Below, in pieces: positions 1-37,809 of a DNA stretch of 37,809 nucleotides. The DNA comes from Paenirhodobacter ferrireducens (lineage in GTDB: Bacteria; Pseudomonadota; Alphaproteobacteria; Rhodobacterales; Rhodobacteraceae). The notes beneath the pieces were generated by a model. That model was not told the DNA's origin and ran no database searches. It saw only the letters and a program-made list of their open reading frames with translations. The stretch's first letter is position 1. The number at the start of each line of letters is the position of its first letter. The DNA is taken from assembly GCF_004022265.1 (NCBI RefSeq), contig NZ_SAVB01000032.1, forward strand, positions 1-37,809, written 5' to 3'. The translations under genes were made by a program, and so were the position numbers.

Positions 1-174
1 GGTCTGAATGGCGCTGTCGGAGAAGGTCTCGGGGTGGCCGCGCTTGACGGCTCGCTCGGCCTGCCAAGACATTTCCGGATCGAACCAGACGGACAACGAT
101 CCTCGCCGCTTCAGCGAAGCGTTATAGTCGGACCAATTCGTCGTGCGGTAGCGGGTGTCGGCAGGCTCTGGCAT
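1..174 (-). pseudogene. IS5-family transposase, N-terminal part (runs off window edge)
   Basis: The minus strand from an ATG at 172-174 encodes 58 residues typical of the N-terminus of IS5-family transposases: TTNWSDYNASLKRRGSL followed by VWFDPEMSWQA and FSDSAIQT. The frame is open to the window edge, so the catalytic DDE domain lies outside and I cannot tell whether the gene is intact. The element's outer end is probably near 238, where the reverse strand reads GGGCTTGTTGCACATA, a terminal-repeat sequence like those of IS5-group elements. Family assignment is by recognition of the N-terminal motif. Confidence 0.8.
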
Positions 175-238
175 GCCAACGATCTAACCATCAGGATTCT
201 CAAGGTGAATCCCTCTCACTGATATGTGCAACAAGCCC
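175..238 (-). mobile_element. Outer end of the IS5-family element
   Basis: This is the non-coding end of the IS5 element whose transposase starts at 174. Read on the minus strand it begins GGGCTTGTTGCACATA, which resembles the terminal inverted repeats of this family. The exact boundary is estimated, because the partner repeat is outside the window. Confidence 0.55.
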
Positions 239-461
239 GGTTGCCTGCCATGCTGGACGACTGCCGACAGTTGATGGCCGAATTTTCGTGAACCGGACTG
301 TGCGTCAGGCTTCGGGAGCATAGCCCTCCCAGTCAAGAGGCTTTGCGCATGTCGAATGCCCCGCTTGACACCGCAATATGCCGGCGCATGGAGGCTGCGC
401 AAAGATGAACCGTTCAGGGGTTACCGTAACCGCCTCCGGCAAACCCGGGGCGGTTCGGTGC
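239..461. other. IS-flanking debris without a recognisable gene
   Basis: I recognise no gene here. Short frames on both strands have no familiar motif. From 431 to 456 there is a stem-loop-like sequence (ACCGCC, then CCGG, a short loop, CCGG, then GCGGT). A close copy occurs at 27107-27132 beside another IS remnant, which suggests it is an IS-associated end or terminator. Confidence 0.4.
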
Positions 462-563
462 CTGAACGGCTTCACACCCTACGAATACATCTGCAAGGCC
501 TGGGCTTCAGAGCCGGACAGATGCATCGCCGATCCGATCCACCAGAGGCCGGGGCTGAACACC
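462..563 (+). pseudogene. IS481-family transposase C-terminal remnant
   Basis: The plus strand encodes 34 residues containing FTPYEYICKAWASEPDR and then DPIHQRPGLNT. This is the very C-terminus of IS481-family (rve-type) transposases, which normally end shortly after PGLNT. Everything upstream of about 462 is missing and the expected stop after PGLNT is absent, with the frame running on into unrelated sequence. It is a decayed fragment marking an old insertion, not a functional gene. Confidence 0.75.
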
Positions 564-593
564 CGGCGCGGCTGTTCAACTTTCGCGCTCATC

Positions 594-1787
594 TCAGCTT
601 TCTCCGCCTCCGGAGGGCGAGCCGGAAATGCGGCCAAAGAGCGCCACTGTCATCAGGCAAAGAAGCACGAGAGACAGGCTGATTTTCAGCGATGATGCCT
701 CGGCGACGAAGCCGATCATTGCCGGACCGAGCAGGACGCCGGCGTAGCCCATCGAAAGCACCCGGGAAAGCGATCGGTTTCCATCATGCTCGCCAAGGCG
801 GCCTGCGGCCGAAAACAGGATCGGAATGACATTCGCCATCGCCAGGCCGCACAAGGCGAGGGAACACAGCGCGATCGGCAGGCTGCCGAAGGCCAGGAAG
901 CCCCCCAGGGAGAGGACGACGATCATCACGCAGATCCGGAACAGCCGCGTCGGACCGAGATGGCGGTTCGCGCGGTCGCCCAGAAGCCGGCCCAGAAGCA
1001 TCGTTCCGGAGAACACGGCATATCCGGCGGCGCCCAGGCTTTCCGAGGTTCCCAGAACCCGCACGAGATAGACGGCCGCCCAGTCCATGATCGCGCCTTC
1101 CGCCATGAAGATCACGAAGGCCAGCACGCCCAGGGCGAGGGCTGCGCGCTGCCCCGATCGCGGCGCTCCCGCCCCCTCGGGTCGGATGTCCTGCGCCACG
1201 GGTTCGCATGGTCCTTTCAGCGTCTGACGGAAGGCTTCAAACGACAGAATGGCCAGCATCGCTCCGGTCAGCGCCATCATGCTGGCCGAGCCCAGGCCAC
1301 GATGCGCGAGCGTCGAATAGGCCAGGGCGGCCGTCAGGGTTCCGGCGCTGAAAACGGCATGGAAGGACGACATGATCGGCCGGCCGGCCCTGCGTTCCAC
1401 CGAGGCCGCCTGGCTGTTCATCGCGACATCCAGCGACCCGAAGCAGATCCCCGTGAGCATTGCGATGCACAGCGCTTCGGGCAGTCGTGTCACCAGACCC
1501 ACGCCGGCGATGCCCAGCCCGAACAGGCCGGCCGCGACGATCGCCACGCGTTCGGCGCCGACACGGGTGATGATGCGGGGGGCGCTGGTCATTGCCGCGA
1601 TCGCCCCCGTCGCAAAGGCGAGCAGCGTCATCCCCAGAGCGGCCTCGTCCAGGCTGGCCCGGCGGCCGAGCGCGGGAAGGTTCGCCCCCCAGGCTCCGAC
1701 GCCGAGACCGCCGGCGAGAAAGCAGATCGACAGAACGATCCTCTGGTGAACCGAAGAACGCATGCTGGCCAATGTGAGGATCCCCAT
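594..1787 (-). CDS. MFS transporter, MosC/YbjJ-like
   Basis: A 397-residue, strongly hydrophobic protein with about twelve predicted membrane segments and the gene-duplicated look of the major facilitator superfamily. The segment SLDVAMNSQAASVERRAGRP followed by FHAVFSAGTL resembles the MosC/YbjJ branch, whose named member is the rhizopine-region protein MosC. The substrate cannot be read from sequence; a sugar, cyclitol or their derivative is plausible. It starts 15 nt after the stop of the isomerase gene at 1803, so the two are probably co-transcribed from the promoter region at 2685-2911. An alternative start is Met9. Family confidence is high, substrate confidence low. Confidence 0.85.
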   Translation of the reverse strand: MGILTLASMRSSVHQRIVLSICFLAGGLGVGAWGANLPALGRRASLDEAALGMTLLAFATGAIAAMTSAPRIITRVGAERVAIVAAGLFGLGIAGVGLVTRLPEALCIAMLTGICFGSLDVAMNSQAASVERRAGRPIMSSFHAVFSAGTLTAALAYSTLAHRGLGSASMMALTGAMLAILSFEAFRQTLKGPCEPVAQDIRPEGAGAPRSGQRAALALGVLAFVIFMAEGAIMDWAAVYLVRVLGTSESLGAAGYAVFSGTMLLGRLLGDRANRHLGPTRLFRICVMIVVLSLGGFLAFGSLPIALCSLALCGLAMANVIPILFSAAGRLGEHDGNRSLSRVLSMGYAGVLLGPAMIGFVAEASSLKISLSLVLLCLMTVALFGRISGSPSGGGES

Positions 1788-1802
1788 GAACCGCGATGAT
1801 GA

Positions 1803-2684
1803 TTACAGGACGAGTTTCTCCAGAAGCGCCTTGATCTCTGCGGCGACCCGGAAGCTGTCATCCTGATGCTGGCGGCGGCAGAACAGCTCGCCGCTCCACC
1901 AGCCGACATAGCCCGTCGCTTTCACCGCATCCACCCAGTCCTGCAGCGCGAGCACGCCGCTGCCCGTGGGCACATCGCGCAGCACCGCCTCGTCCGGCAG
2001 GCCGCCGTCATGGCGCAGGGAATCGCAGACGTGCACGCCATAGATCAGGCGGCTGTCGATGCGGGAAATGCGCTCAGGGGTGTCGCCCGAGACGTGGCAA
2101 TGCCAGAAATCGACCACCATCTTGAGATTGTCCCGCGCGGCACGTCCGATCAGTTCGAGCTGATCGGAGACGGTGTTGAGCGGGCACCAGCCGAGCGCCT
2201 CGAGATACAGCACCAGCCCCTCTGCCGCCGCCATGTCCGCGAGTTTCGCCAGATTGCGCGCGGTGATGGCGAGCTGCTCGGCGCGGGGCAGCCCCAGCAC
2301 GCCGGCATAGCCCTCGATCGGCCGGCCCTCTGCATGGGCCCGCGCGGCCGCGAGCGGGATCGGCCCGGTGATCAGCTGCACGCCGCGTGCCCCGGCGACC
2401 CGGGCGAGATGAAACAGCTCTTCGGCCTCGCGCATCAGAGCCGCCTCATTGGGCCCGTGGCGCTCGATGTCCATCAAAAACCCGGTGCCGGGCAGATAGA
2501 AGGGGCGCAGACGCTCCGCCAGATCGGCCTCGGTCCAGCCCGCCGCGAGAAAGGCGCGCATCTTCGCGGCGGAAATCTCGATGCCGTCATATCCCAGATC
2601 CCGCGCGATCTTCAGATCGATGGCCATCGGTGCGTCCTTGGCAATCAGCGAATGCAGAACGATCTGCTGGCGGGGGGCGGTCAT
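1803..2684 (-). CDS. Sugar phosphate isomerase/epimerase-like TIM-barrel protein
   Basis: A 293-residue xylose-isomerase-like TIM-barrel (AP endonuclease 2 superfamily) protein. The usual divalent-metal ligand pattern is visible: Glu162 in YLEALG, Asp192 in VVDFWHCH, His218 in YGVHVCDS and Glu266 in WWSGELF. Members isomerise or epimerise keto/aldo sugars or dehydrate cyclitol intermediates, and the actual substrate is unknown here. I chose the ATG at 2684 because GAGAGGAG lies just upstream of it and the conserved fold begins there, although the frame is open to 2813. First gene of a two-gene operon with the MFS transporter, divergent from the GMC dehydrogenase at 2912. Confidence 0.85.
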   Translation of the reverse strand: MTAPRQQIVLHSLIAKDAPMAIDLKIARDLGYDGIEISAAKMRAFLAAGWTEADLAERLRPFYLPGTGFLMDIERHGPNEAALMREAEELFHLARVAGARGVQLITGPIPLAAARAHAEGRPIEGYAGVLGLPRAEQLAITARNLAKLADMAAAEGLVLYLEALGWCPLNTVSDQLELIGRAARDNLKMVVDFWHCHVSGDTPERISRIDSRLIYGVHVCDSLRHDGGLPDEAVLRDVPTGSGVLALQDWVDAVKATGYVGWWSGELFCRRQHQDDSFRVAAEIKALLEKLVL

Positions 2685-2911
2685 CGACGTCTCCTCTCGG
2701 GGCGGGTGCCTTGGCATTGCATACAGTTTCGACCCCGGGCGACCGTCGCGCAATTGCGCAGCCTCGCGAAACATTGCGCGATGTGACGCAGTCTGCGCGC
2801 GGAGTTGCGTCATCGTCGCGCCGGTTGCGAAATTGTGCGCGAGAAAGCGGCAGGGCTTTATGAGTGGATCGCAGTGGCCCCGCCGCGGGGCCCGCCTGGC
2901 AGGGAGAGATC
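2685..2911. promoter_or_regulatory. Divergent control region I with TGACGCA half-sites
   Basis: This separates the isomerase (minus) and GMC (plus) starts. It holds a perfect 12-nt palindrome GCGCAATTGCGC at 2748-2759, ATTGCGCGAT at 2773-2782, TGACGCA at 2784-2790 and the inverted copy TGCGTCA at 2806-2812. ATTGCGCGAT recurs exactly at 11938-11947, and TGACGCA recurs in control regions II and III. I infer binding of the XRE-type regulator encoded at 12000-12842. No convincing -35/-10 pair was assigned. Confidence 0.6.
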
Positions 2912-4498
2912 ATGGACGGCGCGGATTTCGTCATCGTCGGCGGCGGTTCGACAGGCTGCGTCATGGCCGGTCGGCTGAGTGAGGATCCGGGGGCAGAGGT
3001 GCTGCTGCTGGAGGAGGGGCCGCGTGACCTGAACCCCTACATTCATATCCCTGGCGCCTATTACAAGACCGCGCAGGGGCCCTTGCTGAAGCGCTTCCCC
3101 TGGGAGCCCACCGATGCCCAGAACCGCGAGGAGCCGCCGACCATGGTGCAGGCCAGCGTTCTGGGCGGTGGCTCGTCGGTGAATGCGATGATCTACATCC
3201 GCGGCAATCCCGACGATTATGCAACCTGGGAAAGCCTGGGGGCCACTGGCTGGGGCTATGACGAGGTGCTGCCCTATTTCCGCAAGGCCGAGGACAACAA
3301 CCGCTTTTGCAATGAGGTCCATGGCATCGGCGGGCCGCTCGGTGTGTCCGACATCGACCAGATCCATCCGCTGACCCGGGCCTGGCTGCAGGCGTGTCAG
3401 CAACAGGGCCTGCCGTTCAACCCGGATTTCAATTCCGGCACCCCGGCGGGATGCGGCCTCTATCAGATCACGGCGAAGAACGGGCGGCGCAGCAGTGCGG
3501 CCGTGGCCTATCTCAAGCCCGCGCGGAAGCGACGCAACCTGACGGTGAAGACCGGTGCGCGCGTGCTGCGGGTGCTGATCGAGAAGGGGCGCGCCGTGGG
3601 GGTCGAGTATGTGATCGGCGGCAAGACCCGCACCGTTCGCGCCCGGCGCGAGGTGATCCTGTCGGCGGGGGCGATCAACACGCCGCGGCTGATGATGCTT
3701 TCGGGCATCGGCCCCGAGGCCGAGCTGCGCCGGCACGGCATCGCCGTGCTGCATGACCTGCCGGGGGTCGGCCAGAACCTGCAGGATCACATCGAGATCT
3801 CGCTGATCTATCAGCTCAACGGGCCGCACAGCTATGACAAGTACAAGAAGCTGCACTGGAAGGCGCTGGCGGGGCTCGATTACCTGTTGTTCCGGGGCGG
3901 GCCGGCGGCGTCGAACCTGATCGAGGGCGGTGCCTTCTGGTGGGCCGACCGGGCGCAGAAGCAGCCCGACGTGCAGTATTTCATGGTGGTCGGTGCCGGC
4001 ATCGAGGAGGGCGTCGAGGCGGTTCCCGGGGGCAATGGCTGCACCATCAATCTTGGCCAGATCCGCCCCCGCTCGCGCGGCGAGGTGCGGCTGACCAGCG
4101 CCGATCCGTCGGCCTTGCCGCGGGTGATCCCGAATTATTTCGGCGATCCCTACGATCTCGAGGCGATCACCGACGGGACGATGCTGGCGCTCGAGGTGAT
4201 GGAGCAACCTGCGATCCGCCGCTATGTGGAACGCCGCCAGCTGCCCGGGGCAGGGGCCGTGACGCGCGAGCAGGTGCGTCACTTCTGCCAGACGACCGCC
4301 CATGCCGCGCTGCATCCCGCCGGCACCTGCCGCGCCGGAGCCGACGCGCTTTCGGTCGTCGATCCGCAGCTGCGGGTGCATGGCATCGAGGGGCTGCGCG
4401 TCGCCGATGCCTCGATCATGCCCACGCTGGTCTCGGGCAATCCGAACGCGGTCTGCATCATGATCGGCGAAAAGCTCTCGGACATGATCCGGGCCTGA
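2912..4498 (+). CDS. GMC-family FAD-dependent dehydrogenase (choline dehydrogenase-like)
   Basis: A 528-residue glucose-methanol-choline oxidoreductase. The N-terminus has the FAD-binding VGGGSTG (about residues 9-15) and then LLLEEGP. The body has the family signature [14 protein letters not shown]. The C-terminal catalytic block shows HPAGTCR (His468) and SGNPNA (Asn512). There is no signal peptide, so it should act in the cytoplasm, oxidising an alcohol group and passing electrons to an unknown acceptor. The start at 2912 has AGGGAGA just upstream; the frame is open from 2864. It is followed by the esterase gene at 4625 and divergent from the isomerase. Substrate unknown: choline is only a family label, and no betaine genes are nearby. 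Confidence 0.9.
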
Positions 4499-4547
4499 GA
4501 TCCCGCCCGTCCGCACGCCCCCTGCCGGGGGCGGAGGCCGGCCGGAT

Positions 4548-4593
4548 GCCGCAGCCCAGCGGGCTGCGGCCCAGAACGGTGCGCAAACGCACC
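4548..4593. terminator. Tandem hairpins between GMC gene and hydrolase
   Basis: Two perfect hairpins lie in the intergenic gap: a 10-bp stem GCCGCAGCCC with an AGC loop (4548-4570) and a 6-bp stem GGTGCG with loop CAAA (4578-4593). Neither is followed by a T-run, so they may tune transcript processing or partial read-through rather than act as a full intrinsic terminator. Confidence 0.45.
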
Positions 4594-4624
4594 TTGCGAT
4601 CCAACCAACGGAGGAGATCCCATC

Positions 4625-5512
4625 ATGACCCCCCTGAAGACCGGCGTTGCCGCCGCAGCCTTCGCCGCCCTGGCCGCCTCGGGCGTGCTGGCAAGCGAGG
4701 CCCCGCTCTCGATCACGCATGGCGGAAAGACCATCGCCGGCATCCTGAACCTGCCCGATGGCGTCGAGACCCCGCCGGTCGTGCTGATGATGCACGGCTT
4801 TACCGGCAGCAAGAACGAATTTCCCATCGCCGGCACGGAAACCGGGCTGTTCACTTATGTCGCGGGCGAGCTGGCCAAAGCCGGCATCGCCTCGCTGCGC
4901 ATCGACTTCACCGGTTCTGGCGAGAGCTCGGGCAAATGGGAGGATACCACCTTCTCCGGGCAGATCGCGGATGCCGTCGATGCCTTCGACTATCTGCAGA
5001 CCTTGCCGACGGTCGACGGTGGGCGCATCGGCATTCTGGGCTACAGCCAGGGCGGGCTGGTCGGCGCGCATCTGGCCGCGGCGCGGCCCGAGGCGGATGC
5101 GGTGGTCCTGTGGGCGCCGGTGACCAATCCGATGGCGACCTATGCGAAGATCATGGGGGCGGACAAGGTCGCGGCCGGTCTGGCGGCGGGCAAGGACGAG
5201 CCGATCACCGCCGATCTGTCCTGGGGCGGGCGGACCACGCTGAAGGGCGCCTTCTTCCAGGAGCTGCCGCTGCTGTCGGCGGCCGGCGCCGTCGCCTCCT
5301 ATCCCGGGCCGCTGCGGGTCATCGTCGGATCGCGGGAGACGATCGTGGCTCCGCAGCCGATCGCGGGCAACCAGCTGATGCGCTATCACACAGGCGTCGA
5401 GGACCTGACGGTGGTTGACACCGACCACGATTTCGGCGCCGAGACCTCGGCCGAGACGGTCGAGACGGAACTGGCGCCGAAGACTGTCGAGTGGTTCAGG
5501 GACAAGCTGTAA
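4625..5512 (+). CDS. Exported alpha/beta hydrolase (esterase-like)
   Basis: A 295-residue alpha/beta-hydrolase with an N-terminal hydrophobic, Ala-rich segment that looks like a Sec signal peptide (cleavage perhaps after VLA, residues 22-24). The oxyanion motif HGF is at 57-59, the nucleophile motif GYSQG centres on Ser141, and the catalytic His268 sits in DTDHDF. The usual acid position, normally Asp, reads GSRETIVAP, suggesting Glu238. Layout resembles cinnamoyl/feruloyl-type esterases. A good ribosome-binding site (GGAGGAG) precedes 4625. It would release an ester-linked substrate in the periplasm, which fits a catabolic locus. Substrate not known. Confidence 0.8.
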   Translation: MTPLKTGVAAAAFAALAASGVLASEAPLSITHGGKTIAGILNLPDGVETPPVVLMMHGFTGSKNEFPIAGTETGLFTYVAGELAKAGIASLRIDFTGSGESSGKWEDTTFSGQIADAVDAFDYLQTLPTVDGGRIGILGYSQGGLVGAHLAAARPEADAVVLWAPVTNPMATYAKIMGADKVAAGLAAGKDEPITADLSWGGRTTLKGAFFQELPLLSAAGAVASYPGPLRVIVGSRETIVAPQPIAGNQLMRYHTGVEDLTVVDTDHDFGAETSAETVETELAPKTVEWFRDKL

Positions 5513-5517
5513 CCGTT

Positions 5518-5565
5518 CGCCGCCGGCTCCCTCGCGCGTCAGGCTGCGTCAGGGGGCCGGCGGCG
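5518..5565. terminator. Convergent-gene hairpin, possible bidirectional terminator
   Basis: CGCCGCCGGC at 5518-5527 pairs perfectly with GCCGGCGGCG at 5556-5565, between the stops of the plus-strand hydrolase and the minus-strand ATPase. The loop of 28 nt contains a TGCGTCA (5545-5551), which I regard as coincidental to the operator motif. There is no T-tract on either side. Confidence 0.4.
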
Positions 5566-5584
5566 ATGCCGTCGCGTGCGGGGC

Positions 5585-7819
5585 TCAGCCCTGTCGTGAC
5601 GGGTCGAAGCGCAGCAGCCGCAGCGCGTTGATCGTGACAAGGACGGTCGCGCCGGTGTCGGCCATAATCGCGATCCAGAGCCCCGTCATTCCGAGGATCG
5701 AGGTCACCAGAAACACCGCCTTGAGGCCGAGCGCCAGCGCCACGTTCTGCCGGATGTTGCCCATCGTCACCCGCGCCAGCCGGATCAGGGCCGGGGCATC
5801 CGTCACCCGGTTGCGCAAGATCGCGGCATCCGCCGTTTCCAGCGCCACATCGGTGCCCGAGCCCATGGCAACGCCGACGCTCGCCTGTTTCAGCGCCGGC
5901 GCGTCGTTGATGCCGTCGCCGATCATCATCACCCCGCCCTGTGCGCCGAGGTCGCGGATGACCTCCAGCTTGTCCTCGGGCAGCATCTCGGCGCGGAACT
6001 CCATGCCGAGCTGCCCGGCGATGGCCGCCGCGGTGCGCGGGTTGTCGCCGGTCAGGATCAGCGGGGTGATCCCCAGCTGCCGCAGCTGGGCCATCGCCTC
6101 GGCGGCATCGTCGCGTGGTTCGTCGCGCAGCGCGATCAGCCCGAGCGGCCGCCGCTCGCGGAACACCGCAACCACGGTCTTGCCCTCGGATTCCAGCGCG
6201 GTGGCGCGGTTGATGTGCTCTGCCGCCAGGCCGGCGGTATCGGCCGCATGACGGGGCGACGCGACCCAGGCCTTCTCGTCGCCGACCTGGGCCTCGACGC
6301 CCTTTCCGGGCAGGGCGCGGGCCTGCGCGGCGGGCAGGGCAGTCACGCCGGCCTCGCTGGCCCGGCGCACGATTGCCTGCGCCAGCGGGTGCGACGAGCC
6401 GGTCTCGACCCCGGCCGCGACGGCGAGCAGGTCGTTTTCCGTCACCCCGGGTGCGGCGACGATGTCGGTCACCCGGGGGGTGCCATGGGTCAGCGTGCCG
6501 GTCTTGTCGAAGGCGATCCGGCTGACCTTGGCCGTCGCCTCGATCACCGCGCCGCCCTTCATCAGCAGGCCCTTGCGCGCCCCCGAGGACAGTGCGGAGG
6601 CGATCGAGGCGGGAACCGAGATCACCAGCGCGCAGGGACAGCCGATCAGCAGCAGCGCAAGACCGCGATAGATCCACGTGTCCCAATCCGCGCCGAGCGC
6701 CAGCGGCGGCACCACGATCACCAGAATGGCGGCGGCCACCACGGCGGGCATGTACCAGCGCGAGAAGCGGTCGATGAAGCGCTCGGTCGGGGCGCGGGCC
6801 TCCTCGGCTTCCTCGATCAGCCGGACGATCCGGCTGATCGTGTTGTCCGCGGCGGTTTTCGTCACCGCGATGCGCAGGACGGCCTCGGTGTTGATCGAGC
6901 CGGCGAAGACCGCCTCACCGGGGCCGCGCGTCACCGGCACGCTTTCGCCGGTGACCGGGCTTTCGTCGATGCCACTGGTGCCCTCGATGATTTCGCCGTC
7001 GGCCGGGATCCGGTCGCCGGGGCGGACAAGCACCGTCGCACCGATCGTCAGGCTCTCGGCGGGAACTTCGCGGGTCTGGCCATTTTCTTCCAGAAGGGCG
7101 GTTTTCGGCACCAGACTGGCGAGCGCGCGGATGCCGTCCCGCGCCTTGCCGGCGGCGACGCCCTCAAGCACCTCGCCCACGGCGAAGAGGAAGACGACCA
7201 GCGCCGCCTCCTCGGCCGCGCCGATGAAAAGAGCGCCGATCGCGGCGATCGTCATCAGGCTTTCGATGGTGAAGGGCTGCCTCATGCGCAGCGCTTCGAA
7301 GGCGCGTTTTGCGACCGGTGCAACGCCGATGGCACAGGCGAGAGCAAAGGCCCAGAAGCCATAGGCGGCACCGGTCACCATCTCCACGATCCAGGCGAGG
7401 CAGAGCAGGCCGCCGCTCAGCAAGACCAGACGGCCCTTGCCCATCTCGTACCATTTTCCGGCGCGATCTTCCGGCGCCTCATGGCTGTGTCCGCCATGGC
7501 TGTGTCCGGCATGATCGTGATTATGGCCGGCGTGGTCATGGTCGTGATCATGCCCGGTGCAATCCGGGCCATGGGCTGCCGGCAGCGCCCCCGCGGTGCT
7601 GCGCGTCGCGATCTGGTATCCGAGTTTCCGAATGGTTGCCTCGACCTGCGCCGGATCTCCGGTGCCGGGGGCGAGCTCCAGCGACAGCCGTTCGGTCATC
7701 AGGGCGACCGACACTCCGCTGACGCCCGGCAGCCGTTCCACAGCCTGGGTGACCTTGGCCGTGCAGGCGGCGCAATCCATCCCGCTCACGGTCCATTCGC
7801 GACGTGTTGTCGTACTCAT
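5585..7819 (-). CDS. zntA: P1B-type heavy-metal ATPase (Zn/Cd/Pb exporter)
   Basis: A 744-residue metal-pumping ATPase. In order: an N-terminal HMA domain with GMDCAAC (residues 13-19); a His-rich linker of HDH/GHSH repeats (about 90-113); the GES phosphatase motif (291-293); the membrane CPC motif (394-396); the phosphorylation site DKTGT (438-442); the hinge GDGINDAP; and, near the C-terminus, ADTGATVLVT, whose Asp corresponds to the zinc-ligand Asp of ZntA-type pumps. CPC plus this Asp indicate P1B-2 specificity (Zn, Cd, Pb). I chose the start at 7819 because GGGAGATC precedes it and HMA follows directly; the frame is open to 7888. It is divergent from the MerR gene at 7910 and sits between sections of the putative catabolic regulon. 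Confidence 0.93.
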   Translation of the reverse strand: MSTTTRREWTVSGMDCAACTAKVTQAVERLPGVSGVSVALMTERLSLELAPGTGDPAQVEATIRKLGYQIATRSTAGALPAAHGPDCTGHDHDHDHAGHNHDHAGHSHGGHSHEAPEDRAGKWYEMGKGRLVLLSGGLLCLAWIVEMVTGAAYGFWAFALACAIGVAPVAKRAFEALRMRQPFTIESLMTIAAIGALFIGAAEEAALVVFLFAVGEVLEGVAAGKARDGIRALASLVPKTALLEENGQTREVPAESLTIGATVLVRPGDRIPADGEIIEGTSGIDESPVTGESVPVTRGPGEAVFAGSINTEAVLRIAVTKTAADNTISRIVRLIEEAEEARAPTERFIDRFSRWYMPAVVAAAILVIVVPPLALGADWDTWIYRGLALLLIGCPCALVISVPASIASALSSGARKGLLMKGGAVIEATAKVSRIAFDKTGTLTHGTPRVTDIVAAPGVTENDLLAVAAGVETGSSHPLAQAIVRRASEAGVTALPAAQARALPGKGVEAQVGDEKAWVASPRHAADTAGLAAEHINRATALESEGKTVVAVFRERRPLGLIALRDEPRDDAAEAMAQLRQLGITPLILTGDNPRTAAAIAGQLGMEFRAEMLPEDKLEVIRDLGAQGGVMMIGDGINDAPALKQASVGVAMGSGTDVALETADAAILRNRVTDAPALIRLARVTMGNIRQNVALALGLKAVFLVTSILGMTGLWIAIMADTGATVLVTINALRLLRFDPSRQG

Positions 7820-7869
7820 TCGTGATCTCCCGCCCGGGTCGGCCGGGCTCTTGCTCTCATTGATTCGGA

Positions 7870-7900
7870 GTCTTAATCTCTCTAGCAACTAGAGGATCAA
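7870..7900 (-). promoter_or_regulatory. MerR-type promoter/operator of the metal ATPase
   Basis: Read on the minus strand: a -35 TTGATC (7895-7900), a 19-nt spacer carrying the perfect dyad CTCTAG-TTG-CTAGAG (7880-7894), and a weak -10 TAAGAC (7870-7875). The over-long 19-bp spacer with a central dyad is the hallmark of promoters activated by MerR-family proteins through DNA untwisting. It drives the zntA-like gene and probably also limits the regulator's own transcription. Confidence 0.75.
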
Positions 7901-7909
7901 GGGGGTTTC

Positions 7910-8365
7910 ATGCTGACCATCGGCAAGCTTGGTGCAGCCACCGGGGTGAAGGTGCCGACCATCCGCTATTACGAACAGATCGGCCTGCTGCCGGAGGCCG
8001 AGCGCAGCGGCGGGAACCAGCGCCTCTATGGTCCGCAGGCGCGGGAACGTCTGGCCTTCATCCGGCACGCCCGCGATCTCGGCTTCTCGCTGGAGGCGAT
8101 CCGGGAGCTGTCGAGCCTCGCCGATCAGCCGTCGCGGCCCTGTGCCGCCGCGGACAGCATCGCGAAGCGGCAACTGCAGGCGGTGCGGCTCCGGATCGCG
8201 CGGCTTCAGGCGCTCGAGCAGGAGCTTCAGCGCATGGTGGTGCAATGCAGGCATGGCACCATCTCGGATTGCCGCGTGATAGAGGTTCTGGGCAATCACG
8301 CCCTGTGCGCGCATGACCACGCGCCCGAGCCAGAGGTCGGGTCATCGGACGCGCTGCCGCGCTGA
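7910..8365 (+). CDS. MerR-family metal-responsive activator (ZntR/CadR/PbrR-like)
   Basis: A 151-residue MerR protein. The N-terminal winged helix-turn-helix (residues 1-70) contains TIRYYEQIGLL; a long dimerisation helix follows. Metal-ligand cysteines are at 78, 113 and 121, the spacing seen in ZntR/CadR/PbrR, with an extra Cys/His cluster CAHDH near 133. These features and the divergent P1B-2 ATPase point to a Zn/Cd/Pb sensor. The ATG at 7910 follows a GGGGG stretch. The exact metal cannot be fixed from sequence. Confidence 0.9.
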   Translation: MLTIGKLGAATGVKVPTIRYYEQIGLLPEAERSGGNQRLYGPQARERLAFIRHARDLGFSLEAIRELSSLADQPSRPCAAADSIAKRQLQAVRLRIARLQALEQELQRMVVQCRHGTISDCRVIEVLGNHALCAHDHAPEPEVGSSDALPR

Positions 8366-8379
8366 GCGGTGGCTGCGGC

Positions 8380-8757
8380 CTAGAGGGTGAGTTCGATCGT
8401 CATCCCGCCGGGGCCGCGGATGACGGCTTCGAAATAGCCGTCGCCGGTGCGGCGGGGTCCGGACTCGAGCAGGCCGAGGCGGCGAAAAGCTTCGGCCTGT
8501 TCGCGCACTGCCGCCTCGCTGCCGAGGGACAGTGCGACATGGGCCCAGCCTTCGGTCTCATCGGCGGCTGGCGCGACCCAGGGGCCGGTCATCAGCTCGA
8601 TCCGCGCACCCTGCGCAAGCGTCAGGAACACCGAGCGGAAACCGGGCCGGTTGCGGCTGGCATATTCCGCGGAGGCGGCCGCATCGAAATGGGTCTGCCA
8701 GAACGCGACGGCGCCGGGCAGGTCGCGGGTCCACAGGGCGACGTGTTCAATGCGCAT
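8380..8757 (-). CDS. VOC-superfamily (glyoxalase-like) protein
   Basis: A 125-residue single-module vicinal-oxygen-chelate protein. It begins IEHVALWTRDL, with a probable metal-ligand His5, has ARIELMTG in the middle, WAHVALS beginning the second repeat, and ends GPGGMTIELTL with the usual C-terminal Glu. Such proteins act as isomerases, dioxygenases, lyases or resistance proteins; nothing here narrows it. Its start overlaps the end of the GH3-like gene by 11 nt, so it is the last gene of the four-gene minus-strand operon from 11876. Confidence 0.8.
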   Translation of the reverse strand: MRIEHVALWTRDLPGAVAFWQTHFDAAASAEYASRNRPGFRSVFLTLAQGARIELMTGPWVAPAADETEGWAHVALSLGSEAAVREQAEAFRRLGLLESGPRRTGDGYFEAVIRGPGGMTIELTL

Positions 8758-9763
8758 CGGCCCCTCCCACGCGGGTCGCGAGCGCCCGCACGCGGTCGGC
8801 GGCCGCGGCGAGACGGGGCGCGGGCAGTTGGCCGGCGCGGACCGCCTGCACGATCCGGGCGCGGATTGCCGGCAGGTCGTTGGCGGCCGAGAGCAGCAGC
8901 AGGTCGGCCCCCGCGATCAGCGCCTCGACCGCGGCCGTGGCCACGTCGCGCGTGCCGCGCAGCGTGCCGGCCGCGTCGAGGTCGTCGCTGACCACAAGCC
9001 CGGTGAACCCCATCCCGCGCAGCGCCGCGATCGTCGGCGCCGAAAGCGAGGAGGGCATCCGCGGATCCATGCCGGGCACCAGCGCCGGGCCGGTCATCAC
9101 CGCGCGCACGCCCGCCGCGATCGCGGCCCGGAACGGGATCATCCCCGGCATCAGGGCGGCAGCATCACCCCGCACCGTCGCGATCTCGACCGCCGGGTCG
9201 CCGTCGATGTCGTGATGGCCCGGGAAGTGCTTGGCGGTGGCGACGACGCCCGCCGCCTCCACGCCGCAGATGAAGGCGGCGCCGATCCGCGCCACCTGCT
9301 CCCCATCCGGTCCCAGACTGCGCCCCCGAAGCCAGGGGTTGGTGCCGGTCACCAGATCGAGCACCGGCGACAGGAGCATGGTAATGCCCATCGCACGGGC
9401 GGCGCGTGCCATCGCAAAAGCGGCCGCGCGGATCTCCTCCGAGGGCATCGTGAGGAGCGTGTCGGCACCGGGCAGCCCGGGCACCAGCCCGTGCAGCCGC
9501 TGGATGCCTGCGGGTTCCTGATCCAGCGCGATCAGGCCGGGGCCGACGAGCCGCCCGATCCGCTCCGTGAGCGCGCGCAGATCTGCCGCGGTCTCGCCGG
9601 CGCGGCGGGCAGGCGACATCTCGCGGGCAAGGTATTCCGCGCGCGTTTCGCCGATCAGCAGCGCCCGCCCGCCCTCGGAGAGAAAGCGGGTCAGCGGATC
9701 GGTCAGGACCAGATCGTCGATCGCGGGCAGCAGCACGGCAAAGGCGTCGTCTTCAGGTCTCAT
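8747..9763 (-). CDS. GH3-family (NagZ-like) protein with altered catalytic dyad
   Basis: A 338-residue protein with the glycoside hydrolase family 3 N-terminal fold and the size of NagZ beta-N-acetylhexosaminidases. The nucleophile motif VVSDDLDAAG is present (Asp260 by comparison with NagZ). The family motif KHFPGHG-x4-D-S/T-H reads KHFPGHHDIDGDPA from residue 178, so the Asp-His dyad lacks its His (Ala191). Family knowledge says this His is the general acid/base in NagZ. The protein may therefore be altered in chemistry (phosphorylase-like or lyase-like) or inactive. Its location 29 nt downstream of the lyase gene favours a role in the same catabolic operon rather than in cell-wall recycling. 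Confidence 0.8.
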   Translation of the reverse strand: MRPEDDAFAVLLPAIDDLVLTDPLTRFLSEGGRALLIGETRAEYLAREMSPARRAGETAADLRALTERIGRLVGPGLIALDQEPAGIQRLHGLVPGLPGADTLLTMPSEEIRAAAFAMARAARAMGITMLLSPVLDLVTGTNPWLRGRSLGPDGEQVARIGAAFICGVEAAGVVATAKHFPGHHDIDGDPAVEIATVRGDAAALMPGMIPFRAAIAAGVRAVMTGPALVPGMDPRMPSSLSAPTIAALRGMGFTGLVVSDDLDAAGTLRGTRDVATAAVEALIAGADLLLLSAANDLPAIRARIVQAVRAGQLPAPRLAAAADRVRALATRVGGADAH

Positions 9764-9792
9764 CGGGTGTCCTCGTTCCGGGCGGGGAGGGG

Positions 9793-11160
9793 TCAGTCTG
9801 TCGTCTCGATCGGGCCAAGTCCATGCGTGCGCAGCAGCGTGACCAGATCCTCGCCCTGCGCGACGGCCGCGGCGATATCGGTGGCGGCATCTGGCCCGAG
9901 CAGCGGAACCAGCCCCGCGGTCAGTGTGCTCTGCGCCGAAAGGTTGGCGCTGCAGGTTTCGGGAACGGCGCGGATGTCCTTCACACAGCGCTCGGCAAAG
10001 ATCCGCGATGCATTCTCGGTCATCGCCAGGCTTGTCAGCAGCCCCTGCGCCATCAGTGGCTCGAAGGCGTTGCGTTGCAGCTGGCCGGCCTCGGCTGCCA
10101 TGCCGACGGCAACATCGGCCCCGGCGACATGAAGTGCGACCTGCGTCACCATCTCGGGGATGACGGGGTTCACCTTGCCCCGGACCAGGGGCGAGCCGGA
10201 CTGGACGGCGGGCAGGGCGATCTCGCCGAAGCCTCCGCGCGGTCCGCTGGACAGCAGGCGCAGGTCATTGGCGATCTTCGACAGGGTGATCGAGATCCCC
10301 CGCAGCAGGCCCGAGAACTGCACCAGACCGGCGCTGTTCCATGCCGCGCAGACGAGATCCTCGTTGCGGCGCAGCGGCAGCTCGGTCAGACGCTGCAACT
10401 CGGTGATCACCGCTTCGGCGAAATCAGGTTGTGCGGCAAGGCCGGTGCCGACCATGGTCCCGCCGAGGTTCAGCCCGGCCAGCCCCTGGGACGCCGGCCA
10501 GATCCGTGCCGCATCCTGACGCAACGCGGTGGCGAAGGCCCTGAACTCCTCGCCAAGGGTCATCGGTACCGCATCTTGCAAATGCGTCCGCCCGAGCTTG
10601 AGAATGTTCCCGAATTCCTTCGCCTTGTCCTGGAAGGCGTCGGCAAGCCCGAGAAGCGCCCGCTCCAGTGCCGGCGCGCCCTGCATCAGCGCGATGCGCA
10701 GCGCCGTTGAGTGGACATCGGTCGTCGACTGCGACAGGTTGACGTCGCGGATCGGGTGCAGGTGCTCATACTGGCCGCAGGGGTGCCCCATCAGCTCGAG
10801 CCCGCGATTGGCAATCACCTCGTTCAGGTTCATGTGTCCCGAGGTGCCGCCGCCGCCCTGGAACACGTCCACGATGAAGTGGTTGGCGTGCTGTCCCGCC
10901 ATCACCTCGTCGCAGACCCTGCTGATCACCTCGGCCTTGCGGGCCGGGAGCTTTCCCAGCCGATAGTTGGCCGCCGCCGCCGCCTTCTTGGTCAGCGCCA
11001 TGGCGCGGATCAGCGGTGTCAGGGTTCCGATCCGCATGCCCGACACCGGAAAGTTTTCCGCCGCGCGCAGCGTGTGGATGCCATAAAGGGCGTCGCCGGG
11101 CAGCTTGCGGCTGCCCAGCTCGTCGGTTTCCGTCCGTGTCCATGCGGCTGCGGGTCTCAT
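9793..11160 (-). CDS. Aspartase/fumarase-superfamily lyase, divergent paralogue
   Basis: A 455-residue member of the superfamily that eliminates amine or water from succinyl-type substrates. Conserved blocks are visible: FQGGGGTSGHMNLNEV (about 100-115), NLSQSTTDVHSTA (141-153), GRTHLQDAVPMTLG (190-203) and the signature loop at 322-332. The canonical loop GSSxMPxKxN reads GSPLVRGKVN: the first Ser, the Lys and the Asn remain, but Ser-Pro and Pro-Arg changes alter the substrate lid. A canonical aspartase is encoded at 22062, so this copy probably has another substrate. Two adjacent ATGs exist (11163, 11160); the second has better spacing from GGGGAG. It lies 20 nt after the cupin-like gene, in one operon. 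Confidence 0.85.
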   Translation of the reverse strand: MRPAAAWTRTETDELGSRKLPGDALYGIHTLRAAENFPVSGMRIGTLTPLIRAMALTKKAAAAANYRLGKLPARKAEVISRVCDEVMAGQHANHFIVDVFQGGGGTSGHMNLNEVIANRGLELMGHPCGQYEHLHPIRDVNLSQSTTDVHSTALRIALMQGAPALERALLGLADAFQDKAKEFGNILKLGRTHLQDAVPMTLGEEFRAFATALRQDAARIWPASQGLAGLNLGGTMVGTGLAAQPDFAEAVITELQRLTELPLRRNEDLVCAAWNSAGLVQFSGLLRGISITLSKIANDLRLLSSGPRGGFGEIALPAVQSGSPLVRGKVNPVIPEMVTQVALHVAGADVAVGMAAEAGQLQRNAFEPLMAQGLLTSLAMTENASRIFAERCVKDIRAVPETCSANLSAQSTLTAGLVPLLGPDAATDIAAAVAQGEDLVTLLRTHGLGPIETTD

Positions 11161-11180
11161 CATGCGCTCCCCGAGCCGGA

Positions 11181-11876
11181 TCAGGCCTTGGGATGCAGTT
11201 CGATCGCCAGCCAGACCGAGTCGGTATCCGCGTAGTAGCGATGCCACGGATAGGTCCACTGGTTCGGGCCGGTCACCCGGCAGAACGGGTCATGCGAATA
11301 GCTGATCGGCATGAGCACGTCCTCGTACAGGGTCGCCGCGTCGCGCTCGGTGAATTTCTGCATCCGGCCGGTGCCATGGATCTGCGTATGCACTTCGAGG
11401 AAGGGGTGCTCGTTGTGGATGAAGCAGTCGGTGTCGCCGGGCGACCACCACAGGTTCACCTTCAGCTCGAACTCCTGCGGCGCTTCGGGCAGGCGGCGTT
11501 CGTTGGTGAAGACGCGGGGGTCGGTCGTCACCGTGCCGACGCTGTCCTGCGCCGAGATGAACAACGGCGTGTCGCGCGGGAAGCTCTTGATCCGGTTGCC
11601 GAGCCAGTCCCAGCCGCGGAACATGCAGCCGCCGAGATTGGTTGGTTTCAGCACCTTGAGGATCGCCGCGCGCTCGCCCGAGCGGATCGTGCCGCCGCGC
11701 AGCCAGGTCGATTTCCAGGCCGGCACGATGGCGGGGTGATCGGTGCCGGTGATCAGCGGCTCGGGCGACAGGTTGACCACGACGGCATCCTCGACGTGGT
11801 AGTCGCGCGGGCTCTCGATCAGCTGCGCCTGAATGAAGTCGTCCGCGAAGGCGAGATCTCGGATCTGGTTGTCCAT
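11181..11876 (-). CDS. Cupin-like protein of unknown function
   Basis: A 231-residue soluble protein that I do not recognise as a named family. It has a cupin-like metal-binding pattern: His154, His157, Glu161 and His163 in FIHNEHPFLEVH, and later His212 (PWHRYYAD) and His228 (IELHPK). It is rich in Trp and Tyr. I chose the ATG at 11876 because AAGGA lies about 8 nt upstream; the frame is open to 11966. It is the first gene of the operon that continues with the aspartase-like lyase, GH3 and VOC genes, directly downstream of operator region II. A sugar isomerase or other metal-dependent role is possible but not shown. Confidence 0.65.
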   Translation of the reverse strand: MDNQIRDLAFADDFIQAQLIESPRDYHVEDAVVVNLSPEPLITGTDHPAIVPAWKSTWLRGGTIRSGERAAILKVLKPTNLGGCMFRGWDWLGNRIKSFPRDTPLFISAQDSVGTVTTDPRVFTNERRLPEAPQEFELKVNLWWSPGDTDCFIHNEHPFLEVHTQIHGTGRMQKFTERDAATLYEDVLMPISYSHDPFCRVTGPNQWTYPWHRYYADTDSVWLAIELHPKA

Positions 11877-11999
11877 GACGGTTCCTTGAAAGCTATTCGG
11901 ATTTGTCTCAGGACAGCACGGAACGCGGCAGCAAACCATTGCGCGATCCGTGCAAAACTGACGCAAGGTGACGCTGTTTTTCGCGCGAGTCGCGTCGGA
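11877..11999 (-). promoter_or_regulatory. Control region II with tandem TGACGCA sites
   Basis: This lies between the regulator's stop and the cupin-like gene. It contains ATTGCGCGAT (11938-11947, identical to 2773-2782) and tandem TGACGCA-AGG-TGACGCT (11959-11975), two half-sites one helical turn apart. The preceding GCAAAACTGACGCA closely matches GCAAACTGACGCA on the minus strand of region III. It is inferred to be an operator for the four-gene operon ending at 8380. Confidence 0.6.
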
Positions 12000-12842
12000 T
12001 CAGGCCGGTTTGATCATGTCCGGTGCTTCGCCCAGGTAGTCGCGGGCTTCGCGCGGGATTGACGGATCGTTCATGTCGAGCGTCGTCGTCGCCTGCAGCT
12101 CGGCCCGGCTCAGGAGTCCGGGGCGCCGGTAATGCAACACGGCGCGGGTTGCGAAGGGCTGGCGGAACATGGTCGCGGCGACGCCGCTGACGATGCCGAA
12201 CATGAAGCGTTTGGCGCTGCGCTGCACCGAGGAGAAGATGCCGAAGGTGAACTCGTTGCGCTGCACCGTCTCGAAATCGATGGTGAAGACACGGTCCTCC
12301 ACCGGGAAGGTGAAGCCGTGGTACTTGAAGATGTATTCGATGCGCGACGGGTCGTCATAGCTTGGAAAGCGTTCGACGTAGTAGTGGTTCAGGAAATCCC
12401 CGCTCTGGAAGATGCAGAAGGCCGAGCGCAGGATCTTGCGCGAATAGATCGAGGAATACTGATAGCGATCGTAGCAGCCGACGAACTCCCCCATGTCGAT
12501 CTTGCTGGCGACGGCCACGGTGTCGAGGAAGCGCACGACCTGCGGCGCCCGGCGCAGGTGGTCGAGAACATCGAAGAAATTACCGTCGACCAGGGCGCGG
12601 AAATGCTCGTGCTCGGAAAACAGCACTTCGGGGCCGAGGCCGAAGTAATTGGCGATGACCCGCGTATTGCCCGAAGAGGGCATGTGGCGGCCGGACAGGT
12701 ACTTGTTGAACTGTTGGCGGTTGATGCCCAGCTTGCGGCAGATCTGCGAGATCGAGCCCTGCCGGTCGCACAGCAGGCGCAGGTTCAGGGCGAAATTCGC
12801 CATGCGATCCTCGGGGGCGCGCGCCAGGTCGGTCGGGGTCAT
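12000..12842 (-). CDS. XRE-family transcriptional regulator with unknown C-terminal sensor domain
   Basis: A 280-residue protein. Residues about 14-75 form an XRE/CI-type helix-turn-helix (SISQICRKLGINRQQFNKYL, 30-49, then LSGRHMPS). The remaining 200 residues are aromatic-rich and match no effector domain I can name. I chose the ATG at 12842 because AAGGA is 8 nt upstream and it leaves operator sequence free; in-frame ATGs at 12881 and 12890 would place the operator inside the gene. The gene is divergent from the ThDP enzyme operon and upstream of the cupin operon, both with TGACGCA sites, so it is probably an autoregulated local regulator. Activator or repressor role is undetermined. Confidence 0.82.
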   Translation of the reverse strand: MTPTDLARAPEDRMANFALNLRLLCDRQGSISQICRKLGINRQQFNKYLSGRHMPSSGNTRVIANYFGLGPEVLFSEHEHFRALVDGNFFDVLDHLRRAPQVVRFLDTVAVASKIDMGEFVGCYDRYQYSSIYSRKILRSAFCIFQSGDFLNHYYVERFPSYDDPSRIEYIFKYHGFTFPVEDRVFTIDFETVQRNEFTFGIFSSVQRSAKRFMFGIVSGVAATMFRQPFATRAVLHYRRPGLLSRAELQATTTLDMNDPSIPREARDYLGEAPDMIKPA

Positions 12843-12991
12843 CTGAACATCCTTCGCAGTATGTGCGTCAGTTTGCGCCATGAATCGCATGGATGCGAAA
12901 TTGCGACAAATTCGTCAAGCCCGCAGCATCGGCTCCAGTCATTGCAGACGTGCACCGCCTTGCGACGGTGCCGCGAACAACGGGGAAGCAG
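12843..12991. promoter_or_regulatory. Divergent control region III (regulator / ThDP operon)
   Basis: Contains tandem TGCGTCA-GTT-TGCGCCA at 12864-12880 (10-bp period) and the perfect palindrome TCGCAT-GG-ATGCGA at 12885-12898, followed by ATTGCGAC. The tandem is the same arrangement, in opposite orientation, as in region II. It separates the regulator and the long catabolic operon and probably mediates autoregulation as well as operon control. Confidence 0.6.
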
Positions 12992-14794
12992 ATGAAACTG
13001 ACCGGTGGACAAGTCGTAGCGCGTGCGCTCAAGGAATACGGGGTCGAATATGTGGCGGGGGTTCCCGGCCACGGCATCTGGTCGCTGTTCGACGCATTCC
13101 TGCAGGAAGGGTCCGAAATTCCCTTCATCCAGGTGATGCACGAACAAAGCGCCGTGCACATGGCCGATGGCTATTACCGCGCCTGCGGCAAGCCGATGGC
13201 CTGTTCGACCTCGGTCGGCCCCGGTGCGACCAACACCATCATCGGCCTCGCGACCGCCTATACCGACTCGACCTCGCTCTTCTATGTCTCGGGCTCGCCG
13301 CAGACCTACATGCAGGGTCACGGCACCATGCAGGAGATCGAGCGCCAGCAGGACAACGCCTTCCCGCGGATCACCGAGCAGGTGACGAAGCGCGCCTGGC
13401 AGGCCCATTCGGTCAAGACCCTGCCGACGATCATGCACCGCGCTTTCAGCGAGATGCTGACCGGCCGCCCGGGCCCGGTTCATGTCGAAGTGCCGATGGA
13501 TGTGCAGGTCGAAGCCGACGAGGTCACCATCCATCCGCTGGACAAGCGCCTGCCGACCGGCATCTCCTATCCGGACCCGAAGGCGATCGCAGCGGCGGCC
13601 AAGGTGCTGCTCTCGGCCCGCCGTCCGGTCATCGTCGCCGGTGGCGGCGCGATTTCCGCCAATGCTTCGGCCGAGCTCACCGCGCTCGCCGAGAAGCTGG
13701 GCGCCGCCGTGTCGATCACCTGGAACGGCAAGGGCGCGATCTCCGAAGACAACGCGCTTTTCATCGGCGCTGTCGGTCAGACCGGCACCACCTGCGGCAA
13801 CAAGATCACCGCTTCGGCCGATGTGGTCATCTCGGTGGGCTGCCGCTTCACCGACTGGTCGGCCTCGTCCTATGCCAAGGGCGTGTCCTTCAGCTTCCCG
13901 CCCGGCCGTCTGATCCACATCGACCTCGACCCGCGCGAGATCGGCAAGACCTATCCGACCGAGGTGGGCATCGTGGCCGACGCGAAAATCGCGCTGGCGC
14001 AGCTGCTTGACGCGATCAGCGATGACGAGGCCGCCATGCTGCGCGAGGGCAATGCCGCGTTTGCCGCGGACGTGGAGCAGGCCAAGGCCGACTGGCGCGC
14101 TCAGGTCGAACCGCGCGAGACCAGCCGCGAGACCCCCTTCACCTCGCAGCGCCCGCTGGTCGCCCTGCGCAAGGTGCTGCCGCGGGATGGCATCGTGGTT
14201 GTCGGCTCGGGCAACACGCAGGGCTCGGTCAAGCAGAGCTTCACCATCTACGAGCCGCGCACTCACCTGACCTCGGGCTCCTACTCGCCGATGGGCTGGG
14301 CGGTTCCGGCCGCGATGGGCGCCAAGCTGGCCTGCCCGGAGAAGAAAGTCGTGGCGATCGTCGGCGACGGCGACTTCATGATGTCGCTGCCGGAAATGGG
14401 CACGGCGGTGATGAACGGCATCAACGTGGTGTTCCTGGTGCTGAACAACCAGGGCTACATGTCGATCCGCGGCGGCCAGCGCAAGTTCATGGGCCGTCAC
14501 ATCGCGTCGGAATTCAACCACCACGCCGGCAGCGGCGAGCCCTATTCGGCCGACATCGCCGCCAGCGCCCGGGCCTTCGGGCTGAAAGCCTGGAAGGTCG
14601 AGAAGGACGAAGATCTGGAATCCAGCCTCGAGGCCGCGCTCAACACCGACGGTCCGACCCTGGTCGAGGTCATCGTGTCGCGCGATGCCGCCGGTCCCTT
14701 CGCGACCGGCTGGTGGGACTTCCCCTCGCCGGCCTATTACGAAAAGGAACAGGCCGCCTACGCCGAGATGCGGGCGAAAGAGCAGATGCTCTGA
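12992..14794 (+). CDS. Thiamine-diphosphate-dependent enzyme (acetolactate synthase-like)
   Basis: A 600-residue three-domain ThDP enzyme. The N-terminal Pyr domain has the catalytic Glu51 in VMHEQSAVHMADGYYRA; the central TPP-enzyme domain covers roughly 190-340; the C-terminal PP domain has the Mg/ThDP motif GDGDF (458-462) ending at NN (485-486). The family carboligates or decarboxylates 2-oxo acids, or (as in IolD) cleaves C-C bonds. It lacks the recognisable start of sulfoacetaldehyde acetyltransferase, and there is no ilvN-like small subunit nearby, so branched-chain synthesis is unlikely. Start chosen at 12992 with GGGGAAGC upstream. First gene of the operon with the HisD-like dehydrogenase and the ABC importer. 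Confidence 0.85.
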   Translation: MKLTGGQVVARALKEYGVEYVAGVPGHGIWSLFDAFLQEGSEIPFIQVMHEQSAVHMADGYYRACGKPMACSTSVGPGATNTIIGLATAYTDSTSLFYVSGSPQTYMQGHGTMQEIERQQDNAFPRITEQVTKRAWQAHSVKTLPTIMHRAFSEMLTGRPGPVHVEVPMDVQVEADEVTIHPLDKRLPTGISYPDPKAIAAAAKVLLSARRPVIVAGGGAISANASAELTALAEKLGAAVSITWNGKGAISEDNALFIGAVGQTGTTCGNKITASADVVISVGCRFTDWSASSYAKGVSFSFPPGRLIHIDLDPREIGKTYPTEVGIVADAKIALAQLLDAISDDEAAMLREGNAAFAADVEQAKADWRAQVEPRETSRETPFTSQRPLVALRKVLPRDGIVVVGSGNTQGSVKQSFTIYEPRTHLTSGSYSPMGWAVPAAMGAKLACPEKKVVAIVGDGDFMMSLPEMGTAVMNGINVVFLVLNNQGYMSIRGGQRKFMGRHIASEFNHHAGSGEPYSADIAASARAFGLKAWKVEKDEDLESSLEAALNTDGPTLVEVIVSRDAAGPFATGWWDFPSPAYYEKEQAAYAEMRAKEQML

Positions 14795-14803
14795 GCGCCG
14801 GCC

Positions 14804-14831
14804 GGTCGGGACGGCGCGTGCCGTCCTGACC
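14804..14831 (+). terminator. Hairpin between ThDP enzyme and HisD-like genes
   Basis: GGTCGGGACGGC (14804-14815), loop GCGT, then GCCGTCCTGACC: a 12-bp stem with one G-T pair. It is followed by a C-run, not a T-run. It may cause partial termination or stabilise the upstream mRNA end within the operon. Confidence 0.45.
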
Positions 14832-14902
14832 ATCCTCCCCCCCCTTCCTATCCGAAATCAGAACGGGTGGCCGCAGGGCTGCACCCCAGAGGTAGATTTG
14901 CC

Positions 14903-16210
14903 ATGATCCGGCACGTAAAGACCGCGCGTCTCACCCAAGGCGACCAGACGGATCCCGCCGTCACCGAAACCGTCCGTGGCCTGCTGGCGCAGGTGGCGGA
15001 GGGCGGCGACAAGGCCGTCCGCGAGCTCAGCATCCGGTTCGATGGCCTCGACCGCGACAGCTATCGTCTGACCGAGGCAGAGATTGCCGCCTGCGTCGAC
15101 GGTCTGACGAAACAGGAACGTCACGATCTCGACTTCGCGCAGACCCAGATCCGCAATTTTGCCCAGGCCCAGCGTGACACGCTGCTGGACCTCGAGGTGG
15201 AGACGCTGCCGGGCGTGGTTCTTGGCCACCGGCATGTGCCGATCCAGAACGTCGGCTGCTATGTGCCGGGCGGGAAGTATCCGCTGCTGGCTTCGGCCCA
15301 CATGACCGTGCTGACCGCGAAGGTCGCGGGCTGCGAGCGCGTCATCACCTGCGCACCGCCCTTCAAGGGGCAGATCGCCGACAAGATCGTCGCGGCTCAG
15401 GCCTTGGCCGGCGCCGACGAGATTTATTGCCTCGGCGGGGTGCAGGCGATCGCGGCGATGGGCAACGGCACCGAAACGATCCGTCCGGTCGACATGCTGG
15501 CCGGGCCGGGCAACGCCTATGTCGCCGAAGCCAAGCGGCTGCTGTTCGGCAAGGTCGGCATCGACCTGTTCGCTGGTCCGACCGAAACGCTGGTGATCGC
15601 CGACGAGACCGTCGATGGCGAGATCTGCGCCACCGACCTGCTGGGACAGGCCGAGCACGGCCCGAACTCGCCCGCGGTGATGATCACCAACTCCGAAAAG
15701 CTGGCGAAGGACACGCTGGCGCAGGTCGAGCGCCTGCTCGAGATCCTGCCGACCGCCGCGATCGCGCGCAAGGCCTGGGAGGACTTCGGCGAGATCATCG
15801 TCTGCGACACGCTCGAGGAGATGGTGGCCGAGGCCGACCGCGTCGCCTCGGAGCACGTGCAGGTGATGACCGCGGATCCGGACTATTTCCTGAACCACAT
15901 GACCAACTATGGCGCGCTGTTCCTTGGCGAACGTACCAACGTCGCATTCGGCGACAAGGTGATCGGCACCAACCACACGCTGCCCACGCTGAAGGCGGCG
16001 CGCTATACTGGTGGCCTGTGGGTCGGAAAGTTCCTCAAGACCTGCACCTATCAGCGTGTTCTGACGGACGAGGCTTCGGCGATGATCGGCGCCTATGCCT
16101 CGCGGCTGTGCCACATGGAAGGCTTCGTGGGGCACGCCGAACAGGCCAATATCCGCGTGCGCCGCTATGGCAAACGCAACGTCCCCTATGGCGCCTCGGT
16201 CGAGGCCTGA
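14903..16210 (+). CDS. HisD-family dehydrogenase (HpsN-like), not histidine biosynthesis
   Basis: A 435-residue member of the histidinol dehydrogenase superfamily, a four-electron NAD-dependent alcohol-to-acid oxidase. Residues equivalent to the zinc ligands and catalytic pair of HisD are visible: Gln249 and His252 (GQAEH), Glu317-His318 (SEHVQV), Asp351 ([13 protein letters not shown]) and His411 (GHAEQA). Motifs such as [15 protein letters not shown] resemble sulfopropanediol dehydrogenase HpsN, but no sulfonate genes are seen here. The ATG at 14903 follows GAGG at a slightly long distance; 14867 is an upstream in-frame alternative. Operon position between a ThDP enzyme and a sugar-type ABC importer argues for catabolic oxidation of a polyol-like intermediate. 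Confidence 0.88.
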
Positions 16211-16218
16211 CGCCATTC

Positions 16219-16257
16219 GGCCCGAGACGAGCGGAACGCCACCGGGCCCTTCCTTTT
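16219..16257 (+). terminator. Hairpin plus T-run upstream of binding-protein gene
   Basis: GGCCCG (16219-16224) pairs with CGGGCC (16243-16248) across an 18-nt loop, followed by CTTCCTTTTT. This is a plausible weak intrinsic terminator or attenuator between the dehydrogenase and the solute-binding-protein gene. Confidence 0.4.
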
Positions 16258-16289
16258 TCAAGCACCACAACTCACCCAGGGAGAAGACT

Positions 16290-17543
16290 ATGAAAACCAT
16301 TCGCTCCGCCATGATCGCCAGCGCGCTGGCCATGGCCGTCGCCATGCCGGCCCGTGCCGAGACCAAGATCGAGGTCCTGCACCACTGGGTCTCGGAAAGC
16401 GAGGTTGCCGCACTGAACACCATCCGCACGGCGCTGGCCGCCAAGGGCTATGGCTGGCAGGACAGCGCGGTCGGTGGCATGTCCGGCGGCAACATGCAGC
16501 AGGCGCTGCGCTCGCGGCTGGCGGCGGGCAACCCGCCCGGCGCGATGCAGTTCCTGGGCTGGGAAGGCATCGACTGGTCGAACGAGGGCGTGATGCGCGA
16601 CCTCAACGATCTCGACAAGGCCAACAACTGGGAAGCGACCATCGCGCCGCAGGTTCTGCCCTTCGTCAAGAACGGTGACAACCTGATCGCCGTTCCGATC
16701 AACATGCACCGGCAGAACTGGGTGTGGGCCAACAAGGCCGCGTTCGACAAGGCCGGCATCCAGCAGCCCAAGACCTGGGCCGAACTGATCGCCGACGGCG
16801 AAAAGCTCCGGGCGGCCGGGATCATCCCGCTCGCGATGGGCGACGAGCCGTGGCAGATCCAGGTGATCTTCGATGCGCTGGTCTCCGACGTCGGCGGGCC
16901 GGACTTCTACAAGAGGGCGATGATCGATCTGGACGACGACGCGCTGTCCTCCGACACCATGAAGCAGGTCTTCGACACGCTGCGCCAGGTGCGCGGGCTG
17001 GTCGACGACGGCTTCAACGGCCGCGACTGGGCCGTGGCCACCGGCATGGTCATCAACGGCGAAGCGGCGATGCAGGTGATGGGCGACTGGGCGAAGGGCG
17101 AGTTCCTGGCCAAGGGTCTGAAACCCGGCAAGGATTTCATGTGCTTCGCGACGCCGTCCGAAACCCCCTCCTTCCAGTTCATCATCGACAGCTTCGGCAT
17201 GTTCAAGGTCAAGGATGCCGAGGTGACCAAGGCTCAGGATGCGCTGGCCGAGGTGGTGATGGATCCGAAGGTCCAGCATGACTTCAACATCATCAAGGGC
17301 TCGATCCCGGCCCGCACCGACCTGTCCGTCGACGACTTCGACGATTGCGCCAAGCTCGGCTTCCAGGAGCGGGCCGAGGCGATCCAGAACGGCGCGATGC
17401 TGGGCGCGGCCACGCATGGCTTTGCCGCGCAACCCCAGTTTTCGGCCGTGTTCGGCGACGTCGCCGCGCAGTTCTTCGTGAACGACATGTCGTCCGAAGA
17501 CGCGGTGAAGATGCTGGTCGACGGGATCAACAACGCCCGTTGA
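16290..17543 (+). CDS. CUT1-type ABC sugar-binding periplasmic protein
   Basis: A 417-residue solute-binding protein with a clear Sec signal peptide, basic MKTIR then a hydrophobic core and cleavage after PARA (about residue 24). The mature part has the layout of family-1 sugar-binding proteins, with VLHHWVSESEVAALN at its start and INMHRQNWVWANKAAFDKA in the middle, like glucose- or oligosaccharide-binding members. It captures a sugar or polyol for the permeases that follow. The ATG at 16290 has GGGAGAAG just upstream. A hairpin after the gene (17561-17592) probably sets its expression above that of the permeases. Confidence 0.92.
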   Translation: MKTIRSAMIASALAMAVAMPARAETKIEVLHHWVSESEVAALNTIRTALAAKGYGWQDSAVGGMSGGNMQQALRSRLAAGNPPGAMQFLGWEGIDWSNEGVMRDLNDLDKANNWEATIAPQVLPFVKNGDNLIAVPINMHRQNWVWANKAAFDKAGIQQPKTWAELIADGEKLRAAGIIPLAMGDEPWQIQVIFDALVSDVGGPDFYKRAMIDLDDDALSSDTMKQVFDTLRQVRGLVDDGFNGRDWAVATGMVINGEAAMQVMGDWAKGEFLAKGLKPGKDFMCFATPSETPSFQFIIDSFGMFKVKDAEVTKAQDALAEVVMDPKVQHDFNIIKGSIPARTDLSVDDFDDCAKLGFQERAEAIQNGAMLGAATHGFAAQPQFSAVFGDVAAQFFVNDMSSEDAVKMLVDGINNAR

Positions 17544-17560
17544 CCCCGTTCCGAGTGGTC

Positions 17561-17610
17561 GCGTCAGTCTGGCGGTCACGCCGGGCTGACGCAGATCATT
17601 TTCCCCTTTT
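17561..17610 (+). terminator. Hairpin with T-rich tail between binding-protein and permease genes
   Basis: Outer stem GCGTCAG/CTGACGC (17561-17567 with 17586-17592) encloses an inner stem GGCG-GTCA-CGCC, followed by a T-rich stretch ending TTTTCCCCTTTT. It looks like a leaky intrinsic terminator that gives excess binding protein. Its arms happen to contain the TGACGCA core, here explained by the hairpin. Confidence 0.6.
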
Positions 17611-17625
17611 CTGGCGAGGATCCTC

Positions 17626-18522
17626 ATGACCCGAAAGAAACCCATTTCCGACCGGGTGGCGGATTGGCTGCCGCGCCTGGTGATGGCGCCAAGCCTGCTC
17701 GTCATCCTGGTCGGCGTCTATCTGTTCATCGCCTGGACCGGCTGGATCTCCGTCTCCTCGTCCAGGATGGTGCCCAGCTACGATTTCGTCGGCCTCGAGC
17801 AATATTACCGTCTTTGGGCGACGCCGCGCTGGCATATCGCTGTCGTGAACCTGTTCATCTTCTCGTCGCTGTTCCTGCTCGTGACCATGGGCGTCGGGCT
17901 GGTCATGGCGATCCTGCTCGATCAGAATATCCGGGCCGAGGGAGCGCTGCGCGCCGTCTATCTCTATCCGATGGCGCTGTCCTTCATCGTCACCGGGACC
18001 GCGTGGAAATGGATCCTGAACCCCGATCTGGGGGTGCAGAAGGTCGTGAACAGCCTTGGCTGGGAGGGGTTCGTCTTCAACTGGATCACCCAGCCCACCT
18101 TCGCCATCTATACGATCGTGATCGCAGCCGTCTGGCAGTCTTCGGGCTTTGCCATGGCAATCTTCCTTGCCGGGCTGCGCGGGATCGACAATTCGGTGAT
18201 TAAGGCCGCGCAGATCGAAGGCGCGACGCTGCCGCGGATCTACGCCAGCATCATCGTGCCGATGCTGCGTCCTGCCTTCCTGTCGGTGATCGTGCTGCTG
18301 AGCTATATCGCGATCAAGAACTTCGATCTGGTTCTGGCGATGACCAACGGCGGGCCGGGCAACGCCACCGAGGTGCCCTCGACCTTCATGTTCCAGGCCA
18401 CGTTCCGTCGCAACCAGATGGGGGTCGGCGCAGCCTCGGCGATGATGATGCTGATGACCGTCGCCGCGATCATCATTCCCTACCTCTATTCCGAGCTGAA
18501 GGAGAGCCGCAATGGTCACTGA
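17626..18522 (+). CDS. CUT1-type ABC permease (MalF/UgpA class)
   Basis: A 298-residue inner-membrane permease with about six membrane segments. The cytoplasmic EAA loop that docks the ATPase reads KAAQIEGATLPRIYASIIVP from about residue 193. It pairs with the next permease, whose start overlaps its stop by 11 nt, to form the membrane channel for the binding protein encoded at 16290. Substrate class is sugar or polyol by family; the specific ligand is unknown. Confidence 0.92.
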   Translation: MTRKKPISDRVADWLPRLVMAPSLLVILVGVYLFIAWTGWISVSSSRMVPSYDFVGLEQYYRLWATPRWHIAVVNLFIFSSLFLLVTMGVGLVMAILLDQNIRAEGALRAVYLYPMALSFIVTGTAWKWILNPDLGVQKVVNSLGWEGFVFNWITQPTFAIYTIVIAAVWQSSGFAMAIFLAGLRGIDNSVIKAAQIEGATLPRIYASIIVPMLRPAFLSVIVLLSYIAIKNFDLVLAMTNGGPGNATEVPSTFMFQATFRRNQMGVGAASAMMMLMTVAAIIIPYLYSELKESRNGH

Positions 18523-19390
18523 ACACGGCTCTGCCGCGCGGGCGCGCCGCATCGGACGCCTGGTGATCTACGGCAGCCTGATCGCGCTTGCGGCATTCTA
18601 CCTGATGCCGCTCTGGGTGATGATCACCACCTCGCTGAAATCCCTCGACGAGATTTATGGCGGCTCGTTCATCGGCCTGCCGCGGTCGGTCACCTTCGAG
18701 GCCTGGAGCAAGGCCTGGAGCCAGGCCTGCATCGGCACCTCCTGCACCGGTCTGAAACCCTATTTCGTCAACTCGCTGATGATGGTGATCCCGGCGGTTC
18801 TGCTGTCGACCGGCATCGGCGCGCTGAACGGCTATGTGCTGACGAAATGGCGTTTCAAGGGCTCCAACCTGGTCTTCGGGCTGATCCTGTTCGGCTGCTT
18901 CCTGCCGTTCCAGGCGGTTCTGCTGCCGATGGCGCAGGTGCTGGGCAAGCTGCGCCTGTCGGGGACGATCCCGGGGCTCGTGCTGGTGCATACGGTCTAT
19001 GGCATCTGCTTCACGACGCTGTTCTTCCGCAACTACTTCGTGACCATTCCCGACGAGCTGACCAGAGCCGCGCAGATCGACGGGGCGGGCTTCTTCCGCA
19101 TCTTCTTCTCGATCATGGTGCCGGCGGCGCTGCCGATCATGGTCGTGTCCTGCATCTGGCAGTTCACCCAGATCTGGAACGACTTCCTGTTCGGCGTGTC
19201 CTTCACCGCCGGGGACTCCTCGCCGATCACGGTGGCGCTGAACAACATCGTCAACGTCACCATGGGGCGCAAACAATACAACGTCGACATGGCCGCCGCC
19301 ATGATCGCCGCTCTTCCCACCCTTGTCGTCTATGTCGTCGCGGGCCGCTATTTCGTCCGTGGGCTGACCGCCGGCGCAGTGAAAGGCTGA
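18512..19390 (+). CDS. CUT1-type ABC permease (MalG/UgpE class)
   Basis: A 292-residue second permease with about six membrane segments. Its EAA loop reads RAAQIDGAGFFRIFFSIMVP from about residue 186. It overlaps the previous permease gene by 11 nt, a sign of translational coupling, and is followed 5 nt after its stop by the ATPase gene. An inserted segment with two cysteines (ACIGTSCTGL, near residue 70) lies in a probable periplasmic loop, a feature I also associate with glucose-type MalG-like permeases. Confidence 0.92.
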   Translation: MVTEHGSAARARRIGRLVIYGSLIALAAFYLMPLWVMITTSLKSLDEIYGGSFIGLPRSVTFEAWSKAWSQACIGTSCTGLKPYFVNSLMMVIPAVLLSTGIGALNGYVLTKWRFKGSNLVFGLILFGCFLPFQAVLLPMAQVLGKLRLSGTIPGLVLVHTVYGICFTTLFFRNYFVTIPDELTRAAQIDGAGFFRIFFSIMVPAALPIMVVSCIWQFTQIWNDFLFGVSFTAGDSSPITVALNNIVNVTMGRKQYNVDMAAAMIAALPTLVVYVVAGRYFVRGLTAGAVKG

Positions 19391-19395
19391 ACGAT

Positions 19396-20493
19396 ATGGC
19401 TACTTTGGAAATCGATCGCGTCCGCAAGGCCTATGGCAGCATGGAGGTGCTGAAAGAGGTCAGCATCGCCATCGGCAGCGGCGACTTTCTGGTCCTTCTG
19501 GGGCCGTCCGGTTGCGGCAAGTCCACGCTGCTCAACATGATTGCGGGGCTCGAGGACATCACCGCAGGTGCGATCCGCATCGACGGGCAGACCGTCAACG
19601 ACCTCTCGCCCAAGGACCGTGACATCGCCATGGTGTTCCAGTCCTACGCGCTTTATCCGACGATGACGGTGCGCCAGAACATCGAGTTCGGCATGAAGAT
19701 CCGGGGCGTTCCGGCGGCCGAGCGCGAGAAGGCGACCCGCGAGGCGGCCGAGATGCTGCAGATGGGGCATCTTCTCGACCGCAAGCCGTCGCAGCTTTCG
19801 GGCGGTCAGCGGCAGCGTGTGGCGATGGGGCGGGCGCTGGTGCGTCATCCCAAGCTGTTCCTGTTCGACGAACCACTGTCGAACCTCGATGCCAAGCTGC
19901 GGGTCGACATGCGCACCGAGATCAAGCGGCTGCATCAGCGGCTGAAGACCACCATCGTCTATGTCACCCACGACCAGATCGAGGCGATGACCCTCGCCAC
20001 CCGGGTGGCGGTGATGAAGGACGGCATCGTCCAGCATCTCGACGAGCCGCAGGTGGTCTATGACCGGCCGGCGAATGTCTATGTGGCGCGGTTCGTCGGA
20101 TCGCCGGCGATGAACATCATCCCCGGCCGGCTGAAGGACGGCCCCGCCGGTGCCGAGCTGCTGATGGATCAGCCCGACGGGGGTGTCTCGCGCATCGCCG
20201 GCGTGCAGATCAGCGATGCGGCGCGGCGCAAATATGCCGGTCGGCCGGTGCTGGTCGGCATTCGCCCCGAAGGGTTCTCCGTCGCCGCTCCGGGCCAGTC
20301 CGCGGTGAAGGCGGCGATCGAGGTCGTCGAGCCCACCGGGCCCGATACCCTTGCGATGTTCACCCTCGGCGGGACCGAGGTCATCGCGCGCCTGGCGCCC
20401 AAGGCCGTCGAGGCCGGACAGATCGCGGATCTCGCGGTCACGACGGCGAAGGTGGTCCTGTTCGATCCCGAAACCGAAATCCGTATCGACTGA
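19396..20493 (+). CDS. CUT1-type ABC ATPase (UgpC/MalK class)
   Basis: A 365-residue nucleotide-binding subunit. All active elements are present: Walker A GPSGCGKST (36-44), Q-loop Gln82, signature LSGGQ (134-138), Walker B with DEP (158-160) and switch His192. A C-terminal TOBE/regulatory domain occupies about 240-365, as in MalK and UgpC, which may bind regulators. The ATG at 19396 directly follows the permease stop; the longer frame from 18847 is a read-through of another gene. Powers the importer formed by the two preceding permeases. Confidence 0.93.
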   Translation: MATLEIDRVRKAYGSMEVLKEVSIAIGSGDFLVLLGPSGCGKSTLLNMIAGLEDITAGAIRIDGQTVNDLSPKDRDIAMVFQSYALYPTMTVRQNIEFGMKIRGVPAAEREKATREAAEMLQMGHLLDRKPSQLSGGQRQRVAMGRALVRHPKLFLFDEPLSNLDAKLRVDMRTEIKRLHQRLKTTIVYVTHDQIEAMTLATRVAVMKDGIVQHLDEPQVVYDRPANVYVARFVGSPAMNIIPGRLKDGPAGAELLMDQPDGGVSRIAGVQISDAARRKYAGRPVLVGIRPEGFSVAAPGQSAVKAAIEVVEPTGPDTLAMFTLGGTEVIARLAPKAVEAGQIADLAVTTAKVVLFDPETEIRID

Positions 20494-20501
20494 GGCAGAT
20501 C

Positions 20502-22007
20502 ATGACCACTGACAGCGACGTCATCATCATTGGTTCGGGCATCGGCGGAGGCACGCTCGCCTCGGCGCTGGCGCCCGGCGGCGCCCGGATCCTGGTCGTC
20601 GAGCGCGGCGAGCACCTGCCCGACACGCCCGACGCCCGTGACGACGTCGCCATCTTCGAACGCGGCGTCTATCGCTCGGACGAGGAATGGTATGGGGCCG
20701 ACGGCAAGAAATTCCTGCCGGGGAACTATTACTATGTCGGGGGCAACTCGAAGTTCTACGGCGCGGTGATGTTCCGCTATCGCGCCGAGGATTTCCGGGC
20801 CCGCCCGCACCTACAGGGCGCCTCGCCCGGCTGGGACATGTCTTACGAGGAGATGGAACCCTGGTATGCCCGCGCCGAGGCCCTGTTCCGGGTGCGCGGC
20901 GCGACCGGGCAGGACCCGACCGACCCTCCCCGGTCGGGTCCGTTCCCCTATGCCGCCGTGCCCGACGAGCCGGCGTTGCAGACTGTGCGCCAGCGTCTGC
21001 TCCGCGCCGGCGTTCATCCTGCGAGCCTGCCGCTCGCCATCGACCTCGAGGCCTGGCTGAAGCGTGGCCAGACCGGCTGGGACGCGTTCCCGAACACCGG
21101 CGGCGCGGGCAAGATCGACGCCGAGGTCGGCCCGCTCGCCGATGCGCTGAAGTTCCCCAACGTGCGGCTGATGACCGGCGCGCGTGTCGTCCGGCTGGAG
21201 ACCGATCCCTCGGGCAAGCGGGTGATCGCGGCGATCGTGCGCCGCGCAGGGCGGGAGGAACGCCTGACCGCCCGCCATTTCGCCGTCGCAGCGGGGGCGG
21301 TGCAGAGCGCGGCGCTGCTGCTGCGCTCGGCCAATGCGGCGCACCCGACCGGGCTTGGCAACAGTTCGGACCAGCTGGGCCGAAACTTCATGAACCACAA
21401 TACCAGCGCCATGATGACGCTCAGCCCGTTCCTCCGAAATGATTCGGTTTATCAGAAGACGCTGTTTTTCAACGATTTCTACAATGACGATGCCGAGGTT
21501 CACGCTCCGCTTGGGAACGTGCAGCTGCTTGGGCGGATCACCGGCAACATCCTGAAAGCGCAGGCGCCTGCTCTTCCGCGCCCGCTGGCGCGGCTGATGG
21601 CGAACCACGCCTTCGGCTGGTTCCTGACCAGTGAGGATCTGCCCAACCCCGACAGTCGCGTCCGGGTCCGGGGCGAGGACATCATCATGGACTGGCAGCG
21701 CTCGAACATGGACGCGCATCACCTGCTGATCAAGCGGACGAAGCAGGTCATGCGGCGGGCGGGCTTCCCGGTGGTTCTGGTGCGGATCTTCGGCAACAAG
21801 ACCACCTCGCATCAGTGCGGCACGGCGCGTCTCGGCGCCGATCCGCGCCGGTCGGTGGTGAACCTCGACTGCCGCAGCCATGACGTCGAGAACCTGTGGG
21901 TCACCGATGCCTCGGTGCTGCCGACCTCGGGGGCGGTGAACCCGGCACTGACCATCGCGGCCCTGGCGCTGAAATCCGCCACGGCCCTGACCGGGGCGCT
22001 GCGCTGA
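20502..22007 (+). CDS. GMC-family dehydrogenase (sugar/polyol type)
   Basis: A 501-residue FAD-dependent oxidoreductase. The FAD-binding VIIIGSGIGGG is at 7-17. The C-terminal catalytic region has SHQCGTARLG (His437) and TSGAVNPALTI (Asn480), the pattern seen in sugar-, polyol- and ketogluconate-type GMC enzymes rather than choline dehydrogenases. No signal peptide. It starts 8 nt after the ATPase stop and is followed by the aspartase gene, so it belongs to the long operon from 12992. It probably oxidises the imported compound or an early intermediate. It is only distantly related to the GMC enzyme at 2912. Confidence 0.88.
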   Translation: MTTDSDVIIIGSGIGGGTLASALAPGGARILVVERGEHLPDTPDARDDVAIFERGVYRSDEEWYGADGKKFLPGNYYYVGGNSKFYGAVMFRYRAEDFRARPHLQGASPGWDMSYEEMEPWYARAEALFRVRGATGQDPTDPPRSGPFPYAAVPDEPALQTVRQRLLRAGVHPASLPLAIDLEAWLKRGQTGWDAFPNTGGAGKIDAEVGPLADALKFPNVRLMTGARVVRLETDPSGKRVIAAIVRRAGREERLTARHFAVAAGAVQSAALLLRSANAAHPTGLGNSSDQLGRNFMNHNTSAMMTLSPFLRNDSVYQKTLFFNDFYNDDAEVHAPLGNVQLLGRITGNILKAQAPALPRPLARLMANHAFGWFLTSEDLPNPDSRVRVRGEDIIMDWQRSNMDAHHLLIKRTKQVMRRAGFPVVLVRIFGNKTTSHQCGTARLGADPRRSVVNLDCRSHDVENLWVTDASVLPTSGAVNPALTIAALALKSATALTGALR

Positions 22008-22061
22008 TCCCGCAGGCCCCTTCGCAGACCGTTTCCGCACCTCCAGCTCCATCAGGCGATC

Positions 22062-23486
22062 ATGACCCACCCCTCCTTCCGCTTGGAACACGACCTGCTC
22101 GGCGACCGTGAGATTCCCGCGGCGGCCTATTACGGGGTTCACACCCTGCGCGCCGTCGAGAACTTCCCGATCACCGGCGAGACTCTGGCGGCGACCCCCG
22201 ATCTGATCGACGCGCTGGCGGCGATCAAATGGGCGGCGGCCGAGGCGAACCGCGATCTGGGGCTTCTTGATCCGTCGCGGGCGGGGGCGATCATCGCGGC
22301 CTGTCGCGAAATCCGGCAGGGCGCCCTGCACGATCAGTTCGTCGTCGATCTGGTGCAGGGCGGGGCGGGGACCTCGAGCAACATGAACGCCAACGAGGTG
22401 ATCGCGAACCGCGCGCTGGAACTGCTTGGCCACGACCGGGGCGCCTATGGGCAGCTGCACCCGAACGAGCATGTGAACATGGGGCAGTCGACCAATGACG
22501 TCTATCCGACCGCGCTGAAGCTCGCGGCGCTGAGCGGTCTGCACCGGCTTGCGGCGGCGATGGCGGCGTTGCGACAGGCCTTTGCCGGCAAGGCGGCAGA
22601 GTTCTCCGACGTGCTGAAGATCGGCCGCACGCAGCTTCAGGATGCCGTCCCGATGACGCTGGGGCAGGAATTCGCCACCTATGCCACGATGCTTGGCGAG
22701 GACGAGGCGCGGCTGACCGAAGCGGCCGCGCTGATCCGCGAGATCAACCTCGGGGGCACGGCGATCGGCACCGGGCTGACCGCGCATCCCGAATATGCCG
22801 CGCGGGTGCGTGACCACCTGTCGCGGATCACCGGAACCGCGCTGATCACCGCCCCCGACCTGATCGAGGCCACGCAGGATTGCGGCGCCTTCGTCCAGCT
22901 CTCCGGCGTGCTGAAGCGTGTCGCCGTCAAGCTGTCGAAAACCTGCAACGATCTGCGGCTGCTGTCCTCGGGGCCGCGCGCGGGCTTGCACGAGATCAAC
23001 CTGCCCGCAGTGCAGGCCGGCTCGTCGATCATGCCCGGCAAGGTGAACCCGGTCATTCCCGAGGTCGTCAATCAGGTCGCCTTCGAGGTGATCGGCAATG
23101 ACGTGACGATCACCATGGCGGCAGAGGGCGGGCAGTTGCAGCTGAATGCCTTCGAGCCGGTGATCTTCTACAGCCTGCACCGCAGCATCTCGCATCTGAC
23201 CGCTGCCTGTCTGACGCTGGAGCGTAACTGTGTCCGGGGCATCACCGCCAACCGCGAGCACCTGCGCGCGATGGTCGAGCAGTCGATCGGGCTGGTGACG
23301 GCGCTGAACCCCTTCATCGGCTATCAGACTGCAACCGCGGTCGCGCAGGAGGCCCTGCAGACCGGTCGCGGGGTGCTCGAGATCGTGCTCGAGCGCAGGT
23401 TGATGGCGCCTGAGGAGCTGGCGCAGGTGATGCACTGGGATGCGCTGACCGGAGCCGTCGGCGCGACGCCTGAAACCGGTTCGTGA
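22062..23486 (+). CDS. aspA: Aspartate ammonia-lyase (or close relative)
   Basis: A 474-residue aspartase/fumarase-superfamily enzyme with canonical blocks: GGAGTSSNMNANEV (101-114), VNMGQSTNDVYPTALK (138-153), GRTQLQDAVPMTLGQE (188-203) and the signature GSSIMPGKVNP (320-330) containing the catalytic Ser and Lys. Aspartases convert L-aspartate to fumarate and ammonia, and related enzymes act on other N-substituted aspartates. As last gene of the catabolic operon it may release ammonia and fumarate from a pathway product. The lid-loop sequence is intact, unlike the paralogue at 9793. Confidence 0.85.
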   Translation: MTHPSFRLEHDLLGDREIPAAAYYGVHTLRAVENFPITGETLAATPDLIDALAAIKWAAAEANRDLGLLDPSRAGAIIAACREIRQGALHDQFVVDLVQGGAGTSSNMNANEVIANRALELLGHDRGAYGQLHPNEHVNMGQSTNDVYPTALKLAALSGLHRLAAAMAALRQAFAGKAAEFSDVLKIGRTQLQDAVPMTLGQEFATYATMLGEDEARLTEAAALIREINLGGTAIGTGLTAHPEYAARVRDHLSRITGTALITAPDLIEATQDCGAFVQLSGVLKRVAVKLSKTCNDLRLLSSGPRAGLHEINLPAVQAGSSIMPGKVNPVIPEVVNQVAFEVIGNDVTITMAAEGGQLQLNAFEPVIFYSLHRSISHLTAACLTLERNCVRGITANREHLRAMVEQSIGLVTALNPFIGYQTATAVAQEALQTGRGVLEIVLERRLMAPEELAQVMHWDALTGAVGATPETGS

Positions 23487-23513
23487 TCCGGGCCGCCCGG
23501 TCACAGGGGGCCG

Positions 23514-24065
23514 TCACAGCGTGCGGCGCAACTCCTGAGCGAGCAGGGCGAACGGGGTGGCGGACTGCTGGGCGAAGGCGATCACCCAGGCCCCCTGCAG
23601 CCTGACGTGCAACGAGAAGGCCGCTTCGCGCGGGGCGGGCCGACCCAACCTTGCCGCATGCGCCGCGATGCAGTCGGTCCAGCGGCCATAGACCTGCTCA
23701 GCGGTCCTCTGCAGGCGGGGCTCGTCCGGCACCGCCTGCAGGATGCTGAGCACGGGGCAGGCGGGCACATGGGCGCCGGCGCTCACCGCCGCGGCCATCG
23801 CCTCGCACACCGCAAGCGCCCCCGCCTCGAAGCTCGGCGCCGCGCCGAAGGTCTGGTCGAGAACCGCCTCGATCTGCCGGCCCGCCCAGCGGGTCGCGGC
23901 ATCGGCAAGCTCCTGCTTGCCGCCCGGGAAATGGTAATAGAGCGATCCCTTGGGCAGCCCGGCCTCGGTCAGGATCTCCGCCAGCCCGACACCGGAATAG
24001 CCCTTCCGACGGAAGAGCCGGGACGCGGCCCGCACCAGTTTGTCGCGTGAATCCAGATCGGTCAT
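23514..24065 (-). CDS. TetR-family repressor, NemR-like
   Basis: A 183-residue TetR protein. The HTH spans about 26-46 (VGLAEILTEAGLPKGSLYYHF). The effector domain has a Cys103 in PACPVLSI, at a place where many electrophile-sensing members (NemR group) have a conserved Cys. Its binding sites are visible: two copies of the NemR-type box TAGACCnnnnGGTCTA in the 80-nt gap to the divergent alpha/beta hydrolase. I infer autorepression and control of that hydrolase, perhaps in response to reactive carbonyls or quinones. Start at 24065 is the only in-frame ATG before the HTH. Confidence 0.88.
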   Translation of the reverse strand: MTDLDSRDKLVRAASRLFRRKGYSGVGLAEILTEAGLPKGSLYYHFPGGKQELADAATRWAGRQIEAVLDQTFGAAPSFEAGALAVCEAMAAAVSAGAHVPACPVLSILQAVPDEPRLQRTAEQVYGRWTDCIAAHAARLGRPAPREAAFSLHVRLQGAWVIAFAQQSATPFALLAQELRRTL

Positions 24066-24084
24066 GGAAAAGCCATAGCCTCAT

Positions 24085-24125
24085 TGGACCGATTGGTCTA
24101 GACAGGGCCTAGACCAATCGGTCTA
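24085..24125. promoter_or_regulatory. Paired NemR-type TetR operators
   Basis: Two palindromes lie 25 bp apart centre to centre: TGGACC-GATT-GGTCTA (24085-24100) and TAGACC-AATC-GGTCTA (24110-24125). They also mirror each other, giving a perfect 14-bp inverted repeat around 24101-24107. TAGACCnnnnGGTCTA is the box known for NemR. The site lies between divergent starts at 24065 and 24146. Confidence 0.85.
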
Positions 24126-24145
24126 CGGATTCGGAAAGGGGCTTC

Positions 24146-25009
24146 ATGGATCTCACGCCGCAGAAGATCGCGATCGCCGCCGAGGGCGCCAGCTTGGCCG
24201 GAACCTATTACGCGCCTTCGGGGGAGGTCCGGGCGAGCCTCGTCCTGCATGGCGCAACGGGGGTGCCGCAGCGCTTCTATCGGCATTTCGCCGGCTGGGC
24301 GGCCGCGCGCGGGATCGGGGTTCTGACCTACGACTACCGCGATTTCGGCGAATCCCAGCATCGGCCGATGCGCGACAGCGACGCGATCTTTGCCGACTGG
24401 GCGGTGCGCGATCAGGCCGCGGCGCAGCGAAAGCTGGCCGAGATCGCGCCCGACGGCCCGCTCTGGGTGCTCGGCCACAGCCTGGGCGGGCTGGGCATCC
24501 CGTTTCACGGCTATCCGGAGCGGACCGAGAAGATCGTCACGGTGGGGGCGGGCATCGGGCATTTCACCGACCATCCCTGGAGCTATCGCCCGAAAGTGCT
24601 CGCCTTCTGGTTTGCGCTCGGCCCGCTGGCGACGGCCGTTGCGGGCTACATGCCGGGCAAGCGGCTGCTTCTGGGGGCCGATCTGCCGGCGGGGGTCTAT
24701 TGGCAATGGCGGCGCTGGTGCACCCGTCGCGACTTCTTCAACGGCGACATCGGAGTTTCCCTGCCGGAGCCGAATTATGCCCTGTCCGGGCCGGAGGTCC
24801 GGATCTGCGTCGCGCGTGACGACGTGGTGGTGCCGCCGGTGGCGGTCAGGCGCTATGCTGATGCGCTTGCGCCTGCCGGCGCGGTCTACCGGTGCTTCAC
24901 TCCCGCGGACTACGGGCTGAGCCGGCTCAATCACATCGAGTTTCTCGCCCGCGACAACCAGCCGGTGTGGGCCGACCTTCTCGGGCTTTCTGTGCCGGCC
25001 GGGGGCTGA
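24146..25009 (+). CDS. Alpha/beta hydrolase
   Basis: A 287-residue cytoplasmic alpha/beta-hydrolase. VLHGATG carries the oxyanion region, GHSLGG (about residue 111) the nucleophile Ser, ARDDVVVPP the likely acid and NHIEFL the His. It matches a group of uncharacterised serine hydrolases commonly next to TetR regulators. It is divergent from the NemR-like repressor and directly behind its double operator, so expression is probably derepressed by the repressor's ligand. Substrate unknown. The first Met at 24146 follows AAAGGGG. Confidence 0.8.
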   Translation: MDLTPQKIAIAAEGASLAGTYYAPSGEVRASLVLHGATGVPQRFYRHFAGWAAARGIGVLTYDYRDFGESQHRPMRDSDAIFADWAVRDQAAAQRKLAEIAPDGPLWVLGHSLGGLGIPFHGYPERTEKIVTVGAGIGHFTDHPWSYRPKVLAFWFALGPLATAVAGYMPGKRLLLGADLPAGVYWQWRRWCTRRDFFNGDIGVSLPEPNYALSGPEVRICVARDDVVVPPVAVRRYADALAPAGAVYRCFTPADYGLSRLNHIEFLARDNQPVWADLLGLSVPAGG

Positions 25010-25051
25010 TCCCGGATCGCCGCCTTCTCTGCACGGGGCGGTGCCCGCAGG

Positions 25052-25144
25052 TCAGTTCCGGCCGTGGCGGATGAAATCTGCGGCGCGCTCGCCAGCCATC
25101 ATCGCCGGGCCGTTGGTGTTGCCGGAGGGGACGAAGGGGAAGTG
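25052..25144 (-). pseudogene. GMC oxidoreductase C-terminal remnant cut by an IS
   Basis: The minus strand from 25144 to the stop at 25052-25054 reads 30 residues including VPSGNTNGPAMMAGERAADF, the characteristic C-terminus of GMC oxidoreductases (choline dehydrogenase group). The frame is broken at 25145, exactly where the IS3 element begins, and no N-terminal part is found beyond the IS pair. So the gene lost about 95 percent of its length through insertion plus deletion. It is unrelated in sequence to the two intact GMC genes at this end region. Confidence 0.75.
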
Positions 25145-25356
25145 TGAGCTACTCCCCCGAAAATCGGACAGTGACGTAAGCTACGATCTGCCATCTGCTG
25201 GTCTCCAAGAACGAGGAGATCAGACCATGTCGAAACGCAGGAACCACGACGCGGGCTTCAAGGCTCGTGTGGCGCTGGAAGCCGTGAAGGGCGAGCGCAC
25301 CGTGTCGGAGCTATCCGCGGAATACGGCGTGCATCCGACGATGATCCACCAGTGGA

Positions 25357-25403
25357 GTTGGGAGGATCAGAAAACGATCCAGTGAATCGTTTTCCCGACC
25401 AAC
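25357..25403. repeat. Palindromic insert, type C
   Basis: A 47-nt palindrome inside orfA: outer arms GTTGG/CCAAC and a perfect inner stem GAAAACGAT/ATCGTTTTC with a 7-nt loop. It interrupts the otherwise continuous orfA reading and brings a stop codon. Confidence 0.65.
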
Positions 25404-25505
25404 GCGCTGCTCGAGGGGGCGTCGGAGATCTTCGAGCGCGGCGGGAAGAAGAAGGCCGAGGTCGACGAGGAGACGGTGCGCTCGCTGCATGCCAAGATCG
25501 GGGAC

Positions 25506-25545
25506 TGAGCCATTGAGGCGCCATGGGTTCGAGCCCAATGGCGAA
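25506..25545. repeat. Palindromic insert, type A copy 1
   Basis: 40 nt, beginning TGAGCCATTG and ending CAATGGCGAA, with arms GCCATTG/CAATGGC. It interrupts the end of orfA. Its reverse complement matches the insert at 26035-26074 at roughly 33 of 40 positions by eye. Confidence 0.7.
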
Positions 25546-25850
25546 GGCTGTCGCTAACGATTTTTTGTCTAGAAAGCTCAAGCCCTGGACCAGCAAGTGA
25601 GACGCGGGATGGTCGAACGCTCACCCCACGCTGTCGATCGGGGCGCAATGCGGCCTGCTGTCGATCTCGCGGTCGTCATTCTACTACGCGCCGCAGGGAG
25701 AGACCGAGATGAACCTGGCGCTGATGCAGGTGATCGACCAGCAGTTCCTGGAAACCCCGTTCTACGGCGTCCGGCAGATGACCTGGCACCTGCAGAACGA
25801 GGGTCATCCTGTGAACCAGAAGCGCATCCGACGCCTGATGCGGCTCATGG

Positions 25851-25894
25851 TGAAGGGGATCGTGGCGCCAGTGGCGCCGCGTAAGCCCCGGAAC
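25851..25894. repeat. Palindromic insert, type B copy 1
   Basis: About 44 nt with a GGCGCCAGTGGCGCC core. The reverse complement contains GGGGCTTACGC and ATCCCCTTCA, shared with the inserts at 26122 and 26348. It shifts orfB out of frame. Ends are approximate. Confidence 0.7.
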
Positions 25895-26034
25895 GATGCC
25901 GATCTACCCGAAGCCCAACACCAGCAAGCCCGCCAATGGGCACAAGACCTCCCCCTACCTTCTGGGCGGACTGCGGGTCGATCGGCCCAACCAGGTCTGG
26001 TGCGCCGACATCACCTACCTGCCGATGCGACGCA

Positions 26035-26074
26035 TTCGCCATCGGGCTCGAACCGGTGGAGCCTCGATGGCTCA
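26035..26074. repeat. Palindromic insert, type A copy 2
   Basis: 40 nt, TTCGCCATCG to CGATGGCTCA, in opposite orientation to copy 1 and the same length. It restores the orfB frame that the type B insert at 25851 had shifted. Confidence 0.7.
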
Positions 26075-26121
26075 TTCCTCTACCTGGTCGCCATCATGGA
26101 CTGGTTTACCCGCAAGGTGTT

Positions 26122-26164
26122 TGATGGGCTTACGCGGCCCCACCGGGGCGACGGTCCCATCTCA
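26122..26164. repeat. Palindromic insert, type B copy 2
   Basis: About 43 nt, TGATGGGCTTACGC to GACGGTCCCATCTCA, central arms CCCC-ACC-GGGG. It lies in frame in orfB between the MDWFTRKV and WRISNTL blocks, adding about 16 residues. Confidence 0.7.
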
Positions 26165-26347
26165 CCCTGGCGCATCTCGAACACGCTCGAAGCCGACTTC
26201 TGCGTCGAGGCGCTGAACGAGGCGGTCCACCGCTTCGGCCCGCCTGAGATCATGAATACCGATCAGGGTTCGCAGTTCACGTCCTTCGCCTGGACCGACC
26301 GGCTGAAACGGATCGGCACTAGGATCTCGATGGACGGCAAGGGCCAT

Positions 26348-26391
26348 TCATCGGGCTTACGCCGCACCACTGGCGCGACGGTCCCTCTTCA
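26348..26391. repeat. Palindromic insert, type B copy 3
   Basis: About 44 nt, TCATCGGGCTTACGC to GACGGTCCCTCTTCA. It lies in frame in orfB between SMDGKG and LDNIFIERL. It shares both end blocks with copy 2. Confidence 0.7.
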
Positions 26392-26727
26392 TCTCGACAA
26401 CATCTTCATCGAACGCCTCTGGCGATCCCTGAAGTATGAGTGCGTCTACCTCCACGCTTGGGAGACCGGTTCGCAGGCCAAGGCCGGCGTTGGCCGATGG
26501 ATCACCTTCTACAACCACCAGCGGCCCCACGCCGCCCATGGCGGACAACCGCCTGCCGTGGTCTACTTCAACCAGATCGAAACCGACCAGCAGGGGCAGA
26601 GAGTCGCTTCAATCATCCCGGAAACTGTCCAAACGATGGGGAGGTGCTCAACGTCGTTCGCTCATCTCGTGGACCTCCACGAGGATCACGACGGCTTCGC
26701 GCCTGGCGGCGGGCGTTACCACTTTCG

Positions 26728-27019
26728 GCTGAGGAGATCCTTCAACGCGGCCTGGTCGAGCAGGGCATCTGCCAACAGGCGCTTCAACTTGGCGTTGTTC
26801 GCCCGTTCTCTCGAACCGGTGGCGTTCACGGGCTCACTCCTCGAGCGCCTTCAGCCGCTTCGCGTCCGAGACCTCCATGCCCCCAAACTTCGCTTTCCAG
26901 GCGTAAAAAGCCGAGGTGCTGATCCCGTGCCGACGGCAGAGATCAGCGGTCTTTGCCCCCGCCTCGGCCTCTTTCAGGATGCCGATGATCTGGGCTTCGT
27001 TGAACTTCGATGGCTTCAT
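26728..27019 (-). pseudogene. IS3-family orfA of the second element, interrupted
   Basis: Starts KPSKFNEAQIIGILKEAEAG and continues with a helix-turn-helix (DLCRRHGISTSAFYAWKAKF) to KRLKALEE, where a stop arises at about 26834 because of the type A insert at 26798-26836. The coding sense resumes after it with NAKLKRLLADALLDQAALK and ends at about 26728 with SRKW. The normal protein would be about 88 residues. Confidence 0.8.
26798..26836. repeat. Palindromic insert, type A copy 3
   Basis: 39 nt, TTCGCCCGTT to ACGGGCTCA, with central TCGAACCGGTGG shared with copy 2. It sits in the orfA of the second, different IS3 element, showing that the inserts are not part of one IS. Confidence 0.65.
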
Positions 27020-27078
27020 GGTCCGATCCTTCTATTGGGTCGGATTCTAGCATCAACTGGAGGAACTATCGGGGGTCA

Positions 27079-27243
27079 CAGCAGCCGCGTAACTAACCCC
27101 AATCAGCCTCCGGCAAACCTGGCGCGGTTCAATCGGCGCCGTGACCGGGAGTGGTGCCGGCGCCACCCGCCGCGCTCCCCCTGCGCCCCGTCCCGCACGG
27201 CCGCCCCCGGTCAAGCCGGCCCGGCCGTGCGGTCTGCCGGCTG
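27079..27243. other. IS-to-regulator junction with shared repeat and hairpin
   Basis: No gene seen. At 27107-27132 a sequence (CCTCCGGCAAACCTGGCGCGG core) nearly repeats 431-456 at the other IS cluster. At 27193-27232 an 11-bp perfect stem CCGCACGGCCG/CGGCCGTGCGG forms a large hairpin just past the DeoR stop, likely its transcript end, though without a T-run. Confidence 0.5.
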
Positions 27244-28008
27244 TCAGGCGGGGGGGCGGGCATAATGCACCGTGCCGCGCAGCAGCGTCAGGTCGACGGG
27301 CGCACGGCTATCGGTCACCAGATGGTCGATCTCGTCGGGGCGGCAGATCGTCACCCGACTTTCGATGCCGATCTTGTCGGCATGGCACAGCATGATGCAG
27401 GCGCGGGCGCGGCGCATCATCGTGCGCGCCACCTCTGCCTCGTGGATCTCATAATCCGTCGCGCCGCGGGTCGGGTGCATGCCGACCGGCGAGATCACTG
27501 CGAAATCGGCGAGGAAGCGGTCGATCTCGGCAAGCGTCATCTCGCCATAGGTCGCGGGGACGTCGCTGTGCGGCCGTCCGCCCAGAAGCAGTGTGTCGCA
27601 GCTGTCGACCGGGGCGGTGATCCGGGCAATCTCCAGCGCATTGGTGATGATGCGCATGTTGCCGCGGCGCGCCAGCTCCTGCGCGAAGGCAAGTGTCGTC
27701 GTGCCTGCGTCGATGAACAGGGTCGAGCCCGGCGGGATCAGATCGCAGGCGCAACTGCCGATCGCCGCCTTGAATTCGGATTGCACCCCGCGCCGCTCGT
27801 GGAAGGCGGGTTCCGGGGTGATGTCGGGCCGGCGCTGCATCGCTCCGCCATGCACGCGCAGGATATCGCCGTCCTCCTCCATCTCGAGCAGGTCGCGCCG
27901 CACCGTCTCGCGCGAGACGTCGAAGAGCTGTGCAAGGGTGTTGGTATAGACCTTGCCGTCGCGCCCGAGGATCTCGAGGATCTTCGACTTCCGTTCATGA
28001 GCCCACAT
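27244..28008 (-). CDS. DeoR-family transcriptional regulator
   Basis: A 254-residue DeoR/GlpR-type regulator. The N-terminal winged HTH has ILEILGRDGKVYTNTLAQLF and then SRETVRRDLLEMEEDG; the C-terminal sugar-isomerase-like sensor has the phosphate-binding loop LFIDAGTTTLAFAQEL. Family members usually respond to a phosphorylated metabolite, which fits the kinases and phosphatase encoded in the divergent operon. Start at 28008 (GGAGGGGAG upstream) preferred to the in-frame ATG at 28041. Probably represses the operon starting at 28268. Confidence 0.9.
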   Translation of the reverse strand: MWAHERKSKILEILGRDGKVYTNTLAQLFDVSRETVRRDLLEMEEDGDILRVHGGAMQRRPDITPEPAFHERRGVQSEFKAAIGSCACDLIPPGSTLFIDAGTTTLAFAQELARRGNMRIITNALEIARITAPVDSCDTLLLGGRPHSDVPATYGEMTLAEIDRFLADFAVISPVGMHPTRGATDYEIHEAEVARTMMRRARACIMLCHADKIGIESRVTICRPDEIDHLVTDSRAPVDLTLLRGTVHYARPPA

Positions 28009-28267
28009 CGCTGCTCCCCTCCGTTTCGTGATCTGTAGCATGTGCCTCGCGGGGCGTCATTGAATTTGCGTTTATGTGGACGGATGTGTCGATGATCGTG
28101 TTTTTTGCGTATTTATTTGGCAAAATGAAGGGAATCTCGCAGATAGAATAGTCAATTTATGGTTTTGCGTGCTTTCCGTTGTGATTTTTGTGGTTTTGCG
28201 CGGCGGCCGTCCTGCAGGCTGCCGGCAAGACCGAATGATTCCACAAGAACTGAAGAGGCACCCGATC
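28009..28267 (+). promoter_or_regulatory. AT-rich divergent control region with TTTTGCG repeats
   Basis: An AT-rich stretch (about 28060-28200) in an otherwise GC-rich window. It holds same-direction copies of (T/A)TTTGCG at 28064, 28103, 28163 and 28194. DeoR-family proteins typically bind several direct repeats, so these are candidate operators for the regulator at 27244-28008. No unambiguous promoter hexamers were assigned. Confidence 0.5.
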
Positions 28268-29062
28268 ATGCTGAACCTGACAGAGGCGCTGCATTTCGCC
28301 AATGAGACCGTCGACGAGGCGGGCAGGATCGCGCGGGAGCATTTCCGCCATCCGCTGGCCGTCGAGCATAAGGCGGACGACAGCCCGGTGACCGTGGCCG
28401 ATCGCGGCATCGAGGCCTTCGTGCGTGCCCGGATCGGCGCCGCCTATCCCGATCATGGCATCTATGGCGAGGAAGAGGGGCCGGTGAACCTCGACCGGCC
28501 GCATGTCTGGGTGGTCGATCCGATCGACGGCACGAAAAGCTTCGTCACTGGCCATCCGCTCTTCGGTGGGCTGATGGCGCTGCTCGAGAATGGCGAGCCC
28601 TGCCTTGGCATGATCAACATGCCGGTGACGGGCGAGCGCTGGTGCGGGCTGCGCGGCGAGCAGACCACGCTGAACGGCGTGCCGTGCCATACCAGCGGGC
28701 GCAAGGATCTGGCCGAGGCCTTTGCCTATACCACCGACCCGTTGCTGTTCTCCGGCGCGAAGGCGCTGGTGTTCGAGATGCTGCGCGAGACGGTGCGGAT
28801 GATCCGCTTCGGCGGCGATTGCTACAATTATGCGCTGCTTGCCTCGGGCTGGTGCGATCTCGTGCTCGAGACCGGCCTCGAACCCTATGACTACCTGCCG
28901 GTGGTGCAGGTGGTGCGCGGCGCGGGGGGCGTCATCACCGATTGGGAGGGGGGCGAGCTGAGCACCTCCTCGCGCGGCGATGTGCTGGCCTCGGCCACCC
29001 CGGAACTGCATGCGGGAATGCTCGACCGGCTGGCCGGGCTGCGCGCGACACAGGCGGCGTGA
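28268..29062 (+). CDS. Inositol-monophosphatase-family phosphatase (HisN-like)
   Basis: A 264-residue metal-dependent phosphatase. Metal ligands are visible: Glu68/Glu69 in IYGEEEG, Asp84 and Asp87 in VVDPIDGTKSF, and Asp208 in EPYDYLP. The FVTGHPLFGGLMAL and GGDCYNYALLASG blocks are closest in look to the histidinol-phosphatase/IMPase subgroup. First gene of the operon after the DeoR control region; GAAGAGG is about 9 nt before the ATG. With two kinase-like genes downstream it may dephosphorylate an imported or pathway phosphoester. Substrate unknown. Confidence 0.85.
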   Translation: MLNLTEALHFANETVDEAGRIAREHFRHPLAVEHKADDSPVTVADRGIEAFVRARIGAAYPDHGIYGEEEGPVNLDRPHVWVVDPIDGTKSFVTGHPLFGGLMALLENGEPCLGMINMPVTGERWCGLRGEQTTLNGVPCHTSGRKDLAEAFAYTTDPLLFSGAKALVFEMLRETVRMIRFGGDCYNYALLASGWCDLVLETGLEPYDYLPVVQVVRGAGGVITDWEGGELSTSSRGDVLASATPELHAGMLDRLAGLRATQAA

Positions 29063-29135
29063 CGATCACGCCAACCCAAGACGACAAGACCGAAAAACAC
29101 ACAAAAACCACAAGACCCAACAGGAGACTGACAGC

Positions 29136-30710
29136 ATGGACAGACGACAGTTCCTTCGGTACGGCGCCATGGTGGGGGCGGCCTTCGCCGCGCCCCGGAT
29201 CAATCCCGACTTCCTCTTCAGCTCGGCCCGCGCTGCCGACATGCGGCCGCTGACCTTCCTTTCGGCCGAGAACATCACCGGCAACTGGGACCCGACCTCG
29301 CACACGACGCTGTCGCAGTCGAACATCGAGGGCTTCGTCATGGGCTTCCTGACCCGGGCCCCGATGCGCCCCGAAAACCCCGACGAGGTGATCTACGAAC
29401 TCGCCACCTCGATCCGCGAGATCGACGCGCATCACCTCGAGATCAAGCTGCGCGAGGGCGTTACCTTCCATGACGGCAAGCCCTTCACCGCCGAGGACGT
29501 GAAAGCGACCTTCGACTATGGTGCGCAGCCCGATCGCCCGAAGCAGGTCTATCCCGGCCCGACCGGCAGCTTCGAGATCACCACGCCCGATGACTACACC
29601 GTCATCGTCGACACCTCGAAGGGGGGCTACGGCGCCTCGCTGTTCATCTTCCTCGCCTCCTATCTGCCGATCCTGTCGGCCAAGGACGTGGCCGAGGGGC
29701 CGAAGGGCGCACTGACGCAGCGGCTGAACGGCACCGGGCCGTTCAAGTTCGTCGAACAGCGCGGCAACGATACGGTGATGGAGGCCTTCCCGGGCTATTT
29801 CAAGGGCGCGCCGAAGATCGCGGGCGTCACCTTCTCCTTCGTCGGCGATGCCACCACGCGGATGCTGTCGCTGATGAACGGCCAGGCCGACGTCATCGAG
29901 CGGCTTGAACCGGAACAGGTCGAGACGCTGGAAAAGGAAAAGAGCATCAAGCTCTCGCGCCTCGTCTCGGTCGAGAACAAATATCTGTGGTTCCGCTGCT
30001 CGAAACCGCCATTCAACGATCCGCGCCTGCGCAAGGCGGCGGCCCATGCGATCGACCGCGACATGATCATGGAAGTGATGGGCTCGGCCGGACATGCCTC
30101 GTCGAACTTCATCTCGCCGATCAAGTTCGGCTATGTCGACCTGCCGAACTATCCGAAATACGACCCCGACGAATGCCAGCGCCTGCTGGCCGAGGCGGGC
30201 TTCCCGGGCGGCAAGGGCCTGCCGGAACTCGAATACATCACCTCGACCGGCTTCTATCCGAAGACCAAGGAATATGGCGAGGTGATCGCCGCGATGCTGC
30301 AGGAACAGGGCTTCCCGGTGACGCTGAACGTGATGGAGGTCGCGGCCTGGAACGAGCGCCTCTATGACCGTCCCGGCGGCGGCCCGGGCCACATGGTCGA
30401 CTGCGGCTGGTCGACCGGCTCGCCCGAGCCCGACCTGGTGCTGCGCACGCATTTCCATTCGAGTTCGAAGCGGATCTGCGGCATCGAGGACCCCGAGATC
30501 GACGCCGCGCTCGATGCCGAGCGCAACGCCCCCTCGCTCGAGGCGCGCAAGACATCGCTGCAGACGAACCTGATGCCGATGCTCGCCGACAAGGTTCCGG
30601 CGCTGAGCCTGTTCACCTCGGTGCTGATCCACGGCATGCGCGCCGATGTGCAGGATCTGTTCATCTACCCCGACGGGCTGAGCGACGCCTCGAAGACCAC
30701 GCTCGGTTGA
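29136..30710 (+). CDS. Dipeptide/oligopeptide-type ABC substrate-binding protein
   Basis: A 524-residue SBP_bac_5 family binding protein. The N-terminus MDRRQFLRYGAMVGAAFAA has a twin-arginine-like RRQFLR motif and ends with a cleavage site near SARA-A (about residue 33), so export may use Tat. The mature part shows IKLREGVTFHDGKPFTAEDV and TGPFKFVEQ, typical of the family. It would deliver a peptide-like or amide-type solute to the permeases encoded next. AGGAG precedes the ATG at 29136. It is followed by a strong hairpin, so it is probably made in excess. Confidence 0.92.
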   Translation: MDRRQFLRYGAMVGAAFAAPRINPDFLFSSARAADMRPLTFLSAENITGNWDPTSHTTLSQSNIEGFVMGFLTRAPMRPENPDEVIYELATSIREIDAHHLEIKLREGVTFHDGKPFTAEDVKATFDYGAQPDRPKQVYPGPTGSFEITTPDDYTVIVDTSKGGYGASLFIFLASYLPILSAKDVAEGPKGALTQRLNGTGPFKFVEQRGNDTVMEAFPGYFKGAPKIAGVTFSFVGDATTRMLSLMNGQADVIERLEPEQVETLEKEKSIKLSRLVSVENKYLWFRCSKPPFNDPRLRKAAAHAIDRDMIMEVMGSAGHASSNFISPIKFGYVDLPNYPKYDPDECQRLLAEAGFPGGKGLPELEYITSTGFYPKTKEYGEVIAAMLQEQGFPVTLNVMEVAAWNERLYDRPGGGPGHMVDCGWSTGSPEPDLVLRTHFHSSSKRICGIEDPEIDAALDAERNAPSLEARKTSLQTNLMPMLADKVPALSLFTSVLIHGMRADVQDLFIYPDGLSDASKTTLG

Positions 30711-30716
30711 TCCCTG

Positions 30717-30744
30717 CCGGGGCCGCGCAGGCGGCCCCGGTTTT
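30717..30744 (+). terminator. Strong intrinsic terminator/attenuator after binding-protein gene
   Basis: A perfect 10-bp GC stem CCGGGGCCGC, loop GCAG, GCGGCCCCGG, followed directly by TTTT. It lies within the operon between the binding-protein and permease genes, so it probably terminates only part of the transcripts and sets their ratio. Confidence 0.8.
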
Positions 30745-30773
30745 CCCGACAGCCACGAAGCCCGGAGCAGTCG

Positions 30774-31754
30774 ATGCCCATTCTCCGTTTCCTCGTGCGC
30801 CGGCTCTTCCAGGGGGCGATCATCGTCTTCCTGGTCTCGGCGCTGATCTTCACCTTGCTGCGCATCGTCCCCGGCGATCCGGTGCGGCTGATGGCGGGCG
30901 GCATGGCGCCCGAGGCGCTGATCGAGCAGATCGCGACCGAGATGGGCCTGCGCGACCCGATCTACGAGCAGTTCGGCCGCTATGTCGGTGGCGTGCTGCA
31001 AGGCGATCTGGGGCAAAGCTTCGTGCGCCCGGCGAACGGCGCGGCGGTCGGCGGCGCGAGTTTCGACGACAGCACCCGCTCCGAGCGCGCCAAGGTGCTT
31101 GACCTGATCGCGCAGACCGCGCCGAAGACGATCCAGCTTGCCCTGCTGGCGATGGTCTTCGCGCTGATCATCGCGGTGCCGATCGGGGTCTGGGGCGGGC
31201 TCAACCCGGGGCGGTTGCCGGACCGGCTGGCGCTGTATCTGTCCTCGGTTCTGGTCAGCCTGCCGAATTTCTGGCTGGGCATCGTGCTGGCGCTGCTGCT
31301 CTCGGTGAAGCTGAACCTGCTGCCGGCGATCGGCTACAAGGGCTTTGCCTACACGATCCTGCCGGCCTTCGTGCTGGCGCTCGAGATCGCGCCCTTCATC
31401 ATCCGCAACCTCTCGGTCTCGGTGGCCGGGGTGATGGGGCAGAACTTCATCGACATCGCCCGGGTGCGCGGGTTGACCCGCAACCAGATCATCTTCCGCC
31501 ACGCGATGAAAAACTCGGCGGTGCCGCTTCTGAACCTGCTTGGCGTGCAGTTTTCGATGCTGCTGGGCGGCGTTCTCGTGATCGAATTCATCTTCGACTA
31601 TCCCGGGCTTGGCCTGTTGACGATCAATGCCGTGATGCAGCGCGACTTTCCGCTGATTCAGGGCATCGCCGTCGTCACCGCCGCGGCCTTCGTCCTCATC
31701 AACATCGTCGTCGACCTGCTGGCGACGACCATCGACCCGAGGCTCGACTACTGA
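30774..31754 (+). CDS. DppB-type ABC permease
   Basis: A 326-residue permease with about six membrane segments. It opens LRFLVRRLFQGAIIVFLVSAL and then LRIVPGDPVRLMAGG, the standard DppB N-terminus; the ATPase-docking loop IDIARVRGLTRNQIIFRHAM lies near residue 225. An insert around residues 85-110 (FVRPANGAAVGGASFDDS) is in the periplasmic loop. It overlaps the next permease gene by one nucleotide (TGATG), indicating coupling. Confidence 0.92.
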   Translation: MPILRFLVRRLFQGAIIVFLVSALIFTLLRIVPGDPVRLMAGGMAPEALIEQIATEMGLRDPIYEQFGRYVGGVLQGDLGQSFVRPANGAAVGGASFDDSTRSERAKVLDLIAQTAPKTIQLALLAMVFALIIAVPIGVWGGLNPGRLPDRLALYLSSVLVSLPNFWLGIVLALLLSVKLNLLPAIGYKGFAYTILPAFVLALEIAPFIIRNLSVSVAGVMGQNFIDIARVRGLTRNQIIFRHAMKNSAVPLLNLLGVQFSMLLGGVLVIEFIFDYPGLGLLTINAVMQRDFPLIQGIAVVTAAAFVLINIVVDLLATTIDPRLDY

Positions 31755-32662
31755 TGAGCAGCATCGACATCACCCCGCCCCGCGCCGCCGCCCGGGAAAA
31801 GACCGTCTCCGCCCGGATCTGGCATCTCGCGCTCTCCTCGGTCGAATTCCGCATCGGCCTTGTCGTCTTCACCGTGCTGCTGCTGGCCACGCTGTTCTAC
31901 CCGTGGCTGAGCGGCATCGACCCGCTGAAGATGGCGATCCGCGAAAAGCTTCTGCCGCCGCTCTTCCTTGGCGAGGGCTGGAGCTGGGCGCATCCGCTCG
32001 GCACCGACCAGCTGGGCCGCGACATGCTGGCGCGGGCGCTCGTCGGGCTGCGCTATTCGCTGCTGATCGGCATCTCGACCACGGTCCTGATGGTGATGAT
32101 CGGCGCGATGGTCGGGCTGTTTGCCGGCTATTACGGCGGTCGGGTGGACACCGTGCTGATGCGGCTCACCGATGCACAGCTGTCGATCCCGATGATCATC
32201 CTCGCGATCACCATTCTCGGCGTCTCGCGTCCGACGATCCCGGCGATCATCGTCGTGCTCGGCCTCGCGGGCTGGCCGGTCTATGCGCGGGTCATGCGCT
32301 CGACGGTGATGGCCGAGCGCAAGAAGGAATACGTGCGCGGCGCGATGGTGCTGGGTGCCACGGACCTCAGGATCATGTTCACCCTGATCCTGCCGCTGGT
32401 GCTGCCGCCGATGTGCTTCGTCGCAGTGCTCGACATCGCGCGGATGATGATCTTCGAAAGCGTGCTCGGTTTCCTCGGCCTCGGCGTGCAGCCGCCCACC
32501 CCCACCTTCGGCAACATCATCGCCGACGGCCGGAAATACCTGATGAACGCCTGGTGGATCGCCACCATGCCCGGCGTGTTCCTGGTGCTGACGCTGACCA
32601 GCATCAACCTGATGGGCGCCGCGCTCGAACGCGCCCGCAACGCGATCTACGGAGGTGCGTGA
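31754..32662 (+). CDS. DppC-type ABC permease
   Basis: A 302-residue permease of the dipeptide family. HPLGTDQLGRDMLARALVG is the DppC hallmark, and the docking loop YVRGAMVLGATDLRIMFTLI lies near residue 192. The end, ARNAIYGGA, is unusually truncated compared with DppC C-termini, which often have ERLRDALDP-like sequence. Partner of the DppB-type permease; its stop at 32660 lies just before the ATPase ATG at 32664. Confidence 0.92.
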   Translation: MSSIDITPPRAAAREKTVSARIWHLALSSVEFRIGLVVFTVLLLATLFYPWLSGIDPLKMAIREKLLPPLFLGEGWSWAHPLGTDQLGRDMLARALVGLRYSLLIGISTTVLMVMIGAMVGLFAGYYGGRVDTVLMRLTDAQLSIPMIILAITILGVSRPTIPAIIVVLGLAGWPVYARVMRSTVMAERKKEYVRGAMVLGATDLRIMFTLILPLVLPPMCFVAVLDIARMMIFESVLGFLGLGVQPPTPTFGNIIADGRKYLMNAWWIATMPGVFLVLTLTSINLMGAALERARNAIYGGA

Positions 32663-32663
32663 G

Positions 32664-34520
32664 ATGTCGCTCGACATGGTCCGGAACGAGGTGTTGCTGT
32701 CGGTGCGCGATCTATCGGTCGCGGCAGAGGGGGAGGGCGGCGCGCTGCGCCCGATCCTCGACCGGATCTCCTTCGATCTGGCGCCGCGCCAGATCCTGTC
32801 GGTGATCGGCGAAAGCGGGTCCGGCAAGACGGTGCTCGCCCGCACCATCGCCAGCTGGCTGTCGGCGCCGCTCACGGTAACGGGGGGCGAGGTGCTGTTT
32901 CGCGGCCGCGACCTGCTGGCCGATCCCGCCCATGCGCGCAGTCTGGCCGGGCGCGAGATCGCCTATGTCGGCGGCAACCCGGCCGGCGCGCTCGACCCGA
33001 CGATGACGGTGGGCGCCCAGCTGGTCGAGAAGCTGCGCGCCGTGCGCCCCGAGATCACCCCCGCCGAGGCGAAGGACAAGGCGATCCGGCTGCTGTCGGC
33101 GGTGCGCATCCCCGCGGCCGAGCGGCGCTTCCACGAATACCCGTTCCAGTATTCGGGCGGCATGATGCAACGCGCGATGATCGTCGATGCGTTGATCTCG
33201 GACCCGGCGCTGCTGATCGCCGACAACATCACACAGCCGCTCGATGTCACGGTGGCGGCGCAGATCCTCAAGCTGATGCGCGAGCTCAACGCCGAGTTCT
33301 CGACCGCGATCCTGTTCATCTGCTCCTCGCTGCCGGTGGCCTGCGATGCCTCGGACGAGGTGATGGTGCTGCATCAGGGCCGGGTGGTGGAGCGTCAGGC
33401 GCCCGCGGCGCTCGTCACCCGGCCCGGACATGGCTATACCCGCGCCCTGATCGCGGAGCTGCCGACGCTGTGGCAGGGCGGCCCCGAGGGGCGCGACGAG
33501 CGGCAAAAGCGCGACCAGCGCGCGATCATGTCGGTCAACGGTGTCTCGAAGGCCTACGAGACCCGCGGCAAGAGCGGCAAGGCGCTGGTGCAGGCGGTGC
33601 GCGATGTCACCTTCGACGTCTTCCCCGGCGACAATTTCGGCATCGTGGGCGAATCCGGCTGCGGCAAGTCCTCGCTGATGCGGTTGCTGACCGGGCTCGA
33701 ACGCCCCGATGGCGGCACGATCCTGTTCGAGGGCGAGAATGTCGGCGCTGCCAGCCCGGCACGCCTGCGCGAGCTGCGCCGCAAGTTCCAGCTGGTGCTG
33801 CAAGATCCCTATGGCTCGCTGCCGCCGCAAAGCGCGATCGGCGCGATCCTCGAGGAACCGCTGAAGATCCACCGCATCGGCACCGCCGCCGAGCGGCGCG
33901 AACGCGCCCGCGCGGTGATGAGCGAGGTGGGGCTTCCCGCCGACATCTATGAAAGCCTGCCGACCGGGCTTTCGGCGGGCCAGCGCCAGCGCCTCAACGT
34001 CGCCCGCGCGATGATCCTCGAACCGCGGCTGCTGATCATGGACGAGACGCTCTCGGCGCTCGACCAGACCGAGCAGGGCAAGTTGCTGGATCTGTTCGAG
34101 CGGCTGCAGGCGCAGCACGGCTTCACCTATATCTTCATCTCGCATGACATGACGATGGTGCGGCAGGTCTGTTCCCGCATCGCGGTGATGTATCTGGGCG
34201 AGACCGTCGAGGTGGCCCCGAGCGAGCGGCTGTTCTTCGAGCCGGGTCACCCCTACACCCGGGCGCTGCTGTCCGCCGCGCCGACGCTCGAACCGCGCCG
34301 CTACCGGCCCGAGGACTGCCTGCTCGACGGCGAACCGCCCAGCCCGATCGACCTGCCGCCGGGCTGCGCCTTCGCCTCGCGCTGCCCGAGCGTCACCACC
34401 CGCTGCCGTGCCGAGAACCCGGCGCTGCGCACCCGCGGGAGGCAGGCGCTTGCCGCCTGTTTCCTCGTGCCCGACCCTTCCGTGACTTCCGATGAACCGA
34501 TGGAGCAATCCGATGTCTGA
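32664..34520 (+). CDS. Fused double ABC ATPase (DppD-DppF type), first half degenerate
   Basis: A 618-residue fusion of two nucleotide-binding domains. NBD1 (about 11-265): Walker A GESGSGKT (49-56) and signature YSGGM (163-167) are kept, but the Q-loop Gln is replaced (GGNPAGALDP, Gly104), the Walker B Glu is Asn188 (IADNIT) and the switch His is Ser221 (FICSSL). NBD2 (about 290-545): Walker A GESGCGKS (329-336), Gln380, LSAGQ (436-440), DE (460-461) and His494 are intact. A C-terminal oligopeptide-transporter tail with CAFASRCPSV follows. NBD2 should hydrolyse ATP and NBD1 probably only binds it. GGAGG lies 8 nt before the ATG at 32664. It overlaps the M20 gene. Confidence 0.9.
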   Translation: MSLDMVRNEVLLSVRDLSVAAEGEGGALRPILDRISFDLAPRQILSVIGESGSGKTVLARTIASWLSAPLTVTGGEVLFRGRDLLADPAHARSLAGREIAYVGGNPAGALDPTMTVGAQLVEKLRAVRPEITPAEAKDKAIRLLSAVRIPAAERRFHEYPFQYSGGMMQRAMIVDALISDPALLIADNITQPLDVTVAAQILKLMRELNAEFSTAILFICSSLPVACDASDEVMVLHQGRVVERQAPAALVTRPGHGYTRALIAELPTLWQGGPEGRDERQKRDQRAIMSVNGVSKAYETRGKSGKALVQAVRDVTFDVFPGDNFGIVGESGCGKSSLMRLLTGLERPDGGTILFEGENVGAASPARLRELRRKFQLVLQDPYGSLPPQSAIGAILEEPLKIHRIGTAAERRERARAVMSEVGLPADIYESLPTGLSAGQRQRLNVARAMILEPRLLIMDETLSALDQTEQGKLLDLFERLQAQHGFTYIFISHDMTMVRQVCSRIAVMYLGETVEVAPSERLFFEPGHPYTRALLSAAPTLEPRRYRPEDCLLDGEPPSPIDLPPGCAFASRCPSVTTRCRAENPALRTRGRQALAACFLVPDPSVTSDEPMEQSDV

Positions 34521-35799
34521 CACCCTTGACCTCGCGCAGATCGACGCGGGCCTTTTTCAAACCCTGATGGAGAAGGTCTCCGAATTCGGCTCGACCGGGG
34601 ATGGCGGGGTCGACCGTCCGGTGCTGACCGATGCCCACAAGGCGGCGCGCGACTGGTTCATCTCGGAACTGACGGCGCGCGGCTATACCGTGGTGATCGA
34701 CGACATCGGCAACCTGTTCGGCCGCATCGACCTGGCCGGGCCGGACGCGCCGCTGGTCATGCTGGGCTCGCATCTCGACAGCCAGCCGAAGGGCGGCCGC
34801 TTCGACGGCGCCTATGGCGTGATGGCGGCGCTAGCGGCTGTCGAAAGCTGGCGCGCGAGCGCCGCGGCGCAGGGCATCGCGCCGAAATGCAACTATGTCG
34901 TCGCCGACTGGATGAACGAGGAGGGGGCGCGGTTCCAGCCCTCGCTGCTCGGCTCCTCGGTCTGGGCGGGGCTGGTCGAGCGCGACTGGGCGCTCGAACG
35001 GCGCGACCGCGACGGCAAGAGCGTGGGCGAGGAGCTGGTCCGCACCGGGTTCAACGGCACCGGCGTGATGCCGAAGCCCGACCTCTATCTGGAAATCCAC
35101 ATCGAGGGGGATTCGAAGATGGAACAGGCCGGCGCCCGCATCGCCCCCTATGCCCGCCATTGGGGTGCCTACAAGGTCCGCATCGAGGTCACCGGCGAGC
35201 AGAACCACACCGGCCCGACCCCGATGGAAGAGCGCAAGGACGCTGTCCTTGGCGCGGCCTATATCATCGCCAAGGTGCGCGAGCTGGCCGAGACCGCGGC
35301 CGACACGCTTTACACCTCGGTGGCGCGGGTCGACATCTCGCCGAACTCGCCCAACATCGTGCCCGGCAAGGCGATCCTCTTCGCCGAGCTGCGCTCGCCC
35401 GAGCAGGCGATGCTCGACTGGTCGCTCGGCGAGCTGCGCAAGGCCCTTCCCGGGCTGGCGGCACAGGCGCAGGTCAGCGCCGAGATCGCGGCGATCGACG
35501 AGCGCCCGGCGGGCCGGTTCGATCCGCGGCTGGTGAAGCTGACCGAACAGGCCGCGGATGCCTTCGGCTATCCGCGGATCGAGCTCGACACCGTCGGCGG
35601 CCATGATGCGGTCGCGGTGAACGCGATCCTGCCGGCGATCGTCATCGCGGTGCCCTCGGTCAACGGGGTGATCCACCGCAACGACGAATACACCTCGCCC
35701 GAGGATCTGGCGGCTGGCTGTGACGTCTTCGTCGACATCGTGCGGCGCGTCGATCAGGCGGGGGGCGATCTCGACAAGGCGGTGGGGGCAAACGCATGA
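34513..35799 (+). CDS. M20-family amidohydrolase (N-carbamoyl-amino-acid hydrolase/allantoate amidohydrolase type)
   Basis: A 428-residue binuclear-metal amidohydrolase. Metal-ligand motifs: GSHLDSQ (His87), GGRFDGAYGV (Asp98), MNEEGARFQPSLLGS (Glu136/137), LEIHIE, and near the C-terminus VIHRNDEYTSPEDL. The lid domain has EQNHTGPTPMEERKDA. The family cleaves carbamoyl or amide bonds of ureido acids and related compounds. Its position behind a peptide-type importer and before kinases and EutB suggests release of an amine from an imported amide or ureido conjugate. Start at 34513 (GGAG 7 nt upstream) overlaps the ATPase gene by 8 nt; it overlaps the next gene by 4 nt. Confidence 0.87.
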   Translation: MSDTLDLAQIDAGLFQTLMEKVSEFGSTGDGGVDRPVLTDAHKAARDWFISELTARGYTVVIDDIGNLFGRIDLAGPDAPLVMLGSHLDSQPKGGRFDGAYGVMAALAAVESWRASAAAQGIAPKCNYVVADWMNEEGARFQPSLLGSSVWAGLVERDWALERRDRDGKSVGEELVRTGFNGTGVMPKPDLYLEIHIEGDSKMEQAGARIAPYARHWGAYKVRIEVTGEQNHTGPTPMEERKDAVLGAAYIIAKVRELAETAADTLYTSVARVDISPNSPNIVPGKAILFAELRSPEQAMLDWSLGELRKALPGLAAQAQVSAEIAAIDERPAGRFDPRLVKLTEQAADAFGYPRIELDTVGGHDAVAVNAILPAIVIAVPSVNGVIHRNDEYTSPEDLAAGCDVFVDIVRRVDQAGGDLDKAVGANA

Positions 35800-36746
35800 C
35801 CGGGGCGCTCGTCACCTCCGACGATCTGGCCGCCGCCTGCCGGGCCGCGGGCCTGCCCGGGGGGGCGCCGGTCGCGCCCGGTCCGGGGCCGCTCGCCTCA
35901 CCAAGCTACAAGGCCCTCGAAAGCGCCTCGGTCATCGTCGATGCGCGCCCGGGGCCGGTCTTCGTCAAGGTCATCCACCCCGAGATGCGGGCGGGCTTCG
36001 ATCTGCCGGCGGCGATGAGCCTCGCCCGGGCCGCAGGCGAGATCGGCGTCGGGCCGGAGGTCCTGTGGTCGGATGCCGGCGCCGGGGCGATCGTGATGAC
36101 GGCACTTCTGCCCGCCGCGGGCTGGCGCACCGCCAATCAGGCGGTGCTGCAGGACCCGGCCGTGGTGGCGGCTGCGATGGCGGCGCTGCGGGCCCTGCAG
36201 GCGACGGCCCCGCTTGCACATCGTTTCGACCCCTTCGCCGAGATCGACCGGCTGATTGCGGGTTTCGCCGCGATCGGGGCGCCGTTGCCTGCCGATACCG
36301 GCTGGCTGCGCGCGGTTCTCGCGCTGTGCGAGCCGATGATGGAAGATGCAGTGCTGGCGCCCTGCCGCAACGACGGCGCGGCCTCGAACCTCCTCGTCGG
36401 GTCCGGTGGGGTGCAGCTTGTCGACTTCGACCGGGCCGGGATGATGGATCCGCTCTACGAGGTCGGCGCGCTGCTGGCTGAGCTCACCGATTTCGAGACC
36501 GACATGATCCCCGGCTTCGTCGCCTATCTCGGCCACTTCGACGCGGTGGCCTTCGCCCGCGCGCGGCTGTGGTCCTTCGTCGACGACATGCTGCACGGGC
36601 TGTGGTCGCGGCTGCAGGCGCATCGCTCGGCGCGCGGCGGCGTCGAATGGCAGAAATACGGCGAATGGCGGCTGATGCGGCTGCGCCTTGCGCTGAACCA
36701 TCCGGGGTTCGAGGAAAAGATCCGCATTGTCAGGGGGCAGGCATGA
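35796..36746 (+). CDS. Choline/ethanolamine-kinase-like phosphotransferase, copy 1 (divergent)
   Basis: A 316-residue protein of the APH/choline kinase superfamily. Visible: ATP-site Lys58 in VFVKVI, the Brenner-motif region CRNDGAASN (Asp193, Asn198) and the Mg site LVDFD (Asp210). The His normally two residues before the catalytic Asp is Arg191. The glycine-rich N-lobe is poor. It is a distant paralogue of the next gene; both end in similar KYG-W-LMR-R-L blocks. It could phosphorylate an amino alcohol or be a regulatory partner of copy 2. Start overlaps the M20 stop (ATGA). Confidence 0.75.
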   Translation: MTGALVTSDDLAAACRAAGLPGGAPVAPGPGPLASPSYKALESASVIVDARPGPVFVKVIHPEMRAGFDLPAAMSLARAAGEIGVGPEVLWSDAGAGAIVMTALLPAAGWRTANQAVLQDPAVVAAAMAALRALQATAPLAHRFDPFAEIDRLIAGFAAIGAPLPADTGWLRAVLALCEPMMEDAVLAPCRNDGAASNLLVGSGGVQLVDFDRAGMMDPLYEVGALLAELTDFETDMIPGFVAYLGHFDAVAFARARLWSFVDDMLHGLWSRLQAHRSARGGVEWQKYGEWRLMRLRLALNHPGFEEKIRIVRGQA

Positions 36747-37684
36747 TGAAATCTCTGGGCACGGCGGCAACGCCGATGGAAGAGACGATCGAGGCCGTCA
36801 TCCTAGAGGCGCCGCTGTTCCGCGGTGGGCAGGGGATGGTCTATGGCCCGGTCTCGGGCGGGATCTCGAACGAGAACTGGCGTGTCACCGCCACCGATGG
36901 CACCGGCGACTGGTTCGTGAAGGTGCCGGGCAACGGCACCGAGATGTTCATCGACCGCGTTGCGGCCTTCGATGCCGCGCGCAAGGCGGCGGCAGCGGGG
37001 CTTGGGCCCCGGGTCTATGAGGATCTCGCGCACCGGGGCATCGAGATCAATGATTTCCTGCCCGACCGACGGCCCTCGACACACAGTGACTTCGCCGATC
37101 CGGCGAAGCGGCGCGCGGCGATCGCGGCCTATCGCAGGATGCACGCGATGCCGGCGCTGGACCTGACGAAGACGGTCTTCGACATGATCGACGAGCATGC
37201 CGCGCAGGTGGCCGCGCTGGGCGCACCGCATTACCGCGACGAGGCCTGGGTGATGTTCAACGCCGGTCTTGCGCGGCAGGCGCTCGAGGCGTCGGGGCTC
37301 GATCTCGTGCCCTCCTTCAACGATCCGATGCCCGGCAATTTCATGATCGGCCCCGATGGTTCGGTGATGCTGATCGACTACGAATATGCCTCGATGAACG
37401 ATCGCTGCTATGATCTCGGCATCTGGTTCGGCGAGATGTTCTTTCCGCCGGAACAGGAACTCGAGCTGATCGAGGACTATTTCGGCGAGGTCCGGCGCGA
37501 CATCGTCGCCCGCGTCATCGTGCACAAGGCGCTGGCGGATGTGAAATGGGCGCTGTGGTCGATGGTGCAACTGAAAGTCTCGCGCCTCGACTTCGACTTC
37601 CATAAATATGGGGTGTGGAAGCTGATGCGGTTCCGGCAGATCACCGGCCATCCGGAGTGGCCCACGCATCTGCGCAACCTGTGA
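36743..37684 (+). CDS. Choline/ethanolamine-kinase-like phosphotransferase, copy 2
   Basis: A 313-residue choline/ethanolamine kinase-like protein (LicA type). Features: N-lobe GPVSGGISNENWRV (35-48), Lys60 in WFVKVPG, catalytic loop SFNDPMPGN (Asp194, Asn199, with Phe192 replacing the usual His), and LIDYEYASMNDRCYDLG (Asp212), which closely follows the choline/ethanolamine kinase pattern. By family it would transfer phosphate from ATP to choline, ethanolamine or another amino alcohol. Two adjacent ATGs (36743, 36746) follow CAGGGGGCAGG; the first overlaps the stop of copy 1. The EutB-like gene begins 7 nt after its stop. Confidence 0.85.
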   Translation: MMKSLGTAATPMEETIEAVILEAPLFRGGQGMVYGPVSGGISNENWRVTATDGTGDWFVKVPGNGTEMFIDRVAAFDAARKAAAAGLGPRVYEDLAHRGIEINDFLPDRRPSTHSDFADPAKRRAAIAAYRRMHAMPALDLTKTVFDMIDEHAAQVAALGAPHYRDEAWVMFNAGLARQALEASGLDLVPSFNDPMPGNFMIGPDGSVMLIDYEYASMNDRCYDLGIWFGEMFFPPEQELELIEDYFGEVRRDIVARVIVHKALADVKWALWSMVQLKVSRLDFDFHKYGVWKLMRFRQITGHPEWPTHLRNL

Positions 37685-37691
37685 GGCGGTG

Positions 37692-37809
37692 ATGGGATAT
37701 CAGTCGGTTGCACGGGGAGAGCGGTTTGGCTTTGCGACGCTGGCGGCGGTGATGGCGGCGGCGACGCCGGATCGGTCTGGCGATGCGCTGGCTGGGATTG
37801 CGGCGAGCA
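37692..37809 (+). CDS. eutB: Ethanolamine ammonia-lyase large subunit, N-terminus only (runs off window)
   Basis: From the ATG at 37692 the frame is open to the window edge (39 residues). It contains ERFGFATLAAVMAAATPDRS and then GDALAGIAAS, matching the conserved N-terminus of EutB (an FxxLxxVxAxAxxxxSGDxLAGxAA pattern). EutB with EutC forms the adenosylcobalamin-dependent lyase that turns ethanolamine into acetaldehyde and ammonia. GAGG lies 5 nt before the ATG. Only the first tenth is visible, so completeness and the presence of eutC cannot be judged. No microcompartment genes are seen on this side. Confidence 0.8.
   Translation, partial: MGYQSVARGERFGFATLAAVMAAATPDRSGDALAGIAAS

Follow-up and report, generated by a model that had tools for sequence, protein, structure and literature searches.

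What does a bacterium take up and dismantle when the start of a gene for ethanolamine ammonia-lyase closes a row encoding a dipeptide-type importer, an amidohydrolase, two kinases and a phosphatase? Ethanolamine is a common membrane-derived source of nitrogen and carbon, and the locus that raises this question lies at the end of a 37,809-nucleotide stretch of Paenirhodobacter ferrireducens DNA, the whole of which was analysed (hereafter the window). The operon seems to be uncharacterised; a literature search by title and start of abstract, with most subscription journals outside its reach, returned no description of it. As argued below, it seems to import and take apart an ethanolamine-containing amide and then to burn the ethanolamine.

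Organization of the operon

At this locus nine closely packed genes (Table 1) run in a row from the inositol-monophosphatase-type phosphatase (IMPase) through the Dpp-type importer genes, the M20 amidohydrolase and the kinases K1 and K2 to the start of eutB, with a DeoR gene diverging from them. Adjacent genes of the row either overlap by 1-8 bases or are separated by gaps of 7-73 bases. The coordinates are those of the open reading frames in the original prediction, and its gene order, overlaps and families are borne out, with all genes in place and families assigned from Pfam and NCBIfam. That prediction also spoke of one DeoR-controlled transcript; the DeoR gene is divergent, and so is a neighbour of that transcript rather than a member.

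Table 1. Features at positions 27244-37809 of the window
Feature	Position	Strand	Basis or remark
DeoR/GlpR-type regulator, divergent from operon	27244..28041	-	PF08220 + PF00455
Intergenic control region, one TGTGGWTTT word	28042..28267	.	candidate DeoR operator
Inositol-monophosphatase-superfamily phosphatase (HisN-like)	28268..29062	+	PF00459
Solute-binding protein family 5 (SBP_bac_5), Tat-like signal	29136..30710	+	PF00496, PF10518
ABC permease, DppB-like (BPD_transp_1)	30774..31754	+	PF00528, PF19300
ABC permease, DppC-like (BPD_transp_1)	31754..32662	+	PF00528
Fused double ABC ATPase, DppD-DppF-like	32655..34520	+	PF00005 twice, oligo_HPY
M20 amidohydrolase, hydantoinase/carbamoylase/allantoate amidohydrolase type	34513..35799	+	NF006772, 617 bits (cut-off 424)
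K1, choline/ethanolamine-kinase-fold, diverged substrate positions	35796..36746	+	PF01636 (APH)
K2, choline/ethanolamine-kinase-like, conserved substrate positions	36746..37684	+	Choline_kinase PF01633, 73.7 bits (cut-off 29); APH
eutB start, ethanolamine ammonia-lyase large subunit, cut by contig end	37692..37809	+	39 residues

Conservation was followed across the best 80 of 89 confirmed related loci, found with K2 as the query. A DeoR-type match is present in 64 of these loci, and phosphorylated metabolites are the usual signals of DeoR-family proteins. The word TGTGGWTTT occurs at 15 sites in 11 of 24 DeoR/IMPase intergenic regions, compared with a mean of 0.28 and a maximum of 2 in 200 dinucleotide shuffles; the word was picked post hoc, and it is a candidate DeoR operator as a lead only. 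The phosphatase, present in 51 of the 80 loci, scores 264.7 bits against TIGR02067 (HisN), below the cut-off of 275 for that model. The closest solved sequences to the family-5 binding protein are 5u4o and the dipeptide-binding protein DppA. Such a binding protein (SBP) is encoded in 67 of the 80 loci, and together with the DppB-like permease, the combination counted here as a Dpp-type importer, in 66.

The probable, truncated eutB gene

The frame at 37692-37808 matches EutB over its 39 residues with an E-value of 7.9e-5 in Pfam (22.1 bits, below the 25-bit cut-off) and 2.3e-6 in NCBIfam (26.6 bits, against a cut-off of 554). Because the window is an entire contig (C24 of genome G000), the frame cannot be read further within it. 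The last 127 bases of the window are, however, repeated letter for letter where contig C33 of the same genome begins, and two eutC 3' ends lie at the ends of contigs C27 and C60; two near-identical eutBC copies are thus likely to have had their common middle part dropped in assembly. The close relative L007, whose K2 is 97% identical, breaks at nearly the same place, and relatives with the same gene order (L008, L011 and L089) have a full EutB followed by EutC at this position. The EutB first proposed at 37692 is very probably real, and the gene probably continues as eutBC across a putative join between contigs.

A conserved core of amidohydrolase and twin kinases

The M20 gene is present in 76 of the 80 loci, and a full second kinase, counted where a separate match immediately upstream of K2 spans 180 or more aligned residues, is found in the same 76. 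A plain K1 query matches all 80 loci, since it also matches K2. The four loci outside the 76 are shortened or cut, and M20-K1-K2 is thus the conserved core of the system.

Structural models of K2 (pLDDT 92.7) and K1 (pLDDT 90.8) both find 3dxq and LicA as their top PDB folds; the models agree with a kinase fold, and they do not indicate a substrate. Both proteins share this fold with LicA and the choline/ethanolamine kinases (4r77, 3dxq and the human choline kinases), yet unlike these they are encoded in tandem, alongside genes for an importer and an amidohydrolase. K2 also keeps the catalytic and aromatic substrate positions of that family. All 83 aligned rows agree on its catalytic Asp, on the Asn and on the second Asp. 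Residues of the CKalpha choline site given in the accessible text of PMC4814829 are Tyr333, Trp420, Trp423 and Tyr440, as well as Tyr354; our tally covers the first four positions, which in the 83 K2 rows are Y80/F3, W83, W83 and Y83, respectively. By fold, catalytic residues and these four aromatic positions K2 belongs to the choline/ethanolamine kinase family, its activity being predicted. K1 does not keep the aromatic choline-site positions, all four of which vary among its 80 rows (R34/M24, W55/H21, W40/R27 and Y69/F7, in the same order), and its catalytic Asp position reads D74/E5/H1.

These features leave room for a scheme in which the kinases act after M20: K2 would be an ethanolamine kinase, its product phosphoethanolamine would induce through DeoR or serve as a store, and ethanolamine would be regenerated from it by the IMPase for EutBC. 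The aromatic positions kept by K2 and the sensing of phosphorylated metabolites by DeoR-family proteins speak for this arrangement. We nevertheless regard it as unlikely, as a kinase and a phosphatase working on one compound would form a futile cycle, and K1 would be left without a role even though it is full in 76 of the 80 loci.

The M20 enzyme is homologous over its full length to the N-carbamoyl amino acid and allantoate amidohydrolases, with 8c46, 5thw, 5i4m and 4wjb as solved relatives, and substrates of such relatives are carboxylates. It shares with them His86, Asp97, Glu136, His195 and His387, which we take to be the metal site, and Asn280 and Arg293, presumably an anion site; all seven are invariant in 76 rows bar 0-3 gaps. 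Its assignment to the amide- or carbamoyl-cleaving type therefore stands, both by family (carbamoylase/amidase) and by conservation of these residues. Where all four aligned solved relatives have the Gln of an HxEQG motif, however, the window enzyme has Gly198. This position is G59/Q9/C7 with one gap across the 76 rows, G57/C6/Q2 in loci with a Dpp-type importer and Q7/G2/C1 with one gap in loci lacking it, and the two groups may accordingly differ in substrate.

Ethanolamine genes beside the core

EutB is encoded in 21 of the 80 loci and absent from 59; in nine of the 80, the available sequence is a short contig or one that stops no more than 2 kb from K2. EutC is found in 17 loci, always together with EutB. 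EutB directly follows K2 in 11 loci, all Rhodobacterales by name (in L026 as a 76-residue stretch, in L036 cut by the contig end); it follows K2-IMPase in nine, and in L051 it is divergent and at the contig end. L061, which has only a 40% EutB fragment, is not among the 21. Each of the two gene orders has an example annotated as plasmid-borne (L089, L090). The kinases and importer had been expected to be conserved next to EutB, and they are indeed conserved, but EutB accompanies them in the minority of loci just given. A tree first suggested that the core had gained EutB twice independently, and this claim was dropped: a single origin is rejected (p-AU 8e-9) when the 19 operon rows are tested by themselves, but with L145, a nested stand-alone copy, included it is no longer rejected (p-AU 0.30).

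The 59 loci without EutB would suit a core that degrades a ureide or other amide unrelated to ethanolamine, with EutBC as a passenger or ammonia supplier in some lineages. The same may be said of M20-K1-K2 sets that stand with urea-type binding proteins and no Dpp-type set (L069, L080, L082, L084), of loci, likewise lacking the Dpp-type set, in which the neighbours of M20-K1-K2 are amidases or DMFase-like genes (the latter in 4 of 80 loci), and of a P. oryzihabitans plasmid on which the core is joined by genes for allophanate hydrolase, formamidase and HpxZ. The difference at the HxEQG Gln tempers these comparisons, since what holds for one M20 group may not hold for that of the window. EutBC, moreover, is part of the row in two different arrangements, and two more loci carry genes of a second ethanolamine pathway. 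Taken together, we consider an unrelated amide somewhat improbable.

In these two loci (L032, L033), genes for FGase, a GS-like protein, ALDH and Fe-ADH follow the core on the same strand, with a first gap of 64-65 bases. They match the enzymes that make up the glutamylation-dependent ethanolamine pathway (GGAH, ETAGA, GAADDH and GETADH of Phaeobacter MED193; GlnA4 of Streptomyces), which the accessible portions of PMC10132767 and PMC6529630 describe from free ethanolamine onward. The window genome differs in having eutBC, and shows no match at E 1e-150 to the L032/L033-type GS (ethanolamine gamma-glutamylase). Because EutB recurs in two gene orders and L032 and L033 carry glutamylation genes, the ethanolamine link of the core goes beyond chance and, as judged from gene neighbourhoods, appears well supported. 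The amino alcohol could instead be 2-aminopropanol or serinol, EutBC being used for a side activity, and 2-aminopropanol is a known substrate that EutBC accepts. This we think very unlikely, as the L032/L033 gene set is homologous to a pathway described, in the part of PMC10132767 at hand, for ethanolamine.

Genome-wide counts, from which L041, L074, L075, L076, L079, L083, L085 and L086 are left out, cover 49 genomes whose core locus lacks EutB (one of them, L027, keeping only K2 and pieces of K1). EutB is encoded elsewhere in 24 of them and a homologue of the L032/L033-type GS, at no less than 57% identity, in 22; none has both at this threshold and three have neither, so that 46 of 49 carry a marker gene of one pathway somewhere. 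Nine GS neighbourhoods among the 22 contain ALDH and Fe-ADH in every case and FGase in seven. In a family sample of 394 genomes, GS is found in 250, EutB in 24 and either in about 274, and since about 70% of the sample thus carries a marker, the 46 of 49 give only moderate support. Against this background, outside of which the Rhizobiales lie, a marker in seven of seven close core-bearing genomes has a p of 0.08, and in 26 of 28 Rhodobacterales genomes a p of 0.003. Mutual exclusiveness of EutB and GS was weakened as evidence for the core, the family sample showing the same avoidance (GS in 2 of 24 EutB genomes); GS is also present in 5 of 23 genomes having an EutB match in the locus. ALDH and Fe-ADH genes near the core in Mesorhizobium and an Fe-ADH gene in P. 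yeei were not counted as glutamylation parts, because their best matches to the L033 enzymes reach 34% (ALDH) and 37% (Fe-ADH).

Proposed route and relation to known systems

The earlier scheme of import, hydrolysis and EutB gives the kinases and the phosphatase no role, despite the high conservation of the twin kinases. The gene families, the conservation of the core and the EutBC or glutamylation genes beside it, all established by comparison, are the ground for the reading that we prefer, to which we give close to an even chance: a catabolic operon that takes up a small conjugate, of amide type, in which ethanolamine or an amino alcohol very like it is bound, the free amino alcohol passing to EutBC. 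Uptake of the conjugate would fall to the binding protein of family 5 and the ABC importer of Dpp type, and K2 would phosphorylate the amino-alcohol end of the conjugate, with K1 as a partner or second kinase; phosphorylation would trap the conjugate and may create the DeoR inducer. M20 would then cleave the amide while the phosphate or a carboxylate is held by the conserved Arg/Asn site of the enzyme, the IMPase would remove the phosphate, and EutBC would convert ethanolamine to acetaldehyde and ammonia. The identity of the conjugate, the amide as the scissile bond, the inducer and the order of phosphorylation, cleavage and dephosphorylation we infer. A plain N-acylethanolamine would lack the carboxylate that M20 relatives bind, and phosphorylation followed by dephosphorylation is costly; both points count against this reading. 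That the twin kinases phosphorylate an imported ethanolamine amide before the M20 cut, as a new route that leads into EutBC or into the glutamylation pathway, is a possible but doubtful proposal.

Among known systems, the short eutBC(-eat) operons of Proteobacteria and Actinobacteria, as presented in the accessible text of PMC6529630, share with the window EutBC without microcompartment genes. The window row differs from them by its Dpp-type importer, amidohydrolase, twin kinases and phosphatase, and an ethanolamine permease is not among the ten window proteins scanned. Neither microcompartment shell or other eut proteins (Pfam, NCBIfam) nor a class III aminotransferase-type phospho-lyase were found among these ten, in keeping with the view that this is neither the eut microcompartment operon nor the kinase/phospho-lyase route. 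NagK, NagA and NagB provide a kinase, an amide hydrolase and a deaminase for the use of N-acetylglucosamine. Their kinase-deacetylase-deaminase logic resembles the proposed route as a likeness of logic only, the proteins presumably belonging to families unrelated to those of the window.

The published ethanolamine routes considered here set out from the free compound. A conserved importer-kinase-amidohydrolase core beside two ethanolamine gene sets points to overlooked bound ethanolamine and, if the proposed route is true, to a conjugate widespread in soil, plant and marine habitats and so far unrecognised as a nutrient. The binding protein, K2 and M20 are directly testable genes in culturable Alphaproteobacteria. 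As a separate observation, the IMPase gene of four loci of Methylobacterium type (L045, L048, L049, L075) is followed by GbcA-like Rieske genes, which could form an operon of their own.

The operon and its conservation

The operon at the end of the window, itself one entire contig of a genome in 61 contigs, is real and conserved. Its gene families and their order are as the original prediction gave them, from the regulator through the start of eutB (Table). The row opens with an IMPase-superfamily phosphatase. A Dpp-type importer follows, made up of a family-5 solute-binding protein (SBP) that bears a Tat-like signal, a pair of permeases and a double ATPase fused into one protein. Next come an M20 hydrolase (hydantoinase/carbamoylase type), the APH/choline-kinase-like proteins K1 and K2, which together with M20 form the core, and 39 codons from the start of eutB. 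K2 of the nearest named relative, Sinirhodobacter hankyongi (L007), is 97% identical to that of the window.

Table. Coordinates of the operon and of related features
Feature	Location	Remark
DeoR-type regulator and tightly packed row	window 27244-37809	regulator divergent from the row
K1	window 35796-36746	
K2	window 36746-37684	
Frames resembling IS3-type transposase pieces	window 25041-27265	just past the DeoR gene; read from translations
Final 127 bases of the window	window 37683-37809	repeated exactly, reversed, at L006:1-127, the start of contig C33
Reduced operon, Paenirhodobacter enshiensis	L027:9584-10936	only K2 and fragments of K1 remain at the locus
Second module after EutC	L020:13127-20208; L023:13115-16836	amidase-signature-clustering protein, second K1-K2 pair, DUF2938 protein; TRAP transporter also in L020

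With K2 as the query, 89 relatives were confirmed; the best 80 were kept as loci and scored for gene presence by tblastn at fixed identity limits. Of the neighbourhood predicted to be conserved, the kinases (76/80), M20 (76/80) and the importer (SBP in 67, SBP with the DppB-like permease in 66) are retained, and EutB is present in only 21; DeoR-type matches occur in 64 loci, IMPase in 51 and EutC in 17. The second kinase, scored as at least 180 aligned residues directly upstream of K2, is found in the same 76 loci as M20. Outside these are L026 (178 aligned residues), L027 (K1 pieces only), L036, which lacks a second kinase and has no M20 in the interval from IMPase to K2, and L074, which begins at a contig end. 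In 11 loci EutB begins 3-31 bases past the match to K2, and in nine it comes after K2-IMPase; among these, L026 has only 76 matched residues, L060 is split and L036 is cut by the contig end. At L051 EutB is divergent, at the opposite end of the locus. Both orders are also found on plasmids, as annotated in Paracoccus yeei and Agrobacterium.

The word TGTGGWTTT occurs at 15 sites in 11 of 24 DeoR-IMPase intergenic regions, the window's among them, where 200 shuffles give a mean of 0.28 sites. As it was picked after inspection of common words, in regions that share ancestry, this candidate DeoR operator is only a lead.

Association with ethanolamine catabolism

The link of the core to ethanolamine is well supported. 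A Roseitalea MAG (L032) and Oceaniradius stylonematis (L033) have, behind the core and in the same orientation, genes for FGase, a glutamine-synthetase-like protein (GS), an aldehyde dehydrogenase and an iron-alcohol dehydrogenase. This set is described as the ethanolamine pathway of Phaeobacter MED193 (PMC10132767) and is proposed for Streptomyces (PMC6529630).

A genome-wide search of 49 genomes whose locus lacks EutB, with GS called at identities of at least 57%, returned EutB elsewhere in 24, GS in 22, both in none at that level and neither in three, two of them MAGs; one of the EutB genomes has a 46% GS match. GS is also present in 5 of 23 genomes whose locus does give an EutB match, a set that includes a truncated EutB (L007) and a fragment (L061). 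Among 394 genomes of the window's family (GS at E 1e-150, EutB at E 1e-20), 250 carry GS, 24 EutB and two both, such that approximately 274 have either marker, the truncated-EutB genomes G000 (the window's) and G008 included. Nine of the 394 match K2, seven of them closely (at least 74%); a marker is present in all seven (p 0.08), and in 26 of 28 Rhodobacterales core genomes assigned by name (p 0.003). EutB is enriched in the seven close genomes (3/7 versus 23/387, p 0.008, two truncated copies counted). The physical linkage is stronger evidence than these counts. In the main rival explanation, the core would serve some other amide or a ureide, with the ethanolamine genes as neighbours; the absence of EutB from 59 loci and the existence of urea-type variants keep this reading plausible.

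In the favoured mechanism, deduced from the gene families, an ethanolamine amide would be imported and phosphorylated by K2 together with K1, whereupon M20 would hydrolyse the amide bond, the IMPase would take off the phosphate and EutBC would act on the ethanolamine. Every part belongs to a known family; the combination, with its two alternative exits (EutBC or the glutamylation genes), is new to us, and no published account of the operon was found in the literature searched, as judged by titles and abstract starts.

The kinases and the hydrolase

High-confidence structure models of K2 and K1 (pLDDT 92.7 and 90.8; 21 alignment rows each) both have 3dxq and pneumococcal LicA as best matches. 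The catalytic Asp, the Asn and the second Asp of K2 are kept in 83/83 rows, which take in the second pairs of L020 and L023 and plasmid L092. By alignment and residue spacing, K2 has Tyr in 80 rows and Phe in three at the position of Tyr333 of human choline kinase alpha, presumably the Tyr of the DFEY motif, and Trp, Trp and Tyr in all 83 at those of Trp420, Trp423 and Tyr440. These four residues line the choline site of the human enzyme, to which Tyr354 also belongs (PMC4814829). K1 keeps the Asn and second Asp in 80/80 rows, with Asp, Glu or His (74, 5 and 1) at the catalytic position and variable aromatic choline-site positions; it may be a second kinase or a partner.

M20 retains its metal-site and anion-site residues. 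Its Gly198 in the window stands at the Gln of HxEQG in four solved relatives, a residue that we take to contact substrate. This position is Gly in 57, Cys in six and Gln in two of the M20 rows with a Dpp-type importer, whereas those without have Gln in seven, Gly in two, Cys in one and a gap in one; the split by importer type suggests two substrate classes.

EutB copies and the truncated eutB

The eutB fragment gives a short Pfam EutB match of 22 bits, below the family cut-off, and the contig of S. hankyongi breaks at nearly the same spot. On C33, the gene after the 127 bases shared with the window is of the CobW type. Contigs C27 and C60 each carry, at a contig end, the 3' end of a eutC; the two sequences agree over their first 107 bases and differ thereafter at a few positions ahead of the eutC stop. 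The simplest reading of these sequences is that the genome holds two near-identical eutBC copies, one with its 5' end in the operon and the other beside the CobW-type gene, their common middle being absent from the assembly. In both contigs the next long frame past eutC reads from the other strand, so the operon probably terminates with eutC.

In a tree of 41 EutB rows, the nine Rhizobiales operon copies share one long branch and the ten Rhodobacterales copies form a separate group with one stand-alone copy nested within. The hypothesis that the operon copies arose once is rejected when the nested copy is excluded (p-AU 8e-9) but not when it is included (p-AU 0.30).

Importer and accessory variants

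Some loci without the Dpp-type set carry urea-type binding proteins. In P. oryzihabitans, a plasmid-borne core adjoins a sodium:solute symporter and a HAD-type histidinol-phosphatase homologue; the gene table of that stretch, which is incomplete, lists no IMPase. The second K1-K2 pairs of L020 and L023 (29-37% identical) stand beside an amidase-signature-like protein, and thus the twin kinases pair with two unrelated amidase folds. At L056, L069 and L080, M20-K1-K2 lies near a DMFase-like large subunit (PF20254), accompanied in the latter two by a urea-type binding protein, possibly as a variant for other amides. Downstream of IMPase, the Methylobacterium-type loci L045, L048, L049 and L075 carry a GbcA-like Rieske oxygenase, a reductase and an OYE-type flavoenzyme.
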